Source of the DNA: Bacteroidales bacterium | GTDB lineage: Bacteria > Bacteroidota > Bacteroidia > Bacteroidales > Muribaculaceae | Length of the DNA: 64,000 nt | Reading direction: 5' to 3' | Assembly (NCBI GenBank): GCA_014800895.1 | Contig: JAAVFG010000015.1 | Span: forward strand, 18,294-82,293 | Shown: in pieces, positions 1-64,000 of the stretch | Numbering within the stretch: position 1 is the stretch's first letter | Layout of the letters: every line of letters begins with the position of its first letter | Made by a program: the position numbers and the translations under genes | Notes under the pieces: model-generated | Databases searched by the model: none | What the model was told of the DNA's origin: nothing | What the model saw: only the letters and a program-made list of their open reading frames with translations

Positions 1-204
1 GACATTGGATTACATAGCCGTCGAGATATTATGCTTCATCCAGCCTGTCCTGACAATGTTATTTTTCTGAAGGCTGTACTCGACTCGTTCTTCGACACAA
101 AAGAGCATGTACGTAGCAATTTTCAACAAATTAATGCTCAGCAGATGAAGATGCAACGCAATCGCCGTCCCGTAGGTTTCACCGTAAATAATACGCAAGA
201 ATAA
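1..204 (+). CDS. C-terminal fragment of an unidentified protein
   Basis: An open frame runs from the window edge to TAA at 202-204, giving the last 67 residues of a gene that starts outside the window. The peptide contains DIMLHPACPDNVIFLKAVLD and ends in RRPVGFTVNNTQE. I do not recognise the family. Codon usage looks normal for a Bacteroidales gene, and a hairpin at 246-277 follows, which fits a genuine 3' end. The complementary-strand frame over the same bases looks like a shadow. Confidence 0.5.
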   Translation, partial: DIGLHSRRDIMLHPACPDNVIFLKAVLDSFFDTKEHVRSNFQQINAQQMKMQRNRRPVGFTVNNTQE

Positions 205-245
205 TGAAAATAATTTTTATGTTGTTCTTGGGATTCTAATTTATC

Positions 246-277
246 CGTAAGCATACGTGCTTCACCGTGTGCTTACG
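246..277. terminator. Hairpin after the partial CDS
   Basis: Arms 246-257 and 266-277 (CGTAAGCATACG and CGTGTGCTTACG) pair over 12 bp with one G-T, around an 8-nt loop. There is no clear T-run after it, so it may be a weak terminator or an RNA-stabilising stem. Confidence 0.4.
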
Positions 278-298
278 ATAGAGTAACAGAGTGACGAA

Positions 299-454
299 AT
301 GACAAATAAAATTTCAGTCCGTGAGCAAGACTCACAGACAGGAATCGATGCTTATCGTCTATTACCATCTATGAGTATTACTGGCAGAATTGTTGAGCTG
401 GAAATAGAGCGTTTGCCAGTAATTTGCCAGTTGAATAAAAGATTAGCGAGATAA
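299..454 (+). CDS. Possible small protein (51 aa), unknown
   Basis: ATG at 299 opens a 51-codon frame ending at TAA 452-454, with the C-terminus IERLPVICQLNKRLAR. It follows the partial gene by 94 bp and its last codons lie inside the terminator hairpin of tRNA-Leu. No family is recognised and no ribosome-binding site stands out. It could be a short genuine gene of an integrated element next to the tRNA, or a chance frame. Confidence 0.2.
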   Translation: MTNKISVREQDSQTGIDAYRLLPSMSITGRIVELEIERLPVICQLNKRLAR

Positions 455-483
455 CTATTGGAGTTTCAATGAGTTATCTCGCT
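445..483 (-). terminator. Terminator of tRNA-Leu
   Basis: Perfect 12-bp stem (445-456 with 472-483, AGCGAGATAACT) and a 15-nt loop, lying 8 bp beyond the 3' end of tRNA-Leu. On the minus strand it is followed by AATCTTTTATT, a weak U-rich tail. Confidence 0.6.
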
Positions 484-490
484 TTATCTG

Positions 491-572
491 TGCCCAGAAC
501 AGGACTCGAACCTGCACGGCTCTCACCACTCGCACCTGAAACGAGCGCGTCTACCATTCCGCCACCTGGGCA
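491..572 (-). tRNA. tRNA-Leu (anticodon CAG)
   Basis: The minus strand folds as an 82-nt class II tRNA. The acceptor arms TGCCCAG and CTGGGCA pair perfectly, the anticodon stem CTCGT/GCGAG encloses the loop TTCAGGT giving anticodon CAG, there is a variable arm, and the T-loop is GTTCGAGTCC. No 3' CCA is encoded. A TAnnTTTG box lies about 30 bp upstream (603-610) and a hairpin terminator follows. Confidence 0.95.
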
Positions 573-602
573 TTCTTTATTCTGTTTTCCTATTTGGATG
601 TA

Positions 603-610
603 CAAAGGTA
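603..610 (-). promoter_or_regulatory. -7 box of tRNA-Leu promoter
   Basis: The plus-strand CAAAGGTA reads TACCTTTG on the minus strand, matching the Bacteroidetes -7 consensus TAnnTTTG about 30 bp before the mature tRNA 5' end. No convincing -33 box was seen. Confidence 0.5.
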
Positions 611-667
611 AGCGTTTTTTTTCGGATTTCCTACTCTTTGACGATTTTTATTAATATTTTATTTCCA

Positions 668-733
668 TAATCTTACTATAAACTTACTATAATTTTACTA
701 TAATCTTACTATAATCTTACTATAATCTTACTA
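668..733. repeat. Six tandem copies of an 11-bp AT-rich unit
   Basis: The consensus is TAATCTTACTA. Units 1, 4, 5 and 6 are identical and units 2 and 3 differ at two and one positions. The array lies upstream of the toxin-antitoxin promoter (763-793). Its period is close to one helical turn, so each unit faces the same side of the DNA. Confidence 0.9.
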
Positions 734-762
734 TAATTGGGTATTTATTATTTGCCTACTCC

Positions 763-793
763 TTGCTAAATTGAGATTTTAACTGTATTTTTG
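763..793 (+). promoter_or_regulatory. Toxin-antitoxin promoter
   Basis: TTG at 763-765, a 20-bp spacer, then TATTTTTG at 786-793, matching the Bacteroidetes TTG-N20-TAnnTTTG form. Transcription would start near 800, inside the direct-repeat operator described next. Confidence 0.6.
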
Positions 794-830
794 CATTACA
801 TCTAAATTAGATTGCATTACATTTGAATTA
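792..830. promoter_or_regulatory. Probable autoregulatory operator of the TA pair
   Basis: Two 18-bp direct repeats (TGCATTACATCTAAATTA at 792-809, TGCATTACATTTGAATTA at 813-830) are offset by 21 bp, two helical turns. The first includes the palindrome ATCTAAATTAGAT at 800-812. Antitoxins with ribbon-helix-helix folds usually bind such paired sites over their own promoter, so an operator is inferred. Confidence 0.55.
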
Positions 831-847
831 TATTTTATGCATATGTT

Positions 848-1144
848 ATGAGACAGTCAACGATTTCAATTCGGGTGGATCAGGGACTTAAAAATAGCTT
901 CGATTCGCTGTGCGAGGCTTTTGGACTGACCGCTACCGCAGCTTTCAATATATTTATGAAGGCTGTGGTGAGAGAACGCAAGATACCGTTTGAAATAAAG
1001 GCGGATGATGTGGAAATGGTCAGGAGTAAGGCTATGGATGCTTTCTTCTCCATGCGTAAGGCTGCCGTCAGCTCCGGCGATGCGGATATGTCGTTAGAGG
1101 TGATTAATTCTGAAATTGAGGCGGTCCGTAATGGCAGAAGATAG
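848..1144 (+). CDS. RelB/DinJ-family antitoxin
   Basis: 98 residues. The N-terminal STISIRVDQGLKNSFDSLCE followed by the AFGLTATAAFNIFMKAVVRE helix is the ribbon-helix-helix signature of RelB/DinJ antitoxins, which bind their operator as dimers and neutralise the toxin with the C-terminal tail. The gene overlaps the downstream PIN toxin by 14 bp, indicating translational coupling. Promoter and paired-repeat operator lie at 763-830, so autorepression by the antitoxin or the complex is likely. DinJ proteins are classically paired with RelE/YafQ toxins; here the partner is a PIN nuclease. Confidence 0.85.
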   Translation: MRQSTISIRVDQGLKNSFDSLCEAFGLTATAAFNIFMKAVVRERKIPFEIKADDVEMVRSKAMDAFFSMRKAAVSSGDADMSLEVINSEIEAVRNGRR

Positions 1145-1568
1145 ACCTATATATGCGGTAATCGACACTAATGTGCTGGTGTCCGCTCTCTTGGCTTCTT
1201 CTGACCGCTCTAATCCTATGAGAGTGATTCTCGCAATTCTGTCAGGAAAGATAATACCGATGTATAATTCGGAAATTATTTCCGAATATAGGGAGGTCTT
1301 GAGTAGGAAGAAATTTCCATTTACGTCGGGTCAGATATATGATCTTCTTAATTATTTTATAACATTCGGTATTGATTGTCAAAGAATTGATGTGAATGAT
1401 GAGGTCTTCCCCGATAAGGATGACAGGGTGGTTTATGAAGTGAGAATGAGCGTGGAGGGATCCTATCTTGTAACGGGAAATCTGCGCCATTTCCCTCACA
1501 AACCATATGTGGTCACTCCTGCGCAAATGTTGGAAATCCTGCAGGAACATGAATTAATGATATCATGA
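1131..1568 (+). CDS. PIN-domain toxin (putative TA toxin component)
   Basis: 145 residues from ATG at 1131; a TTG 15 bp upstream is less likely. The family is the PIN nucleases of the TIGR00305/COG1569 kind, metal-dependent RNases. Visible acidic residues fit the fold: Asp12 in VIDTN, Glu52 in ISEYREVL, and Asp95/97/98 in FPDKDDRVVYEV, with the late VTGN motif at 114-117. The start lies inside the end of the antitoxin gene. Its stop is only 6 bp before the next gene, a GltD-like flavoprotein, so the TA promoter probably reads into that gene. Confidence 0.85.
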   Translation: MAEDRPIYAVIDTNVLVSALLASSDRSNPMRVILAILSGKIIPMYNSEIISEYREVLSRKKFPFTSGQIYDLLNYFITFGIDCQRIDVNDEVFPDKDDRVVYEVRMSVEGSYLVTGNLRHFPHKPYVVTPAQMLEILQEHELMIS

Positions 1569-1574
1569 TTAATT

Positions 1575-2882
1575 ATGGAAAATTTTAACGAGGTAAATAA
1601 GAATTTTACGGTTTCGGAGGCTATCAAGGAGGCTCAGAGATGTCTTAATTGCAAGGTGCCGCAGTGCCGTAAAGGTTGCCCTGTCAATAATGAGATTCCG
1701 GATTGGATCTCAGCTTTGGGAAAGGGTAATTTCGGTAGTGCTATCGAGATTATACGCCATAAAAGTAATCTTCCCGCCGTCTGCGGTCGTGTTTGCGCCC
1801 ATGAGCGACAGTGTGAGGGTCATTGTATCCTGAATAAAACGGGTAAACATATCGAGATCGGTAAGCTGGAGCGTTTTGTCGCCGATTTTGACTTCGAGGC
1901 GGGACTGGATCATGAGAATCTTCCGGAAAAGACCAGGGGAAAGGTAGCCATTATCGGCAGCGGTCCCGCCGGACTTACCACTGCCGCCGACCTTTCACGC
2001 AAGGGCTTCAATGTGGAGGTGTTCGAGATGGAGGAGGAGGCGGGAGGCGTGCTTCTCTATGGTATTCCCGAATACCGTCTGCCGAAGGAGGTGGTGCGCC
2101 GCGAGGTGAAAGGTCTGGAAGCTTTGGGCGCCAAGATTCATTGCGGCGTCACGGTCGGAGTGGATTTCACTATTGATGACCTCTTCGCACAGGGATTTGA
2201 TGCCGTATATATGGCTACGGGCGCCGGGCTCCCCAAATATCTCCCGATAGAGGGTATGGAGGCGCGCGGAGTGCGTCAGGCGTTGCGTTTCCTGCGCCGT
2301 GTGCAGCTCTATCAGTCGGGTCATATCGACAAGAAAGAGGTAGTGGTAGGCGATGGCGATATAGTGTATGTGATCGGAGGAGGCAACACCGCCATGGATG
2401 CCGCCCGTACGGCTCTTCGCATGGGGAGCAAGGAGGTGACCGTGGTCTATCATCGTCAGCGTGAGAATCTTCGTGCTCTTAAATCGGAATATGATGAGGC
2501 TGTGGAGGAGGGGGTTAAATTCATGTGGAATTCCAATGTGGTGAAAGTCAATCCCGGGGAAGGCACTAACCTCACCTCTCTTGTGATCGAGACCGACGGT
2601 GTGCGTAAGGAATATCCTGCCGATCATCTTGTTGCGGCTGTAGGTAGCGCTCCGGCGGCACGAATAGTCTCTACCACGGAAGGTATCAATGTGGATGAGA
2701 AGGGATATGTGCTCCGCCGAGAGGTACCTTATGGCATGACCACCCGTGTCGGGGTCTTTGCCGGAGGCGACGTGTCAGGACAGCCCGCCACTGTCGTGCA
2801 TGCCATGAAGGATGCGAAGTTGGTGGCTGCCGGTATCGAGGAGTATATCAATGCCAAGAAACTGATGGAGGCTATCAAGTAG
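1575..2882 (+). CDS. GltD-like NAD(P)H oxidoreductase (glutamate synthase small subunit family)
   Basis: 435 residues. Two N-terminal 4Fe-4S motifs are visible (Cys23/26/31/35 and Cys70/74/80/84), then an FAD-binding GSGPAG near 128-133 and a NAD(P)H-binding VIGGGNTAMDAA near 258. This is the layout of the GltD/NfnL/SudA flavoproteins that pass electrons from NAD(P)H through FAD and Fe-S clusters. The GltB large subunit and the usual ferredoxin-NADP reductase partner are not adjacent, so the substrate cannot be fixed: ammonia-dependent glutamate formation or transhydrogenation are both possible. It begins 6 bp after the toxin gene with no promoter of its own that I could see. A strong hairpin follows at 2905-2947. 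Confidence 0.85.
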   Translation: MENFNEVNKNFTVSEAIKEAQRCLNCKVPQCRKGCPVNNEIPDWISALGKGNFGSAIEIIRHKSNLPAVCGRVCAHERQCEGHCILNKTGKHIEIGKLERFVADFDFEAGLDHENLPEKTRGKVAIIGSGPAGLTTAADLSRKGFNVEVFEMEEEAGGVLLYGIPEYRLPKEVVRREVKGLEALGAKIHCGVTVGVDFTIDDLFAQGFDAVYMATGAGLPKYLPIEGMEARGVRQALRFLRRVQLYQSGHIDKKEVVVGDGDIVYVIGGGNTAMDAARTALRMGSKEVTVVYHRQRENLRALKSEYDEAVEEGVKFMWNSNVVKVNPGEGTNLTSLVIETDGVRKEYPADHLVAAVGSAPAARIVSTTEGINVDEKGYVLRREVPYGMTTRVGVFAGGDVSGQPATVVHAMKDAKLVAAGIEEYINAKKLMEAIK

Positions 2883-2904
2883 ATTAGCTCATAGACAGAT
2901 AGAA

Positions 2905-2952
2905 ACCGGTCGTCCGAAAATCGTGAAAATCGATTCGGGCGACCGGTCTTTA
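2905..2952 (+). terminator. Terminator after the GltD-like gene
   Basis: ACCGGTCG (2905-2912) pairs with CGACCGGT (2940-2947), and the stem extends inward through TCCGA/TTCGGG. It is followed by CTTTATTTC, a short T-rich tail. Confidence 0.7.
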
Positions 2953-3024
2953 TTTCTGTTTCATTTAGCCTTCATCTATACTTCATTAATCATTCAATAT
3001 AAAATGAAGGGAGTGTTTCAATAA

Positions 3025-4668
3025 TTATTCCCCTATAAGAGTTTTGATATCATTCTCCACTGTTGAGATAGTGCCGATATTGAATTTCTCCTGGAGCACT
3101 TTAAGGATATCGGGAGTGAAGAAAGCAGGGAGAGTCGGGCCTGTATGGATATTCTGCACGCCGAGATAAAGGAGAGCGAGGAGCACGATTACGGCTTTCT
3201 GCTCATACCATGCGATATTGAATACGAGCGGGAGCTCATTGATAGACTTAAGTCCGAAAGCCTCCTGCAGAGCCATGGCGATACGTACGAGTGAATAGGA
3301 GTCATTACACTGTCCGGCATCCAATACGCGGGGCACACCCTCGATGTCGCCGAGCGGAAGCTTGTTATAGCGATACTTGGCACATCCGGCTGTCAGAATC
3401 ACGCAATCTTTCGGAAGCGCCTCCGCAAACTCAGTATAGTAGGAGCGTGAGGGGAAACGGCCGTCGCATCCTGCCATTACGACAAATTTACGGATCTTGC
3501 CCTCCTTGATAAGTTCTATAATCTTAGGAGCGAGCTCAATCACCTGATGATGTGCGAAACCGCCAATGATCTCGCCCTTCTCGATTTCTGTAGGAGCGGG
3601 ACAGGTCTTCGCCTTTGCGATCACCTCCGAGAAGTCATGGTTGCCTTCGGCGTCAGCATCGATATGGTGGGTGCCGGGCATATCCACTACACCGAGAGTA
3701 TAGATACGGTCGGTGTAAGTGGCATTCTTGCGTGGAGGCACGATACAGTTGGAAGTAAATACGAAGCAGCCGTTGAATGTCTCGAATTCATCCACCTGTT
3801 TCCACCATGCGTTGCCATAGTTTCCGGCGAAATGAGGATATTTCTTGAAGAATGGATAATACTGTCCGGGGAGCATCTCGGAGTGGGTATATACATCCAC
3901 TCCTGTTCCGGCGGTCTGTTCGAGGAGTTCCTCAAGGTCGTGGAGGTCATGCCCGGATATGAGGATACCGGGGTTATTGCGTACGCCTATATCCACCTTT
4001 GTGATCTCGGGGTTGCCATATCTTCCGGTGTTCGCGCTGTCAAGGAGAGCCATAGCTTTCACGCCGCCCTCGCCCATATAGAGCACAAGCTTCACGAGCT
4101 CATCGACAGTGATATCCTCGCGGCTCACCTCTTTGAGCACTTTCTCTATATATGCGTAGACATCGTCATCCTCATATTTGAGGTTGGCGGCATGGCGGGC
4201 ATAAGCAGCCGCACCCTTGGCACCATATATAGCCAACTGTTTCAGACCGCGTTTGTCGGGATCTTTCTCAGCGAGAACGCCGGTGACGGGCTCCAGCTTC
4301 TCATAGTCTTCCGGCTCAGCCTCGAGAGCTACTTCGGGAGCATCAGGGATTTTTATATCGAGTTCCTTGCATTTGGCGATAAGCTCGCGTTTCATCTGGA
4401 AAGCGCGACGGATAAAGCCATCAAGGGAGTCATTATCGAAATTGGCATTGGTGATGGTAGTGAAGAGAGCATCAATTACCTGATGAGAGGCATCCGCCTG
4501 AGGTGCGCCCGCTCCACGCAGGAGGTCATTAAGAATTGCAACGCCTCTTGTGGCATAAAGCAGAAGATCCATACGGGCGGAAGTTTCGGGAAGTTTGCCG
4601 CATACACCTCGGAGTGTGCAGCCGCTTCCTTTCGCTGTCTCCTGGCATTGATAACAGAACATATCCAT
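3025..4668 (-). CDS. hcp: Hydroxylamine reductase / hybrid cluster protein
   Basis: 547 residues, full length for the class I family. The N-terminal Cys5, Cys8, Cys17 and Cys23 (C-x2-C-x8-C-x5-C) bind the simple Fe-S cluster. Later motifs [38 protein letters not shown] and [10 protein letters not shown] supply ligands of the hybrid Fe-S-O cluster. Hcp reduces hydroxylamine in vitro and is linked to NO detoxification and protein S-nitrosylation in anaerobes. It stands alone on the minus strand; no Hcr reductase is beside it, so the electron donor is unknown. A 380-codon frame on the opposite strand is a shadow. Confidence 0.95.
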
Positions 4669-4782
4669 ACGTTGTGTTTTTATAAGTAAAGAAATAAGGT
4701 TGATGAGGAGAGTATATAAATAGAACGCGCCCTCAGGAATAAAGGTTTAGGATAGGCGATGTATATAAGAGATGTTATAAAG

Positions 4783-4812
4783 CAAAAAAATCGCCTGCCG
4801 GAAAGGCAGACG
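4783..4812 (-). terminator. Terminator of tRNA-Pro
   Basis: On the minus strand CGTCTGCC and GGCAGGCG form an 8-bp stem (4805-4812 with 4792-4799, one G-U), followed by ATTTTTTT. A textbook intrinsic terminator 12 bp beyond the tRNA. Confidence 0.75.
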
Positions 4813-4824
4813 ACTTAACTCAGT

Positions 4825-4897
4825 CGGGGTGACAGGATTCGAACCTGCGACCACCTGGTCCCAAACCAGGTGCGCTACCGGACTGCGCTACGCCCCG
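4825..4897 (-). tRNA. tRNA-Pro (anticodon TGG)
   Basis: 73 nt on the minus strand. The anticodon stem CCTGG/CCAGG encloses TTTGGGA, giving TGG. The T-arm GCAGG-TTCGAAT-CCTGT is present. The acceptor stem CGGGGCG/CACCCCG has one C-A mismatch at the sixth pair, which is unusual. No CCA is encoded. Promoter box at 4908-4915 and terminator at 4783-4812. Confidence 0.93.
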
Positions 4898-4907
4898 AAT
4901 GGTTTTG

Positions 4908-4915
4908 CAAAGTTA
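4908..4915 (-). promoter_or_regulatory. -7 box of tRNA-Pro promoter
   Basis: CAAAGTTA reads TAACTTTG on the minus strand, a TAnnTTTG match 11 bp before the tRNA 5' end. Confidence 0.5.
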
Positions 4916-4979
4916 ATAATTTTTATCGAGAAAAAGAATTTTTTCCGGATTTTTATTTTTTGAGAAGGTCAATGGAGCC

Positions 4980-6074
4980 TTAATTTTTGAGAAGGTCAAA
5001 ATAGCGGTTGAGAACATCCTGGGCGGCAGTGAAGGAAGACTGCTCATTATTAAGCACTCTCAGCTCCTTCTGCTCCAGCAGAGCCTGAATCTCCGGACGG
5101 CGGTAGAAGTCGGAGCGGAGCTGTTCATTTATAGTCTCGAACATCCAGTATTTAGCCTGCTCGTTTCTCTTGCGCTCGAAGTATCCCGTCTTTTTCACAT
5201 ACTCGAAATAGCGGTCGATCATATCCCATACTTTATCGATATTCAGCTCATAATATCCGCTGTATGTGATCACCTCCGGGTGCCATTTGCTCGGTGTGGG
5301 CGGGAATAGATGCAAGGCATTTCTGAATTGTGCAGCCGCCAGGTTGGCACGGTCCACGTTATCTCCGTCCGCCTTGTTGATCACTATACCGTCAGCCATC
5401 TCCATGATGCCGCGCTTGATACCCTGCAATTCGTCGCCGGTGCCTGCAAGCTGGATAAGGAGGAAGAAATCCACCATTGAGTGGACGGCGGTCTCGCTCT
5501 GACCCACGCCGACAGTCTCCACGAAGATATTGTCATAGCCGGCAGCCTCGCAAAGCACGATTGTCTCGCGGGTCTTCCTTGCCACTCCTCCCAAAGAGCC
5601 GGCGGAGGGGGAGGGTCGTATGAAAGCATCCTTCTCAACTGATAGTTTCTCCATACGGGTCTTATCGCCGAGAATGGAGCCGGATGTGCGCTCGCTGCTC
5701 GGGTCGATAGCCAGGACGGCAAGGCGTCCGCCCTGTTTCAAGACATGCAGACCGAAGACATCGATAGAGGTAGACTTGCCGGCACCCGGCACGCCCGTTA
5801 TACCAATACGGCGGGAATTGCCGGAATAGGGGAGACACTTCTCTATCACCTCCTGCGCCAATGCCTGATGATGATCCGCAACGCTTTCTACTAAAGTGAC
5901 AGCGCGCCCGAGGATAGAGACATCCCCCTTCAGGATACCCTCCACATATTCGCCGGCGGTCAGTTCGCGGCGTCTGTGACGAGGGCGGCGATAAGGATTC
6001 ACGGTAGGTTGGGAGGTCACGCCGGAATTGACCTGCAGACCTTTATATTCAGTATTATTTTCAGGATGTTCCAT
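4980..6074 (-). CDS. meaB: Methylmalonyl-CoA mutase-associated GTPase MeaB
   Basis: 364 residues. G3E-family P-loop GTPase that guards cobalamin loading and protects methylmalonyl-CoA mutase. Walker A is GVPGAGKS (94-101); then AIDPSSERTSGSILGDKTRM, the switch-like ETVGVGQSE, and the base-specificity motif NKADGDN follow. The last third, rich in aromatic and basic residues, is the dimerisation arm. The mutase subunits, normally neighbours in Bacteroidetes, are not in this window. The final 16 bp of the gene are repeated 27 bp downstream (4957-4972 versus 4984-4999), a small duplication of its 3' end. Confidence 0.93.
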   Translation of the reverse strand: MEHPENNTEYKGLQVNSGVTSQPTVNPYRRPRHRRRELTAGEYVEGILKGDVSILGRAVTLVESVADHHQALAQEVIEKCLPYSGNSRRIGITGVPGAGKSTSIDVFGLHVLKQGGRLAVLAIDPSSERTSGSILGDKTRMEKLSVEKDAFIRPSPSAGSLGGVARKTRETIVLCEAAGYDNIFVETVGVGQSETAVHSMVDFFLLIQLAGTGDELQGIKRGIMEMADGIVINKADGDNVDRANLAAAQFRNALHLFPPTPSKWHPEVITYSGYYELNIDKVWDMIDRYFEYVKKTGYFERKRNEQAKYWMFETINEQLRSDFYRRPEIQALLEQKELRVLNNEQSSFTAAQDVLNRYFDLLKN

Positions 6075-6148
6075 GGAAAAGCAAGATTTAAAATTTAGTA
6101 GCTGCTAATATACGTAAGTTATGCGATGCGTCCTGCTCCAAGGCTTTA

Positions 6149-7225
6149 TTATTCCTTGATGCCGACTACGTGAAGCACGCGGATGGGATGCAGGGGGTCG
6201 TCGGAAAGAACCCTGACACTGAGGTTGAAAGCCCCTTTCTCTATCATCGCCGGATTAATGGAGATAACTGCCTCCCCATCTTTCCCAGGCTTGATAACTG
6301 TGGGTTTCTTCTTGACGGTCAGAGCCTTGGATTGTGGGGCGATCTTGATAATATTCATTTTCGTCTTCCCCTGATTCTGTATGCTGAAAGAGAGAGTTCG
6401 GCTGTCATTATCCGTAACGATGCCGACATCGGCGCGTTCCGAAAGGAGATAGCAACGCGGACCGTTATCCACCTGCTCCGGAGTGAGACGGGAGAAATCG
6501 GGAGTGACGTTAGCCTTGAAAGTCACGGTCAGCGGATCGGTATCCTCCTTGCCGTCAGATAAGACTATCGGAATCTCTATGTCTCCTATATTCTCGACCT
6601 CTGCCGAATTGAAATAAAGGGAGATAGATGCCACATCGCCCGGACCGAGCCGTTTCTGCGAGATCTCCGCTTTCAGCGCCTTGTTTTTAGGGGCTATGCT
6701 TGGATTGATCGAGTCAGTCGACTGGTTATAGGCATTGATGAAATAATTCCGCGCCACGCCATGACGCATCTCGCCACCCGCCATATCCTTCATAGAGACA
6801 CGGAGCGCGCCGGCTGAGAAGGGATAGAACTGGTCGAGAGATTCGGGAGTGCCGAGCACATTCCCCTTGATACCTATTCTGTAAGTGTCATGCTCACCGA
6901 TAAATACGCGGATAGACTTATCAAATTTTCCGGGACGCCCGGTGGGGTCGTAAATAAATGATATCACGGCGGTATCTCCGGGAGCTATCGGCTCTTCGGG
7001 ATATTCCACGCTCGTGCATCCGCAGCTCGGGCGCGCGCCGGAGATGATCACCTCCTCCTTACCGCGATTAATGAACTGCACCTTCCCTTTGGCAGGTCCC
7101 GCCGCCTCCTTCATCAGTCCGAAGTCATATTCCTTCTGAAGCCATTCTATCTGAGCCGAAGCATCAATCGGGAGAAGGGTGGAGATAAAGAAGAGGGGGA
7201 GAAGATATTTAAGAATGGACTTCAT
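6149..7225 (-). CDS. DUF1573 secreted protein (long form)
   Basis: 358 residues with an N-terminal signal peptide (KYLLPLFFISTLLPIDASA). DUF1573 is an immunoglobulin/HYDIN-like beta-sandwich common in exported Bacteroidetes proteins. The family motif SCGCTSVEYP is near residue 67, followed by the GDTAVISFIYDPTGRPG strand region, and at least two further Ig-like segments fill the C-terminal half. The biochemical role is unknown. It sits 2 bp downstream of a short DUF1573 gene on the same strand, so the two are a tandem pair and one transcription unit. Confidence 0.85.
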   Translation of the reverse strand: MKSILKYLLPLFFISTLLPIDASAQIEWLQKEYDFGLMKEAAGPAKGKVQFINRGKEEVIISGARPSCGCTSVEYPEEPIAPGDTAVISFIYDPTGRPGKFDKSIRVFIGEHDTYRIGIKGNVLGTPESLDQFYPFSAGALRVSMKDMAGGEMRHGVARNYFINAYNQSTDSINPSIAPKNKALKAEISQKRLGPGDVASISLYFNSAEVENIGDIEIPIVLSDGKEDTDPLTVTFKANVTPDFSRLTPEQVDNGPRCYLLSERADVGIVTDNDSRTLSFSIQNQGKTKMNIIKIAPQSKALTVKKKPTVIKPGKDGEAVISINPAMIEKGAFNLSVRVLSDDPLHPIRVLHVVGIKE

Positions 7226-7227
7226 GA

Positions 7228-7632
7228 TTATTTATTTTTAGGAGTCACATTGCCGCTTATCTTCAATCTCACTTTCCCCTCACGAGCATTGGAGCGCACA
7301 GTCACCACTTTCTCGAAGGGACCGGGGCGGCCGATAGGATTGTAAGTGACGCGTATCTTGCCGTTTTTACCCGGCGCCACGGGGTTCTTGGGATATTCCG
7401 GGCGAGTGCATCCACACTGAGCGGTTGCATCGTAAATGATCAGATTCCCCTTGCCGTCGTTGACAAACTGGAAATCATAGCTCACCGGACCGCCATCCTC
7501 CTTGACGATGCCGAAGTTGTGGGTCTTTTCAGCAAAAGCGATCTCTGCCTTCTCCTTCCCCTTTGCAGTCATCGGGAGGAGGAAGAAGATAACGGCGCCG
7601 AGCGCCAGAAGGTATTTTAGATATTTCTTCAT
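7228..7632 (-). CDS. DUF1573 secreted protein (short form)
   Basis: 134 residues, essentially a signal peptide (KYLLALGAVIFFLLPMTAKG) plus one DUF1573 domain. It carries the matching QCGCTRPEYPKNPVAPGKNG motif and the YNPIGRPGPFEKVVTV strand. Its first half resembles the long paralogue immediately downstream, which suggests local duplication. It is the first gene of the pair. Function unknown; expected periplasmic or outer-surface location. Confidence 0.85.
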   Translation of the reverse strand: MKKYLKYLLALGAVIFFLLPMTAKGKEKAEIAFAEKTHNFGIVKEDGGPVSYDFQFVNDGKGNLIIYDATAQCGCTRPEYPKNPVAPGKNGKIRVTYNPIGRPGPFEKVVTVRSNAREGKVRLKISGNVTPKNK

Positions 7633-7749
7633 AATCTATGCCTTTATGTAAGTGGTTTTCTTTTTTAAAGTTTGACTAAGAGTATAACAATTTGTTTAAT
7701 CAGTGTTATCATGACAGCCATACATTATCATGCCGCCTGAACATTGTCA

Positions 7750-10700
7750 TCAAGGATTCTTCGACATTGTAGGTCTCATGCGCGGGGAGAGGGAGTTGCG
7801 GTAATGAGTCCATGCACGGTTGCGGCGCTCGACATCCTCCATGTACCATTCGCCTATTTTCCTCAGGTCCCCGCGCCGGAAGGTATCAGCCAATTCCACG
7901 AAGAGTGCGCCCCATTCCCTTTCAGTGCGGAAGATAGAATCGCCCATCGTTATTGAGAGGAGGGTATGCGGGTCGGCTCCATATTCACGGTGTGTACGGA
8001 GAGCTAACTCCAGCGCCTCCTCCTTATGACCGTTGCGCAGAAGCCTCTTGGCGGCAGCTCCGATATCCCCCCTCATGCGCGCCATCATGGAAGCCGGGAT
8101 ACGGTCAAGATAGACAGTGTCGGAAGAGGCGTCGTTAGGGGCTTTTATGCCATGAGCTATACGTATCAGCGCCGAATCCTGACGACCCGCCGGCTCCTTG
8201 CCGAGACGGTATGCGAAGATGCGGTCGGTCATGTGGGGACGCAAAGAGATATACTGACCCGACGGAAGATTTTTCTGCCAGTAGAATGGACGGAACAGCA
8301 CCGAGTCGGACGATGAGGAGGCATTGGAGGCGATAAGGCTCAGCATCATCAGCTTATGAAATGCGAACGTGCGCGAATCCCCGTTGCGCGAAAGGGCTGC
8401 GACAGGTATATTCAGTGAGTCTCCCTCAGCCAATGTCAGGGAAATATTGCCAGCCTCGACGGCATATGATGGGTTCTCTTTGAGTCGGCGCAGCATCTCC
8501 CGGGCATTCATTGTGTCATACGCCCCCGGCATGGCTTTATCCTGCATATGGGCGTGATAGATTATATCGCGCGCCTCAAGGATGGAATTGAGATAAGGGG
8601 CATCCTCCCAAGCCCTCATTACGAGAGCTGCGTATCTGGGGGAGGAGAGATAAGAGAGATTGATCACTCTCACATCCCTGCGTATCCCCTCCACCTCCTG
8701 GGCATACCACAGCGGGAATGTGAAATTATCGCCATCCACGAATATTACGGCATTCGGGTCGAGGGAGTTAAGTATATTCTCAGCCAGTCGGGAGGCTGCT
8801 CTTCTGCCGGAGCGGTCATGATCATCGTAATTCTCGGTGAGCATCAGCGCCGCCACCCCCGCCGAGGGGATGAATCCGACAGAGGCATAAATCAGAAGGG
8901 AGCGTAGAGTAAGAGGGCGGTGCTTTCTTAACAGGCGCGCACACCGGTTGGCGATGATGCGTGCCAGTCCGAGGGCTCCGGCGGCAATCCAGATCGAGAA
9001 TGCCATGTAGGAGCCGAGGAAGGTATAATCGCGTTCGCGTGGTTCGCCGGGAGTCTGGTTGAGATATATCACGATAGCCACACCGGTCATGATGAAGAGG
9101 AGCGCCACCACCGCGCAAGCCATACGTCCGCGCCAGTTGGAGCGGCACATCCAGATTATTCCCCATATCCCGAGCAGGAAGGGGAGCATATAGTAGCGGT
9201 TGCGTCCCTTGTTTTTCTCTCCCGCGTGAGGAGGAAGGGCATCTTCCGCCGAAAGCATGGCATTGTCAAGAGGGGAGATGCCGGTGATGAAATTGCCATG
9301 CTCCACTTCCCCCGTGGAGGGGATATCATTCTGTCTCCCCGAGAAATTCCACATAAGATAGCGTAGATACATATATCCGATCTGGTATCCGAAGAGATAT
9401 TGGAAATTCTGAAGATAAGTAGGACGTAAGGCTATAGGATGAGTGCGTTTCCCTTCCGCCCCCATTTTAGCTACGGGCATTCCCAGCGTGTCAAGAGCTT
9501 CGGAGATAAGGACAGTATCCATACTCTCCGCCCTCATGCCCGCCCATGCCGCGTAAGCTTCTATGTCGAACGGACTGCGCCCGGTGAGTCGTGGAAACCA
9601 CATATTCAGCTCCGGAGTCAGCACCTGCTGTGAGCGATAGCCGCGCACGATATAAGCCTCCTTCCCTTTCTTCAGCGCTTTCTCATTGATAACGGAGTCT
9701 GCCGGAGTCAGGGCGGAGAATGTGTTGGGAGCGCGCAACACGGCTTCCGCCATCAGCGGCTCAATCTGTCGTGTGGTGTGCTCCACTACATAGCGAGTAT
9801 ATCTGGGAGTGGAATCAAGGTTCCATTCCTCCCTCAGCATCGGGCGGCTGTAGGGGGTATTGCCGTAAAGGAGCGGCGCCGCCCCATACTGTTCGCGCGC
9901 CTGATATGCGGCGAAAGAGAAGGGATTGCCGGGCATCGCCGCATTGGGAGGAGCAGGTATATCGCCGCGTATGGGGATTAATGCGTAAGCCGAATAGCCG
10001 GTGAGGAGCATGGCGAGCATCCACATCATGAGGTTGATGCGGATAGGGTTGAAATATCGTATCCTTACGATTATCATTGTCGCCAGGGCAGACACCGCCG
10101 CCCCGACTAAGAAATTTCCGGAAAATATAAATAATCCGGAAAGGAAAACCGGAGGAAAGATCGACAGGGAGATGGCGCCGCGGTTGGATGAGCAGCGAGT
10201 CACGCTCAGAGCCACTATCAGCGATATCCCTAACAAGGCGACGTAGGCGGCTACTCCCCATAGTAGGGGAAGCCCGAGAGTATTCGCGGCGAAGAGCTCC
10301 ATCTCGGCTGCCAATGCTATAGTGGATGGCATCATGCCGGTCAGTATGCAGCCCACCATTATGATGGATGCAATGAAGATAATCAGAATCTTCCATAATG
10401 ACTTTATACTCCTGCGGAGAGCCCACACGATGGCGAGCGCGGGAATGACGAGGAGGTTGAGCTGATGCACTCCGAGCGAGAGCCCGAAAATGTAAGCCAA
10501 AAGTATGAGATAGCGCCAGCCTAAAGATGTGGAGGAGGCGCGCGCCCATTTCAGCATGAGCCATACGGAAAGGGCTGTAAGGAAAATAGACATGGCATAC
10601 ACCTCAGCTTCTACGGCAGAATACCAAACGGAGTCGCACCATCCGAATATCAGCGCGCCGATAAAGGCTGCTCCGGCGGCATAGAAGGCATGAAGGCGAC

Positions 10701-11055
10701 GGCGCACACCGTCGCGCGTCTTAAGCACCCATACTGCCCCGATAAAGATAATCTTGGATAGGAAAAATCCGGCTAAGGCAGTGAAGAGGCCGCTTGACAG
10801 ATTGATGGCTAACGCCGCATATTTACCCGGAAGAAAGAGTGTGACAATCCTCTCCACCAGCATCCATACGGGATTTCCCGGGGGATGTCCGGGCACGAGA
10901 CGAGTGGCGGCCGTGACATATTCCGGACAGTCCCAGAACGACACAGTCGGGGGGATAGTGGACCAGTAAGTGATCAGGAGGATAAAGAATACCAGCCAGC
11001 TCACCGTCCTGTCGGTCACGGTAAAAATACGGTATCTATCTAAAACATCCTTCAT
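7750..11055 (-). CDS. DUF2723 (GT117-type) multi-pass membrane protein
   Basis: About 1101 residues from MKDVLDRYR (ATG at 11055); an ATG 51 bp further out is possible but would overlap the upstream gene more. The N-terminal half is a string of transmembrane helices containing the family signature FWDCPEYVTAATRLVPGHPPGNP near residue 45. The C-terminal half is largely soluble, with a second membrane block around PREAR-like GEPRERDYTFLGSYMAFSIW. DUF2723 proteins are polytopic and assigned to the membrane glycosyltransferase class GT117 in Bacteroidetes, probably using lipid-linked sugars. It overlaps the upstream GT4 gene by 20 bp, supporting a shared role in surface glycan assembly. Confidence 0.85.
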   Translation of the reverse strand: MKDVLDRYRIFTVTDRTVSWLVFFILLITYWSTIPPTVSFWDCPEYVTAATRLVPGHPPGNPVWMLVERIVTLFLPGKYAALAINLSSGLFTALAGFFLSKIIFIGAVWVLKTRDGVRRRLHAFYAAGAAFIGALIFGWCDSVWYSAVEAEVYAMSIFLTALSVWLMLKWARASSTSLGWRYLILLAYIFGLSLGVHQLNLLVIPALAIVWALRRSIKSLWKILIIFIASIIMVGCILTGMMPSTIALAAEMELFAANTLGLPLLWGVAAYVALLGISLIVALSVTRCSSNRGAISLSIFPPVFLSGLFIFSGNFLVGAAVSALATMIIVRIRYFNPIRINLMMWMLAMLLTGYSAYALIPIRGDIPAPPNAAMPGNPFSFAAYQAREQYGAAPLLYGNTPYSRPMLREEWNLDSTPRYTRYVVEHTTRQIEPLMAEAVLRAPNTFSALTPADSVINEKALKKGKEAYIVRGYRSQQVLTPELNMWFPRLTGRSPFDIEAYAAWAGMRAESMDTVLISEALDTLGMPVAKMGAEGKRTHPIALRPTYLQNFQYLFGYQIGYMYLRYLMWNFSGRQNDIPSTGEVEHGNFITGISPLDNAMLSAEDALPPHAGEKNKGRNRYYMLPFLLGIWGIIWMCRSNWRGRMACAVVALLFIMTGVAIVIYLNQTPGEPRERDYTFLGSYMAFSIWIAAGALGLARIIANRCARLLRKHRPLTLRSLLIYASVGFIPSAGVAALMLTENYDDHDRSGRRAASRLAENILNSLDPNAVIFVDGDNFTFPLWYAQEVEGIRRDVRVINLSYLSSPRYAALVMRAWEDAPYLNSILEARDIIYHAHMQDKAMPGAYDTMNAREMLRRLKENPSYAVEAGNISLTLAEGDSLNIPVAALSRNGDSRTFAFHKLMMLSLIASNASSSSDSVLFRPFYWQKNLPSGQYISLRPHMTDRIFAYRLGKEPAGRQDSALIRIAHGIKAPNDASSDTVYLDRIPASMMARMRGDIGAAAKRLLRNGHKEEALELALRTHREYGADPHTLLSITMGDSIFRTEREWGALFVELADTFRRGDLRKIGEWYMEDVERRNRAWTHYRNSLSPRMRPTMSKNP

Positions 11056-12142
11056 AGATAGCATCAAGCTTTTTAGTAAATTCCTGCCATGACAGAGCTT
11101 TTTCAAACTCCCTCTTGGCTCTCTCTCCCATCTCCCGGCGGAGGTCGGGGGATGTGGCGAGGCGTGTCATCGCCTCCGCGAGAGTGGCGGTGTCGCCGGG
11201 GCGCACCATAAGCGCGGTCTCGCCGTCGCGCAGATATTCGGTCTGCGCTCCGTTGGCGGTGCATATCTGCGGTTTGCCGTAAGCCATATATCTGAGGTTG
11301 CTGAGACCGAAAGCCTCGCTCTCCACGGAGGGGACCACCCCGAAATGAGTGCGGGCAATCAGCTCGGAGGGGTCTTCACACCCGGTGTTCCAATCTATGG
11401 CGTCCATCACTTCGCGTATCATTGCTCTTTTGCGCAGACGGTCGGTGAAGTCGGGATTTCCCGTTCCGGCGATGACCAGACGCATCTTGACATTGCGCAT
11501 CGCCATGAGAGCGTCGATAAGATTCTCCAGACCTTTACGCTCCGCCACTTGCCCGAAGTAAAGGGCAGTGACCGGTCCGCGTTCCGGCTCGCTTACATCG
11601 AGCGATTCAGGATTGAGGTATAAGCTGTTATGCAGCACATGCACTTTCCCTTCGGGTATAGGCTTCAGTCCGGCTTCCCATGAGTGACAGAAGCGTTCGT
11701 AAGCCAGCTTCGACACGAATATATGCGCGTCGATATTATTATATAGATGTCGGAATATCTTCGAGTCTCTCCCTTTTCTCACCGCATGGCGTGTCGCGGC
11801 TATCTTTATCCCCTCCCTCTGCGCCAGGAAGCGGGCGAGGATAGCGGTATAGGCGTCACGGTAACGGTGCACATGGATGAGGGTATCTCCCGGGGGAAGG
11901 CGACGCAGAAACCGCGCCATACGGAATATGGAAGTGAAGTCGAGCATACCCGTGAAAGGGGCATGGCCGACTTCAATATCATTTGCTTTAAAACGTGAAT
12001 CGACGGCATGCGCTCCGGTGGTGAGCGCGAAAACGTTTAGACCTTTCTCCTTATAGTGACGACAAATGTCGAGAGCGTATGTCTGCGCTCCCGCCATTCT
12101 GTTGCCGGGCACGATATGAAGAAGATTTTGCATAGGCTTCAA
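11036..12142 (-). CDS. Glycosyltransferase family 4 protein
   Basis: 368 residues with the GT-B layout. The N-terminal acceptor domain has HIVPGNRMAGAQTYALDICR and the C-terminal nucleotide-sugar domain has ALYFGQVAERKGLENLIDAL and GDTATLAEAMTRLATSPDLR. The usual EX7E motif reads EAFGLSNLR here: the second glutamate is arginine, so sugar-phosphate binding may be changed. It is followed directly by the DUF2723 membrane protein with a short overlap, so both probably act on the same cell-surface glycan. Cytoplasmic, membrane-associated. Donor and acceptor cannot be read from the sequence. Confidence 0.88.
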   Translation of the reverse strand: MKPMQNLLHIVPGNRMAGAQTYALDICRHYKEKGLNVFALTTGAHAVDSRFKANDIEVGHAPFTGMLDFTSIFRMARFLRRLPPGDTLIHVHRYRDAYTAILARFLAQREGIKIAATRHAVRKGRDSKIFRHLYNNIDAHIFVSKLAYERFCHSWEAGLKPIPEGKVHVLHNSLYLNPESLDVSEPERGPVTALYFGQVAERKGLENLIDALMAMRNVKMRLVIAGTGNPDFTDRLRKRAMIREVMDAIDWNTGCEDPSELIARTHFGVVPSVESEAFGLSNLRYMAYGKPQICTANGAQTEYLRDGETALMVRPGDTATLAEAMTRLATSPDLRREMGERAKREFEKALSWQEFTKKLDAIYEGCFR

Positions 12143-12168
12143 TCAGTTGCCGGTAGAAGGAAATATTA

Positions 12169-13275
12169 TCAGTTGGGGGCTCCGGAGAGCATTACGGAGA
12201 TATCCACACTCGGGAGGGAGAGGTAAGTGCCGATAAGTTTATCTACCAGTTTGCCGTCATAAGTGACTATACCGACCTGCACGCCGGGAGTGGTATGTAT
12301 CATCCCGCGGAGCGAATCCTTCATCTGCATCTCGGAGAGGAGATTGACCAGAGCGTTGGATATAGCCATGGCAACAGTTCGAGGCACGGAGATGGAGGGA
12401 TGTGTCTCATTGAGGTCGAGCACATACACATTCTCCTTCATTGCGGCGGAAAGATTTTTCGGGAATTCAAATTCGCGGGTGGTGAGACCGGTGATAATCA
12501 CGTCGGCAGACTTCACTTTGTTATAAAGCACTCTGGGATGGATTGCAATGGCATCGACGAGATGACCACATTCATGCTTCACATCCTGGAGGGCTGAGAT
12601 GTCGTTATCCATGAGAGTGACCCGCGCACCTTGCGCCACAGCCGACTGAGCGGCGGCGATCATCTCCGTGCCGATTCCGATGAGAAGCACCTCGCAGGGA
12701 TTAAGTCCGGCAACGGAAGCGAGCAGAACGCCCTTTCCGCCTCCAAGATAGGAGAGGGCTTCCTGAGCATACATGATGGCGGCACGACCGTCGATTTCAT
12801 CCACGATATTTGCGAATACCTCATTGCCGTTGTGGGAGGTCATGTTGTCGAGACATCCGCAGACGATATGCTGGGAAAGGAGCGCCTTGATTGTAGACTG
12901 TTCGAAGAGAGTGGAGCCCATCATGCAGAGCAGTCCGGCTCCCTTCTTCATCTTCTTGATATCTTTGGCGCGGAGAGGGGCGTAAGATAACACGAGAGGA
13001 GCCTGCAGAGCCTCCTCGCGGGTGACTATCTTCACGCCGTAATTGGCATAGACTTCATCCGAATAGCTCACGTCGACACCCGCACCCGACTCCATGGAGA
13101 TTTTTATTCCTCCGGCGGTAAGCATACCGCATGCCTCCGGAGTGAGGAGTATACGGGTCTCATCGGTATCGGAATAATTACCTACCATTCCGATAGTCAG
13201 ACCGGATTCTATTCTCTCGATAGTTTCGACCATTTCCTGAGTGTCGAGCTCAAATTCGCTATTTTGATTAGTCAT
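12169..13275 (-). CDS. Alanine dehydrogenase-like NAD-binding protein
   Basis: 368 residues in the alanine dehydrogenase/transhydrogenase-alpha superfamily. The N-terminal domain has ETRILLTPEACGMLTAGG, and the NAD domain has LLIGIGTEMIAAAQSAVAQGARVTLMDND. An N-terminal extension of about 25 acidic residues (NSEFELDTQEMVETIERIES) precedes the fold. The glycine loop GIGTEM lacks the third glycine of GxGxxG. The family deaminates L-alanine to pyruvate, but several conserved substrate-binding segments are divergent (VLSYAPLRAKDIKKMKKGA), so substrate is uncertain. It stands before the GT4 gene with a 26-bp gap. Confidence 0.75.
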   Translation of the reverse strand: MTNQNSEFELDTQEMVETIERIESGLTIGMVGNYSDTDETRILLTPEACGMLTAGGIKISMESGAGVDVSYSDEVYANYGVKIVTREEALQAPLVLSYAPLRAKDIKKMKKGAGLLCMMGSTLFEQSTIKALLSQHIVCGCLDNMTSHNGNEVFANIVDEIDGRAAIMYAQEALSYLGGGKGVLLASVAGLNPCEVLLIGIGTEMIAAAQSAVAQGARVTLMDNDISALQDVKHECGHLVDAIAIHPRVLYNKVKSADVIITGLTTREFEFPKNLSAAMKENVYVLDLNETHPSISVPRTVAMAISNALVNLLSEMQMKDSLRGMIHTTPGVQVGIVTYDGKLVDKLIGTYLSLPSVDISVMLSGAPN

Positions 13276-13404
13276 GGTGATTCAGATTTGGAAGTTGCTA
13301 AAACTACTTCTATTACTCTAAATTAACATTTAAAATCGGAATAGCCAAATTTTCGGGCTTCCTCAGGTAAAAATATTAAAGCAGACCGGGGCTTTAACGG
13401 ATGT

Positions 13405-13425
13405 AGCCGAAGGTGTATTTCGGCT
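13405..13425. terminator. Small hairpin between aroK and the alanine dehydrogenase-like gene
   Basis: AGCCGAA (13405-13411) pairs with TTCGGCT (13419-13425) around a 7-nt loop, 17 bp beyond the aroK stop on the minus strand. No T-run follows, so termination is only suggested. Confidence 0.4.
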
Positions 13426-13441
13426 TAAAGGCATCAGGGAC

Positions 13442-13966
13442 TTAGAGATATTTGGTGATGAAAGTCTCGACAGAGGAGTCGATCTGGGAGCGGCTCTCGA
13501 GAAGATCTCCGGGGAAATGGATTTCCGCGCGGCTGTAATGGGGGAGACGTGCCTCCAGTCCCGCCTTGATAGCGGAGCGTATCTCCTCTTCCGATTTTCC
13601 CGCCATCAAGGGACGCTTGGAATTATTCTCCACCAATCTGCGCGTCAGCACTTCGGGGTCGGTATTGAGAAAAAGGGTTTTCCCTTTGCCGAGCATATAA
13701 TCCATGTTGTCATGGAAGCAAGGCGTGCCGCCTCCGCAAGAGATAATGGCGTTTTGAAATTCGCCCGCCTCGCGAAGCATCGCAGCCTCTTTCGCACGGA
13801 AGCCCTCCTCACCCTCTTCGGCAAAAATTTCCGCGATGGTCTTTCGGAAACGCTGCTCGATGTAGAAGTCGAGGTCGATGAAGTCGAGTCCCGACTTTTT
13901 CGCCAAGGCACGCCCGAAAGTGGTCTTCCCACTCGCCATATATCCGACAATGAAAATAGGATCCAT
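13442..13966 (-). CDS. aroK: Shikimate kinase
   Basis: 174 residues, normal length. Walker A GYMASGKT (8-15), the shikimate-binding DLD (32-34) and RFRKTIAEIF, the EEGFRAKE segment, and the CGGGTPC motif near 77 are all present. The enzyme phosphorylates shikimate with ATP in the chorismate pathway for aromatic amino acids. It is the last gene of a minus-strand run beginning with DUF2752/CD225 genes. An array of 8-bp repeats (13992-14071) lies just upstream of its start codon. Confidence 0.93.
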   Translation of the reverse strand: MDPIFIVGYMASGKTTFGRALAKKSGLDFIDLDFYIEQRFRKTIAEIFAEEGEEGFRAKEAAMLREAGEFQNAIISCGGGTPCFHDNMDYMLGKGKTLFLNTDPEVLTRRLVENNSKRPLMAGKSEEEIRSAIKAGLEARLPHYSRAEIHFPGDLLESRSQIDSSVETFITKYL

Positions 13967-13991
13967 TACTTTATGAAATTAGAGATTAATT

Positions 13992-14071
13992 TGACAATTT
14001 GACATTTTGACAATTTGACATTTTGACAATCTGACAAATTGACAAATTGACTCAATGTCAAAATGACTGAA
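13992..14071. repeat. 8-bp tandem repeat array (TGACAATT family)
   Basis: Ten consecutive 8-bp units, the first seven of form TGACA[AT][AT][TC] (TGACAATT and TGACATTT alternate) and the last three degenerate. The array ends about 25 bp upstream of the aroK start and overlaps the stop codon region of the DUF2752 gene (stop at 14058-14060). Confidence 0.9.
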
Positions 14072-14546
14072 TCAGATTCCTTCCTATCCACCATGCGCAG
14101 ATAGCCGCGGCAATGCAGACGATAGAACCTGTGGAGTGCAATATCCGGAAAAGCTTCGGAAACTTTCCGGGCATCAACTCCGGCAACAGGTAGAGGATGA
14201 TAACCGGAATCATAAAGAAGAGGAAAGGGTTGAAATGCCACGCCTCCCTTATATCGCCATGCAGCATGGCATGGAGCATCCTCTGTGAGCCGCAGCCGGG
14301 ACATTCCCAGCCCGTCACCATCCGGAACACACACTTCGGCATCCATCCGGAGCGCGATGGGTCGACTGCAAAATAGAGCGCTCCTCCGGCAACGACAAGA
14401 ATCAGAATCAGGATTATCCTTCTTGATTTATGATAGCCGGGGTTATGTTGGCTATCAGGATAATCCCGATAATCTTGCGGAGACTGAATATCTTGATTAT
14501 CAGTATAATCCCGATGAACTTTCCGATCTTGCTTATCCTTCTTCAC
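14058..14546 (-). CDS. DUF2752 membrane protein
   Basis: 162 residues. Three predicted membrane helices (around 47-63, 106-123 and 137-157) surround the family motif GWECPGCGSQRMLHAMLHG near residue 92, with a CPGC pair that could bind metal. The N-terminal 45 residues are a degenerate Asp/Tyr/Gln/Pro-rich repeat (DYTDNQDIQSPQDYRDYPDS), probably disordered. DUF2752 genes are frequently next to CD225/TM2-type genes, as here (4-bp gap). Biochemical role unknown. Confidence 0.85.
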   Translation of the reverse strand: MKKDKQDRKVHRDYTDNQDIQSPQDYRDYPDSQHNPGYHKSRRIILILILVVAGGALYFAVDPSRSGWMPKCVFRMVTGWECPGCGSQRMLHAMLHGDIREAWHFNPFLFFMIPVIILYLLPELMPGKFPKLFRILHSTGSIVCIAAAICAWWIGRNLIQSF

Positions 14547-14550
14547 CTTT

Positions 14551-15048
14551 TTAGGGATTAAGGAGAGAGAGGGGGAGATAGACAGCCATTGAGACTACGC
14601 CGATCACAATGGAGGCTATAATCCACATCTGGGCGCGTTCGGAAGCCCTCTTCGCTCCCGCATAGTCCTTGTTATAGAATTTGGAACTGACCTGCGCGCT
14701 GTAGATGATAGCTACTATTGCGGTAGGCATACAGCAGAATATCAGCGCCAGCACCGACCATAAGAGATAAGTGGGAGGCATCTCTTCCTGTTCCCCTTCA
14801 TACATCGGCTGAGAGGGCTGCTTAATGAAAGAAGGCTCTTCCGGGCTATTTACCGGCTGAGTATACTGAGGCTGTCCGTTATCCATACCCGGCTGAGGGG
14901 GATAGGGAGGGAAGGCTGGAGGGGGAGGAGTCTGCTGTTGCTCTTCCGCTTTTTCCTGTGCCTGACGCGCCTGTTCGGGATCAAATTTGAGTTTCAGTTT
15001 CTTTGCCCATTCCTCATCGGGATTTGGGGGAGGTGTATTATTGTCCAT
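14551..15048 (-). CDS. CD225/dispanin-family membrane protein
   Basis: 165 residues from ATG at 15048 (MDNNTPPPNPDEEW); the longer frame upstream runs through repeat DNA and is unlikely to be translated. The N-terminal 90 residues are Pro/Gln-rich (PPPPAFPPYPPQPG), followed by the dispanin core: LWSVLALIFCCMPTAIVAII, the SAQVSSKFYNKDYAGAKRAS loop, then a second helix WIIASIVIGVVSMAVYL. Bacterial members are small inner-membrane proteins of unknown function, related to interferon-induced transmembrane proteins. Paired with the DUF2752 gene. Confidence 0.85.
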   Translation of the reverse strand: MDNNTPPPNPDEEWAKKLKLKFDPEQARQAQEKAEEQQQTPPPPAFPPYPPQPGMDNGQPQYTQPVNSPEEPSFIKQPSQPMYEGEQEEMPPTYLLWSVLALIFCCMPTAIVAIIYSAQVSSKFYNKDYAGAKRASERAQMWIIASIVIGVVSMAVYLPLSLLNP

Positions 15049-15078
15049 AATGGTTCGTTTTTTTAAGTTTATTATCGG

Positions 15079-15141
15079 GGGGACGCACCTGTGGTACGTT
15101 CCTGCTATTTTTTCGGCGGACGCACCTGTGGTACGTCCTAC
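15079..15141. repeat. Two copies of the GGACGCACC/GGTACGTCC repeat
   Basis: Copies at 15079-15102 and 15115-15141 share GGACGCACCTGTGGTACGT. Each is an imperfect palindrome. They fill most of the gap between the MsbA-like gene and the CD225 gene. Related copies lie at 25250, 34778 and 39421-39579. Confidence 0.85.
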
Positions 15142-15157
15142 AAAGAGGGGTGAGGGA

Positions 15158-16990
15158 TCAGACGTGTTGCATCTCCACGAGCTTCTTGTAGATACCACCC
15201 TTTTGGATTAATTCCTCATGCGTGCCGCTCTCGACTATGCGTCCCTCATTGAGCACGCAGATACGGTCGGCATTGACAATAGTGGAGAGGCGGTGAGCCA
15301 CTACGACAGTGGTGCGGTTTGCCATGAGGGCATCAAGTGCATCCTGCACGAGACGCTCGCTTTCCGTGTCGAGAGCGGAGGTCGCCTCATCGAGGATCAG
15401 TATGGCGGGATCTTTAAGAAGCGCCCTCGCGATGGATATGCGTTGACGCTGCCCTCCGGAGAGGCGGCATCCCCGGTCGCCGATGAGAGTGTCATAGCCC
15501 TCCTCCATCTCCATGATGAAGTCATGGGCGTTGGCAATTTTGGCTGCCTCGATCACCTCCTCCTTTGTTGCTTTCGGATTGCCGAAGAGTATATTGTTAT
15601 AGATTGTGTCGTTGAAGAGAATTGCCTCCTGATTCACATTTCCCATCAGCGAGCGCAGATCCTTGATGCGTAGCTGAGTGATATCCTCCCCGTCGATAAG
15701 GACGCGCCCTTTCTGAATTTCGTAGAAGCGCGGGATAAGATCCAGCATCGTGGACTTTCCGGAGCCGGATTGCCCCACTATCGCCACTGTCTCTCCCGGC
15801 TTGATGTCAAGATTTACATCGGAGAGGACGTTGCGGGTGCCGTCATAGCTGAAGGTCACGTCATCAAAGATGATGGAGGGGCGGGTGGTCTCGGGAAGCG
15901 ATTTGGGAGTCGCGGGATCTTTGATAGGATTGTCTGTATTGAGAATCTTGTCGATGCGCTCCATCGCCGCCATACCTTTCTGGATGAAATAGCCGTTTCG
16001 CGCCAACTGTTTCACGGGATTAATGATATTATAGAACATCAGGAGGTAGAAGATGAACATTGAGGCATCTATGAAAGTATGTCCGTTAAGGATAAGCGTA
16101 CCTCCGAACCAAAGAATTATCGCCACGGTCGTGATACCGATTAATTCCGATAGAGGATGAGCGAGAGCCACCCGTCTCACCACCGAATTATTCACGCGGT
16201 AGAACTTCTCGGTCAGGCGTGAGAATCTCCGGGTCACGATATTCTCCGCATTAAATGCCTTGACTATGCGCAATCCGCCGATAGTCTCCTCGATATTGGA
16301 GAGAATCTCACCGCTCAGCTCCTGGGCTTCGCGGGAGGAAGCTTTGAGTTTCTTGCCGACCGATCCCAGAATAAGACCGAATACGGGAATGACTATAAAT
16401 ACGAAGAGCGTGAGCTGCCAGCTCATGTAGAGCATCACTCCTAAAGATACGATAATCACGATGGGATAATTGATCACCGCCGCTATATTGGACATGACGG
16501 AGGTCTGAAGCTCGCGCACGTCGGTAGTGGCGCGGGAGAGTATATCACCCTTCTTCTCATTGGTGAAGAAGCCTATAGGGAGGGAGACCACTTTATCATA
16601 GATACTGTTTCGGAGATCGCGCTCGATGCCGTTGGTCATAGGGCATAGCACATACTCGCTGGCGTATGCCGCAAGCACCTTTACAAGCGTCATCGCCACA
16701 AAGAAGAGGCAGAGAAGACCCAAGGCATTGGAGGCTCCGTGTGCCTTCATGAACTCCGTGATATAATAATAGAAATTATTGATTGCCGCATCCTTGAGGT
16801 TGGAGACGCTCATATCCATATAAGTGTATTCCTTTGTGTCAATGCCGAACAGCACATTCAGGATCGGCATGATGAAGGCGAAGGAGAAGACTGTGAAGAG
16901 AGTATTGAGCACATTGAAAAATGCACTCCCGATAACATTCCATTTATAAGATGATGCGAATCGCATCACGAATTTGAAGAAATCTTTCAT
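15158..16990 (-). CDS. MsbA-like ABC exporter (fused permease and ATPase)
   Basis: 610 residues. The N-terminal ABC type-1 exporter domain has six helices (about 15-330). The ATPase domain has Walker A GQSGSGKS near 400, Q-loop, signature LSGGQRQRISIARALL and Walker B AILILDEATSALD, then the His-loop VVAHRLS. This half-transporter form works as a homodimer; close relatives flip lipid A core or other lipids across the inner membrane. It is 30 bp downstream of the ABC-2 permease gene and could be co-transcribed with that export system. Confidence 0.9.
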   Translation of the reverse strand: MKDFFKFVMRFASSYKWNVIGSAFFNVLNTLFTVFSFAFIMPILNVLFGIDTKEYTYMDMSVSNLKDAAINNFYYYITEFMKAHGASNALGLLCLFFVAMTLVKVLAAYASEYVLCPMTNGIERDLRNSIYDKVVSLPIGFFTNEKKGDILSRATTDVRELQTSVMSNIAAVINYPIVIIVSLGVMLYMSWQLTLFVFIVIPVFGLILGSVGKKLKASSREAQELSGEILSNIEETIGGLRIVKAFNAENIVTRRFSRLTEKFYRVNNSVVRRVALAHPLSELIGITTVAIILWFGGTLILNGHTFIDASMFIFYLLMFYNIINPVKQLARNGYFIQKGMAAMERIDKILNTDNPIKDPATPKSLPETTRPSIIFDDVTFSYDGTRNVLSDVNLDIKPGETVAIVGQSGSGKSTMLDLIPRFYEIQKGRVLIDGEDITQLRIKDLRSLMGNVNQEAILFNDTIYNNILFGNPKATKEEVIEAAKIANAHDFIMEMEEGYDTLIGDRGCRLSGGQRQRISIARALLKDPAILILDEATSALDTESERLVQDALDALMANRTTVVVAHRLSTIVNADRICVLNEGRIVESGTHEELIQKGGIYKKLVEMQHV

Positions 16991-17020
16991 TTTTCGATGT
17001 CAGGTAAAAGTTAAATTCCC

Positions 17021-18226
17021 TTAGGCGGGACTTTCCTGTTTATTGGTCTCTGATCTCTTGAAAATCTGTCGTTTGACCACCCATTTTCGTGAACACCATC
17101 CCACTATCCACCATCCTCCGGCAAGAATCCAGAGATTGATATATTCCGTGCGGACCTGACTGAGGGAGGCGCCGTTGGAGTTCATTTTCACGAATCCCTC
17201 CACACCCCAGGAAGAGGGGATTACGCAGGAGAGCGCTTTCCATACCGGAGGGAGGGCATAGCGGGGCCATATCAATCCGGAGAGAAAGAGGAAGACAATG
17301 GAGGTGAACACCCATGAGATGAATACCTGCTCGCGCTCCATCACTATCGCCTGATAGGCATAGCCCATGCCAAAGGTGGCGAGAAGGAAGGGGACTATGA
17401 AGAGAAATTCCTCAAACAGATTCCCTGCCATTGGAAAACGGAACATCAACGGCACATAGTATATCATGAACATTACGGGCACGATCATGATCGTGAGGTA
17501 ACAGAGGGACTGCGCGAACATCGTTGAGAGGGTGGAGGGCGCGATATTGACCGGGTTATAGCCGAGCATCGCCGGATTCTCTCTTTTCGCTCCGCCCGCC
17601 ATGCCGAGCGCGAGCATCAGGCTCTGCTGGAGAATGAGAATCAACATTCCGGGCATGATGAAGGAGTCGAACCCGCTGCGGATATTGCCCATAGGGATGC
17701 TGTCGATAGGCATGAGATCGCCGGTCATGACTGTTTCAGCCAATGGAGCCATGTTATCGATATCCTTGGTCATCAATTCTCCCCCCATTTCCATCATGAC
17801 GTTTGTCGAAGCCATCAGAAAACCACGGTAGCGGATCAGAAGTGACATATCGCAGTAGAGGACACCGTTGGCTGTTTCGCCGCGGGTGATCTTCTTATCA
17901 AATCCCTCGGGAATCTCAAGGATGGCATAAGCCTTATGGTCATCCATGGCGCGGCGTGCCTCGGAGAGATCCGTGGCGTACCCTATGACATGCGCCTCGT
18001 CGCAGGCATCAAACATCCGGGTCAGTTCGCGGCTCAGAGGAGTGCGGTCGGAATCGACCACCACCATATCCACCTCTTTCACCAATTCCGGATTGTAGAT
18101 GATCGAATAGATCACCGGATAGGCAATCGGCAGGAAGAGGAAGAAGAGGATCAGTCCCTGATCGTGAAAGACCAGGCTGAACTCACGCACATATACATAG
18201 AAGAAATTCTTGAGCTTCCGGAGCAT
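17021..18226 (-). CDS. ABC-2 type transporter permease (second of pair)
   Basis: 401 residues. One N-terminal helix (about 25-45), a large extracytoplasmic domain (DSDRTPLSRELTRMFDACDE ... GETANGVLYCDMSLLIRYRG), then five helices from about residue 185 onward. This is the YhhJ/YbhR-type ABC-2 membrane subunit of drug or lipid exporters. It forms a pair with the next permease upstream and follows HlyD and TolC genes. No ATPase subunit of the ABC-2 type is encoded in the cluster. Confidence 0.87.
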   Translation of the reverse strand: MLRKLKNFFYVYVREFSLVFHDQGLILFFLFLPIAYPVIYSIIYNPELVKEVDMVVVDSDRTPLSRELTRMFDACDEAHVIGYATDLSEARRAMDDHKAYAILEIPEGFDKKITRGETANGVLYCDMSLLIRYRGFLMASTNVMMEMGGELMTKDIDNMAPLAETVMTGDLMPIDSIPMGNIRSGFDSFIMPGMLILILQQSLMLALGMAGGAKRENPAMLGYNPVNIAPSTLSTMFAQSLCYLTIMIVPVMFMIYYVPLMFRFPMAGNLFEEFLFIVPFLLATFGMGYAYQAIVMEREQVFISWVFTSIVFLFLSGLIWPRYALPPVWKALSCVIPSSWGVEGFVKMNSNGASLSQVRTEYINLWILAGGWWIVGWCSRKWVVKRQIFKRSETNKQESPA

Positions 18227-18244
18227 AATTCTTTTTGATTTTTA

Positions 18245-18430
18245 ATCGGGATTCATCAGGTTGCATCGGGATTCATCAGGTTGCATCGGGATTCATCAGG
18301 TTGCATCAGGATTCATCAGGTTGCATCAGGATTCATCTGGTTGCATCAGGATTCATCTTGTTGCATCGGGATTTATCTTGTTGCATCAGGATTTATCTTG
18401 TTGCATCGGGATTTATCTTGTTGCATCTTG
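18245..18430. repeat. Nine tandem copies of a 20-bp repeat
   Basis: Consensus ATCGGGATTCATCAGGTTGC, nine full copies from 18245 to 18424 plus a partial one reaching the stop codon of the upstream permease (18432). Copies drift gradually from CAGG to CTTG and from TTC to TTT along the array, as expected from stepwise slippage. It fills the gap between two permease genes. Because 20 is not a multiple of 3 the open frame across it is not meaningful. Confidence 0.95.
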
Positions 18431-18431
18431 A

Positions 18432-19601
18432 TTAGGGGACATATACCGGATCGGCATAAGCCTTCTTGATGCGCCGCATGAAGATAAACGGGATGAGGAT
18501 AAATATGAAGTAAGCCGCAAACCACCATCGGGAGAAGTAAAGCTCCCTTCCCGCCAACGCCTGGTCGGCATAAATAAGGAAGTTATATCTGACCGGCATT
18601 ATATAGGTGAAGGGCTTGAGGGCGGGATACATCGACTCGACAGGGAAGGAGAAAGCGGCTATCGAGAAAGACAGCACTCCGAGGAGCGAGCATATTGACA
18701 TCGCCAGTCGCAGGCTGGGAAGCACTCCGAACACGAATATGGCGAACCCTTGCGACGCGAGGACAAAAAGCAATTCGGAGAGTAGCATCACCCATAAGGG
18801 GCACTGCATCGTATATCCATTATAGTAATATAGCCATGCCACCATGAAGCAGGCTATCACCCACCATACTATAGTCTGAGGCAACAGCTTCCCGAAGATC
18901 ACCTCCAGAATAGAGCCGTTTCCCATCCTTAGGAGCGCGGGAGATGTATGTCGCTTTATCTCCTCCCCTATCGAATAAACGGTCATGAGCATAATCATCA
19001 GCTGCAGTATGCCCGGGATGAAAGAGTTGCCTAAGTATATTCCGTAGTTGAGTGAAGGGTTGCCTATAGCGCGCGCCTGGATATTTACGGGCTGTATCAT
19101 CGGCATCAGTTGCCCGGCATCCGCGCCTACGGCGTCAGCCACTTTCAGAGCCACGCCCGCCTTGGTCAGCACCGCCGTGGTCTTGAAGCTCTTGAAGAGC
19201 ATTGAACCGGGCACGAAATAAGCCATATTGTAATAGAAGGTGATAGCCGGCGAACGTCCCGCCAGCATATCTGCCTCGAAATTCTCCGGGATAAGGAAGA
19301 ATCCATATATCTCTCCGCGCTGCATAAGGTCGCGGGCGGCTGAATAACTCTCAGGGGTGCGGGTGATATTCGCCAGCTCCATGGAGTTGAGTGTCCTTCC
19401 GACATTTCTGCTGAGCTCCGTTCCATCGCGATCCACCAATGCCGCCGGGATATGCTGCGGCAACCCGCTCTCCATCATCGAGGTGATGAAGAGAAACATA
19501 AAGAGCGGAATGCCGAAGAAGCCGAACCAATATATGGGACGCCGTATCATCTGTCGGACCGTGTGCCGCAGTATAGCCAATAACCCTTTGTCAGACTTCA
19601 T
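18432..19601 (-). CDS. ABC-2 type transporter permease (first of pair)
   Basis: 389 residues. An N-terminal helix (IYWFGFFGIPLFMFLFITS, about 22-40), a periplasmic domain starting VDRDGTELSRNVGRTLNSME, then five C-terminal helices. It is the same family as the following permease and the two probably form a heterodimer. It is 60 bp after the HlyD adaptor gene. A 20-bp repeat array begins at its stop codon, so the distance to the second permease gene could vary between strains. Confidence 0.87.
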   Translation of the reverse strand: MKSDKGLLAILRHTVRQMIRRPIYWFGFFGIPLFMFLFITSMMESGLPQHIPAALVDRDGTELSRNVGRTLNSMELANITRTPESYSAARDLMQRGEIYGFFLIPENFEADMLAGRSPAITFYYNMAYFVPGSMLFKSFKTTAVLTKAGVALKVADAVGADAGQLMPMIQPVNIQARAIGNPSLNYGIYLGNSFIPGILQLMIMLMTVYSIGEEIKRHTSPALLRMGNGSILEVIFGKLLPQTIVWWVIACFMVAWLYYYNGYTMQCPLWVMLLSELLFVLASQGFAIFVFGVLPSLRLAMSICSLLGVLSFSIAAFSFPVESMYPALKPFTYIMPVRYNFLIYADQALAGRELYFSRWWFAAYFIFILIPFIFMRRIKKAYADPVYVP

Positions 19602-19661
19602 AAAATAAGATAGTTGCTGAAAAATAAGGTAGTTGCTGATAGGTAATCACTTAGCCGGGAA

Positions 19662-20675
19662 TTAATTCTTGACACCCTCATAGATAGCCGACATTCCGGG
19701 GCGGAAATTATCAATAGGCTTCGAGGGGCGCGCCTTAATCTGGAAAGTGCGGGCATCGTAGTCGCCGGTAGCTTTGGTAGCCTGCCAGTTGGCGTATGTG
19801 CCGAGATCCTTGATATAGAACACCTTCATTTCAGCCACAGTGTCGAGAGCCGGGATGCGCACCTTGAGCACGCTGCCGTTTTTGATATCTTTAAGGAGAG
19901 TCTCGCGCACATTGAATACCACCCAATGGTCGTCGGTCTGAACCGACATCATGGGCGCACCGGTCATCACCAGTTCGGAGACATTGGGATATATCACGGT
20001 CACCTCGCCGTCGCAGGGAGCGAGAAGGTACTGATCCTCAAGGAGAGCCGACACCTCCTTCACGCCGCTACGGGCAGCCTGCACCATTGAGGCGGCAGCA
20101 TCCTTATCCTCTTTCTGGGCGCCCGCCTTAGCCAGTTCATACTGGCTGCGCGCCGCGCTCTCGCCAGCCACCGCCGCGTCATAGGCGGCTTTCGCCTCAT
20201 CGCGCTTCTGAGCCGACACGACACCTTTATCAAAAAGATTCTGCATGCGCTCGTAGGTCTTCTTTGTGATGCCGGCGGCTGCCTGTGCCTGACGCCATAT
20301 GTCATGTGCGCCGTTGATAATCTGTGAACGCGCACCTGCATCCACTTTATTCTCACCCGCCTTAGCCACATTCTCCATGGCGCGCGCCTGCTCCATGCGG
20401 GCATCGACCAGAGTGGAGACGATCTTCACCAATGTGTCGCCCAGACGGACGTGCTGACCCTCTTCCACATAAATCTTCTCCACGCGCCCCGGAAGCTTGC
20501 CGGAGATACGTATTTCAGTCGCTTCTCCCTGACCCTGCACCACTGCCGGAGCGGGCTTCATGGTAAGGAAGCCGATCACTGCGAGAGCGGCTATGACGAA
20601 GATTATGATTACTACTGTAAGGATAAGGGCGGTCTCTTTGCCGGAAGGTTTTGAGGGGGTATTCTCTTTTTCCAT
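19662..20675 (-). CDS. HlyD-family periplasmic adaptor
   Basis: 337 residues. A single N-terminal signal-anchor helix (ALILTVVIIIFVIAALAVIGFL) precedes a biotinyl-lipoyl-like half-motif (GRVEKIYVEEGQHVRLGDTLVKI), a coiled-coil hairpin around 85-215 rich in Ala/Lys/Glu, and the closing half YLLAPCDGEVTVIYPNVSELV. Adaptors of this kind bridge inner-membrane permeases and a TolC channel. It sits between the TolC gene and the ABC-2 permeases, the expected order for a tripartite exporter. Confidence 0.9.
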   Translation of the reverse strand: MEKENTPSKPSGKETALILTVVIIIFVIAALAVIGFLTMKPAPAVVQGQGEATEIRISGKLPGRVEKIYVEEGQHVRLGDTLVKIVSTLVDARMEQARAMENVAKAGENKVDAGARSQIINGAHDIWRQAQAAAGITKKTYERMQNLFDKGVVSAQKRDEAKAAYDAAVAGESAARSQYELAKAGAQKEDKDAAASMVQAARSGVKEVSALLEDQYLLAPCDGEVTVIYPNVSELVMTGAPMMSVQTDDHWVVFNVRETLLKDIKNGSVLKVRIPALDTVAEMKVFYIKDLGTYANWQATKATGDYDARTFQIKARPSKPIDNFRPGMSAIYEGVKN

Positions 20676-20705
20676 TGTATTTTCTATATTTGAGGGAGGG
20701 ATATA

Positions 20706-22145
20706 TTAATATTTCATGCGTCCGAGGACTTTGCTAAGATATGTCTCACAGAGATGGATACCTATTTCGGCATCTATTTTTTCAGAATTTGCCTGCAGCC
20801 ATGCTGTCTGGGCGGCGATCACGTCGGTGATGGTCAGCACACCCTCCTGAAATCCATAGCGTGCGCTCTCGAGATTGGAGTCGGCGCTCTTGAGATTGGA
20901 GACGGTCATGTCGTAGGTCTTGAAAGCCTCCTGGAAGGAGAATTTCGCCTGCTCCACCTGCAGCGATACCTTCTCTTCCATATCTTCGAGAAGCAGACGC
21001 TGTGCGTTTGTGGCAGCCTTTGTAGCTTTGTAATGATTATAGTTGCCTCCCCAGTGCCAGATGGGGACTGAGAGAGTGGCGCCTACGGAGAACCCTCCTC
21101 CGAAGCGCTTTTTGAATCCGTTGTTGAGGTTGGGATTTGAAAATTCGTAAGCACCCACTACCGCCACTTTCGGAAGCATCAGACCTTTTGCCAGTTTCTC
21201 GCGGGCTGAAAGAAGGGAGATACCCTGACGTATCACTTCCAGATCCTGACGGTCGGCATATACATCCTGAATATTGTAGCTGTATTCCGCCGCGGAGGGT
21301 TTATATGGTTTGTAATCCTCGTCGGCGAGGGTCATATTGCTGTTGGAGGGGAGTCCGCAGAGCTGTGCGAGCGCCATCCGGGAGAGAGTCAGACCGTTAT
21401 CCACTTTTGTCAGGGCGATACGCGCCTCGTTGAGCTTGACATCAACCATAAGGAGGTCGGAGCGTGTAGCCACCCCCTCCTCCAGCATTGCGTTGACGCT
21501 GTATCGGAGAGTATCGACAAGAGATACGAAGCTCTCCGCCAATTTTTTCTTCTCTTTGAGGGAGACCACGAGCCAGTAAGCCTGATCGACGCTGAATATC
21601 ACCTCTTGCACCACGCTGTTGCGTCCTGCGGCGGCGGCAGTCTCGGCATATTTGGCTATCTCGTTAAGGGCGCGGATCTGTCCGCCCATATAGACAGGCT
21701 GGGTCAGGGTGAACGCGCCCGCCACGACATTATGGGTGTCGAAACTCATCGCCTCCTTAGGGATGACAGCCACTTCCGAGAAGATCGGCTGTCCGCTTGA
21801 AGGATCGATGGCGGGGCGCATGTCGGGCGTGAGCTGAAGATTGGGGATATACTGACCGGAGACCGGATCGTACGACATGGTGGGAAGGTTTGCATTCTCG
21901 CTCAATAGATTGATAGTGCGCTGATTATACATATATCCTCCGTTGAAGTCAAGCCCCGGGAGATAAGCGGCTTTCGCCGCCTTGCGTTCATATCCGAGTC
22001 CGCGGAGCGTCTCGTCAGCCACGCGGATGGTCTTATTATTGCCGACAGCAAGATTGCGGCAGGAGTCGAGTGTGTAGACCTCTGCCTGAGAGGTGAGGGT
22101 GAAAGCCGTCGCAGCAATTATGGAAAATAAGAATCGTCTTGTCAT
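20706..22145 (-). CDS. TolC-family outer-membrane efflux protein
   Basis: 479 residues with signal peptide (RRFLFSIIAATAFTLTSQA). The body has the two repeated OEP halves: SCRNLAVGNNKTIRVADE at the start of the first and DLEVIRQGISLLSAREKLAKG at the start of the second, with long alpha-helical stretches typical of the periplasmic barrel. It is the first gene of the TolC-HlyD-permease-permease unit. The -7 box at 22191-22198 is divergent from the phosphatase promoter on the other strand. Confidence 0.92.
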   Translation of the reverse strand: MTRRFLFSIIAATAFTLTSQAEVYTLDSCRNLAVGNNKTIRVADETLRGLGYERKAAKAAYLPGLDFNGGYMYNQRTINLLSENANLPTMSYDPVSGQYIPNLQLTPDMRPAIDPSSGQPIFSEVAVIPKEAMSFDTHNVVAGAFTLTQPVYMGGQIRALNEIAKYAETAAAAGRNSVVQEVIFSVDQAYWLVVSLKEKKKLAESFVSLVDTLRYSVNAMLEEGVATRSDLLMVDVKLNEARIALTKVDNGLTLSRMALAQLCGLPSNSNMTLADEDYKPYKPSAAEYSYNIQDVYADRQDLEVIRQGISLLSAREKLAKGLMLPKVAVVGAYEFSNPNLNNGFKKRFGGGFSVGATLSVPIWHWGGNYNHYKATKAATNAQRLLLEDMEEKVSLQVEQAKFSFQEAFKTYDMTVSNLKSADSNLESARYGFQEGVLTITDVIAAQTAWLQANSEKIDAEIGIHLCETYLSKVLGRMKY

Positions 22146-22190
22146 ATCAGCCTGATAAATATTAGTAGGAGAGCAGTGCTATAATAAATA

Positions 22191-22198
22191 CAAAGATA
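22191..22198 (-). promoter_or_regulatory. -7 box of the TolC operon
   Basis: CAAAGATA reads TATCTTTG on the minus strand, a TAnnTTTG match 46 bp before the TolC start. The -33 side is not convincing. Confidence 0.4.
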
Positions 22199-22205
22199 GG
22201 TATTT

Positions 22206-22239
22206 TTTGTTTAAATTCGGAAATTATTGGCTATATTTG
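22206..22239 (+). promoter_or_regulatory. Promoter of the histidine phosphatase gene
   Basis: TTTG at 22206-22209, 22-bp spacer, TATATTTG at 22232-22239. It is close to the Bacteroidetes form, with a spacer slightly longer than ideal. Start codon at 22289. Confidence 0.45.
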
Positions 22240-22288
22240 CTTGTAATCCTATTTTTGAATACTTATTTAAGCTAATTTAATTATTATC

Positions 22289-23563
22289 ATGAAAGCTTTT
22301 TTAGCCTTAGCGGGGCTTGCGCTTGCAGGAGTAAGCTCTTTTGCCTCGCTTCCTCCGGCAGATGCGGAGACTGATTTTTATAAACTTTCGGGCAATCTCC
22401 GCGCTTATCCCTATACCGACAACGAGCCTCCCGCTCAGACACCCGCTCCCGCGGGATACGAGCCTTTCCATCTCGAGCATTACGGTCGCCACGGGTCGCG
22501 CTGGCTTATCGGAGGGAATGACTATCTTACTCCCGTGCGCAATCTTGAGAAGGCTGAGAAGGCGGGTAAACTTACCCCTCTCGGCAAAGAGACTCTTGCC
22601 GCTCTGCGCGAGATAGAGAATGCCTCGCATGGAAGACTCGGCGAACTGACCGATAAGGGGGCGTTGCAGCATCAGGCTATCGGGCGGCGTATGGCGCGCA
22701 CTTTCCCTCAGCTGTTTACCGATTCTGCAAGTGTCGATGCGAAATCGACGGTAGTGATCCGATGCATCCTTTCGATGCTTAACGGTCTGCAGGGTATCCG
22801 CGAGGTGGCGCCGGGCGTGGCTGTGAAGAGCGATGCCTCTTATGCCGATATGTATTTCATGAATTATGACGACAAGCCCGCTTGGAAAATCAAGGATGCC
22901 GCCGAGGAGACTCACCTTAAGGAATACCGCGAGAAGCATAAGCTGAGCGAGGAGTATCTCTCCCGGCTTGTTACGGATGTTCAGTTTGCGCGCGACAGCG
23001 TGGAGCCGGGCTTGATGCCTTATCTCTACTGGGTTCTGGCTAATGCTCAGGGCACGTCGGGTCAGCCTTGGCTGATGGATAGGGTGTTTACCGCTGACGA
23101 GGCGCGCGAGGCGTGGAGATATGATAACGGGATGTGGACGCTTCATTGCATCGACACTCCTCTTACGGAGCGACGGATGCCTTACACGCAGCGGATGCTG
23201 ATGAAGAATATCATAGAGAGCACGGATACGGCTATCAATTCCGGGCGTCCGAGTGTGAATCTCCGATATGGACATGACGGCATTCTTATCAATTTCATCA
23301 CCTTGATGGAGCTTGATGACCTTGGCAGGGAGTTTGCTTCCATCGAGGAGGCGGAGGCGGCTGGTCTGCGCAGCTATGACCTGATACCGATGGCGGGGAA
23401 TATACAGCTGGTATTCTATCGCAATAAGGAGAATGATGTGCTTGTGAAGGCTCTGCTCAATGAGAGGGAGATGCGGCTTCCGGGCGTGCCTGTGGAGGAC
23501 CCATATTACAGATGGAGCGATCTCCGCAAGTATTACCTTGAGAAGATCGCGCCGTATATGTAA
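22289..23563 (+). CDS. Secreted histidine acid phosphatase (MINPP/phytase-like)
   Basis: 424 residues with signal peptide (AFLALAGLALAGVSSFA). The branch 2 histidine phosphatase motif HYGRHGSRW is near residue 67, and the distal catalytic pair is in RYGHDGILIN near residue 328, where HD replaces the usual HDxN neighbourhood. In Bacteroidetes such enzymes include periplasmic or surface multiple inositol polyphosphate phosphatases that remove phosphate from phytate, but activity on other phosphomonoesters is equally possible. Monocistronic, divergent from the TolC operon. A large opposite-strand frame is a shadow. Confidence 0.85.
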   Translation: MKAFLALAGLALAGVSSFASLPPADAETDFYKLSGNLRAYPYTDNEPPAQTPAPAGYEPFHLEHYGRHGSRWLIGGNDYLTPVRNLEKAEKAGKLTPLGKETLAALREIENASHGRLGELTDKGALQHQAIGRRMARTFPQLFTDSASVDAKSTVVIRCILSMLNGLQGIREVAPGVAVKSDASYADMYFMNYDDKPAWKIKDAAEETHLKEYREKHKLSEEYLSRLVTDVQFARDSVEPGLMPYLYWVLANAQGTSGQPWLMDRVFTADEAREAWRYDNGMWTLHCIDTPLTERRMPYTQRMLMKNIIESTDTAINSGRPSVNLRYGHDGILINFITLMELDDLGREFASIEEAEAAGLRSYDLIPMAGNIQLVFYRNKENDVLVKALLNEREMRLPGVPVEDPYYRWSDLRKYYLEKIAPYM

Positions 23564-23564
23564 A

Positions 23565-23720
23565 AGCAGAGCTTTTGGCGGAAACAGCTTCGCGCTGCAG
23601 CTTTAGGCGGAAACAGCTTTGCGCTGATGATTTCTGCCTAATTAGAGCTTCGCGCTGATACTTTCTGCCTAATTAGATCTTCGCGATGCAGCTTTCTGCT
23701 GAGTCGGAGCTTCGCGCCGG
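23565..23720. repeat. Degenerate repeats between the phosphatase and DUF1846 genes
   Basis: About five copies of a unit near 31-32 bp built round AGCTTCGCGCTG, alternating with GGCGGAAACAGCTT or TTTCTGCCTAATTAGA. The array fills the whole gap between the two convergent stop codons. The AGC...GCGCT core is self-complementary, as in REP-like elements that protect 3' ends. Confidence 0.8.
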
Positions 23721-25187
23721 TTATTTCTTTTTCTTTTGCGGATCGCAGGTGAGGCCTACGCCGAGCTTGTTGAAGATTTTATGATCGACTTCGCCGAGCA
23801 TAACGGTGGAGTGCATCTGACAGCCGTTGAGCTCGGGAAGGGATTCCAGAGCTTTGCGGCATTTTTCATCCTGTGTGGAGAGCACCGATAGCGCCACCAA
23901 TACCTCGTCGGAGTGAAGACGTGGATTATGACCGCGGAGATAAGTCAGCTTGGTGTGCTGGATAGGCTCTATCATAGCCTGAGGGATGAGCTTGACATCG
24001 TGGTCAATACCTGCCAGATGCTTCACGGCGTTGAGAATCAGTGCGGAGGAGGGACCGAGGAGGTCGCTCTGCTCTGCTGTGATGATAGTGCCGTCGGGGA
24101 GCTCGATTGCGGATGAGGGTTTGCCGCTCTTCTCTGCGCGTTCGCGTGCCGCCTTGATACATTTGCGATAGGAGAGGTCGATCTTGGCTTGCTTGAAGAG
24201 AAGGGATATCTTATTCACTTCCGCTTCATTCCCTTCCCCCTTAGCCATCTGGTTGAGGGCTGTGAAATAGCGGCGGATTATCTCATTCTTTGAGGCGTGA
24301 CAGCATACTTCATCATCGCTGATGCAGAATCCTACCATATTCACGCCCATGTCTGTGGGAGATTTGTAGGGATTCTCGCCGTAGATACCTTCAAAGAGTG
24401 TGTTGAGGACGGGGAAGATTTCGATATCGCGGTTGTAGTTGATGGCTGTCTTTCCGTATGCTTCCAGATGGAATGGATCGATCATGTTGACGTCGTTAAG
24501 ATCGGCGGTGGCTGCCTCGTATGCGATATTCACGGGATGCTTGAGGGGGAGACTCCATACGGGGAAGGTCTCGAACTTGGCATATCCTGCCTCGACTCCT
24601 CTCTTATGCTCGTTATAGAGCTGGGAGAGGCAAACCGCCATCTTGCCGCTTCCGGGACCGGGAGCTGTGACGATCACCAAGGGGCGCTCTGTCTCGATAT
24701 AGTCATTCTTGCCGAATCCTTCATCGGAGGCGATCAGCTCCACGTTGGAGGGGTAGCCGTCGATAAGGTAATGGTAATAGACCGTGATGCCCATGCGCTC
24801 GAGTTTCTGGCGGAAGGCGTCGGCTGAGATCTGACCGTTGTAGTGGGTGACGCAAATGGAGCCTACCTTGAAGCCGAGGTTTTGAAACTCATTGCGGAGG
24901 CGCAGCACATCCTCGTCGTAAGTGATGCCGAGGTCGGCACGGACCTTATTCTTCTCGATGTCGAGAGCGGAGATCACGATGACGATTTCGAGTTGATCCT
25001 TGAGTTTCTGGAACATCCTCAGTTTGCTGTCGGGCTGGAAACCGGGCAGCACTCTTGAGGCATGATGGTCGTCGAATAGTTTACCTCCGAGTTCGAGGTA
25101 AAGTTTGTTGCCGAACTTAGCGATACGCTCTTGAATATGTTCGGACTGAATCTTAAGATACTTGTCGTTGTCGAATCCGTGTGTCAT
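23721..25187 (-). CDS. DUF1846 family protein
   Basis: 488 residues from MTHGFDNDKY (ATG at 25187); the longer frame begins at a TTG inside the -7 box and is rejected. DUF1846 proteins are about 500 residues and conserved in Firmicutes and Bacteroidetes. The N-terminal half has FGNKLYLELGGKLFDDHHAS and VIVISALDIEKNKVRADLGI, and VIVTAPGPGSGKMAVCLSQLYNEH near residue 170 is a P-loop-like segment. Function is unproven in general; a nucleotide-binding role is inferred. The promoter is at 25197-25227, leaving an almost leaderless mRNA. Confidence 0.85.
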   Translation of the reverse strand: MTHGFDNDKYLKIQSEHIQERIAKFGNKLYLELGGKLFDDHHASRVLPGFQPDSKLRMFQKLKDQLEIVIVISALDIEKNKVRADLGITYDEDVLRLRNEFQNLGFKVGSICVTHYNGQISADAFRQKLERMGITVYYHYLIDGYPSNVELIASDEGFGKNDYIETERPLVIVTAPGPGSGKMAVCLSQLYNEHKRGVEAGYAKFETFPVWSLPLKHPVNIAYEAATADLNDVNMIDPFHLEAYGKTAINYNRDIEIFPVLNTLFEGIYGENPYKSPTDMGVNMVGFCISDDEVCCHASKNEIIRRYFTALNQMAKGEGNEAEVNKISLLFKQAKIDLSYRKCIKAARERAEKSGKPSSAIELPDGTIITAEQSDLLGPSSALILNAVKHLAGIDHDVKLIPQAMIEPIQHTKLTYLRGHNPRLHSDEVLVALSVLSTQDEKCRKALESLPELNGCQMHSTVMLGEVDHKIFNKLGVGLTCDPQKKKK

Positions 25188-25196
25188 AACGGATTG

Positions 25197-25227
25197 CAAA
25201 GGTAGTAAAAATTTTTTTAATTCCCAA
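25197..25227 (-). promoter_or_regulatory. Promoter of the DUF1846 gene
   Basis: On the minus strand TTG (25227-25225), 20-bp spacer, TACCTTTG (25204-25197). Transcription should start within a few bases of the ATG at 25187, which decides the start codon. Confidence 0.65.
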
Positions 25228-25249
25228 TGGAAAAAATGTCATTCTCTCT

Positions 25250-25278
25250 GTAGGGACGCACCTGGGGTACGTCCCTAC
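25250..25278. repeat. GGACGCACC palindrome copy (upstream of DUF1846)
   Basis: A near-perfect palindrome: GTAGGGACGCACC (25250-25262) and GGTACGTCCCTAC (25266-25278) pair with a single mismatch around three bases. It is the cleanest member of the dispersed family. Confidence 0.85.
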
Positions 25279-25310
25279 AAAGCGTAATTTACAGAGAGGA
25301 CAAAATAATA

Positions 25311-25339
25311 AGAGGCGACAGATGAAATCTGCCGCCTCT
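25311..25339 (-). terminator. Terminator of the Sus-like operon
   Basis: AGAGGCGACAGAT (25311-25323) and ATCTGCCGCCTCT (25327-25339) form a 13-bp stem with one mismatch and a 3-nt loop. On the minus strand TTATTATTTTGTC follows. It lies 30 bp past the stop of the last operon gene. Confidence 0.75.
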
Positions 25340-25368
25340 GTATCGGAATTGATCTAATGATCAAATAT

Positions 25369-26256
25369 TTACTTTACGAGAACTTTAGAAGCTTTGTTGC
25401 CCTTAACTACGATGTAGAGACCGTTCTCGGGGTTAGCTACCTTCACACCCTGGAGGTTAAAGTAAACGGGAGCTACATTGTCGTCAGCCTCAACTGATGC
25501 GATGCCTGACTCATCTGCCCAATCGGGAACTGAAGACTCGTCAGTAGAGAATACTACGTATGCCTCGCCATCAAGGTCAAGGTTGAGGTAGATAGTGCCT
25601 TCAAACTCCTCTTCAAGAGTGATGTTTGCCGGGTTACCACCGTTGTATACCTGAGTCTCAGTGTCAAGCATGATAGCCTCGCCGTCGCTACCGCAGTTTA
25701 CCTGATTCCAAGCGTCATCAGCAAATTTGAAACCGTCGCCGGCTGCGATTGCCTCGGGAACAGTGAGTTTGAATACCTTCTCAGGAACTACAACATCAAA
25801 TTTCCAAGCGTCGTCAGCGTTCCAGCCGTTCATATCGCCACGAACGTAAACTGCGGGGAAAGAGGTATCAATTTCGCCTTTTGCTGTAAGGGTGATTGTA
25901 GAGAGGTCGCCTGCTACAGTTACAGTATAGTCACCTGTACCGGGAGCTGCGATATTGTCAGCGTAACCGGGCTCAAGAGCAACTGCTACGCCAGCCTCTT
26001 TACCATAGTCACAACCGTAAACGCCTGCGTTGAATTCATCCCAGGTTCCCATTGCAGTAGAGATCTTGATCTGAGTAAGACCCTCGAGCTCAAGAGTATA
26101 TTCCTTTCCATCCCAGTTGAATTCTGCGGGAGTTTCAGGAGCCCAAGCGGGATCGAAAGCGGGACCTGCACCTGTTGCATAGAGGGGAGCACCATTCTGT
26201 GCGTTAGCTGCGAGAGCGCAAAGGGCTGCAGCTGCGAAAGCGTAAAATTTCTTCAT
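25369..26256 (-). CDS. Secreted SusE/F-like glycan-binding protein
   Basis: 295 residues from MKKFYAFAAAALCALAANA (ATG at 26256), a clear signal peptide; the frame extends 34 codons upstream but that would bury the signal. A central PAVYVRGDMNGWNADDAWKF resembles the starch-binding domains of SusE/SusF, with several aromatic residues. The end, VYFNLQGVKVANPENGLYIV...KASKVLVK, looks like the short C-terminal tail of many secreted Bacteroidales proteins. It is the last gene of the Sus-like locus but has its own promoter (26388-26418). Role inferred: glycan binding at the cell surface. Confidence 0.75.
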   Translation of the reverse strand: MKKFYAFAAAALCALAANAQNGAPLYATGAGPAFDPAWAPETPAEFNWDGKEYTLELEGLTQIKISTAMGTWDEFNAGVYGCDYGKEAGVAVALEPGYADNIAAPGTGDYTVTVAGDLSTITLTAKGEIDTSFPAVYVRGDMNGWNADDAWKFDVVVPEKVFKLTVPEAIAAGDGFKFADDAWNQVNCGSDGEAIMLDTETQVYNGGNPANITLEEEFEGTIYLNLDLDGEAYVVFSTDESSVPDWADESGIASVEADDNVAPVYFNLQGVKVANPENGLYIVVKGNKASKVLVK

Positions 26257-26387
26257 TAGAAATAGTTTTTTATAAGTTAAAATTTGATTTGATAATTTTC
26301 TGATTCTTGATACTCGCCTCAGGTTAGTTTCTCCTGTAGATCTATTGAAGAGTCTCATGGTGAATTTTCAAAGGCGGGTTAACGTGA

Positions 26388-26418
26388 CAAAGTTATATAT
26401 ATTTTTTAAAATTTCAAA
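26388..26418 (-). promoter_or_regulatory. Promoter of the secreted SusE/F-like gene
   Basis: On the minus strand TTTG (26418-26415), 19-bp spacer, TAACTTTG (26395-26388), an excellent match to the Bacteroidetes consensus. It gives a leader of roughly 125 nt before the ATG at 26256. Confidence 0.65.
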
Positions 26419-26503
26419 AAAATTACGATATATTTTTGAAAAATAAATGGTGAACCGCTTTAATCGCGATTTTGGGAATTTTTTTCAGAAGAACGGGAAT
26501 CAG

Positions 26504-26658
26504 CGGTGCACTGGGGGCGGGAGCCTCCCGGCTTCCGCAATTAATCCACGGACTCGATGTCTGTGGATTAATTAATACCAATATCGTTTAAATTTTTACG
26601 GGCATTGAGCCCATAAAAATTTAGCGGAAGCCGGGAGGCTCCCGCCCCCAGTGCGCCG
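26504..26658. repeat. 155-bp palindromic element with two inner hairpins
   Basis: Outer arms 26508-26538 and 26624-26654 are perfectly complementary over 31 bp, and extend to 35 bp with one T-G. Inside are two further hairpins: 26539-26573 (17-bp stem, loop TCGAT) and 26590-26621 (14-bp stem with one C-A mismatch, loop ATTGA). The whole can fold as a three-way junction in DNA or RNA. No coding sequence. It may be a MITE or a structured RNA. Confidence 0.85.
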
Positions 26659-26704
26659 ATATCTCCCGCCGACATTTTTCAAACTCGGGATTATGTAAAT
26701 AAAA

Positions 26705-26735
26705 AAATCCCTGAGCCACGTCGGCTCAGGGATTT
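26705..26735. terminator. Bidirectional terminator after the first SusE-like gene
   Basis: AAATCCCTGAGCC and GGCTCAGGGATTT form a perfect 13-bp stem (26705-26717, 26723-26735) with a 5-nt loop, flanked by A-rich and T-rich runs. It lies 20 bp beyond the stop of the SusE/F-type lipoprotein on the minus strand. Confidence 0.8.
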
Positions 26736-26754
26736 TCAATCTCTATATCTTAAT

Positions 26755-28254
26755 TTACTTCTTAGTAAGAGTAAGAACGTAGGGGAATGATGAGAAGTCG
26801 AGCTTCACATCGTATTTGCCTGCAGGTGCGCTGCCATCGTTGTTGAGGTTGTCGCCACCATCCTGCTTGTTGACGTTGTAAACTACGGCACCTGAATCCT
26901 GAGATACTGACTTGCCGGAGAAGCTTACATCCCAGCTCTTGTTGGCTGCGATCTTGAACTCTCCATCGATGTTCACGTCAGTTGCTGTCCAAGTCTTGAA
27001 GTCCTTAGAGGGAGTGAGGTCTACAGAAGTGTCGTGGCTCCAGCCGTTACCGTTACCGATTACCGCAAGGTTCTCGATACCATACATTTCGTATGTGAGG
27101 TTGGGGAGATTTGCAGATACCCAGTAGAGGTGATTACCCTTGAGCGGAGTTCTGATCTGAGATGCTGAGGGATCTGTAGAGAGAAGACCGTTCATTGTAT
27201 AGCCATCCTCGCCATATTCAGGTTCTGCCTCGTCGCTCTGACGGAAGAGAGGCTCAGCCTTCTTATCAGTTGTAGCTCCAAGGAACCACTGGTTGTTGAT
27301 AGCGCAGACACCTGAGTAAGTGATGTAATCATTAGTGTAGAGAAGCATCATGTTCTCAGGCTTGAGCGAACCGCTGTAAGGATAGAGCACGTCAAATGCG
27401 TAGCTGAGCGTGAGAGCTTCAGTCTCTACATTGACAGTTACAAGCACATCGCCGGTGATAGAGATGTGACCTGCGCCGTAGCCTTCACCGATCTTACCAT
27501 CCATGCCGCTTTCGCCCATGTTGACGCCGAGGAGGAGCGAAGCATCCTGAACAGCCATTGCAGAAGCGGGAGCGATCATGATGTCGCAACCGTCGGGAGC
27601 GGGAGAATCAATCTTGACAGAGAATACGGGAGAATCGTAAACGTTGGCGTCAGCGCCACCATTATTGTTCATGTGGAAAGCACCGTTCCAGTCGGGAGTG
27701 CCATCAGCAACCTTCACCAAGTAGTAAGACTGCTCCATGAATTTCTCGGGATCGGGAGTGGTGACGTTGAGCACCTCAGTGAGATAGTTGTAATTCTCGC
27801 CGCCGAGACGTAAACGAGTGTCGCCCTTAACGGCATAAGCGATAAGGCGAGCATTTACATCGTATGCGCCGGGAGCCTTGGAGATCGCAGAGCGTATAGC
27901 GCCGTTAAGGATGTCGGGATTGACAGTTACAGCGTCGCCGTCGATAGCAGTGGCGATAGTAGTTGCATTGTCAAACTCCGCGCCCTTAGCCACCTGCAAA
28001 TCGAAAGCGAGGTCGTAACCTTCGGGGAAGTTCTGGAGAGTAGTGATGTTTGCTACTGTGATCTGCTGGTTAGCCTCATTGGCGGCAGCGATACTGATAG
28101 CATCCGATACCGGAGCGAGCGCCAAGTCGGAAGTCTCGAAATATGCAGCCGGATCGGTATTGGTCTGACCCGGAGGATTGGGAAGATCAAAGTTATCGCA
28201 GGAAGCCATAACCATGGTCAGAGCCAAAGCTGAAAATATATTGATTTTTTTCAT
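26755..28254 (-). CDS. SusE/SusF-type outer-membrane lipoprotein
   Basis: 499 residues. Lipoprotein signal FSALALTMVMASC with acylation Cys at residue 19. An Ig-like N-terminal SusE domain is followed by repeated modules of about 100 residues. The last two modules (LAVIGNGNGWSHDTSVDLTP and VNKQDGGDNLNNDGSAPAGK) resemble the starch-binding units of SusE and SusF. Such proteins sit on the outer surface and hold oligosaccharide for import by the SusC/SusD pair. It follows the other SusE-type gene by 67 bp, across a strong hairpin (28276-28315). Confidence 0.8.
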   Translation of the reverse strand: MKKINIFSALALTMVMASCDNFDLPNPPGQTNTDPAAYFETSDLALAPVSDAISIAAANEANQQITVANITTLQNFPEGYDLAFDLQVAKGAEFDNATTIATAIDGDAVTVNPDILNGAIRSAISKAPGAYDVNARLIAYAVKGDTRLRLGGENYNYLTEVLNVTTPDPEKFMEQSYYLVKVADGTPDWNGAFHMNNNGGADANVYDSPVFSVKIDSPAPDGCDIMIAPASAMAVQDASLLLGVNMGESGMDGKIGEGYGAGHISITGDVLVTVNVETEALTLSYAFDVLYPYSGSLKPENMMLLYTNDYITYSGVCAINNQWFLGATTDKKAEPLFRQSDEAEPEYGEDGYTMNGLLSTDPSASQIRTPLKGNHLYWVSANLPNLTYEMYGIENLAVIGNGNGWSHDTSVDLTPSKDFKTWTATDVNIDGEFKIAANKSWDVSFSGKSVSQDSGAVVYNVNKQDGGDNLNNDGSAPAGKYDVKLDFSSFPYVLTLTKK

Positions 28255-28275
28255 TTTGTTATTTTTTGAATTGTC

Positions 28276-28315
28276 ATCATCATCGCGACGTCATCGTTTA
28301 CGTCGCGATGATGAT
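28276..28315. promoter_or_regulatory. Intercistronic hairpin in the Sus-like operon
   Basis: A perfect 16-bp stem: 28276-28291 with 28300-28315 around an 8-nt loop. It sits between two SusE-type genes without a T-run on the minus strand, so it may stabilise upstream mRNA or partly attenuate transcription. Confidence 0.6.
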
Positions 28316-28321
28316 AGATTA

Positions 28322-29329
28322 TCAATTAAATTCGGGATCGCGACCTACGAATGAAACTTCGTGAACGCCTTCCTTAACGAAGATCTTATTGTTAACCTGG
28401 TCAACAACGATAGTGACAGGCTTCTTCTCAGTGATGAGTACACCCCAGTTACCGAGACCCTGCGGAACGATATCGCCGCTGAATCCTGCCTCCCACTTGT
28501 CGGTGATAGGCTCGCAGTAGAAGTCAGCCTCGTTAGAACCGAGAGAAGCGTCAGTAGTCCAGCCGAGAAGCTCGGTGAAGAAGCGGAACTGAGCGCAGTC
28601 ATCAGGAGTAGTGCCGCCTTCGATTGCAGAAGCCTTCGGAGTGAGGTTGAATGCGCCTACATAGAGTTTCTCGCCGATCATGTCGTCGGGCTCATAGAGA
28701 GCGAAGTTAGCCTTATATGTATCAAGGTTGGAAGCGCTCGGAGCCAAGAAGCCGTTTGCAATGCCTGTCTCGATATTCTCAACGTCACCGCAGATATAGA
28801 TCCAAGCCGGAAGTTTCTCCGCATAGTTGATCATCACCTTGTCGTAAGAAACAGTGTTCTGGCTGATGATCTTTGAGCTCTCGATACCGGGAATCTCGCA
28901 GACAGCCTTGAAGTAGCATTTGAACTCCTGATCGTAAAGACCGCGTGCGTCGAAGTCAGCTGCGTTCTCCACGTTGAGGAGCTGGTTGATAGCCACGCCG
29001 AGCTCATAAGTCTTGATAGCCATCTGAGCAGAAGTGGGCGTGAGGTTGGGGAGGGCTTTCCATTCCTCGATCGGAGCATCCGGATTGAGAGAAACGAGAG
29101 CTGAATAGTTACAGATAGCTGAGTATCCGTAGTCGGGCTGAGAGCAGAAGAGGTTGAAAGTCTCCTTGTCAGTCATATCCGACTTAGTGCGGAAAGCCTG
29201 GTTCTTGAGCGCAGGCTCATTCACTGTAAAGGTAGTAGGCTCATGGTATTTGGGATCATCCTCCTGTTTGCAGGAAGAGAAGCCGAAGACCATGGCAGCC
29301 ATAGCCAATATTATTGATAGTTTTTTCAT
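28322..29329 (-). CDS. SusE-domain outer-membrane lipoprotein
   Basis: 335 residues with lipoprotein signal (LAMAAMVFGFSSC, Cys at 20). The beginning, EPTTFTVNEPALKNQAFRTK, is the typical start of SusE outer-membrane domains, and ALVSLNPDAPIEEWKALPN fits the first Ig-like fold. It is placed between the SusD gene and the larger SusE/F-type gene. Likely surface-exposed glycan-binding partner of the SusC/D transporter. The ligand cannot be named from the sequence. Confidence 0.8.
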   Translation of the reverse strand: MKKLSIILAMAAMVFGFSSCKQEDDPKYHEPTTFTVNEPALKNQAFRTKSDMTDKETFNLFCSQPDYGYSAICNYSALVSLNPDAPIEEWKALPNLTPTSAQMAIKTYELGVAINQLLNVENAADFDARGLYDQEFKCYFKAVCEIPGIESSKIISQNTVSYDKVMINYAEKLPAWIYICGDVENIETGIANGFLAPSASNLDTYKANFALYEPDDMIGEKLYVGAFNLTPKASAIEGGTTPDDCAQFRFFTELLGWTTDASLGSNEADFYCEPITDKWEAGFSGDIVPQGLGNWGVLITEKKPVTIVVDQVNNKIFVKEGVHEVSFVGRDPEFN

Positions 29330-29350
29330 TACTTTTGGAATTGAGTTAGA

Positions 29351-31240
29351 TTAATAACCTGCGGTCTGACGGAAATTTGAAGCAGTCATCACACGAGTCG
29401 GGATGGGGAAACACTTGGTGTATTCGGGAAGGTTTGTACCGGAAGCGACAGCGCCCTTCCATTCCCAAGTATAACCTGTAGTCCAGAGACCCCAGCGGAT
29501 GAGGTCTGTACGACGTACATTCTCCTGATAGAGCTCGCGGCAACGCTCGTTCTGAAGGTCATTCATGCTGAGAGATGCCCAGTGGTGAGAAGTATCGCCG
29601 GGAGCGTCACCATAAGCACGCTCGCGGATATAGTTGACATACTGGAGAGCCTCTGCCTGGCTGCCGCCGCCACCGTTAAGGATAGCCTCTGCAGCTGTAA
29701 GATAGATTTCTGCAAGACGGATAGCAGCGTAGTCACCCTTTGCAGAACCGATGTTTGTCGGAGAAGCAGCCTCATTGATTGTGCCGTCCTCGTTGTAAGC
29801 CCAGTTAGAATATTTCGGGCAGAGGTAGCCGTTATTTCCCCAGTCATCACCTACGAGAGAGATATTCTCTGCAGTGAAGCCGTGAGCTGAAGTCTGCCAG
29901 AGAGATACACGACGGTCTTTAGAAACTGACATCGCAGCGTCGTCCCATTCGAATTTACGAACGAAAGACTTGCGGGCAACCATACACTTCCAGCCGTAAC
30001 CTGCGTTGTACCAATCCTGAGCGATATAGCCTGTAGCATTGGGATCGAAAGAGAAGGCAGTGCCGTTCACGACCTCTGATACAATCTTCTTCCAAGACTC
30101 TTTAGCATCCAGTTTATCGTAAGACTCAACAGCTGCGGCATAATCCTCTGCGTTAGCATAGTAGGTATATACGATATTGCCATCGGCAGTCTCTTCGGTC
30201 TTGTTGTTGAGCTCGGGGTTCTGAGTCGGTTTACCCATAGTCTTCTCAACGCCGTTAGTACCGATCCAGCCTGCCTGAAGGAAGCCGGCGCCGGAGAATG
30301 AAGTAAGGTTGACATTGTCACCAACGATTGACCAGATGATCTCGTTAACCTCGTTGCCGGGGTTACCTACTACGTACTGATCGTTGTTAGCGCCGAAGAT
30401 AGCGTTGTAGCTGCGTACGAGACCGTTGCCATAGTATCCGCCATGACCGAGACGGTCGATGATCTCCTTACAGTTCTTGTAGCAGTTCTGCCAGTCAGCT
30501 GTTCCGGAGAATTCCTTTGCGTTAAGATAGATCTTGGCGAGAACAGACTGCGCCATATCAAGACCTACATAGCCGTAAACGGGTTTCTGGTTGGGGTTTT
30601 CAGCCTTGAAGCCGGCAACAACCTCTTCCATAGCTGCAACGACACGGTTGTAAACCTCAGCGCGGGGGAGCTGCTCGGGCATAGATCCTACAGGCGCGTT
30701 GAAACCGAGGTAAGGCACGTCATTGTAGAAAGAGAGCATGTAGTAATAGCATGCGCCCCAGAGAGCCTTCGCCTGAAGCACGTAGTTAGCGGCGCGCTCA
30801 GAGTTAGAATCATTGAAATATCCGTTCTCTACGTTCTGGATGAACTGGTTGCAGAGAGTGATATTGATGATAAGACGAGAGTAAGCGCCATAGAGACAGC
30901 CCTGGTTAGGGTTGAAGAGACCTCCGTTGTAAGACTCACCATAGTCAGCGGGGTCCCAGAGCCAGCAAGCCTCATCTGTAGGAATCTCCTCGGCGATGAA
31001 CATCGCACGCTGGAAAGCCGCCATACCGCCGTCGAAACCGCCGACGGGAGAGTTACCGTTAGCTCCGTATGTAGAGAAGTTGAGGAAAATATCCGCGAAC
31101 ACGGCATCCATATCGCCGGTCACGTCGGTTTTTTCGCTCGGGTCGCGGGGCTCGCGGTCAAGGTCGCCCACACAAGAGGAGAGACCGAGCGCAGAAGCTG
31201 CGATACCCAAACCTAAAAATATTTTATTGAATGTTTTCAT
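29351..31240 (-). CDS. SusD/RagB family nutrient-binding lipoprotein
   Basis: 629 residues from ATG at 31240 (MKTFNKIFLGLG); a TTG four codons upstream is disfavoured. Signal peptide ends at LSSC (acylated Cys). The fold has the SusD TPR-like helices (ERAANYVLQAKALWGACYYYMLSFYNDVPYLGF) and the conserved C-terminal NDLQNERCRELYQENVRRTDLIRWG. It forms the lid over the SusC barrel that captures oligosaccharides. The start follows the SusC gene by 29 bp on the same strand, the standard SusC-SusD order. Confidence 0.93.
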   Translation of the reverse strand: MKTFNKIFLGLGIAASALGLSSCVGDLDREPRDPSEKTDVTGDMDAVFADIFLNFSTYGANGNSPVGGFDGGMAAFQRAMFIAEEIPTDEACWLWDPADYGESYNGGLFNPNQGCLYGAYSRLIINITLCNQFIQNVENGYFNDSNSERAANYVLQAKALWGACYYYMLSFYNDVPYLGFNAPVGSMPEQLPRAEVYNRVVAAMEEVVAGFKAENPNQKPVYGYVGLDMAQSVLAKIYLNAKEFSGTADWQNCYKNCKEIIDRLGHGGYYGNGLVRSYNAIFGANNDQYVVGNPGNEVNEIIWSIVGDNVNLTSFSGAGFLQAGWIGTNGVEKTMGKPTQNPELNNKTEETADGNIVYTYYANAEDYAAAVESYDKLDAKESWKKIVSEVVNGTAFSFDPNATGYIAQDWYNAGYGWKCMVARKSFVRKFEWDDAAMSVSKDRRVSLWQTSAHGFTAENISLVGDDWGNNGYLCPKYSNWAYNEDGTINEAASPTNIGSAKGDYAAIRLAEIYLTAAEAILNGGGGSQAEALQYVNYIRERAYGDAPGDTSHHWASLSMNDLQNERCRELYQENVRRTDLIRWGLWTTGYTWEWKGAVASGTNLPEYTKCFPIPTRVMTASNFRQTAGY

Positions 31241-31269
31241 ATTGATGTTCAATCTTAGTTAAGTAAAGA

Positions 31270-34200
31270 TTAGAATGTAAACACAAGACCGAGAGAAGTA
31301 GTGATAGGACGGGGATAGGGGTCAGACTGAACGCCGCCGAACTCCTCGGGATCGATACCCTTGAATGTTGTGATTACGAAAGGATTCTGTACTGCAGCGA
31401 AGATGCGGAGCATACCGTTGCCGTTGAAGATATCACGGAAAGTATAACCGAGAGTGATGTTATCGCAACGGAGGAATGATGCATTCTCCACGAAGTAGCT
31501 TGAAAGGGGAAGGAAGTTTGCAGATGAAGGATCTACGAAGAGGGGAGTATCTGCAAGGAGGTTACCGAGCATGTACTGAGCGGCTGATACGTTGTAGACG
31601 CGAGTATTTGAATACTGGAGGTTGTTGTAAACGTAGTTGCCGAGGTTAGCGCGGAGTGAGATACCGAGATCCCAGTTCTTCCAAGAGAAGTTGTTGTTCC
31701 ATGTCAGAGTCACCTTAGGATCTTTAGAGTGGTACATGATGAGGTCCTCATCATTGATCACACCATCCTGGTTCTGGTCAACATACTGACCCTCGAGAGG
31801 ATCACCGTTCTGGTCGTAAACCTGCTCGTAAACACGGAATGTGAATGCGGGCTGACCAACGATGTGCCATGCGAGGTTACCACCTGTACCTGAAGGAAGA
31901 CCGATTGCAGAGATAGCGGAGTCGATACCCTCACCCTGAAGCTTGGTGATCTTATTCTTGTTCCAAGAAACGTTTACGCTTGTGTTCCAAGTGAAGTCGT
32001 CAGTAACAACGGGTTTTGCGCCGACAGTGACCTCGACACCGAGGTTCTCCATGTCACCGATGTTACGGAGCTGGTAGTTGTTGGTGTTTGAAGCGGCAGT
32101 AGGCACGCTTGAGAGAAGGTCGCGGGTCTTGCGGAGATACCAGTCAGCAGCAAGAGTGATGCGGTTGTTGAGGAAGCCCATGTCGATACCGACGTTCCAA
32201 GTAGTTGTAGTCTCCCACTTGAGGTCGGCGTTGTAAGACTGGGGATAGAGAGGATTGATCCATAATCCTGTGCCGGTCGGGTCGAGATACTGGAAACCTA
32301 AAGTAGTAGACTCGGTGTAGATCGGGAGGTAGGGGAAGTAAGCGCCCACTTCCTGCTGACCTGTCTCACCCCATCCGAGACGGAGCTTGAAGTCGTTGAG
32401 CCATCCGCGAGAAGACTCCATGAAGCTCATGTTGTTGATCTTCCAGCCAAGAGCGAGGGCGGGGAAGAGACCCCAGCGGTTGTCCTTGGAGAAACGAGAA
32501 GAACCGTCATCACGAAGAGTGAAAGTCAAGAGGTAAGTATCGTCGAAGATGTAGTTGATACGACCGAAGAAAGATACGAGCTGGTTGATGTTACCCCAGC
32601 GGGTCATAGGAGCGTTCTCGTAAGAGTGACCGATACGGTCGGCAGTAGCGGGGTTCTCTGCGAGAGAAAAGACACCACCGGTGTAAGCCATATCGTAGCC
32701 CATAGTGCTCATGAGAGTCTCGCTGCGACCGTGATAGTCGAAACGCTGCCAGTCGTAACCGAGAGTAACGTCGAGGTTAGACTTGATTGCATCGAAATCT
32801 TTCTTATAGTTGATGAAGAAAGAGAGGTTGGTGTTGCGCTGGAGCTCATACCAGTTGTAGTGAGTGCCGGCACCATCCTTATAGTTGCTTCTCCAAGCCA
32901 TGATTGAGTTCTGAGCCATATCGGTATAAGAAGTATTCTTAGATACCTGATAACCGAGGTTAAGGTTGAAGTGCAACTCGGGGAGCCAGTGGAGAGAATA
33001 GTCGATAGCGAGGTTACCGGTAGAGTTCAAAGTCTTACCGATAGACTTCTGATCCATGAGAAGCTGGAGGGGGTTCTCAGAAGCGTTCTCCTCAGGGTTA
33101 CCTGTAGTCTGGAGAATATTGAAGAAGCCGTTGTAAGCCATCGGCATCTCATCAGAGAGCATAGAATAGTTTTTATAAACGGGGTAAACAGGAGCCATAC
33201 CGACAGCATTGCCGACAACGCCTGCAGCATTACCTGTGCGTACCCAAGAACCCTGAGCGTTCAAAGAAACAGAGAGGTGATCCTGGAGGAATTTGGGGTT
33301 AAGGTTGAAGCCTACGGTAGCACGCTGCATAGAAGAGGTCTTCACGATACCCTGGTTGTCAGTATAAGAAGCATTGACGCGATAGGGGAGGAAACCTGCA
33401 GAACCGCCGACGCTCAAAGAGTAGTCATGAGAGAAAGCAGTGCGGAGCACCTCTTTCTGCCAGTCAGTGTCGTAGAGGTTATAAGCAGTGCCGCGCTCAA
33501 CGCCGAGCTCGGGATTAACGGGGTTAGCGTAGAGCATATCCTTCGCGCGGTCGTTACCATACTGCTCGAGGAGGTTGACATACTCGGCAGCCTTCATCAT
33601 CTTGAGGGTCTTGCGGGCAGTGTTAACATGGAAGTTAGCAGCGAAGTTGACCTGAGGACGACCGCTCTTACCTTTCTTGGTAGTAATGATGATGACACCG
33701 TTAGATGCACGTGAACCGTAGATAGCGGTAGCGGACGCATCCTTAAGGATAGTCATAGATTCGATGTTCTGGGGGTTGAGCATTGTGAGGGCGTTAGTAC
33801 CGCCGGCGTTGCTCTGGTTGCTCTGGGGCACACCGTCGATGACGATCAACGGGTCGTTGGAAGCAGAAAGAGATGAACCACCACGGATACGGATAGAAGC
33901 GTTACCTGTAGGGTCACCACCGGAAGTAGTCACGACTACACCAGGAGAAGCACCTACGAGGAGGTCCTGAGCCGAAGTAGAGATACCGGCGTCGACATCG
34001 TCGGGAGTGACGATAGCCACCGAACCGGTAGCATCGGATTTCTTAACCGAACCATAACCGATAACGACAGTCTCGGCGAGCATGGTAGAGTTCTCTTTCA
34101 TCACGATGTTAAGTTGAGTTTTTCCGTTAACGGGGACCTCCATGGGGTCGTAGCCAACGTAAGAGACCACCAAAGTCGCGTTAGGAGCGACAGTGATGGT

Positions 34201-34401
34201 GAAGTTACCGTCAAGGTCGGCTGACGTACCGTTAGAGGTACCTTTTTCCATGATGGAGGCACCGATTAGGTCTTCGCCTTGCTCATCAGCCACGTGACCG
34301 TGGACCGTGATCTTCTGTGCGAAGCCTGGAAGCGCGAGCACCAAGAGAGCTATCATGGTGACCCATAACTTCCGATTCAGCTGAAAACAGATGTTCTTCA
34401 T
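31270..34401 (-). CDS. SusC/RagA family TonB-linked outer-membrane transporter
   Basis: 1043 residues. Signal peptide (MIALLVLALPGFAQ), a carboxypeptidase-regulatory-like N-terminal domain (about 30-110, with ADLDGNFTITVAPNATLVVSYVGYDPMEV), the plug beginning ETVVIGYGSVKKSDATGSVAIV with GGSSLSASNDPLIVIDGVPQ, then a 22-strand beta-barrel ending in ITTSLGLVFTF, an aromatic C-terminus. It imports oligosaccharides captured by SusD using TonB energy. It is the first gene of the locus and has a long upstream leader. No regulator or glycoside hydrolase is beside it. Confidence 0.95.
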   Translation of the reverse strand: MKNICFQLNRKLWVTMIALLVLALPGFAQKITVHGHVADEQGEDLIGASIMEKGTSNGTSADLDGNFTITVAPNATLVVSYVGYDPMEVPVNGKTQLNIVMKENSTMLAETVVIGYGSVKKSDATGSVAIVTPDDVDAGISTSAQDLLVGASPGVVVTTSGGDPTGNASIRIRGGSSLSASNDPLIVIDGVPQSNQSNAGGTNALTMLNPQNIESMTILKDASATAIYGSRASNGVIIITTKKGKSGRPQVNFAANFHVNTARKTLKMMKAAEYVNLLEQYGNDRAKDMLYANPVNPELGVERGTAYNLYDTDWQKEVLRTAFSHDYSLSVGGSAGFLPYRVNASYTDNQGIVKTSSMQRATVGFNLNPKFLQDHLSVSLNAQGSWVRTGNAAGVVGNAVGMAPVYPVYKNYSMLSDEMPMAYNGFFNILQTTGNPEENASENPLQLLMDQKSIGKTLNSTGNLAIDYSLHWLPELHFNLNLGYQVSKNTSYTDMAQNSIMAWRSNYKDGAGTHYNWYELQRNTNLSFFINYKKDFDAIKSNLDVTLGYDWQRFDYHGRSETLMSTMGYDMAYTGGVFSLAENPATADRIGHSYENAPMTRWGNINQLVSFFGRINYIFDDTYLLTFTLRDDGSSRFSKDNRWGLFPALALGWKINNMSFMESSRGWLNDFKLRLGWGETGQQEVGAYFPYLPIYTESTTLGFQYLDPTGTGLWINPLYPQSYNADLKWETTTTWNVGIDMGFLNNRITLAADWYLRKTRDLLSSVPTAASNTNNYQLRNIGDMENLGVEVTVGAKPVVTDDFTWNTSVNVSWNKNKITKLQGEGIDSAISAIGLPSGTGGNLAWHIVGQPAFTFRVYEQVYDQNGDPLEGQYVDQNQDGVINDEDLIMYHSKDPKVTLTWNNNFSWKNWDLGISLRANLGNYVYNNLQYSNTRVYNVSAAQYMLGNLLADTPLFVDPSSANFLPLSSYFVENASFLRCDNITLGYTFRDIFNGNGMLRIFAAVQNPFVITTFKGIDPEEFGGVQSDPYPRPITTSLGLVFTF

Positions 34402-34777
34402 GCAAGAATGAAATTAAGTTAAAAATGTAGATTAGTAAATAATTCTCTCGTGTCTATGGTCGGAGTCAGCTCCCGCTCTTGCGGTGCGGCAGCCTTCTCC
34501 CGGGGGTATAAACACACTGAATGTGCGGATAAAGAATCCGTACCTCGGTGGAAATCGTCCTTATTGTCAGTTTTATGGTGGAACTGAGTCATTACGGTCG
34601 TTTTAAGGTTAAGTTTCTATATTTTGAGCCTATTCAGGTATGTTTTAAATGTTGGTTTGTTTCCCCGTCTCGCGAGGAATGAGGAAAGAGTGAGATTTAG
34701 GTGATTACAAAAATAGGAATAAAAACCGATTTTAAGAAATATATCCTATTCTTTAACATATATTAACCACATCAGCG
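34402..34777 (-). other. Long upstream leader region of the SusC gene
   Basis: No gene was found in this stretch. On the minus strand TATTTTTG (34715-34708) could be a -7 box, giving a leader of about 300 nt, but no good -33 was seen. A GC-rich block at 34460-34510 (minus strand CCCCGGGAGAAGGCTGCCGC) could fold. The remainder is AT-rich. Confidence 0.4.
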
Positions 34778-34805
34778 GGCGGACGCACGTGGGGTACGTC
34801 CCTAC
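34778..34805. repeat. GGACGCACC palindrome copy (SusC/FtsX junction)
   Basis: GGCGGACGCACGTGGGGTAC then GTCCCTAC: the same family as the copies at 15079, 25250 and 39421-39579, placed between the SusC leader and the convergent end of the FtsX-like permease gene. Confidence 0.8.
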
Positions 34806-34829
34806 ATTGACGGCGTATCGGCAGAGCGT

Positions 34830-36032
34830 TTATCGCCAGGCGGCTTTGACCTTGCGCTTTATCGCCAGAAGATTCAGCCCGATTATGATGACTCCGAGAA
34901 TCAGGGCGGCGATAATGACCGGGAGGATAGAGGCGGTCTCTGCTCCGAGTCCCTGCAGAGGGGCGAGGTAGGAGCTGCGGAGGAGAAAAACGGAGCCCAA
35001 CGCTAATATCACGGCTATAAGAGAAGAGACTATCACGATGCTTCCGTAAGGACGCTCCACTGCCCGCAGTGGATAGCCGAGCATCAGAAGGGAATGAATC
35101 TTGTCACGGTTCTTCTCCATCAATAATGAGAGGGAAAGCATGAGGATAAAGAGAGAAAGAATGGTGATTACCAATCCGATGATAAGAATAATGCCGATTA
35201 CTAATTTCAGGAGGAAAGAAGCGGAGGCGCTTGTCTTATCTCCAGCCACTTCATAATCATGCTCGTCAAGATAGCTCTTTATCGCCACGTCGCCCGGGCT
35301 GTTGACATCTACGATAAGGCGCTTTGCCGGAGAAGCCTCGCTATCTCTATCCGATGGAGAGGCGTCTGAATCCTTCATCGCCCTGTTGGACCACTCCATG
35401 AAATTCTGAGGCACAAGGATAGTGTTCAGCCGATTGGAATATCCGGCGATCCTACCGTGCAAAGATATGGAGCGGGTGCCGGAATCGCTGGAGATAGTGA
35501 TGCGTAGCGGAATCCCGCTCATCAGTCCTTCCGACAGCTGCGGAAGTCCGGCGGCGGAGGCGAAACCGAAGTTATATAGTGTGAGATAATCCTTGGATAT
35601 AATCAGCGGGACGACATCGCTCTCCTCGCTCCAGCTCCATTGGCTTTTGGGCACATCAACATAGCGGTCGGGGATAGCCTCGAAGAACATGGCGGTCGAC
35701 ATCCCGCGGTCGCCCTGCGAAAGGGATGCACTGACACGATAGTCGGCGGCAGTGAAAGGGGCCAGAGATCTTACCCAGTGCTGAGAGGAGAGTTCTTTAA
35801 TTTCCTCATCAGAGAAAGAGGAGGCTCCCCCGATGGTATTCTGCGAAGTGACACGCTTATTAATAACAAGATAATCCGAGCGGATGAAACTATTGTCATC
35901 CGCCCAGATTGAACGTGCATCAAGATAGAACATCAATCCGCCCAACACAATCGCGAGCCCGATGAAATTGGATAGGATGAAACCGGCTATCCTTGATGTT
36001 GATATGTTTTTCTTAAGAAGTTTACGGATCAT
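34830..36032 (-). CDS. FtsX-like ABC transporter permease
   Basis: 400 residues in the MacB/FtsX/LolC class. One N-terminal helix (about 16-37), a large periplasmic domain (about 45-265), then three C-terminal helices (LVIGIILIIGLVITILSLFI; GSIVIVSSLIAVILALGSVF; VIIAALILGVIIIGLNLLAI). Such permeases work with a separate ATPase that drives lipoprotein release or cell-wall enzyme control. The nearest stand-alone ATPase gene lies about 2.7 kb away on the other strand (38769-39422). The start codon overlaps the end of the aminotransferase gene by 4 bp. Confidence 0.8.
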   Translation of the reverse strand: MIRKLLKKNISTSRIAGFILSNFIGLAIVLGGLMFYLDARSIWADDNSFIRSDYLVINKRVTSQNTIGGASSFSDEEIKELSSQHWVRSLAPFTAADYRVSASLSQGDRGMSTAMFFEAIPDRYVDVPKSQWSWSEESDVVPLIISKDYLTLYNFGFASAAGLPQLSEGLMSGIPLRITISSDSGTRSISLHGRIAGYSNRLNTILVPQNFMEWSNRAMKDSDASPSDRDSEASPAKRLIVDVNSPGDVAIKSYLDEHDYEVAGDKTSASASFLLKLVIGIILIIGLVITILSLFILMLSLSLLMEKNRDKIHSLLMLGYPLRAVERPYGSIVIVSSLIAVILALGSVFLLRSSYLAPLQGLGAETASILPVIIAALILGVIIIGLNLLAIKRKVKAAWR

Positions 36033-37228
36033 GACAGACGAGCAGAAGCCTCCTTTATGCGACGCATGGCTTCACGGATATTATCATCTGAAGTGGCATA
36101 GCTTAGACGGAGGTAGCCGGGAGCGCAGAAAGCATCGCCGTCAACGCAAGCGACATGAGCCTCTTCGAGGAGATACATCACATAATCGGCAGAGGATTCA
36201 ATCACCTTGTCGCCTGCCTTCTTACCGATATAGGCGCTCACCTCGGGGAATAGATAGAAAGCACCCTGCGGCTCGTTGACGATCCATCCCGGAATCTCTC
36301 TTGCCAAAGAAACGATGAGGTCGCGGCGGCGTTCGAAAGCCTTGCGCATCTCCTCCACGCACTCCTGCGAGCCGCGATAAGCAGCCTCGGCAGCCTTCTG
36401 TGCGATAGAAGAAGCTCCGGAAGTGTACTGACCCTGGAGTTTGTTGATAGCCTTCGCGTAGGGGAGCGGAGCGGCGATAAAGCCGATACGCCATCCTGTC
36501 ATGGCGTAAGCCTTTGATACGCCATTTACGATAAGCACACGGTCGCGGAGAGCCTCAAACTCATAGAGGGAATGGATGGCATCCTTGCCGATGAAATTGA
36601 TATGCTCATAAATCTCGTCGGAGAGAATGATGATATCGGGATATTTAGCCAGAACCTCAGCGAGCCCTTTCAATTCCTCATAGCTGTAGATGCTGCCGGT
36701 GGGGTTGGAGGGGGAATTGAGCATAATCATGCGGGTGGCGGGAGTGATAGCCGCCTCAAGCTGCGCGGGAGTGATCTTGAAGTCCTGCTCCACGCCGGCG
36801 TGGACAGTGACCACCTTTCCCTCAGCCAATTTCACCATCTCCACATAGCTCACCCACGCCGGAACGGGGATAATCACCTCATCCCCCGGATTGATAGTGG
36901 CGAGGATAGCATTGGTAAGCTCCTGCTTGGCACCGTTCCCGACCACGATCTCAGCCGGAGAGAAATCCATATTGTTCTCCTTCTTCAGTTTGTCGCAGAT
37001 AGCTTCACGCAGTGATACATAACCCGCAACGGCGGTATAGCGGGAATAATTCTCATCGATAGCCTTCTTTGCAGCCTCCTTGATGAAATCCGGCGTGTCG
37101 AAGTCAGGTTCGCCTACCGACATATTGATTACATCCACTCCGGCAGCCTTAAGTTCGCCGCTCTTCTGCGACATCGCCAAAGTGGCGGATACCGCAAGAC
37201 TCTTTACTCTGTTTGAGATCTGTGCCAT
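36029..37228 (-). CDS. PLP-dependent aminotransferase (aspartate aminotransferase type)
   Basis: 399 residues, fold type I subgroup Iab. Visible hallmarks are NMSVGEPDFDTPDFI, the phosphate-binding GNGAKQEL, SPSNPTGSIYS, the DEIYEH Asp that contacts PLP, and the Schiff-base lysine in VNGVSKAYAMTGWRIGF near 238. The C-terminal YLRLSYATSDDNI contains the substrate-carboxylate arginine. It probably interconverts aspartate and oxaloacetate with 2-oxoglutarate. Co-transcribed with the FtsX-like gene by a 4-bp overlap. Confidence 0.9.
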   Translation of the reverse strand: MAQISNRVKSLAVSATLAMSQKSGELKAAGVDVINMSVGEPDFDTPDFIKEAAKKAIDENYSRYTAVAGYVSLREAICDKLKKENNMDFSPAEIVVGNGAKQELTNAILATINPGDEVIIPVPAWVSYVEMVKLAEGKVVTVHAGVEQDFKITPAQLEAAITPATRMIMLNSPSNPTGSIYSYEELKGLAEVLAKYPDIIILSDEIYEHINFIGKDAIHSLYEFEALRDRVLIVNGVSKAYAMTGWRIGFIAAPLPYAKAINKLQGQYTSGASSIAQKAAEAAYRGSQECVEEMRKAFERRRDLIVSLAREIPGWIVNEPQGAFYLFPEVSAYIGKKAGDKVIESSADYVMYLLEEAHVACVDGDAFCAPGYLRLSYATSDDNIREAMRRIKEASARLS

Positions 37229-37417
37229 ATAAATCAGTTAGAATTTTTTTCTTCAGGATAATGACTACTCCTTAAAATACTAATGTCAGCTCCTCCCGAT
37301 TGAGAAGCGAAATGCGGGTTTGCTCCGCATATTAAGGCGAAATTACTATTTTTAAACTTCTATTCCAAATAATTTGATTAAATTTGCTAAAATTCGCTAA
37401 CTTATAAGTGGTATATT

Positions 37418-38764
37418 ATGAAAATAATGCGATTCCATTATCTATTTACATTCATGCTTATCTTCTCCCTGGGCTTACTTGGCGGTTGTCAATCGGAGAA
37501 GACCGATATGTCTGAAATCCTGGGCACAGTTCCTGCGGACGCTTCCGCAGTGATCACTGTCAATCTTCATAATCTCATAGAGAAAGGGGGAGGAAAGATA
37601 GAAGGCTCCAAGATACTTCCCGGTAAGGATATCGAGGATATGATGAAACGCGCCGTTGCCGACAGTGTGTCAAACAGGAATATCCGCGCCATCTTCAATG
37701 GCGAGACCGGGATAGATCCCTCCGTGGCGGTATTCTTTATCGAAGGGATGGAGCAGTATGTGACAGGATATCTGGCAGACCCCGAGAAATTCAAGGAGTA
37801 TGTGAAGAATGAGACCAGTTATCCCTTCACAGATGAGAATGGAGTGGAACGCAGCGGCAATATGGCAGTAAAAGGAAATCAATTCTGGATACATGCCAAT
37901 CATAATAATGATATAAACAGCGATGATATCGCCCGGTTTGCAGGATTGTCAGAGAAGCTCTCCTTCATGAATAATCCGTACGCGAAACATTTGGCGTCAG
38001 CGGAACAGGATATTTCGGGGTGGGCATCGCTTAACTGCATCTATGGCATGGCTGATATGTCGTTCGCCACACGCACATTGGTAGCTATGGGAATGGCACT
38101 CGTCTTCACTGACGCACAGAGCGTGAACTTCGATGCCAATTTCGGAAAAGGGGAGTTTACCACTACTCTCTCACTGCTCGACTCGAAGTGTAATCCCGCC
38201 CGCTTCAATCTGCCTGTGGACAGGATAGATGTGGGATTGGTAAAGAACCTTTCGCAGTCAGGAGATATGATTATCGCCATGGCAATTCCTGAAAGACTCG
38301 TGACAGAGATAGAGAAAGGATTGAAAGATAAGAATGTTCCGGGAGTGGATCTTCTGATGCAGTCATTGGGCGCGATAGACGGCACATGCGTCTTTGAGCT
38401 CGGAGAGGATGGAATGAAGGGCACACTCACAACAAAAGGAGAAGGCACGGTGAATCTCTCCGACATGCTCAATGAGATGTTTGATGCCAATGTCACCAAA
38501 GATGGCAAGATACTCCATTTTACCAAAGGGGATGAAGTGTCAGGCGCCATAATCAATGAGAAGGTGGCGGATGCTTTCCGCGGCGCCATGTTCGGGATGG
38601 TGGTATCTCCTGATGCATCACCCTCGACACAGATTTTTAAGATGCATATGCGCGATATGGTGACAGTAATGTCGCCCAAAGAGGGCTCTATGGAACTGAA
38701 GGCGACAGTATCCTCAGATAATGAGAAGGAGAATTTCCTTCTGACCATGGTAAAGAGTATGTGA
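37418..38764 (+). CDS. DUF4836-like lipoprotein
   Basis: 448 residues. Lipoprotein signal FTFMLIFSLGLLGGC with acylation Cys at 24. The mature part starts with ILGTVPADASAVITVNLHNLIEK, the pattern of Bacteroidales DUF4836-type lipoproteins in which the fold repeats a 'protein X cannot handle this amount' style beta-rich domain; the later AMAIPERLVTEIEKGLKDKN and GMKGTLTTKGEG are consistent. Function unknown, presumably in the periplasm or on the outer surface. The ABC ATPase gene follows after 4 bp, so the two are co-expressed. Confidence 0.7.
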   Translation: MKIMRFHYLFTFMLIFSLGLLGGCQSEKTDMSEILGTVPADASAVITVNLHNLIEKGGGKIEGSKILPGKDIEDMMKRAVADSVSNRNIRAIFNGETGIDPSVAVFFIEGMEQYVTGYLADPEKFKEYVKNETSYPFTDENGVERSGNMAVKGNQFWIHANHNNDINSDDIARFAGLSEKLSFMNNPYAKHLASAEQDISGWASLNCIYGMADMSFATRTLVAMGMALVFTDAQSVNFDANFGKGEFTTTLSLLDSKCNPARFNLPVDRIDVGLVKNLSQSGDMIIAMAIPERLVTEIEKGLKDKNVPGVDLLMQSLGAIDGTCVFELGEDGMKGTLTTKGEGTVNLSDMLNEMFDANVTKDGKILHFTKGDEVSGAIINEKVADAFRGAMFGMVVSPDASPSTQIFKMHMRDMVTVMSPKEGSMELKATVSSDNEKENFLLTMVKSM

Positions 38765-38768
38765 CGTA

Positions 38769-39422
38769 ATGGAAAGGATAGATAAGATCATACTTGACGG
38801 GACATTGCCGAGGGTGTTTGTCTCCGAACCGATCCCACCGTCGGATGTATGGAAGTGTCATCTTGAGCTTGAGCGCGGCAAGTCCTATCTGATAGAAGCG
38901 GCAAGCGGGGGCGGAAAGTCATCATTATGTGCCTTCCTCTATGGGTCAAGAATAGATTATGAGGGGAAGATATATTATGACGGGGTCGATACGAGGAGCT
39001 ACAGCGTAGCTGACTGGCAGGAGCTACGTCGCCGGCATATCGCTTATCTGCCGCAGGAGCTTTCCCTCTTCCCCGAGTTGTCGGCATGGGAAAATATACA
39101 GTTGAAGAACCGGCTGACAGGGGCGGTGACGGATCATAAGATAGAGGAATGGATGGAGCGTATCGGTATTTCCGCGCGGCGCGACTATCCCTGCGGCAAG
39201 ATGTCGATAGGTCAGCAGCAGAGGGTGGCGATCATACGCAGTATCTGTCAGCCTTTTGACTTCATACTTCTTGACGAGCCGGTGTCGCATCTTGACGAGG
39301 GGAATAACCGTATTGCCGCCGATATAATCCGGGAGGAGGCGGCGCGACATGGTGCCGGTATCATCTCGACCTCGGTAGGCAACCCTCTCTTGCTGGAAGA
39401 GCCGATACGGTTGAAATTGTAA
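38769..39422 (+). CDS. ABC transporter ATP-binding protein with atypical H-loop
   Basis: 217 residues of a stand-alone nucleotide-binding domain. Walker A ASGGGKSS near 37-44, Q-loop YLPQELSLFPELS, signature MSIGQQQRVAI, Walker B FDFILLDEPVSHLD. The switch histidine expected shortly after the D-loop is missing: the segment reads IISTSVGNP. It is likely to serve an FtsX-like or similar permease; the permease at 34830-36032 is the closest candidate. Co-transcribed with the upstream lipoprotein gene. Ends just before a perfect 19-bp hairpin. Confidence 0.85.
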   Translation: MERIDKIILDGTLPRVFVSEPIPPSDVWKCHLELERGKSYLIEAASGGGKSSLCAFLYGSRIDYEGKIYYDGVDTRSYSVADWQELRRRHIAYLPQELSLFPELSAWENIQLKNRLTGAVTDHKIEEWMERIGISARRDYPCGKMSIGQQQRVAIIRSICQPFDFILLDEPVSHLDEGNNRIAADIIREEAARHGAGIISTSVGNPLLLEEPIRLKL

Positions 39423-39463
39423 AGATAGAATGGACGCACGGTCAGTGCGTCCATTCTATCTTT
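39421..39463 (+). terminator. Terminator formed by a repeat-family copy
   Basis: A perfect 19-bp stem (39421-39439 with 39445-39463; loop GGTCA) directly at the ATPase stop codon. Its core TGGACGCAC/GTGCGTCCA belongs to the dispersed GGACGCAC family, so a repeat copy appears to serve as terminator. Confidence 0.75.
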
Positions 39464-39481
39464 ATGGCGGACAAAGTTTAT

Positions 39482-39579
39482 GGCGGACGCACCGGGCAGG
39501 AATCATGTTTGTAGGGACGCACCCCGGTGCGTCCGAATTTTGACGGTGAATAGGCGGACGCACCGGGGTACGTCCCTAC
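39482..39579. repeat. Cluster of further GGACGCACC palindrome copies
   Basis: A half copy at 39482-39500, a copy at 39511-39534 (GTAGGGACGCACCCCGGTGC), and a full palindrome at 39553-39579 ending in GTACGTCCCTAC. With the terminator copy at 39421-39463 this makes four in 160 bp. Confidence 0.85.
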
Positions 39580-39607
39580 AAAGCCGGTAATAATTAGTTT
39601 AAAAGAA

Positions 39608-39633
39608 AAAAGGAATCCGTCCGGACTCCTTTT
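39608..39633 (-). terminator. Terminator of tRNA-Tyr
   Basis: AAAAGGAATCCG and CGGACTCCTTTT pair over 12 bp with one G-U around a 2-nt loop. On the minus strand a run TTTTTCTTTT follows, giving a strong terminator 40 bp after the tRNA. Confidence 0.75.
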
Positions 39634-39672
39634 CCAATATGCGTTTCTGATGTTATTATTGTTAGTATAAGT

Positions 39673-39754
39673 GGGCGAAGATGGATTCGAACCACCGAAG
39701 GCATAAGCCAGCAGATTTACAGTCTGCCCCATTTGGCCACTCTGGTATTCGCCC
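39673..39754 (-). tRNA. tRNA-Tyr (anticodon GTA)
   Basis: 82 nt, class II with a variable arm. Acceptor GGGCGAA pairs with TTCGCCC. The anticodon stem CAGA/TCTG encloses CTGTAAA, giving GTA. The T-arm has GGTTCGAATCC. No CCA is encoded. Promoter box at 39767-39774. Confidence 0.95.
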
Positions 39755-39766
39755 TTGTTTCGTTGA

Positions 39767-39774
39767 CAAAATTA
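39767..39774 (-). promoter_or_regulatory. -7 box of tRNA-Tyr promoter
   Basis: CAAAATTA reads TAATTTTG on the minus strand, 13 bp before the tRNA 5' end; all three tRNA genes in the window show this box. Confidence 0.5.
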
Positions 39775-39890
39775 ATACTTGTCAGCGAAACTTCCAAACA
39801 ATCTATAAATAATTTTTAATGTTGTAAAACATATTGCTAATTCAAATTATTTGTTTTGTCTTGACTTGCAATATCTTACCACTAATTTCA

Positions 39891-40871
39891 TCAGATCGAG
39901 AGACGACGGAGAGTAGAGATGAGCTGCTGGTCGATAGGCTTGTCATTCTTGATAGCCTTAGTGAAGGGGACATTGACAATCTCATCATTCTTCACACCGA
40001 TCATTACGCTGCGCTGGTCGTCGAGAAGAGCGTCGATGGCAGCCGCACCCATTCGGGAAGCGAGGATACGGTCGTGGGCTGTGGGAGATCCGCCTCGCTG
40101 GAGGTGACCGAGGATGGATACACGCACGTCATAACCGGGATATTCCTCCTTCACGCGCTGAGCAAGCCCCATTGCGCCGCCGGTGATAGGCGACTCGGCT
40201 ACAAGTACGATTGAAGAGTTCTTTGATTTACGGAAACCATTCTGGATAAGTTCGTCAAGCTGATCGACCTGAGTGGAAATCTCCGGGATAATGGCAGCCT
40301 CAGCGCCGGCGGCGATAGCGCCGTTAAGGGCGAGGAAGCCGGCATCACGACCCATCACCTCGATAAAGAAGAGGCGCTCGTGGGAAGTGGCGGTGTCGCG
40401 GATCTTGTCGACACAATCCATTATGGTATTGAGGGCTGTGTCATATCCTATTGTGGTGTCGGTGCCGTAAAGGTCATTATCGATAGTGCCGGGGAGTCCG
40501 ATGATAGGGATATTGAATTCGTTGGCGAAGATGCGTGCACCGGTGAGCGAACCGTCACCACCGATTACTACGAGAGCGTCGATGCCGCGACGTTTCATAA
40601 CGTCGTATGCAGCCTGACGTCCTTCCGGAGTCTGGAACTCCTTACAGCGTGCAGTCTTGAGGATCGTACCGCCGCGCTGGATTATATTAGAGACATTCTG
40701 AGTGGAAAACTCCTCGATTTCATCTGTGATCAGACCGCGATAACCGCGATATATGCCGAAAACTTTGAAACCTGCGAAGATACCGGCGCGTGTCACCGCA
40801 CGGATTGCAGCGTTCATACCGGGCGCATCGCCTCCGGAAGTGAGTATGCCGACTGAAGTGATTTGGCTCAT
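39891..40871 (-). CDS. pfkA: 6-phosphofructokinase
   Basis: 326 residues, normal length for the ATP-type enzyme. Motifs: [14 protein letters not shown] (11-24), the ATP-binding GGDGSLTGA near 104, the catalytic [20 protein letters not shown] near 127 and [19 protein letters not shown]. It phosphorylates fructose-6-phosphate to fructose-1,6-bisphosphate, the committed step of glycolysis. Monocistronic; its promoter (40970-41001) lies immediately beside a 334-bp palindromic element. Confidence 0.95.
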
Positions 40872-40969
40872 AGTGTATAGGGTTATAGGTTAATCTTTAT
40901 TTCTCTTTCTTATAGCGCGAATAGAGCAATATATAAAATCTATATGCGCATCAGGTAACCGAAGTTACG

Positions 40970-41001
40970 CAAAATTAAGCAATTATTATTAAATTTGCCA
41001 A
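40970..41001 (-). promoter_or_regulatory. Promoter of pfkA
   Basis: On the minus strand TTG (41001-40999), 21-bp spacer, TAATTTTG (40977-40970). The leader is about 90 nt. The -33 side is 8 bp from the left end of the MITE-like element. Confidence 0.55.
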
Positions 41002-41008
41002 TAAAAAA

Positions 41009-41342
41009 GGCTCCATCCAATAAGAAATATTAATGCAGGGTCGCATCTCAGGAAGCAGATATCGCCTTGCAGGCGAAGGAGCATAGCGGGCTATGTGACT
41101 GAGCCAAAAGGTGATAGATGCCCCTGAGATGCGAGAATGGAGTAACTTAATAAACTTTAATATTAATCAATTTAAATGTATGGACTCTTTCCAATGAAAT
41201 AAAATTACTTGCGTCCGGCCTCTTTTTGGCTAAAATCTCGAATCTCTTCGGTCACAGCGCGTAGGCTGCTCCCTCATAGATTCAAGATTTTAACTCAAAA
41301 ATAGACCGCCCTGCATTTAACATTTCTTTATTGGATGGAGCC
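41009..41342. mobile_element. 334-bp MITE-like palindromic element
   Basis: Ends are inverted repeats: left 41009-41040 begins GGCTCCATCCAATAAGAAAT and right 41309-41342 ends with its complement; 31 of 32 left-arm bases pair, allowing two single-base insertions. Inside are two further hairpins: CGCATCTCAGG (41043-41053) with its complement 41122-41132, and TAAAATCTCGAATCT with a near-complement ending near 41293. No reading frame. GCCAATA occurs outside both ends (40997-41003 and 41346-41352). It sits 13 bp upstream of ribF. Confidence 0.75.
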
Positions 41343-41354
41343 TAAGCCAATAGC

Positions 41355-42260
41355 ATGGAAAATATTAAGGATGCGGAAAAAAGTGTGGTTACGGTCGGTA
41401 CATTTGACGGCGTTCACAGAGGTCATAAGATAGTGTTGGAGACCTTGAAAGATTATGCCTTGAGGAATGGGTTGCAGCCGGCAGTGGTGACATTTGACCG
41501 TCATCCTTTGGAGACAGTGGCTCCCTCTCGCGCTCCTCGTCTTCTTCAGAGCGTGCGGGAAAGGGATGATATATTGAAAAGGTACGGGGTGAAGGTGTAT
41601 GAGGTGGAATTCACCCCCGAAGTGAGCGGGCTGACGGCAAAGGAATGGATGGAGAAGATGGCGCGCGACTATAACGCCGTAGCAATCGTGACCGGATATG
41701 ACAACAGGTTCGGGAGAGATGGACATACCCTTTCTCATGAAATCTTTACCGCTCAGGCGCGGGAGATAGGATTGGATGTGGTGGCTGCTCCGGAATTGCC
41801 AGGGATATGCTCGTCAGCCATACGAAAAGCTCTGGGGGAAGGGGATATTGAAGCCGCTAATGAGATGTTAGGGAGAAGATATGGGATAGAAGGGGAGGTG
41901 GTGAAAGGGAGACAGTTAGGGCGCACGATAGGCGTGCCGACCGCCAATCTGCAAGTCAATCCCCGGATGATGATTCCCGCTCCGGGCGTTTATGCCGGAG
42001 AAGCGGCAGGATATCCGGCTGTGGTGAATATCGGTCACAACCCCACTGTCGGGGAAGGAAATCCGCTCACTATAGAAGCGCATCTGATAGGCTTCAGCGG
42101 CAATCTCTATGGGAAGACTCTCCGCCTCGAATTTCTGCGTAAGCTCAGGGAAGAGAAGAAATTCACCTCGCTTGATGCCTTGAAGGAGCAGATACGCAGC
42201 GACATCAAAGACGCTTCACTTCCCACTCGTCAATCCTCCTCTTCTCCGTCGAATAATTGA
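41355..42260 (+). CDS. ribF: Bifunctional riboflavin kinase / FAD synthetase
   Basis: 301 residues. The N-terminal nucleotidyltransferase domain carries VVTVGTFDGVHRGHKIVLE (HxGH motif) and ends with GICSSAIRKALGEGDIEAAN. The C-terminal flavokinase has GRTIGVPTANLQVNPRMMIPAPGVYAG and NIGHNPTVGEGNPLTIEAHL. It makes FMN and FAD from riboflavin. The start codon lies 13 bp after the MITE-like element and no separate promoter was found. Its last 56 bp overlap the 3' end of the AAA-ATPase gene on the opposite strand. Confidence 0.95.
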   Translation: MENIKDAEKSVVTVGTFDGVHRGHKIVLETLKDYALRNGLQPAVVTFDRHPLETVAPSRAPRLLQSVRERDDILKRYGVKVYEVEFTPEVSGLTAKEWMEKMARDYNAVAIVTGYDNRFGRDGHTLSHEIFTAQAREIGLDVVAAPELPGICSSAIRKALGEGDIEAANEMLGRRYGIEGEVVKGRQLGRTIGVPTANLQVNPRMMIPAPGVYAGEAAGYPAVVNIGHNPTVGEGNPLTIEAHLIGFSGNLYGKTLRLEFLRKLREEKKFTSLDALKEQIRSDIKDASLPTRQSSSSPSNN

Positions 42261-43767
42261 TGCCGACCTCAATCACCTTTCTTGAGTCCACACTCCACGG
42301 CAGAGCATACTCCTTGCGTTCTATCTGCTCAAGGGCTTCGCGTGCGGACTTGTCATATTTCAGCTCCATTATATAGAGATAATCCTGAGTGCGGACCAAT
42401 ATATCTATTCTGCCATCCGAATTTCTCACCTCGGCATCCGCACGCAGTCCCACCAGGGAGAAAATCAGAAGCATGGCATTCTGCACGTTGCGCTCCTCAT
42501 CAAATTTGAGATCATGTCCGAATCCGGCGAAAAGCGATTGAAGACGCTTCATGAAGGCATCGACATCTCCGCGCTGCATCTCCTTCCGCAGATCAACGAT
42601 AAAGATATATGACTCATCCGTTTGCAGGGAAGTGTAATAGGGGAGCAGCTGCTCAAAGAATCCCTGCTTAACTTCAAGATTAGGAATGCCTAACTGATAT
42701 ATCTCATCCTCCCGGTCAAAACTTTTTATGGTCAGATATCCTGTCTGAAAGAGTAATGATATTGGGGAGACACTATCTATATCCAGACCTTCCAGTGCGC
42801 TTTGACCGCAGCGGGTATGAATGATATCCTCCAAGTCCGCGTCAGTACGCTTCAGCTGTTCGGCAAGAAGTGTGGAATTTCCCGATGCAATCCAGTAGTT
42901 GGAATACCGTCGGTCGGCAAATACCTGCAGTAGAGAGAAAGGATTATAGATGTCAGGAGATTTACGGGCGAAGTGATAGCCGTCATACCAACGTTTCAAA
43001 TATTGTATTTCCTCATCGTACGGGCGCCCGTATTCGTCGGCAAGCGCTTTGATACCCTCCTTGAAATTCTCTTTTACTTCTGTCTCGGTGATGCCGCATA
43101 TTCCGGCAAATTCATTCAGGAAAGTGATATCGCGAATATTATTAAGACCTGAGAAGACACTTAGTTTCCCGAATCGGCTCACCCCGGTGATAAACACCAG
43201 ACTGATATATTCCGCAGCGCTTTTGAAATTTGAATATACACCGGCGAGGATATCCCTGTATGTTTCAAAGAGATGACGGCTATGGATATTATTTACCAAG
43301 GGCTTGTCATACTCATCAACCAGAATGACCACGCCTTTCCCGTACTTTTCAGCAACAGTCCTGATGATAGATGCAAATCTCTGAGAAGGATTGATTTCGT
43401 GAGTCACCACGCCGTACTTCTCTTCCCACTCGTTGAACTGCCGGGAGAGTACCTCGTCAAGAAGACCTTCCTTCTCGTAGCTGCTTGTGTTCAGGTCAAG
43501 ATGCAGGACAGGGTATCTATCCCAATTCCAGTCGATAGTGTCAATGTATAATCCCTTGAAAAGGTCACGTTTACCTTCAAAGAAGGCTTTTAGTGTAGAA
43601 AGAAAGAGTGATTTCCCAAACCGTCGGGGACGACCTAAGAAATAATAATTACTTCCATTGATAATTTTCTCAATATACATCGTCTTGTCCACATAAAGGA
43701 AGCCTCCTTTACGCAGCACTTCAAATGATTGTTCCCCAATAGGATATTTTACGGGACGTTGTTTCAT
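42205..43767 (-). CDS. AAA-ATPase-like protein with PD-(D/E)XK nuclease domain
   Basis: 520 residues. N-terminal AAA_ATPase-like part: YPIGEQSFEVLRKGGFLYVD, Walker A GRPRRFGKS (45-53), Walker B-like VVILVDEYDKPLVN. C-terminal DUF1703/PD-(D/E)XK part: RNSDGRIDILVRTQDYLYIMELKYDKSAREAL, with the D...ExK pattern of the nuclease fold. This family occurs in many near-identical copies in Bacteroidales genomes; its biological role is unproven. It stands alone on the minus strand and ends inside the ribF gene. Confidence 0.9.
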   Translation of the reverse strand: MKQRPVKYPIGEQSFEVLRKGGFLYVDKTMYIEKIINGSNYYFLGRPRRFGKSLFLSTLKAFFEGKRDLFKGLYIDTIDWNWDRYPVLHLDLNTSSYEKEGLLDEVLSRQFNEWEEKYGVVTHEINPSQRFASIIRTVAEKYGKGVVILVDEYDKPLVNNIHSRHLFETYRDILAGVYSNFKSAAEYISLVFITGVSRFGKLSVFSGLNNIRDITFLNEFAGICGITETEVKENFKEGIKALADEYGRPYDEEIQYLKRWYDGYHFARKSPDIYNPFSLLQVFADRRYSNYWIASGNSTLLAEQLKRTDADLEDIIHTRCGQSALEGLDIDSVSPISLLFQTGYLTIKSFDREDEIYQLGIPNLEVKQGFFEQLLPYYTSLQTDESYIFIVDLRKEMQRGDVDAFMKRLQSLFAGFGHDLKFDEERNVQNAMLLIFSLVGLRADAEVRNSDGRIDILVRTQDYLYIMELKYDKSAREALEQIERKEYALPWSVDSRKVIEVGINYSTEKRRIDEWEVKRL

Positions 43768-43809
43768 TGACTCTCTTTCTTACAATTTCTGCAAAGATAA
43801 TGATTTTAT

Positions 43810-43840
43810 TTTGTCATTAACATTAAAAAGGTTAAATTTG
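43810..43840 (+). promoter_or_regulatory. Promoter and leader of upp
   Basis: TTTG at 43810-43813, 19-bp spacer, TAAATTTG at 43833-43840. The 80-nt leader to 43921 holds two related blocks (AAGAAAAACTCGTAAGAAAG and AAGAAACCCGTAAGAGGG) and the possible small stem ACCC/GGGT, perhaps a folded leader. Confidence 0.6.
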
Positions 43841-43920
43841 CTTAGAAAGAAGACCCGAAGAAAAACTCGTAAGAAAGGTCTGAAAAGAAACCCGTAAGAG
43901 GGTGTAAATAGAAAAAAGAG

Positions 43921-44586
43921 ATGAAAGAGATAGAGGTAATAGATTTTGCGTTGACTCCGAGTATCCTAAACCGTTATGTACGCGAACTCAGAGATGTGGA
44001 GATCCAAGGCGATCAGATGCGCTTCCGTGCTAATCTGAGCCGTATAGGAGAGCTTATGGCATATGAGATTTCCAAGCGATTGGATTATAAAGAGGAGGTG
44101 GTCACCACTCCGCTCGCCACAGCTATCTGCCGGGAGCCGGCGGAGAAGGTGGTGTTGGCTACCATCCTCCGCGCCGGTCTGCCACTTCACGATGGCTTCC
44201 TGAAGATCTTTGATCATGCAGAGAACGCCTTCGTCAGCGCCTATCGTAAATATCACAAGGATAGTGATGAGTTTGATGTGTTGGTGGAATATATGGCTTC
44301 TCCATCAATAGAGGGGAAAGTGCTTATCATCATCGATCCTATGCTGGCAACCGGCTCATCAATGGAGCTTGCCTATAAAGCCCTGCTCTTACGCGGTATG
44401 CCCTCTCATATACATGTTGCATCAGCGATTGCGTCGCAGGAAGGTGTAGAGTATGTTCTCAACCACTTCCCGAAGGATAAGACCACACTATGGTGTGCCG
44501 CCATAGATCCGGAACTGAATCCTCACCGTTACATCGTGCCCGGACTCGGAGATGCCGGCGATCTGGCATACGGACATAAAGTGTGA
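43921..44586 (+). CDS. upp: Uracil phosphoribosyltransferase
   Basis: 221 residues. The PRPP loop is in VLIIIDPMLATGSSMELAYKALLL near residue 135, and uracil-binding HRYIVPGLGDAGDLAYGHK closes the protein. It salvages uracil to UMP with PRPP. The N-terminal region (VIDFALTPSILNRYVRELRD) is slightly different from the Escherichia form but standard for Bacteroidetes. Own promoter at 43810-43840; recF follows after 44 bp. Confidence 0.92.
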   Translation: MKEIEVIDFALTPSILNRYVRELRDVEIQGDQMRFRANLSRIGELMAYEISKRLDYKEEVVTTPLATAICREPAEKVVLATILRAGLPLHDGFLKIFDHAENAFVSAYRKYHKDSDEFDVLVEYMASPSIEGKVLIIIDPMLATGSSMELAYKALLLRGMPSHIHVASAIASQEGVEYVLNHFPKDKTTLWCAAIDPELNPHRYIVPGLGDAGDLAYGHKV

Positions 44587-44630
44587 AGCATAATCCTCCA
44601 TTCCCGTAATCCCTAAAGATAGAATCATAT

Positions 44631-45728
44631 ATGCGTATAGATAAGATAGATATACTGAATTTTAAGAATATTCCGGAGACGAACCTTGAATTTTCCTCCG
44701 GTGTCAACTGTCTGTTAGGGATGAACGGTATGGGGAAGAGCAATCTTCTCGAGGCGGTCTACTTCCTGAGCATGTCTCGCCCTTTAAGCTCGATGCCCGA
44801 GTCGGCGCTAATCCGCCACGGCGAGGAGATGCTGATGGTGAAAGGAGATTATCATACGGATAACGGCGGCGAAGAGCAGGTGGCGTGCGGGATAGTGAAA
44901 GGGAAGGGGAAGACCTTGAAGCGCAACGGTAAGGAATATCAGCGCATATCTGAGCATATAGGTAAATTTCCCATAGTGACGGTTTTGCCGGCAGACAGCG
45001 AGATAGTGAGCGGCAGCGGCGAGCATAGACGTCGGCTTTTAGATATGGTCATATCGCAGGCAGACCCCCTTTATCTGGTATGGCTGATAAAATATAACCG
45101 CGCCTTGGAGTCGCGCAACCGTATGCTTCGTGCCGGAGTGAAAGACGCCCTACTTTTCGAGAGTATAGAGACGGGGCTATGTGCGGCAGCCGCCGAGATA
45201 CATGCCGCGCGCAAGAAATGGACCGATGAGTTGCGCCCGGTCTTCCGGCGCTATTACTCCATGATATCCGGAGATGCGGAAAAGGCATCAATAAAATATA
45301 AGAGCGCACTCAATGAGGGAGCGCTTCAGGATATACTTAATTCCTCAAGAGCAAAAGACAGTGTATTAGGCTATACCTCCCAGGGGATACACCGGGATGA
45401 CCTGCAGACCGGACTTGGCGACTACAGTATGCGGCGTCTTGGAAGTCAGGGGCAGGTGAAGAGTTTTACGATCGCCCTTAAATTCGCTATTTTCGATTAT
45501 CTGCGCGAACAGGGTGGGGAGACTCCGATCCTCCTTCTGGATGATATCTTCGACAAGCTGGATGCCAGTCGTGTGGGGAGGATTATGGAGGCTGTCAGCG
45601 GAGGAGGAAATTTTGGTCAGATATTCATCACCGATACCAATCGTGAGCATCTTGATGAGACTATCGCCTCCATACGCTCCGAGAGCCGTCTCTTCGAAGC
45701 AAAAGATGGGGAGTATAAGGTATTGTAG
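44631..45728 (+). CDS. recF: DNA replication/repair protein RecF
   Basis: 365 residues, normal length. SMC-like ATPase: Walker A LLGMNGMGKSNLLEAVYFLS (31-50), the gap region with the signature RLGSQGQVKSFTIALKFAI near 265, and Walker B PILLLDDIFDKLDASRV. RecF loads RecA at single-strand gaps together with RecO and RecR. First gene of a run with DUF721, thioesterase, TPR protein and ribH; recF next to DUF721 is common in Bacteroidetes. Confidence 0.95.
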   Translation: MRIDKIDILNFKNIPETNLEFSSGVNCLLGMNGMGKSNLLEAVYFLSMSRPLSSMPESALIRHGEEMLMVKGDYHTDNGGEEQVACGIVKGKGKTLKRNGKEYQRISEHIGKFPIVTVLPADSEIVSGSGEHRRRLLDMVISQADPLYLVWLIKYNRALESRNRMLRAGVKDALLFESIETGLCAAAAEIHAARKKWTDELRPVFRRYYSMISGDAEKASIKYKSALNEGALQDILNSSRAKDSVLGYTSQGIHRDDLQTGLGDYSMRRLGSQGQVKSFTIALKFAIFDYLREQGGETPILLLDDIFDKLDASRVGRIMEAVSGGGNFGQIFITDTNREHLDETIASIRSESRLFEAKDGEYKVL

Positions 45729-45808
45729 GTTATTGTAGGCGACACCATGCCGCGGCGGATGATTGGGAACTGAGAGATGAATTGTAAGATAAAAGCAAGA
45801 GAAAGGGA

Positions 45809-46099
45809 ATGAAGCGGATAGAACCGGAACAGATCGGCGACCTCATGCGGATGATGATTCAGGAAAGCGGCATGGCAGGCAGACTGGATGAATGTCGGGC
45901 TGTGGAGTTATGGCCCCGTGTGATAGGGGAGCGGATAGCCGGGTTGACATCGCGTCCTAAAGTAAGTTGCGGAGTGATGATAATATATGTCAGCTCCGCC
46001 CCGCTGCGGCATGAGCTCACCATGAACGCTACGGGAATTATCAATGCCTTGAACGGAGCGATAGGGAAAGAGGTTATAAAGAGTATAAGATTTATGTAA
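45809..46099 (+). CDS. DUF721 (DciA-like) protein
   Basis: 96 residues. Begins MKRIEPEQIGDLMRMMIQES, then ELWPRVIGERIAGLTSRPKV and VSSAPLRHELTMNATGIINAL, the DUF721 fold. Relatives of DciA help load the replicative helicase in bacteria lacking DnaC, so a replication role fits with recF immediately upstream. Family assignment is by pattern; helicase loading is inferred. Confidence 0.8.
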   Translation: MKRIEPEQIGDLMRMMIQESGMAGRLDECRAVELWPRVIGERIAGLTSRPKVSCGVMIIYVSSAPLRHELTMNATGIINALNGAIGKEVIKSIRFM

Positions 46100-46110
46100 A
46101 CAATCAAGAG

Positions 46111-46542
46111 ATGAATCCGGAAAAATTACCATCGTTGAGCGACTTCCGCCACAGTTGCGATATTCAGATAAGATTTAATGATGTCGATGTGCTCGGGCAT
46201 GTCAATAATACTGTATACATGACCTACTATGATACAGGGAAAGCACATTATTTTTCAGAAATTTTAGGTCGGCGTGTCGACTGGAAGCACGTAGAATGTG
46301 TTATAGCTAATATAGACTGTGCCTTTCTTGCTCCTATTTTTTTCGGAGAAGATATAGAGGTGCTGACACGGTGTGAGAAAATCGGAGAAAAGAGTTTCAA
46401 ACTCCTGCAGGTGATCCGCGAGAAAAAGAGCGGGATGATGAAATCGGCGTGTGAGACCGTAATGGTGGCTTTCGACCCACAAAGCGGTATCGCAATCGAG
46501 ATTCCTGAGGAATGGAGGGAAGCCCTCACCCGTGATGTGTGA
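46111..46542 (+). CDS. Acyl-CoA thioesterase (4HBT hot-dog fold)
   Basis: 143 residues. The signature IRFNDVDVLGHVNNTVYMTYYD (near 17) has the catalytic Asp in the hot-dog family, followed by IANIDCAFLAPIFFGEDIEV and FKLLQVIREKKSGMMKSACE. The enzymes hydrolyse thioesters such as acyl- or hydroxybenzoyl-CoA; substrate unknown. It follows DUF721 by 11 bp. Confidence 0.85.
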   Translation: MNPEKLPSLSDFRHSCDIQIRFNDVDVLGHVNNTVYMTYYDTGKAHYFSEILGRRVDWKHVECVIANIDCAFLAPIFFGEDIEVLTRCEKIGEKSFKLLQVIREKKSGMMKSACETVMVAFDPQSGIAIEIPEEWREALTRDV

Positions 46543-46581
46543 CACTCCGGCATATGACCAACAGAAGATTCAGACAATATT

Positions 46582-47634
46582 ATGGAAGATATAACATTTA
46601 TAGAAATACCGCTTGACTTCAGTCAGGTAAAGAAGGGGACGAGAGACTCCGAGATTATAAGCGAAGTGACAGGATGCCGCGACACCGCCCGCGCCCTTCG
46701 TAAAGAGGATCGCCCCATAGATGCTCTGGAAAGGATAGTGGAGGGTCTGCGCCTGATGCGTGAATATTCCGACTTTGATTCGATTGAATTCAGAGCGCTT
46801 CTCGTCACACTCCTCTTTGACCTCAGTGAGGTGCATTTCGCACTAAAGGATTACAAGCAGAGCGAGAAAGAGCTCGAAGTGCTCTTCAAAGTATTGGAGA
46901 GCCTTGTAAAAGAGGATGCGGAGCGCTTCGGTAAATATCATGTGCTTGCAATGGAATTATCCACGCGTATACTTCGCAGCCGTAAGAAGACACTGGATAT
47001 GCTCGTCAAGCAGCAGATGAACGCCGAGGCTCTTTATGATAAGGTCAATTCGGGAGTGCTTGCAGCCACTGACAGATTGGTGGATTCCCTCCGTAATGTC
47101 GGAGAGCTTTTAGCCTCTACCGGCGACTATCGCGGAGCGATGAAATTCTACACCGAAGCAATCCGTCTCTCCAAGAAGAGAGCAGGAAGAGTGAACCGCA
47201 AAGAGGTGAAGATGACAGTGGAGATGGCAAAAATCATGCTCAGAGTCAAGAACATGCGTCCCCGCGCATTGCGGCTGCTCAATGCTATCCTGCCATATGC
47301 AATCGCCTTGGAGACCATTGAGCTGGAAGAGGATATCCTTGCCCTGATTCAGATGATAGATGATGATTTCCAGCATGAGACCGGCTGGAAGACATTCTTT
47401 CATAAGATTCAGAAAGGGGTGAAAGGTCTTTCCCGAAAAGTAAAGAAAGCCGCTAAGGAGGAGACTTCCGAGGCTGAGGAGCAGGAAAACGTTTCCAATA
47501 AGGAGGAAGAAACAGTCTCCGACACCAAGGATAATTCCGAGGTTCATCCCGAAGTAAAGGAGGAGAGTGATAGCGAAGAAAAAGAGGAAAAGGGGAAGAA
47601 AGACAAGAAGAAAAAGAAAAAGAAGAAAAAATGA
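46582..47634 (+). CDS. TPR-like protein with poly-lysine tail
   Basis: 350 residues. Helical repeats from about 15 to 260 (ALRKEDRPIDALERIVEGLR; LLASTGDYRGAMKFYTEAIR) resemble tetratricopeptide units and predict a soluble adaptor. After residue 275 the chain is charged (EEETVSDTKDNSEVHPEVKE) and ends in a run of about ten lysines, likely disordered. No signal or membrane helix was seen. The last codons overlap the ribH start by 4 bp, so translation is coupled. Function unknown. Confidence 0.7.
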   Translation: MEDITFIEIPLDFSQVKKGTRDSEIISEVTGCRDTARALRKEDRPIDALERIVEGLRLMREYSDFDSIEFRALLVTLLFDLSEVHFALKDYKQSEKELEVLFKVLESLVKEDAERFGKYHVLAMELSTRILRSRKKTLDMLVKQQMNAEALYDKVNSGVLAATDRLVDSLRNVGELLASTGDYRGAMKFYTEAIRLSKKRAGRVNRKEVKMTVEMAKIMLRVKNMRPRALRLLNAILPYAIALETIELEEDILALIQMIDDDFQHETGWKTFFHKIQKGVKGLSRKVKKAAKEETSEAEEQENVSNKEEETVSDTKDNSEVHPEVKEESDSEEKEEKGKKDKKKKKKKKK

Positions 47635-48134
47635 GTACGATATTAAATACCAACGGAGATAATCTGGAGGTTCCGGCATTGAAGAATGCCGCCGGCTTCC
47701 GTTGTGCGATCTTTACTGCGGAATGGAATCCGAAAGTGACCCATGCCCTTCGCGACGGAGCTGTAGCGGTCTTGAAAGAGGCGGGTGTGGATGAGACCCG
47801 CATCGTGCTTGAGGATGTGCCTGGCACGGTAGAGCTTGTCAATGCCGCCGGACTTGCCGCCCATCAGATGCGCGATCTTGATGCAATAATCATCATCGGC
47901 TGCGTAATCAGAGGAGATACACCCCATTTTGATTATGTATGCGACATAGTGGCGGAGGGTACAGCCCGCCTTAATGCCAAAGGGGAGACTCCGGTCATCT
48001 TCGGGGTGCTGACTGTCAATAAGGAGCAGGAAGCATTGGATAGAGCAGGGGGATGCTTAGGCAATAAAGGCGCGGAGGCAGCCGTGGCTGCGATAAAGAT
48101 GGCTAATCTCCATTACCGCATGAAACTGTTATAA
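47631..48134 (+). CDS. ribH: 6,7-dimethyl-8-ribityllumazine synthase
   Basis: 167 residues. Typical RibH elements: IFTAEWNPKVTHAL (substrate-binding Trp and Asn), LEDVPGTVELVNAA, AIIIIGCVIRGDTPHFDYVC with the catalytic His, and VIFGVLTVNKEQEALDRAGG. It condenses 5-amino-6-ribitylaminouracil with dihydroxybutanone phosphate, the penultimate step of riboflavin synthesis, so its product feeds RibF encoded 5 kb upstream. Start overlaps the TPR gene by 4 bp. Strong hairpin after it. Confidence 0.95.
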   Translation: MSTILNTNGDNLEVPALKNAAGFRCAIFTAEWNPKVTHALRDGAVAVLKEAGVDETRIVLEDVPGTVELVNAAGLAAHQMRDLDAIIIIGCVIRGDTPHFDYVCDIVAEGTARLNAKGETPVIFGVLTVNKEQEALDRAGGCLGNKGAEAAVAAIKMANLHYRMKLL

Positions 48135-48176
48135 AAGATTCAAATTATAAGAGGATCGTAAAAGGAATAAAACAAG

Positions 48177-48210
48177 CCGGGTCCGGACTTCTCACGAGGT
48201 CCGGACCCGG
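48177..48210 (+). terminator. Terminator after ribH
   Basis: A perfect 12-bp stem (CCGGGTCCGGAC and GTCCGGACCCGG, 48177-48188 with 48199-48210) with a 10-nt loop, followed only by TTTCGC. Very stable but with a short T-run. Confidence 0.65.
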
Positions 48211-48781
48211 TTTCGCATTCAACGGATATGCAGAGGTTCGCGTTAGCACAACGGTAAGGTCTGCATTTTATCATCCGCCTACTGCGACGATAGAAATTAC
48301 TAATGTATATAACCCAAAATTTAGACAATTATGTTTTTCCGTTTCCATCCTAAAGCCGCCAGATGAAAGATACTATGGCACGGCGGCAGAATGTTAACAA
48401 GGCAAAAGACTTTTAAGGCCATTGAAACATATCTAAGTCATGAAAAAAGCGTATTGATATCTGTGTGTCTTAAAAGTATTTATATTGTCTTGATAACAGC
48501 TCTCTATGATTGCTCTCTCAATGTATCCGGAGATACACCAACCAACCTTTTGAAATAGAAATCTTAGAGATTGAATTTTAATAAGTAAATCGTTTCCTTT
48601 TTGTGCGTTTTCAAAATAGAAACGCCAACATTATCCGGGATATTATTTTAAGGAGTGTTAAAAATTTAGTTTTTCCGGGAATTTCTCCTCCATCCCTTTA
48701 TTCATGCGGATTACAAAAGATACGGGGAAGTAAAATAAAATAAAAAAATTTATTTCAGAGCTTATTTTTTTATTTGGCAGG
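48211..48781. other. Gene-free stretch upstream of the Rel gene
   Basis: No convincing coding frame. The DNA is AT-rich with a few weak stems, such as GCCGCC at 48355-48360 with GGCGGC at 48382-48387, and GCGTTT/AAACGC near 48610. An undetected small RNA or regulatory leader is possible but unsupported. Confidence 0.5.
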
Positions 48782-48812
48782 TTGATAAAGTAGGTGAATA
48801 ATGTTAATTTTG
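48782..48812 (+). promoter_or_regulatory. Promoter of the Rel gene
   Basis: TTG at 48782-48784, 20-bp spacer, TAATTTTG at 48805-48812, an exact Bacteroidetes match. Leader about 16 nt. Confidence 0.7.
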
Positions 48813-48834
48813 TAGATAAGTAAGACTATTATAT

Positions 48835-50616
48835 ATGAGTATTGCGGAAAACAGAATATTGGAAGATGAGGATCGTCAGATAGAAGAAGCGTTTCAGGAA
48901 TTGATGCAGGCTTATCTGGCGAGCAATCACCGGCGTAAAGTCGAGAAAATATCCCATGCCTTCCGCTTTGCGAAGAATGCTCATAAGGGAGTGAGACGCC
49001 GCAGCGGGGAGCCATATATCATGCATCCCATCGCCGTGGCGAAAATCGTCATATCCGAATTGGGACTCGGCTCCACTTCCATTTGCGCCGCGTTGCTTCA
49101 TGATGTAATAGAGGATACTGAATATACGCGCGAGGATTTAGCCGCCGCTTTTGGCGACCAGATAGCCGATATCGTGGATGGACTTACCAAAATATCAGGC
49201 GGAATCTTCGGCGACAAGGCGTCATTGCAGGCAGAGAATTTCCGCAAGCTCCTCCTCTCCATGTCGAGCGATATCCGTGTGATTCTGATCAAGATGGCAG
49301 ACCGTCTGCATAATATGCGCACCCTTGACTCCCTCCGACCTCAGAAACAACATAAGATAGCCGGGGAGACACTATACATATATGCTCCTCTGGCACATCG
49401 CCTCGGACTCTTCAAAATCAAGACCGAACTTGAAGACCTCGCCTTCCGTTATGAGCATCCTGATATTTACAGGGAGATTACTTCAAAGATAAAGGAGAAT
49501 GAAGCTACCCGTAACAGGATTGTGGAGGAATTTGTAGGTCCGGTCAGGGAAAAACTCGATGCCGCCGGCTTCAAATATGAGATAAAGGCAAGAGTGAAGA
49601 GTGCATATTCCATCTATCGGAAGATGGAGAAGAAGCATATCCCCTTTGAAGAGGTGTATGATATCTATGCTGTCCGTGTGATATTCGAGAATGATTATGA
49701 CGCACTGGAGCGTCTGCGATGCTGGGAAATCTATACTTTCTTCAGCGACGGACATCAGGTGCATCCTGACCGTCTGCGCGATTGGACCGGCACACCGAAA
49801 GCCAATGGATACCGTGCGCTTCATCTTACCGCCATGGGACCCGACGGAACTTGGATAGAGGTGCAGATACGAAGCCGGAAGATGGATGATATCGCCGAAT
49901 TGGGATATGCCGCCCATTGGAAATATAAAAGCGGAAGCACTACCGCCGAAGATGACTCCGAGCTGGATAAATGGATGAATACCGTAAAGGATATTCTCGC
50001 CAATCCCGAGCCGAACGCAATAGACTTCCTTGATACCATAAAGCTTAACCTATTCGCTTCGGAGATTTATGTATTCACTCCGAAAGGGGATCTGATACGT
50101 CTTCCGGCAGGGTCATCAGTGCTGGATATGGCTTTCGCTATCCATACTCATCTGGGGAGACAATGTATAGCGGGAAAGATACATCATCGCCTTGTCCCCT
50201 TCTCATATCGCCTTGAATCGGGAGATCAGGTAGAGATTATCACTTCCGCCAACCAGCATCCTACAGAGGAATGGCTTCAACACTGCAAGACGGCGAAGGC
50301 ACAGAACCGTGTGCGCGCTTTCCTGCGCAAGAACAAGGTGCTTGAGGCAGCTCGCCCGGAAGAGAAAATCACTACCGACATCATTATAGAAGGTAAGGAC
50401 CATCACGGTATGCTTCGGGAAATCACCGAGCTCGTATCGGAAAGGATGGGAATGGATATACGGTCGCTGAATATCGCTGCGGAAGGGGAGAGTTTCCGCT
50501 GCGAACTGAAAGTGAGGACGGCAGGCAGACGCGATATCCGACATCTATGCCGGTCACTTTTTGAGATAGAGGGGGTGGAGAAAGCAAATATAACTAATCC
50601 AAACTTCTTGGAATAG
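48835..50616 (+). CDS. Bifunctional (p)ppGpp synthetase/hydrolase, shortened
   Basis: 593 residues; full RSH proteins are usually 700-740. The HD hydrolase domain is intact (AALLHDVIEDTEYT near 87; IKMADRLHNMRTL). The synthetase domain also looks active: RVKSAYSIYRKM, LRDWTGTPKANGYRALHLTA and IEVQIRS with its conserved Glu. A TGS domain (about 405-465) is followed after about 45 residues by an ACT domain (about 511-593). The helical and zinc-finger domains that normally lie between them are absent. It should make and degrade ppGpp but may sense ribosomes differently. A PgpH gene follows 31 bp downstream. Confidence 0.92.
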   Translation: MSIAENRILEDEDRQIEEAFQELMQAYLASNHRRKVEKISHAFRFAKNAHKGVRRRSGEPYIMHPIAVAKIVISELGLGSTSICAALLHDVIEDTEYTREDLAAAFGDQIADIVDGLTKISGGIFGDKASLQAENFRKLLLSMSSDIRVILIKMADRLHNMRTLDSLRPQKQHKIAGETLYIYAPLAHRLGLFKIKTELEDLAFRYEHPDIYREITSKIKENEATRNRIVEEFVGPVREKLDAAGFKYEIKARVKSAYSIYRKMEKKHIPFEEVYDIYAVRVIFENDYDALERLRCWEIYTFFSDGHQVHPDRLRDWTGTPKANGYRALHLTAMGPDGTWIEVQIRSRKMDDIAELGYAAHWKYKSGSTTAEDDSELDKWMNTVKDILANPEPNAIDFLDTIKLNLFASEIYVFTPKGDLIRLPAGSSVLDMAFAIHTHLGRQCIAGKIHHRLVPFSYRLESGDQVEIITSANQHPTEEWLQHCKTAKAQNRVRAFLRKNKVLEAARPEEKITTDIIIEGKDHHGMLREITELVSERMGMDIRSLNIAAEGESFRCELKVRTAGRRDIRHLCRSLFEIEGVEKANITNPNFLE

Positions 50617-50618
50617 AA

Positions 50619-50638
50619 GGGATGGAGCCTAAGACAAT
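50619..50638 (+). repeat. Motif shared with the end of the MITE-like element
   Basis: GGGATGGAGCCTAAGACAAT upstream of pgpH matches GGATGGAGCCTAAGCCAAT at 41333-41351 with one difference. In both places the motif lies 10-13 bp before the start codon of the next gene. Confidence 0.6.
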
Positions 50639-50647
50639 ACGACAGGA

Positions 50648-52750
50648 ATGAAAAAAATAAAAAAATTTCATCTGATACGCATAGCCCTTCTCTTTGGAGC
50701 TGTGGCATTAATACTTTTTGTCCTTCCCCGGGAGGACCACCAGTCATATATCTATGAGCTCAATCAGCCCTGGAGGTATCAGTTGCTGACTGCCGACTTT
50801 AATGTGCCGATACGTCCCGACTCCGGCTCCACAAAGAAGATGCAGGATAGTATCGAGCGCAATTTCATCCCCTTTGTAAGATATGATGAGGCGACGGCAA
50901 CTCAGAATATAGACAAATTCAAGAAAGCGATAGAAGGCAAGATACCCCCTGCGGAAATCACCAAATTCACTTCCCTGCTTGATGCCGTGTATAAACGTGG
51001 ACTCGTCTCCTCCGACACCTACCAGCATATCAGTGGACTTCGCCCTCCGAAAGTGAGGCTATTGAAAGAGATAAAAGGGAGCAATGTGGCAGAGACTATT
51101 GATGCCTCCGCCATGTTCTCTCCCTCGAAAGCATATGATTTTATCGACTCCGCATATAATATCTCTATCGGTGAGACACAGAGCCGACCGTTGGAAGCGG
51201 AGGTGGCAAAGGCATTGAATGTATGTCTTGTCCCTAATTATGATGATGATACTGAGGCGGATGGAAAATACCGCGCGGAGGAGTTTACCGTGATAGCCGG
51301 AGCGTTGGGTGTCATCAAGCCGGGGCAGAGGATTGTGGACCGCGGGGAAATCATCACTCCCCAGATTTTTACAAACCTCAATACTTATATGGAGCTTCTC
51401 GCGCAGAAGAATCATAACACTGAGGTGTCAAACACCTATTTCTATTTAGGTCAGGGACTTTACATAGCCATATGGTTTGTGCTGCTATATTTCTTCCTTG
51501 CAAATTACCGTCCCGAATTTTATAGGAGCAACAAGAGGATGATATTCCTCATCTCCTTTATCACTCTCTTCGTGATCTTTGATATTCTTGTATTTGAATT
51601 TTTCGCCAACGGCGTTTATCTTGTCCCCTTCGCGGCAGTGCCGATAACGGTGATGATATTCTTTGACTCGCGGAGTGCGATTTTCGCTCTTCTCACCACT
51701 GTGATGATTTCGGCATTAGTGGCGATCTTCCCATTGCTCTTCATCTTCCTGGAGCTTTTTGTGGGATTGGTGGCTACTTACTCTCTCCGTCAGTTAAGTC
51801 AGAGGTCACAATTATTGCGTACGGCTCTCTTTACCTTTATCTGCTATGTGGTGGGATACCTGGTGATGTGTCTTGTCACTGACGGCGATCTCTCCCAATT
51901 CAGCTGGCGTTTCATAGGGGTGTTCGCTGTCAATGCGGTGATGCTCTCTTTCGCCTATATCCTGATACTTATTGTGGAGCGTATCTTCGGCTTCACATCA
52001 ACAGTAACCCTTGTGGAGCTCTCCGATATCAATAATCGTATTCTCCGTCGTCTGGCGGAGGATGCTCCGGGAACATTCCAACATTCAATGCAGGTGTCTA
52101 CTCTCGCGTCCGAAGCCGCGCGCGCCATAGGGGCGAACACACAGCTTGTGCGTACGGGAGCGCTATATCATGATATCGGCAAGATGGAGAGTCCGGTATT
52201 CTTCACCGAAAACCAGCATGGCGTGAATCCTCATAAGGGATTGAATCCCGAGACAAGCGCGCAGAAGATAATCTCTCATGTGACAGGAGGCGTGGCATTG
52301 GCGAATAAATGGAAGCTTCCCGCAGTGATACGCGACTTCATTACCGAGCATCATGGGAAAGGCGTGACAAAATATTTCTATAACACGGCAGTGAATGAGA
52401 GTAACGGTGAGCCTGTAGATCGCAGCCGCTTCGAATATCCCGGTCCTAATCCGCGCTCCAAGGAGACGGCTATCGTAATGATGGCGGATGCCGTAGAGGC
52501 AGCTTCCAGATCTTTGAAAGACTATACTCCTGAGTCGATTAATTCGCTTGTGGATAAGATTATAGACGGTCAGGCGGCAGAAGGTAACTTTAAGGATTCG
52601 CCTATCAGCTACAGAGATGTGGAGAAAGTGAAGGAGACCTTCAAGAAGCGCCTTGCCACTATCTATCATTCCCGTATCGCTTATCCGGAGCTTCATGCAA
52701 AGGATACGCCGGCATTGGAGCATCCCGAAGATAAGAAGACTCCGAATTAA
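50648..52750 (+). CDS. pgpH: PgpH-like c-di-AMP phosphodiesterase (7TMR-HD)
   Basis: 700 residues. N-terminal helix (IALLFGAVALILFVLP), an extracytoplasmic 7TMR-HDED domain to about 270, seven membrane helices (about 275-445), then a cytoplasmic HD domain with TGALYHDIGKMESPVFFTEN near 505, ITEHHGKGVTKYFY and MMADAVEAASRSL. This is the PgpH architecture; characterised members hydrolyse c-di-AMP to pApA and in Listeria are inhibited by ppGpp. Directly after a ppGpp synthetase, so the two alarmone systems may be co-regulated here. Separate promoter not seen. Confidence 0.9.
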   Translation: MKKIKKFHLIRIALLFGAVALILFVLPREDHQSYIYELNQPWRYQLLTADFNVPIRPDSGSTKKMQDSIERNFIPFVRYDEATATQNIDKFKKAIEGKIPPAEITKFTSLLDAVYKRGLVSSDTYQHISGLRPPKVRLLKEIKGSNVAETIDASAMFSPSKAYDFIDSAYNISIGETQSRPLEAEVAKALNVCLVPNYDDDTEADGKYRAEEFTVIAGALGVIKPGQRIVDRGEIITPQIFTNLNTYMELLAQKNHNTEVSNTYFYLGQGLYIAIWFVLLYFFLANYRPEFYRSNKRMIFLISFITLFVIFDILVFEFFANGVYLVPFAAVPITVMIFFDSRSAIFALLTTVMISALVAIFPLLFIFLELFVGLVATYSLRQLSQRSQLLRTALFTFICYVVGYLVMCLVTDGDLSQFSWRFIGVFAVNAVMLSFAYILILIVERIFGFTSTVTLVELSDINNRILRRLAEDAPGTFQHSMQVSTLASEAARAIGANTQLVRTGALYHDIGKMESPVFFTENQHGVNPHKGLNPETSAQKIISHVTGGVALANKWKLPAVIRDFITEHHGKGVTKYFYNTAVNESNGEPVDRSRFEYPGPNPRSKETAIVMMADAVEAASRSLKDYTPESINSLVDKIIDGQAAEGNFKDSPISYRDVEKVKETFKKRLATIYHSRIAYPELHAKDTPALEHPEDKKTPN

Positions 52751-52843
52751 AATGGCGAATGAGATGACTAATCAAGGGATTAAATCTCAATAATTTTCAA
52801 ATTTCAGACGTTTATAATAATAAAACGCGACAAAACCCCGAAA

Positions 52844-53374
52844 ATGGCAATATTCCTCATCATACTGAGCTGCCTGTTATGGTTGCTCTCCCTATGGCTG
52901 CTCAGAGGCAGACAGGTAGGCGCTCCCGCCGCATCATTCGCGGCTCTTCTCCTGCTGAGTCTGGCAAAGAAGAACGGCTGGCAACTCCTCCCGATCAATC
53001 TCACGATGCTTACCGGATGGCTATGTATGACTCTGGTGGTGATGTTTGTCTGCTATCTTCAGGCACCCGCCGTCAGGGCGCAGACAAAAGGTTGGGGATA
53101 TATGACAATAGGAGGACTTTGCGGAATGGTGGTAGGATTGCTTGGCAATTCCTTTGCGGCAAGTGTCAGCGTTTTATACGGGATTATGATAATAGGTGTA
53201 ATCATCGGCATTTTCCTCGGATTTCTTTTGTATACGAATACACCCGACGGACGTCCTGTGGCGCCTCGTTCGGGACATTTCCTCAAATATCTTTTGGCTA
53301 AGGGTTTTCCGACCGCTATCACGATCATGCAGGGAGGAGTGGCGTTAGTGCTTCTTGTAGCCATGCATTCCTGA
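52844..53374 (+). CDS. Small inner-membrane protein (176 aa), unknown
   Basis: 176 residues, almost entirely hydrophobic with about five predicted helices (AIFLIILSCLLWLLSLWLL; INLTMLTGWLCMTLVVMFV; GGLCGMVVGLLGNSFA; LYGIMIIGVIIGIFLGFLL; TAITIMQGGVALVLLVAM). A short hydrophilic loop, TNTPDGRPVAPRSGHFLKYL, lies between helices 4 and 5. No family recognised. It sits between pgpH and the DUF4919 gene on the same strand. Confidence 0.6.
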   Translation: MAIFLIILSCLLWLLSLWLLRGRQVGAPAASFAALLLLSLAKKNGWQLLPINLTMLTGWLCMTLVVMFVCYLQAPAVRAQTKGWGYMTIGGLCGMVVGLLGNSFAASVSVLYGIMIIGVIIGIFLGFLLYTNTPDGRPVAPRSGHFLKYLLAKGFPTAITIMQGGVALVLLVAMHS

Positions 53375-53454
53375 TGCGTAAGGGATAGAGGCGGAGATAA
53401 AGGGAATAAGGACAGGTATGGAAAGGCGGAGATAATCAATCATACAGAGACGAA

Positions 53455-54276
53455 ATGAAATTACACAAAATAGGAAAATATATCCTTGCGGCTCTAATGT
53501 TGCCGATTGCCGGACTCGGAGCGATTTCGGTAGATGCACAGACACGGCAGAAAGCAAAGGATACAAGAAAATATAAGACAGAAAAGCCTGATCTTGAAGA
53601 GATACAGCGCACCACACTCGACCCTAAGAGCGAATTTTATTATCCGAAGCTTATGGCAAAATATGAGCGGAAGGATACGACTATGACGCCCGAAGAATTT
53701 CGTCATTTCTACTTGGGATATATGTTCCAGGAGGATTTTGATCCCTACCGCATTTCTCCCTATGCCAATAAGACGGATGATCTCCGAAGCAAGAAAGAGT
53801 TTACCAAGCAGGAACTCGATACTATCGAGAAGTATGCCAATCTCGCATTGGAGGATAATCCGTTTGATCTCCGCCAGATGTCATTTCTTGTGCGTGTGCT
53901 GAAAGAGAAGAAGAAAGATATGCGTGCCTCCATATGGGAATATCGCCTGGAGAATCTTTTAGGCACTATCATGAGCACCGGTACGGGTAAGGATGTTGAC
54001 AATCCCTGGTATGTTGTCTATCCGATGCATGAATATGATGTGGCGCAGCTGCTGGGCTATGAAGCGGTCGATGTGGAATATCCGCGCGACGGGTTTGATT
54101 ATCTTGTGGTGCAGCCTGATCCGACGGATACCCGCAAACGTGATAAGTCAGCCAAGGGCTTCTATTATAATGTAGTCATTCCTCAGGAGCAGTATGAGCT
54201 CAAGCATGGAGGAGAGGATGAAGAGACCTCATCTTCCGGCGATGAGGAAGATTACGATGAGATGCCGGCAGAGTAA
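53455..54276 (+). CDS. DUF4919 secreted protein
   Basis: 273 residues with signal peptide (YILAALMLPIAGLGAISVDA). The family pattern MTPEEFRHFYLGYMFQEDFDPYRISPYANKT is present near 80, along with LRQMSFLVRVLKEKKKDM and DNPWYVVYPMHEYDVAQLLGYE. The C-terminal tail is acidic (ETSSSGDEEDYDEMPAE). DUF4919 proteins are exported and of unknown function. A 90-bp gap separates it from the FKBP gene. Confidence 0.85.
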   Translation: MKLHKIGKYILAALMLPIAGLGAISVDAQTRQKAKDTRKYKTEKPDLEEIQRTTLDPKSEFYYPKLMAKYERKDTTMTPEEFRHFYLGYMFQEDFDPYRISPYANKTDDLRSKKEFTKQELDTIEKYANLALEDNPFDLRQMSFLVRVLKEKKKDMRASIWEYRLENLLGTIMSTGTGKDVDNPWYVVYPMHEYDVAQLLGYEAVDVEYPRDGFDYLVVQPDPTDTRKRDKSAKGFYYNVVIPQEQYELKHGGEDEETSSSGDEEDYDEMPAE

Positions 54277-54375
54277 ATCCGGTATGACTTTTCTACGTAT
54301 TCAGGCAAAAAGCAAATTGGCTCATTATTTGTTATAAATAGAGATAGAAATTATTAAAACATAAAATTGAAAAAT

Positions 54376-54936
54376 ATGGCAGAAAATAAAGAAGTAGTAG
54401 GACCCGGTAAGTTTGTCGAGTATTCCTATCGTTTATATGATGCAGCCGATGGTAAATTGCTTTTCGAGACCGAGAAGGGCAAGCCTGACTTCATGGTATA
54501 TGGAGTATCCCATGAGATCGTACCCGGTCTGATAGAGGTGATGCGCGGTCTGAAGGCTGGAGATAAGTTTGAGATTGAACTTCCCCCGGCAGCCGCTTTC
54601 GGCGAGCCGAGTCCCGAGTATTTCATGGAGCTTGACAAGGAGATCTTCATGCGCGACGGACAGTTGGCTGAGGAGGTAAAGGTCGGTGCCGATCTTCCTA
54701 TGATGACAGCGGAGGGTTTCCGTGTATTAGGACGTGTGCTTGAGGTCGGAGATAAGATCAAGATGGACTTCAATCATCCCTTCGCAGGCAAGACCGTGAG
54801 ATATGAAGGCGAGGTAGAACTCGTGCGTGATGCCACCGGCGATGAGCTTAAGCCTACCGGTTGCGGATGCGGCAGCGGCGGATGTGGCGAAGGCTGCGGC
54901 AGCGACTGTGGCTCAAACTGTGAAGGCTGTCACTAA
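54376..54936 (+). CDS. SlyD-like FKBP peptidyl-prolyl isomerase
   Basis: 186 residues from MAENKEVVGPGK (ATG at 54376); the frame extends to a TTG 9 bp upstream. FKBP halves lie around KFVEYSYRLYDAADGKLLFE and IKMDFNHPFAGKTVRYEGEV. Between them is the insert-in-flap region (PPAAAFGEPSPEYFMELDKE ... VGADLPMMTAEGFRVLGRV) that gives chaperone activity. The C-terminal GCGCGSGGCGEGCGSDCGSN tail holds seven Cys and one His, resembling the nickel-binding tail of SlyD. It aids protein folding and possibly nickel delivery. Confidence 0.9.
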   Translation: MAENKEVVGPGKFVEYSYRLYDAADGKLLFETEKGKPDFMVYGVSHEIVPGLIEVMRGLKAGDKFEIELPPAAAFGEPSPEYFMELDKEIFMRDGQLAEEVKVGADLPMMTAEGFRVLGRVLEVGDKIKMDFNHPFAGKTVRYEGEVELVRDATGDELKPTGCGCGSGGCGEGCGSDCGSNCEGCH

Positions 54937-54992
54937 TCATCGGATTAAGCTGGCAGGCTAAAATTTATAACCGACTGCAAATATTAATTATA

Positions 54993-55031
54993 AAAAGGGC
55001 TGATTCCTACACATACGGAATCAGCCCTTTT
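54993..55031 (+). terminator. Terminator after the FKBP gene
   Basis: Perfect 15-bp stem (AAAAGGGCTGATTCC 54993-55007 and its complement 55017-55031), 9-nt loop, with T-run inside the 3' arm. It also marks the change to the AT-rich accessory region. Confidence 0.85.
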
Positions 55032-55205
55032 GAATAAATTTAAAAAATAAATTATCTTTGTATGTAAAGAGATAAAGTATGGGAAGAGTGAATGTGAAAT
55101 CTTGACAACTGCCGACATTTCAAAGAATGGGTTAAGCCACTGATATCTTTAGCAAATAAATACGATTAAGGTAAATTTCATCACATAGCAACATCTACAT
55201 CATAT

Positions 55206-57050
55206 ATGAAGGAGACATCTCATATTTTTATGCTCATGCTACTATTTTTAGCTTGTTGCATTACCTCCTGCTCCAACCATAAACAGCAAGAGACGCTTAA
55301 CCGTGCAGAATCACTCATGGAGGCCCATCCGGATTCTGCTTTGTCTATTCTTGAAGGAATAGAGAAATCGGAACTTGGCTCCAAAGAAGAACAAGCTCGA
55401 TACGCTCTTCTTATGTCTATGGCCCTTGATAGGAACTACATTGAATCCACTTCTTTTGATGTGATTCAACCGGCAATTGATTACTATCTCAAAAGTGGGA
55501 ATCCGAATGAGCAGCTTCGGACGTACTATTATCAAGGTCGTATATTCCAAAACAAAAAAGATTTAGATAATGCTCTCAATTCATTCGTCAAGGGTATTAA
55601 TAATTCGTTAAATTGTACCGATTCACTAACCCTTATAAGAACACTCGTAGCACAAGCTTATCTATACTATGAATTCTATGATTTTGATAGTTATACTAAA
55701 GCGAACTTAAGAGCAGCAACCATATGCAAGAAACTATCTCACAAAAACTATGAATTTCAGTGTCTTCTCAATGCGCTGAATGGAGCTATATTATTGGAGA
55801 ATAAAAATATGGCAGATAGCCTTATAAATCTGTGCAACTCATTTGAGTCTCTTAGCTATGAACATGATAAATCTTTATTAGAGCATCAATTATCATATGA
55901 TTTAAAATTTGGGTCGAAACAGGATTTAGCATCTCTCTTAAGCCATAAGAACGAATTATTAGAATCGGATCTAAACTGTACCCTAAATCTCGCAGCAGCC
56001 TATAATAAACTCGGCGATAACCACAAGTCTAAAGATTTGCTTGATTATATTAGTAATCAAGATATTGATTATGACACGCTCAAATATCAATCTATATATG
56101 TAGCAGTTCTTAAAGATATTGGAGATTACAAAAATGCTCTTTCCATATACGAGGATTTTAGTCGTAGAGTGGACTATTTAAACTCTATTAAGTTTGACCA
56201 AAAAGCTCAATCTATTGAAGAAAAACATCAAATAGAACTCCAAGCTGAACAGGACGCGAGAAAGAAAAACAAGATTATTTGGAGTTGCATCACTGGCATT
56301 ATATTTCTTGTTTTGATAGTAGTGATTCTATTCCTACTATTCCGTAGTAATAAAACGCAGAAAGATTTAGCCATTGAAAAAGCGAAAAACACGGAGCTTG
56401 AAAATAAGCAATTAAAGTCCGAAAAGGATAAGGCTATTCAAGAAGCTAAAATAAAAGATCTTGAAAACGATAGACTGAAGTCCGAAAAGGATAAGGCTAT
56501 TAGTGAGGCCAAAATAAAGAATCTTGAAAACGAAAACCTTAAAGCAGAAAGAGACAAAAAAGCATTAGAGGCTGAAAATCTGGCTCACCGTGTTGAGATA
56601 CTGGAGAATGAGAGTGCGAGTCTGAAGGAATTAATGGACTCACAGGAAGAATTACCGTCCGAAGTTCAAGATGCTATAAAAGTACGCATTGAGATGTTAA
56701 ATGCTTTAATGGCAGGTTATATAACAAACAATGACCAGTATGAGAAACCATACGAATCATGGATTAAAGAACTTACCAACAATACCGAAGAGTTCATGAA
56801 CAGCAATCGACTTGCATTTCAAGTTTCACATCCTCGGTTTATTCAGTATTTCGAGGATCACGACTTAACAATAAGCGAAATCAATTATGTATGTCTTTAC
56901 GCCATCGGCTTGAGGGGCAAGGAAGTCGGGAACTATATAAAAAAGCGTAGTCATGTCAATATTAGCAGCGGCATTCGCAAAAAACTCGGCATAGATAAGC
57001 ATGAGACAAACATCGGCATTTACGTTCGCAAACTCCTAAAAAAATTGTAA
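55206..57050 (+). CDS. Membrane-anchored TPR/coiled-coil/HTH regulator
   Basis: 614 residues. A lipoprotein-like start (MLLFLACCITSC, Cys near 23) leads into TPR-like helices (YYYQGRIFQNKKDLDNALNS; CTLNLAAAYNKLGDNHKSKD). A membrane helix is at about 356-380, then a coiled coil that includes two 21-residue near-identical units (KSEKDKAIQEAKIKDLEN and KSEKDKAISEAKIKNLEN; 63-bp period). The C-terminal LTISEINYVCLYAIGLRGKEVGNYIKKRSHVN resembles an HTH. Such a layout suggests an outer sensor passing signals to DNA. It is the only regulator near the RiPP locus. Its DNA sites may be the TGAAAGT repeats just downstream. Confidence 0.7.
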   Translation: MKETSHIFMLMLLFLACCITSCSNHKQQETLNRAESLMEAHPDSALSILEGIEKSELGSKEEQARYALLMSMALDRNYIESTSFDVIQPAIDYYLKSGNPNEQLRTYYYQGRIFQNKKDLDNALNSFVKGINNSLNCTDSLTLIRTLVAQAYLYYEFYDFDSYTKANLRAATICKKLSHKNYEFQCLLNALNGAILLENKNMADSLINLCNSFESLSYEHDKSLLEHQLSYDLKFGSKQDLASLLSHKNELLESDLNCTLNLAAAYNKLGDNHKSKDLLDYISNQDIDYDTLKYQSIYVAVLKDIGDYKNALSIYEDFSRRVDYLNSIKFDQKAQSIEEKHQIELQAEQDARKKNKIIWSCITGIIFLVLIVVILFLLFRSNKTQKDLAIEKAKNTELENKQLKSEKDKAIQEAKIKDLENDRLKSEKDKAISEAKIKNLENENLKAERDKKALEAENLAHRVEILENESASLKELMDSQEELPSEVQDAIKVRIEMLNALMAGYITNNDQYEKPYESWIKELTNNTEEFMNSNRLAFQVSHPRFIQYFEDHDLTISEINYVCLYAIGLRGKEVGNYIKKRSHVNISSGIRKKLGIDKHETNIGIYVRKLLKKL

Positions 57051-57064
57051 ATTCAACCATTCGA

Positions 57065-57420
57065 TGAAAGTATCTCTTCCTGTGCGCCAAATTTAAGACT
57101 TTCATAGATACCAACAAGCTTTATGACATCGCGTTAGCAAAATAGCGCATGAAAATTTTTGTTCTCTGAATGAAAGTGTCATGTGCTATTTTTGCAATAA
57201 CAATGCCTTATCAAAACGCCTTATCATTATCAAAGAGAGGGATTGCATTAAAAGACCTCTCCAAATTACCTCCAAAAACTTTCAGATTGCGGTCTATATG
57301 AAAGTTGGAATAACCTTGCGCAGAAATAAATCATCCTTTCGATTTTATAATACTGATTTACAAATATTTATAAAGATAAATATTTTTCAAATATGAAAGT
57401 TTTGTTTTGGAGGTGAAAGT
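57065..57420. promoter_or_regulatory. Seven TGAAAGT sites in the control region
   Basis: Direct copies at 57065-57071, 57171-57177, 57299-57305, 57394-57400 and 57414-57420; inverted copies at 57098-57104 and 57278-57284. The last two direct copies are 20 bp apart and lie on either side of the -33 box at 57406. The pair 57278/57299 is 21 bp apart and inverted. This density is far above chance for a 7-mer in 360 bp. Confidence 0.7.
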
Positions 57421-57437
57421 TGCTCATTGTAATTTTG
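57406..57437 (+). promoter_or_regulatory. Promoter of the DUF3244 gene and the accessory operon
   Basis: TTTG at 57406-57409, 20-bp spacer, TAATTTTG at 57430-57437, an exact consensus. A start near 57444 gives a 26-nt leader and decides the ATG at 57470 against the longer frame. Repeats at 57394 and 57414 flank the -33 box. Confidence 0.7.
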
Positions 57438-57469
57438 CAACATCAAAATCAATCAAAACGCATATAAAA

Positions 57470-57835
57470 ATGAAAAGAATCTTATCTTTCATTCTTGTAA
57501 TGATTGCAATCGCACTTCCATCGATAGCAAAAGAATCAAATGAAAATTCTTCAACTCAACATGTTGAGTTAGAATTTCGCCGGACTCAGAATACACCTAC
57601 TATTCTTCACGCCCCCATGCGCATTAATATAGATGTGTATTACAATAATGAGAAGGAGGCCTTGGAGATTTGCTATGACGGAGAAGCAGCCGGAGAAGTT
57701 TTCCTCTACTTAAACGAAAACATCATTGGATATGATTCCGACATAAACACATCATTTCAAATTTCATCTCGCGGACTCTATAAAATAGAGATCGTTGGAG
57801 AAACTTGGATAGCAAACGGATTTCTACAATTGTAA
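57470..57835 (+). CDS. DUF3244 secreted protein
   Basis: 121 residues starting MKRILSFILVMIAIALPSIA, a signal peptide. The mature part (LEFRRTQNTPTILHAPMRIN; VYYNNEKEALEICYDGEAAG; ISSRGLYKIEIVGETWIANG) fits the DUF3244 beta-sandwich of Bacteroidales exported proteins. Often such genes are near surface or secretion systems; function unknown. It is first in the putative accessory operon, 50 bp before the TonB receptor gene, and controlled by the promoter at 57406. Confidence 0.75.
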   Translation: MKRILSFILVMIAIALPSIAKESNENSSTQHVELEFRRTQNTPTILHAPMRINIDVYYNNEKEALEICYDGEAAGEVFLYLNENIIGYDSDINTSFQISSRGLYKIEIVGETWIANGFLQL

Positions 57836-57885
57836 TATTCAACTCAGCATACATGATATAATACAATTTTAAGTATCAGATAGTT

Positions 57886-60240
57886 ATGCTTAAGTCCATA
57901 TCGTTATTTATCATCTACATATGTTCTTATACACTTGAAATACAGGCACAAACAATCCAAGGGAATGTTGTCAATGAAGAACAACAGCCTATGCCGTTTG
58001 CCAACATTGTATTCATGAAAGCAGATTCAACTTATGTCAACTCGACAATAGCTGATGATATGGGAGGCTTTTTTATTCCTTATAATAAGGAGATTAAATT
58101 ACTGAATGTTTCTTATATAGGCTACGTCCCTCAATATCAGAGTATAGAGACTGATAGCATCGGCACAATACAGATGCTACCGGACGCTGCTATGTTGGGA
58201 GAAGTGGTGGTAACGGGCTCTCGTCCTGTAATAAAGAGAGATGTTGACAGACTGGTATTTAATGTAGAAAGCACCCCGCTGTCACAAGGAAGCAACGCCC
58301 TTGAACTGCTGAAACAGACTCCCTTGGTTAAAGCCACTGACACATCAATCGGGATAATTGGAAAGAGCGGCGTCAAGATAATGCTCAACGGTAAAATTTC
58401 CTATCTCAGCGGGAACGACTTGATGCAATATCTGAAGACTCTTCAATCAGACGATGTGGCAAGTATAGAGGTTATAACAACCCCTCCCAGCCGATATGAT
58501 GCCGGTGGAAACGGAGGAATGATAAACATTGTCACAAAACGTAATCCGGAAGAAGGTCTTAACGGTAATGTAGGTGCGGCATATACACAGCGGACATTTG
58601 CTGGAGAGAACGTGAACGCGACAGTCAACTACCGTTCCGCTCGCTCATTCCTTTCATTGAAATTGCGTCAAAGCCACAACAAAGGATCTGTGGATGAAAA
58701 CTATACAATCAGCCAACCATCTAAGATGCAGACAAGCAGCACTGGTAGGACAGACACGTATAATAATTATGGTGCCAATATAGCTCTTGAACAGCAGCTG
58801 TCATCTTCATCTATACTTGGGGTTATTTACGATTTCAGTTATGGTAGAGACAATATCAACTCCCACAACAGATATAGCTACATGAACGAGAATGCCCTGG
58901 ATTCGTTGCTGACAACCAATTCAGTCCAAAAAGGTATCACAAGGATACACACCCTGAATGCTTATTATGACCTAAGACTTGGCTCATCAGGAAAGAAACT
59001 GAATATCGCAGCTAACTACATGCACCATTCTCCTGACAAGAATGTGAATTTCAGCACCCTGAACCATTCCTCAGACATCTGCACAGTTGTCAAGGAACCG
59101 AGCGATATCACTTATCGTATATGGACTGGAGAAGTAAATCTTGAGTTGCCATTCTCATGGCTTAATATAGAGACCGGCATGAAATACAGCGACATCCGTA
59201 ATCTATCCAACATGGAATACTATAATCTTATAGGAAGTGATTATGTCGCAGATCCCGGACGGTGTAATGAGTTCGACTACAATGAGAGGACAATAGCCGG
59301 ATACATCAGTGCGATGCGCAGTATTAACAGTCATTTTGCAATTCAGGCGGGACTACGCTACGAACATACGTTTGTCAAGGGTATAACCCCTCACAGCATT
59401 GTAGAGGATGTAAGGACCGACTATGGCAAATTATTCCCGACAGTCTATCTGTCGTACACACTTGACAAGTCCAATATGTTCAATATCAACTATGCACGGC
59501 GAATCAACCGACCGTATTTCCGGGCTATCAACCCATTTAAATGGTACACCAATCCTAACAATATAGACGAAGGTAATCCACAACTGAAGCCGTCGTATGC
59601 TGATAACGTGGAAGTTAACTATATTTTCAGGAGCAATTTGTCCGCAACCATATATTATCAGCAGGAAAACAACGCCTATGGCCAGATGATGTATGTAAGG
59701 GAAAATAACACTACATACAGCACGTATGAAAATATCTACAACAACCGTCAGTTTGGAGTGAATCTGTCGTATAATCTCCGCCCGTTAAGTTGGTGGAACG
59801 TATTTCTCACAGGAAATTATGTTTATAACAACTCCGATATAAAGGCAGAAGGATATCTCGCCCAAAACGGGAATTCGTTTAATTTCCAGATAAACAATAC
59901 CGTTTCCTTCGATAAAGAACGACGTTTCCAACTATTCTTGAACTATTCCCATAATTTCCCTTATCATGTCGGAGTAACTTATGACAATAGCTACGCAAAT
60001 TTCAGCATGGGACTAAAGGGTGCGTTTATGGATAACAATCTTATTATCAACATATATGCCAATGACATATTCAAACAGGACCTCATAAAGCGAAGAAAGG
60101 TATCCGTGACTAACACCCAGGTTTATAATAATTACTACGACTCCAGATACCTGCGTATAAGCATCACTTATAAATGGGGCAATAATAAGCTTAAAACCAA
60201 GAATATGAAGATTTCGTTCAGTGAAGGAAATCGAATATAA
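57886..60240 (+). CDS. TonB-dependent receptor with OMP_b-brl_3 barrel
   Basis: 784 residues. Signal peptide (SLFIIYICSYTLEIQA), then a carboxypeptidase-regulatory-like domain (GNVVNEEQQPMPFANIVFMK) and a plug with GEVVVTGSRPVIKRDVDRLV and GNGGMINIVTKRNPEEGLNG, and a large barrel ending RYLRISITYKWGNNKLKTKN. This is the receptor kind without a SusD partner. Placed directly between the DUF3244 gene and the RiPP precursor (26 bp), it may export or take up the product, or have another ligand. No TonB/ExbBD genes nearby. Confidence 0.88.
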   Translation: MLKSISLFIIYICSYTLEIQAQTIQGNVVNEEQQPMPFANIVFMKADSTYVNSTIADDMGGFFIPYNKEIKLLNVSYIGYVPQYQSIETDSIGTIQMLPDAAMLGEVVVTGSRPVIKRDVDRLVFNVESTPLSQGSNALELLKQTPLVKATDTSIGIIGKSGVKIMLNGKISYLSGNDLMQYLKTLQSDDVASIEVITTPPSRYDAGGNGGMINIVTKRNPEEGLNGNVGAAYTQRTFAGENVNATVNYRSARSFLSLKLRQSHNKGSVDENYTISQPSKMQTSSTGRTDTYNNYGANIALEQQLSSSSILGVIYDFSYGRDNINSHNRYSYMNENALDSLLTTNSVQKGITRIHTLNAYYDLRLGSSGKKLNIAANYMHHSPDKNVNFSTLNHSSDICTVVKEPSDITYRIWTGEVNLELPFSWLNIETGMKYSDIRNLSNMEYYNLIGSDYVADPGRCNEFDYNERTIAGYISAMRSINSHFAIQAGLRYEHTFVKGITPHSIVEDVRTDYGKLFPTVYLSYTLDKSNMFNINYARRINRPYFRAINPFKWYTNPNNIDEGNPQLKPSYADNVEVNYIFRSNLSATIYYQQENNAYGQMMYVRENNTTYSTYENIYNNRQFGVNLSYNLRPLSWWNVFLTGNYVYNNSDIKAEGYLAQNGNSFNFQINNTVSFDKERRFQLFLNYSHNFPYHVGVTYDNSYANFSMGLKGAFMDNNLIINIYANDIFKQDLIKRRKVSVTNTQVYNNYYDSRYLRISITYKWGNNKLKTKNMKISFSEGNRI

Positions 60241-60266
60241 GTTTCACAATTATAAATATTTAAATT

Positions 60267-60431
60267 ATGATTAAACCAAATCTCATCGGCATCGCCGACA
60301 TCGAGAAGCTTAACGCTTCCGAACTCAACAATGTAAAGGGCGGTGCATGTTCATTCGCTCAGGATTCATGGACTGAAGACTCTGAGCATCACGACTCGGA
60401 CAACAATGACACCTTCAACGGACACGAATAA
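60267..60431 (+). CDS. RiPP precursor peptide with Gly-Gly leader
   Basis: 54 residues, read directly from the sequence. The leader MIKPNLIGIADIEKLNASEL then NNVKGGA carries the ELxxVxGG-type cleavage motif (Gly25-Gly26) of Bacteroidales natural product precursors. The 28-residue core (ACSFAQDSWTEDSEHHDSDN then NDTFNGHE) has six Ser/Thr and eight Asp/Glu, and no lysine, which fits omega-ester formation by an ATP-grasp ligase (graspetide-type). It lies 26 bp after the TonB receptor gene and 112 bp before the maturase, separated from it by a hairpin. Confidence 0.8.
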   Translation: MIKPNLIGIADIEKLNASELNNVKGGACSFAQDSWTEDSEHHDSDNNDTFNGHE

Positions 60432-60486
60432 TCCAAGGTTCAGCCTGAAATTCCAGCTCATCCTTAAAGCTCAATAGCCTAATCAG

Positions 60487-60524
60487 TTTCTTAGTATACT
60501 CCAAACGAGGAGTATCCTAAGAAA
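60487..60524 (+). promoter_or_regulatory. Hairpin between precursor and maturase
   Basis: A 16-bp stem with one mismatch (TTTCTTAGTATACTCC, 60487-60502, with 60509-60524), loop AAACGA, and no T-run after it. It could act as a partial attenuator or RNA stabiliser, giving more precursor than maturase transcript. Confidence 0.6.
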
Positions 60525-60543
60525 TATCAAAAAATCCCATAAA

Positions 60544-61503
60544 ATGATTCTAGTATTATCTTTCAGAGAATATGAGCAATGTACGGATCCAGTCATTGAT
60601 TGGCTCTTGTATTATAACATCCCCTTTCTAAAACTCACACAACAAGATCTCTATGATTCTTCTAGAATCTTGATTGATATTACTGACAAGAAATTAATTT
60701 TCAATGGGATTGATTTAGTAAAGGAAGTAGATTGTATATATTTTAGGCGGTTTGAAGACAATATTCATCTGAATCTAAGAACTGGATATCCTATAAACCA
60801 GGCTTTATTTGAATTGAAATATGAACTTAACGATTTAATTAAACATATTTTCTTTCTACTTAAGGATAAGGTTTGGTTTCCTGCCCCCTATAATGTCAGC
60901 CTTGATAAGCTAACGGCTCTACTATATGCACAAGAATGTGGGTTGAAAGTTCCTAAAAGCATTGTTAGCAATAACAAAAGAGATATTATTGATTTTGTAT
61001 CGAAATACCCATCCTCAATCATAAAACCAATACGTTTCTCAGGCTACTATATCATGGAGAATAATACATATAATGTATATACCAACTCGGTTAACATGGC
61101 TGATATTGAAAGTCTTGAGAATGAAGTCTTTTTCCCATCTTTAATACAAGAAAAAATTGATAAAGATTTCGAAATCAGAACCTTTTATATAGACGGAGAG
61201 ATATATGCCAGTGCAATCATAGTTAATGATAGAAATTATGACGATGTAAAAAGGAATTTTGGGTCAGAAGACATCAAGTGGATTCCCTTTAAATTTCCAT
61301 CAGAAATCGAAAATAAACTAAGAAGATTCATGGAAAAACTATCACTCAATACTGGCTCCATTGATATGATCAAAACCTTAGATGGTGAATTTACCTTCAT
61401 AGAAGTAAATCCAGTAGGCCAATTTGTTGCGCCGAGTAATCGGTGCAATTTCAATTTAGAACACCTTATCGCCAAATGGCTTATTAAACATGGGACAAGA
61501 TAA
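60544..61503 (+). CDS. gwsG: Grasp-with-spasm ATP-grasp peptide maturase
   Basis: 319 residues of the ATP-grasp fold. Begins MILVLSFREYEQCTDPVIDW; the central domain has YPSSIIKPIRFSGYYIMENN (lysine that binds ATP) and PSLIQEKIDKDFEIRTFYID; the metal- and ATP-binding end is TFIEVNPVGQF near 285, with Glu and Asn intact. These ligases form ester or amide links between side chains of a precursor core. The next genes follow with overlaps, so it heads a tight unit; the precursor is just upstream. Lower GC than the housekeeping genes suggests gain by transfer. Confidence 0.85.
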   Translation: MILVLSFREYEQCTDPVIDWLLYYNIPFLKLTQQDLYDSSRILIDITDKKLIFNGIDLVKEVDCIYFRRFEDNIHLNLRTGYPINQALFELKYELNDLIKHIFFLLKDKVWFPAPYNVSLDKLTALLYAQECGLKVPKSIVSNNKRDIIDFVSKYPSSIIKPIRFSGYYIMENNTYNVYTNSVNMADIESLENEVFFPSLIQEKIDKDFEIRTFYIDGEIYASAIIVNDRNYDDVKRNFGSEDIKWIPFKFPSEIENKLRRFMEKLSLNTGSIDMIKTLDGEFTFIEVNPVGQFVAPSNRCNFNLEHLIAKWLIKHGTR

Positions 61504-61693
61504 TATTTTTTACAAAGAAGAACTATGCAAGCTTCCTTTATTCTATCGTAAGATGGATAAAATGGACACTGAGAATGTAAAAGAACTGCATAAAAAGGAT
61601 GTGTTTACTGAAAGTACAATCCATCAATCAAAAAGATATAGAGTAATTTTCCCGACAATTCCTTTCTCTAATATAATTATAAGCAATGACTAA
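61490..61693 (+). CDS. Unrecognised 67-residue protein of the RiPP locus
   Basis: 67 residues, hydrophilic and basic (KEELCKLPLFYRKMDKMDTE; HQSKRYRVIFPTIPFSNIII). No Gly-Gly leader, signal or membrane segment is seen. The start overlaps gwsG by 14 bp and the stop overlaps the next gene by 8 bp, so its translation is probably coupled. It may be a small accessory protein of the system, a leader-recognition element, or a remnant. No known family recognised. Confidence 0.5.
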   Translation: MGQDNIFYKEELCKLPLFYRKMDKMDTENVKELHKKDVFTESTIHQSKRYRVIFPTIPFSNIIISND

Positions 61694-62651
61694 TGACTCA
61701 TATTATTTTTTATTGCCCTATTGTTTTGTTGTAACAGGCAGCCCTTTGAGTATTATTTTTAATGCTCAGAAATGTAGTGTTACATATATAAATGAAGGTA
61801 TTGAATCCCTTATCAATCTGTTTGACAATAAATCTATCTCTGAAATAGAGATGTTATATTCAGATGAATCTAATCTGCTTCAACAAACTATTTCATATCT
61901 TAAAGATAGAGGTATAATCGGCATAAGAAAAAGTACCGATTTATTTCCCAATTTAGATCTCTGTTATATATCACCAGAACATATCAAGCATCTAGTTGTC
62001 GAGTATTCAAAGCAATATGATATAAACACTATTGTTTCCATTGTCAACACTTTATTGGTTAAATTTATGGAAATAAGATTTTCTGAGGATATTATTGAGG
62101 AAGATCTGGAATATGCACTTTCTGAAATCTACAAGAGTTCCATAAAAAGTATACAGCTTGTAGCCAGTCATAAATATACGCATCTTCTCTCTAAAATATG
62201 TAAGAGAAAAGTCGCAGACATTATTGTCAGCATTATTTTTTATGGTTCGCCTTATTCAGGAAGAGAAGAAAGACATGGTAAAAGGTTTTATTATGTCAAA
62301 AACAACTATCATGAACTTTGTTCCTCAAATAATGATTATCTAAAAAATTATATCTTTGATCTTAAATACTTCCTGCTCTCACATTCGTTCAATCCTTATT
62401 ACTATAAACGCCTATGTATCGATAAAGAAGGATATATTAAAAACTGCTTAAAAAATGACCAGGTTTATGGAAATATAAGAGACAAATATATAGACATAAT
62501 TGCAGTGATTAATAGCCCCTCTTTCCAAAAACTATGGGGGTGTACCTGTGACCATATCTTAGAAATCAAAGATAACCCATTAAGATACAATATGTACGTA
62601 ACAAATAACCTTAAAGAAGTTGAAAACGGATTATTCTCTATAATTTCGTAA
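61686..62651 (+). CDS. gwsS: SPASM-type maturase partner, divergent
   Basis: 321 residues resembling the SPASM-domain member of grasp-with-spasm systems. The N-terminus (YYFLLPYCFVVTGSPLSIIF; INLFDNKSISEIEMLYSDES) matches that family's start. The end carries PYYYKRLCIDKEGYIKNCLK and FQKLWGCTCDHILEIKDNPL, corresponding to the SPASM segment. No CxxxCxxC of radical SAM enzymes is present. The cysteine pair expected in the VCKDCEFRY-like segment is replaced (EIKDNPLRY). It may act as a non-catalytic partner or be decaying. It overlaps the preceding gene and the next gene begins 2 bp after it. Confidence 0.7.
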   Translation: MTNDSYYFLLPYCFVVTGSPLSIIFNAQKCSVTYINEGIESLINLFDNKSISEIEMLYSDESNLLQQTISYLKDRGIIGIRKSTDLFPNLDLCYISPEHIKHLVVEYSKQYDINTIVSIVNTLLVKFMEIRFSEDIIEEDLEYALSEIYKSSIKSIQLVASHKYTHLLSKICKRKVADIIVSIIFYGSPYSGREERHGKRFYYVKNNYHELCSSNNDYLKNYIFDLKYFLLSHSFNPYYYKRLCIDKEGYIKNCLKNDQVYGNIRDKYIDIIAVINSPSFQKLWGCTCDHILEIKDNPLRYNMYVTNNLKEVENGLFSIIS

Positions 62652-62652
62652 T

Positions 62653-63030
62653 ATGCCCAAACCATTCCCTTTCATCAAGCAAGAAGATGCAATGCAATGC
62701 GGAGTTGCATGCCTCCAAAAGATATGTACCTACTATGGGGAAAACTATTCTCATAATTTCATATCAACTCTTTGTCATGCTACTACAGAAGGTGTTTATT
62801 TGTTAGGCATTTGCAAGGCAGCAATTTCCTTAGGGCTTAAATGTCAGCCCATAAAGGCGACTATCCATCATCTTACCTCGATATCATCTCCTTGTATATT
62901 ACATTGGAATCAAAACCATTTTGTCATACTTTATAGAATAAAAAACGGGAAATATTATATTGGTACAACCATCCGCGATAGCGTATTGAAACCTGTCTGT
63001 TTAAAATCTAACTTTGCCCAAAAATTCTGA
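62653..63030 (+). CDS. Stand-alone C39 peptidase domain, probably truncated
   Basis: 125 residues. It matches the peptidase part of C39 peptidase/ABC exporters (usually over 700 residues in full). Gln10, Cys16 (QCGVACLQKICTYYG) and His (LHWNQNHFVILYRIKNGKYY) are conserved, but the catalytic Asp of the usual ADP segment is lost (IGTTIRDS). The membrane and ATPase parts are missing. C39 domains cleave Gly-Gly leaders, so the precursor's GG motif makes a functional link likely, if the domain is active. Confidence 0.75.
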   Translation: MPKPFPFIKQEDAMQCGVACLQKICTYYGENYSHNFISTLCHATTEGVYLLGICKAAISLGLKCQPIKATIHHLTSISSPCILHWNQNHFVILYRIKNGKYYIGTTIRDSVLKPVCLKSNFAQKF

Positions 63031-63033
63031 TTT

Positions 63034-63314
63034 ATGGATAAAGTGGCGAAATACAGACAGGTTTTCAATTCTTTTAGGGATCTTTGTTCTCGGACAAAAA
63101 ACTTTTGGGGTGCAGTTCAATTGTTAGACAGCCTCTTTTTTTATAGTCTTCACTTAATCCATATGATGAAGAAAGGCACCGACCGCGTATAGTGGTACAT
63201 TTATCATCCAATCTTGCTCCTGATATTCCTTCCTATGAAAGCCATTACTATACTGATAATCAGGATAGATTTATAGAAAATAATACACGAAAGGTACAGA
63301 TTTTGGTAGTATGA
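63034..63314 (+). pseudogene. Possible frameshifted gene remnant after the RiPP locus
   Basis: Two overlapping frames suggest one broken gene. The first (63034-63192) encodes MDKVAKYRQVFNSFRDLCSR and ends at TAG. The second frame (63147-63314) encodes SSLNPYDEERHRPRIVVHLS and ends at TGA. The change of frame could occur at the T7 run near 63136-63142. No family recognised. It may also be chance open frame. Confidence 0.3.
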
Positions 63315-63505
63315 GGCAAAAAGTGTATCCTTGTGTAAGTTCTGTGTTTTCAGGTAATTAGGACTACGTGAGCTATAATAGGCATTACTGTATAAATACG
63401 GCACCTTTATTAAACTTATGTTTACAAATATTAAATTAATAAAATGATGCAATATCGTTAGTGAATAGGTTTTTGAGATGGGTTAAGCCAAAATACTCCT
63501 GATTA

Positions 63506-63537
63506 TTTGGCATGAATAAAATTTATGACTAATTTTG
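63506..63537 (+). promoter_or_regulatory. Promoter of the ATPase pseudogene
   Basis: TTTG at 63506-63509, 20-bp spacer, TAATTTTG at 63530-63537, exact consensus. The transcript would start near 63544. Confidence 0.65.
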
Positions 63538-63539
63538 TG

Positions 63540-63575
63540 TTCCGAAAAAGTGTCACAAATGACATTTATTCGGAA
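63540..63575. promoter_or_regulatory. Palindrome before the ATPase pseudogene
   Basis: A 16-bp inverted repeat (63540-63555, TTCCGAAAAAGTGTCA, with 63560-63575) with two mismatches and loop CAAA, 4 bp before the start codon. It could be an operator or a leader hairpin. Confidence 0.55.
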
Positions 63576-63579
63576 TATT

Positions 63580-64000
63580 ATGAGGATAGAAAGAAAAATA
63601 TATCTTGACAAGGTTATAGAAAGCCGTCATAACGGAATGATAAAGATTATCACTGGCGTACGCTGAAGTGGTAAATCTTACCTTCTGTTCGATTTGTTTG
63701 CCGACTGGTTGGAGGCAGATGGTGTTTCATCTGCACATATCATTAAAATAGATTTGGATAACCGAAGAAACAAGTCCCTCCGCAATCCTGACAATCTATT
63801 GGAGTTCATTGATTCCAAAATGATAGATAGGGAGATGTATTATATTCTCATTGATGAGATTCAGTTGGTTGACGAGTTTGAAGATGTTCTCAACAGTTAT
63901 CTGAAAATTAAGAATGCCGATGTTTACGTTACGGGGAGTACCGCACGGTTTCTGTCTAAGGATGTAATAACCACCTTTAGAGGACGAGGTGAGGAGATTA
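63580..64000 (+). pseudogene. DUF4143-type AAA ATPase with in-frame stop in the P-loop (partial)
   Basis: The frame from ATG 63580 encodes MRIERKIYLDKVIESRHNGM, then MIKIITGVR, stop TGA at 63664-63666, then SGKSYLLFDLFADWLEADGV and a Walker B-like YYILIDEIQLV. The normal P-loop reads GVRRxGKS, so the stop most likely replaces an Arg codon (CGA to TGA). Everything around it is in frame, including VYVTGSTARFLSKDVITTFR at the end. The gene continues beyond the window. It may be a recent pseudogene or an instance of stop read-through. Confidence 0.8.

Follow-up and report, generated by a model that had tools for sequence, protein, structure and literature searches.

The window, the whole stretch of 64,000 nucleotides that was analysed, contains at 60267-63030 a run of five ORFs, all on the + strand in the ORF list. 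This run lies in a region (60-64 kb) with a GC content of 31-35%, against about 50% for most of the window. Between the precursor and gwsG lie 112 bp, gwsG and the 67-aa ORF overlap by 14 bp, that ORF and gwsS overlap by 8 bp, and 1 bp separates gwsS from the C39 ORF. A preliminary description had reported these five ORFs, and all of them were re-found on the same strand with the same gaps and overlaps. Features were annotated as follows, with L018 denoting the locus of a relative.

57470..57835, + strand: small protein of no known family whose start resembles a signal peptide (ORF; start at 57407 or 57470; locus membership uncertain)
57886..60240, + strand: outer-membrane beta-barrel of TonB-receptor type (PF14905, 313 bits)
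60267..60431, + strand: precursor peptide, 54 aa, GG leader, core ACSFAQDSWTEDSEHHDSDNNDTFNGHE (ORF; two L018 homologues)
60544..61503, + strand: GwsG, predicted ATP-grasp ligase (graspetide synthetase; TIGR04192)
61490..61693, + strand: predicted LPL-type small protein, 67 aa, PLFYRKM motif (motif, position)
61686..62651, + strand: cysteine-less GwsS, predicted SPASM-derived partner (TIGR04193, alignments)
62653..62961, + strand: remnant of a C39 peptidase-ABC transporter, first 103 residues (PF03412; alignment to the L018 transporter)
62962..63089, + strand: IS66-type left end, itself truncated (repeat in genus genomes)

The ATP-grasp maturase, the SPASM-like partner and the 67-residue protein between them could all be confirmed. 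GwsG is 79% identical to its L018 counterpart and matches TIGR04192, its best-scoring family, over nearly the full length with 209.6 bits (cut-off 230), while GwsS matches TIGR04193 with 103.5 bits (cut-off 175) over 302 of 342 positions. That both maturases score under their NCBIfam equivalog cut-offs might be expected if unrelated ORFs had been assembled by chance in an AT-rich tract, but the order of the genes and their close spacing are shared by seven loci, and we regard the probability of such an assembly as negligible.

The order precursor - gwsG - small ORF - gwsS was found at the locus. A comparison with related genomes, as had been proposed in the preliminary description, retrieved the same order from L018 (there with an intact transporter), and it also occurs in four more cysteine-less loci and on a plasmid of Hymenobacter (H. 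canadensis). The earlier assignment to the grasp-with-spasm type is borne out. The TIGR04192, TIGR04193 and PF03412 matches and the recurrence of the order in L018 go beyond what chance would give. The layout is not uncommon, as had been thought, because the order matches the published branch 5 arrangement (Makarova et al. 2022, PMC8939145). In the accessible part of that paper, branch 5 comprises precursor, ATP-grasp, LPL and SPASM genes, with C39-ABC transporters and pfam14905 outer-membrane proteins among the co-occurring families. Judged by its sequence, the locus belongs to the grasp-with-spasm graspetide clusters of Bacteroidota; it is filed as a variant and not as a standard member, because the predicted partner keeps only one of the seven SPASM cluster cysteines. 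Among viral contigs, 169 stretches fit a pattern, and none of them encodes a relative. The designation of the first upstream gene as DUF3244 was not upheld: against Pfam, the protein at 57470-57835 has no match at E<=0.01, and AAA_3 (E 0.096) is its sole listing.

The cysteine-less SPASM partner and its clade

Cluster cysteines were counted in 68 distinct GwsS-like proteins, a set that leaves out L032-L047. All seven are present in 45 proteins, four or five in 17, and none or one in six, among them the window partner. Together with the protein from the Hymenobacter plasmid there are seven cysteine-less members, which score 103.5-151.3 bits against TIGR04193, all below the cut-off of 175, and each of which is left with one or none of the seven ligand columns. 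The branch 5 loci of PMC8939145, as far as its accessible text goes, differ in this point. The SPASM protein is termed a radical SAM enzyme there, but the first 220 residues contain the motif CX3CX2C in none of the 68 proteins, and PF04055 is absent from the families listed at E<=1 for 17 GwsS members. The cysteine loss had not been mentioned in the preliminary description.

The cysteine-less form accounts for four of 30 among the matches listed in one search (L061-L090, where L061 is the place of L031/L048 again and cysteines were checked at the listed loci), and for two of 30 in another, which includes four duplicates of earlier proteins as well as the window and G345 again. An early homologue search left out 13 of 15 matching genomes, with matches to the C-terminal part only. 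L003, a fragment with canonical cysteines, was used in one comparison and then excluded.

In partner trees, the six cysteine-less partners and the Hymenobacter protein form a single clade. The full-length tree (44 rows) places the six on one side of a branch with support 100/98, with a warning from the tree tool that long branches meet at L031 and the window. When the SPASM part is removed, the branch has 94/83 with 44 rows, which is under the mark set for it, 92/97 with 68 rows, where the tool warned of an unsettled bootstrap, and an SH-aLRT of 97 when the Hymenobacter row is added (69 rows). An ATP-grasp tree of 53 rows, from which the Hymenobacter row and L095 and L096 (two pairs each) are excluded, also groups the six (100/99).

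We infer that the GwsS partner may act as a non-redox scaffold. The alternative would be an ordinary grasp-with-spasm locus in which the partner has remained a redox or metal enzyme and the clade uses other ligands. The similarity to TIGR04193 spans residues 6-302, four of the six cysteine-less members match PF13186 (SPASM) at E<=1, the KNC cysteine is kept in five members (window, L018, L062, L063 and L194), and in three loci out of seven (window, L018 and Hymenobacter) the cores contain one Cys; all of this would fit such an enzyme. We nevertheless consider it unlikely, given the ligand columns lost in all seven members, two of which are without even the KNC cysteine, and given that the six aligned partners share no other invariant Cys or His.

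Few non-synonymous differences separate the window and L018 partners (pN 0.197, pS 0.787, with pS saturated). AlphaFold gave a pLDDT of 37 for the window and L018 partners, and a profile of 17 partners retrieved three weak matches from PDB sequences (best E 0.0012). The partner could also bind metal through other residues. An equation of the six cysteine-less proteins with those lacking PF13186 was dropped in view of the four matches.

Several known systems resemble this arrangement. TIGR04150 (pseudo-rSAM) is by its NCBIfam name radical-SAM-like without radical-SAM function, which is the point of likeness; it is matched by two of 17 GwsS members (best E 1.7e-05) but not by the window protein. 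In graspetide group 14 (Carter et al. 2026, PMC13097080), the likeness is that a SPASM-domain protein co-occurs with every member according to the paper; in contrast to the partner here, the available portion speaks of two auxiliary [4Fe-4S] centres. The same portion describes rosaritide MirB/MirC, likewise a graspetide synthetase dependent on a co-occurring partner protein, MirC being a predicted PpiC-type peptidyl-prolyl isomerase whereas the partner here is SPASM-derived. A clade in which the ligands are gone and the gene still stands in the operon is a natural experiment, which suggests that the partner can work without iron-sulfur chemistry, and a handful of proteins would suffice to test the roles of the partner and of LPL.

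The LPL-type protein and the core peptides

The 67-residue protein carries a KLPLFYRKM motif, is encoded directly upstream of the SPASM gene and lacks a GG motif; on these features it is assigned to the LPL type, a family described in PMC8939145 (accessible part). A survey of 59 loci yielded 56 gwsG-gwsS pairs (none from L052, L144, L168 and L169), and in 53 of these a small ORF occupies the gap. Being small and encoded inside the operon, the LPL protein might be a second substrate and not an auxiliary. Its lack of GG, the regular occurrence of a small ORF at this position and the conservation of the motif all speak against this, and PMC8939145, in the same part, likewise views LPL as an auxiliary. 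We consider a second substrate very unlikely.

In the cysteine-less clade, the LPL protein often has the pattern P-h-F-x-R-x-h, which resembles the PFFARFL leader helix of microviridins. Microviridin-type synthetases resemble GwsG as ATP-grasp ligases by sequence, and the structures compared were 7m4s (AMdnB), 7mgv (CdnC), 5ig9 (MdnC, according to PMC7823629) and 5ig8 (MdnB); GwsG is related in sequence to AMdnB, MdnC and CdnC. In microviridin-type systems the leader motif lies in the precursor, while here it lies in a separate protein. Because the LPL proteins carry a leader-like motif that is absent from the precursor leaders, the comparison suggests, but does not show, that the leader helix is supplied in trans. 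In MdnC (5ig9), Glu191, Asp192 and Asn195 meet the leader Arg, according to the available text of PMC7823629. When the equivalents were mapped by eye on sequence alignments, Asp192 corresponded to Asp in the window and L018, whereas the remaining four of six clade members have Phe or Met at this place, which counts against the idea that the microviridin contact has simply been copied. A full version is tentative and in our view rather doubtful: the helix that activates the ATP-grasp ligase would have left the precursor for a gene of its own, and the cluster-free GwsS would bring LPL, GwsG and the GG precursor together. If true, this would be a naturally occurring trans-leader graspetide synthetase whose scaffold is a retired iron-sulfur protein. 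The motif provides a concrete hypothesis for the switching on of ligases whose precursors have no activating leader motif.

The Gly-Gly-leader precursor is present as had been described. It has two homologues in L018, with EDSxHHDSxNNDTF, and a search of its own genome at E<=1 returned only the precursor itself. The acidic core, also noted previously, has a Ser/Thr-Asp/Glu composition that fits side-chain ester formation as the putative chemistry. In 18 cores of cysteine-less loci there are 56 D[ST] pairs against a shuffle mean of 26.2 and a maximum of 44, although 12 of these cores come from two sister loci and the 18 are not independent observations; cores of the other locus types have no such excess. 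Cores with Cys number three of 18 in the cysteine-less type, 20 of 23 in the four-Cys type and 13 of 23 in the seven-Cys type, in a count of cores of at least 20 aa that ignores kinship and uses a GG rule that lets in spurious ORFs. This difference is suggestive but does not serve as proof, and the Hymenobacter cores, which were not part of the count, have one Cys each. With Cys in some cores, Cys chemistry is possible.

The interrupted transporter and the outer-membrane barrel

A C39 peptidase domain had been reported at the end of the gene run. The ORF is there (62653-63030, 125 aa; PF03412, 92 bits, cut-off 22), but it is really a truncated peptidase-ABC transporter, cut at about 62962. Its residues 1-103 align to the 732-aa transporter of L018, with the Cys and His regions present and the stretch with the usual Asp lost, and complete peptidase and ABC parts are not found at the locus. 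The ORF owes its final 22 codons and its stop to the IS66-type end. This end recurs many times across genus genomes, in copies that begin no more than four bases from the point corresponding to 62962, and the copy at L190 leads into TnpB_IS66 and IS66 transposase genes. A search of 62641-64000 found neither the rest of the transporter nor the 160-aa and 151-aa genes of L018; past the C39 part, the best E was 0.50.

We consider it likely that this is a branch 5 graspetide locus of a distinct clade, with GwsS and LPL as non-redox partners and a transporter interrupted by an IS66-type element. GwsG would phosphorylate Asp/Glu side chains in the core and link them to Ser/Thr as esters. LPL and the cysteine-less GwsS would activate GwsG and either bind the precursor or present it, and a C39-ABC transporter would then cleave behind the GG and carry the product out. 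Export from the locus is probably crippled in this genome, because the last step would be lost or left to another C39-ABC transporter; a second full one, 68% identical to that of L018, is encoded at C23:67581-69755.

It is also quite conceivable, at somewhat less than even chances, that the locus is dying, the IS66-type insertion having taken the export function while the rest drifts; this is compatible with the reading just given. The cut after residue 103 and the missing downstream genes point in this direction, with the contig ending 190 bp past the window, as does a pN of 0.297 for the C39 remnant against L018, compared with 0.09-0.20 for the other genes, low values that may predate the insertion. 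On the other side, the ORFs for precursor, GwsG, LPL and GwsS are intact, and the second transporter could act in trans.

For the branch 5 locus preferred here, the protein at 57886-60240 is a possible outer-membrane partner. The preliminary description had named it a TonB receptor, with which its PF14905 barrel agrees, and had envisaged passage of the product through it, an unproven idea drawn only from association. Such a protein is present in all six fetched cysteine-less loci and in the Hymenobacter locus, as compared with three of the 50 remaining gwsG-gwsS pairs, with flanks of unequal length. In L018 its C-terminal part is conserved and immediately precedes the precursors, while in L048 the gene lies downstream. 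The copy on the Hymenobacter plasmid is annotated as 'outer membrane beta-barrel family protein'.

Loss of cluster cysteines in the partner protein

Coordinates, strand and spacing of the five ORFs in the preliminary description were confirmed:

60267-60431, + strand, precursor
60544-61503, + strand, ATP-grasp ligase (GwsG), after a 112-bp gap
61490-61693, + strand, 67-residue LPL-type protein, 14-bp overlap
61686-62651, + strand, SPASM partner (GwsS), 8-bp overlap
62653-63030, + strand, C39 ORF, after a 1-bp gap

Grasp-with-spasm loci are a known kind. The ATP-grasp gene scores 209.6 bits with TIGR04192 (grasp-with-spasm ATP-grasp, NCBIfam; cut-off 230) and the partner 103.5 bits with TIGR04193 (NCBIfam; cut-off 175), both being below cut-off. 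The C39 ORF matches Pfam Peptidase_C39 (92 bits), and the barrel upstream of the locus (57886-60240) is OMP_b-brl_3 by Pfam (313 bits). The tract is richer in AT than most of the window and sits at the end of its own contig.

In the alignment, the partners from the window and from L018, a related locus with an intact transporter, show IKDNPLRYNMYVTNN where canonical partners have the C-terminal CKDCEFRYxCxDC...C. Among 68 distinct partners, 45 keep all seven cluster cysteines, 17 keep four or five and six keep none or one; CX3CX2C was absent from the first 220 residues of all 68. The cysteine-less partners are likely, by sequence, to descend from SPASM proteins, because PF13186 still matches four of the six at E<=1.

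In the full-length tree (100/98, 44 rows) a single branch separates these six from the rest; long branches meeting at the window and at locus L031 were flagged there. The same branch is found when the SPASM part is omitted (94/83 with 44 rows; 92/97 with 68 rows, bootstrap not settled), and the ATP-grasp tree also splits off the six loci (100/99, 53 rows). For the four-cysteine partners, partial loss needs several changes on the 68-row tree. A seventh member, annotated only as 'hypothetical protein', is encoded on a plasmid of Hymenobacter canadensis; it keeps 1/7 cysteines and falls into the same clade in a quick tree (SH-aLRT 97). Its neighbours are an annotated gwsG, an OMP, a peptidase-ABC transporter and ten precursors that resemble one another, nine of which carry a ComC/BlpC-leader annotation. 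An LPL-type frame without annotation lies between gwsG and partner. No account of the clade was found in the article listings and passages searched.

When the window genes are compared with those of L018, pN comes to 0.197 (partner), 0.115 (GwsG), 0.155 (LPL protein), 0.162 (precursor) and 0.297 (C39 remnant), pS being saturated. This fits selection for a cysteine-less protein, and the C39 remnant may perhaps be under weaker constraint.

A disrupted transporter

What had been described as a C39 domain standing on its own is the stump of a transporter, extended by 22 insertion-sequence codons. The alignment with the L018 transporter covers 103 residues and stops at KYYI, right before the IADP stretch, which carries the usual catalytic Asp, and from about 62962 on the sequence is an IS66-type repeat found at many sites across genus genomes. 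In seven copies the match begins at most 4 bases from that point (62959-62963), and in one of these, at locus L190, TnpB_IS66 and IS66 transposase genes come after the same repeat end. Two further C39-ABC transporters of the same genome, on contigs C23 (68% identical to that of L018) and C20 (39%), might act in trans for the window locus.

On C23, the second full transporter is succeeded by an ORF of 72 aa that looks like the 160-aa protein of L018 (the two together at 7567-10010 of L103, C23:60000-77000); no precursor was recognised among the ORFs listed for L103. C20 carries a separate RiPP-like locus with a C39-ABC transporter (3857-9886 of L104, C20:1-14000). This locus also encodes an 87-aa Cys-rich GG peptide, a 705-aa ORF and a radical SAM protein of 452 aa that matches PF04055; among NCBIfam models CefB fits it best, at a score far under the cut-off. 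In the window itself, a REP-like short sequence at 63093-63145 recurs in many genomes of the genus, often with neighbouring copies inverted, and an AAA_14-type ATPase frame at 63578-64000, broken by an in-frame TGA, heads to the contig end.

The LPL-type protein and the core peptides

A small ORF (38-100 aa) fills the gap between gwsG and gwsS in 6/6 cysteine-less, 17/18 four-cysteine and 30/32 seven-cysteine pairs. The 67-residue protein has KLPLFYRKM at a position matching the LPL description of Makarova et al. 2022 (PMC8939145), where possible LPL contact with ATP-grasp was already raised. The pattern P[LVIF]F.R.[LMIVF], defined after the sequences had been inspected, occurs in four of the seven LPL proteins of the clade (shuffle mean 0.01) and in relaxed form in six; in the other types it occurs in 0/17 and 0/30 (relaxed, one each), and neither form was found in 77 precursor leaders picked by the GG rule. 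Microviridin ligases are activated by a helix, PFFARFL, which forms part of the leader of their precursors (PMC7823629, PMC13039773). By analogy, we hypothesize that LPL might activate GwsG in trans; this stays a hypothesis, because the motif was framed post hoc and only 2/6 of the clade members conserve the corresponding contact in the enzyme. GwsG would close side-chain esters in the precursor, and GwsS without clusters would serve as a scaffold. Rosaritide is a known precedent for partner-dependent graspetide synthesis, and in group 14 graspetides a SPASM-domain protein always co-occurs (both from PMC13097080).

The window and L018 cores share EDSxHHDSxNNDTF, and one Cys each is present in the window, L018 and Hymenobacter cores. 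D[ST] pairs number 56 in 18 cores from six cysteine-less loci, versus a shuffle mean of 26.2 (maximum 44), two sister loci contributing 12 of the cores; other types gave 25 versus 20.6 and 21 versus 21.1.

Relatives and distribution

L018, from MAG RUG12354 ('uncultured Prevotellaceae bacterium'), holds the one close relative that a search with the partner returned from the named genomes (64% identity). It comprises an OMP end, two precursors, GwsG, a 68-aa protein, the partner, a complete 732-aa C39-ABC transporter and proteins of 160 and 151 aa. The locus probably travels on a mobilisable element, since a TraG-type coupling protein, a relaxase and MobC adjoin it; a ParA-like gene is also present (coupling-to-ParA region, L018 6837-11539). 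The Hymenobacter plasmid is typed mobilizable.

Partner matches occur in 3/111 genomes of the window's genus: one is the full-length protein of the window itself, another (G228) a fragment whose cysteines are canonical, and the third is weak. TIGR04193 matched 15/247 genomes of the family sample, none above cut-off, and 30/395 of the phylum sample, 11 above cut-off. Cysteine-less profiles matched 47/301 in the family of genome G345 and 34/395 in the class sample.

Elsewhere in the window, an FKBP-type isomerase (54367-54936) has a very Cys/Gly-rich C-terminal tail (GCGCGSGGCGEGCGSDCGSNCEGCH).
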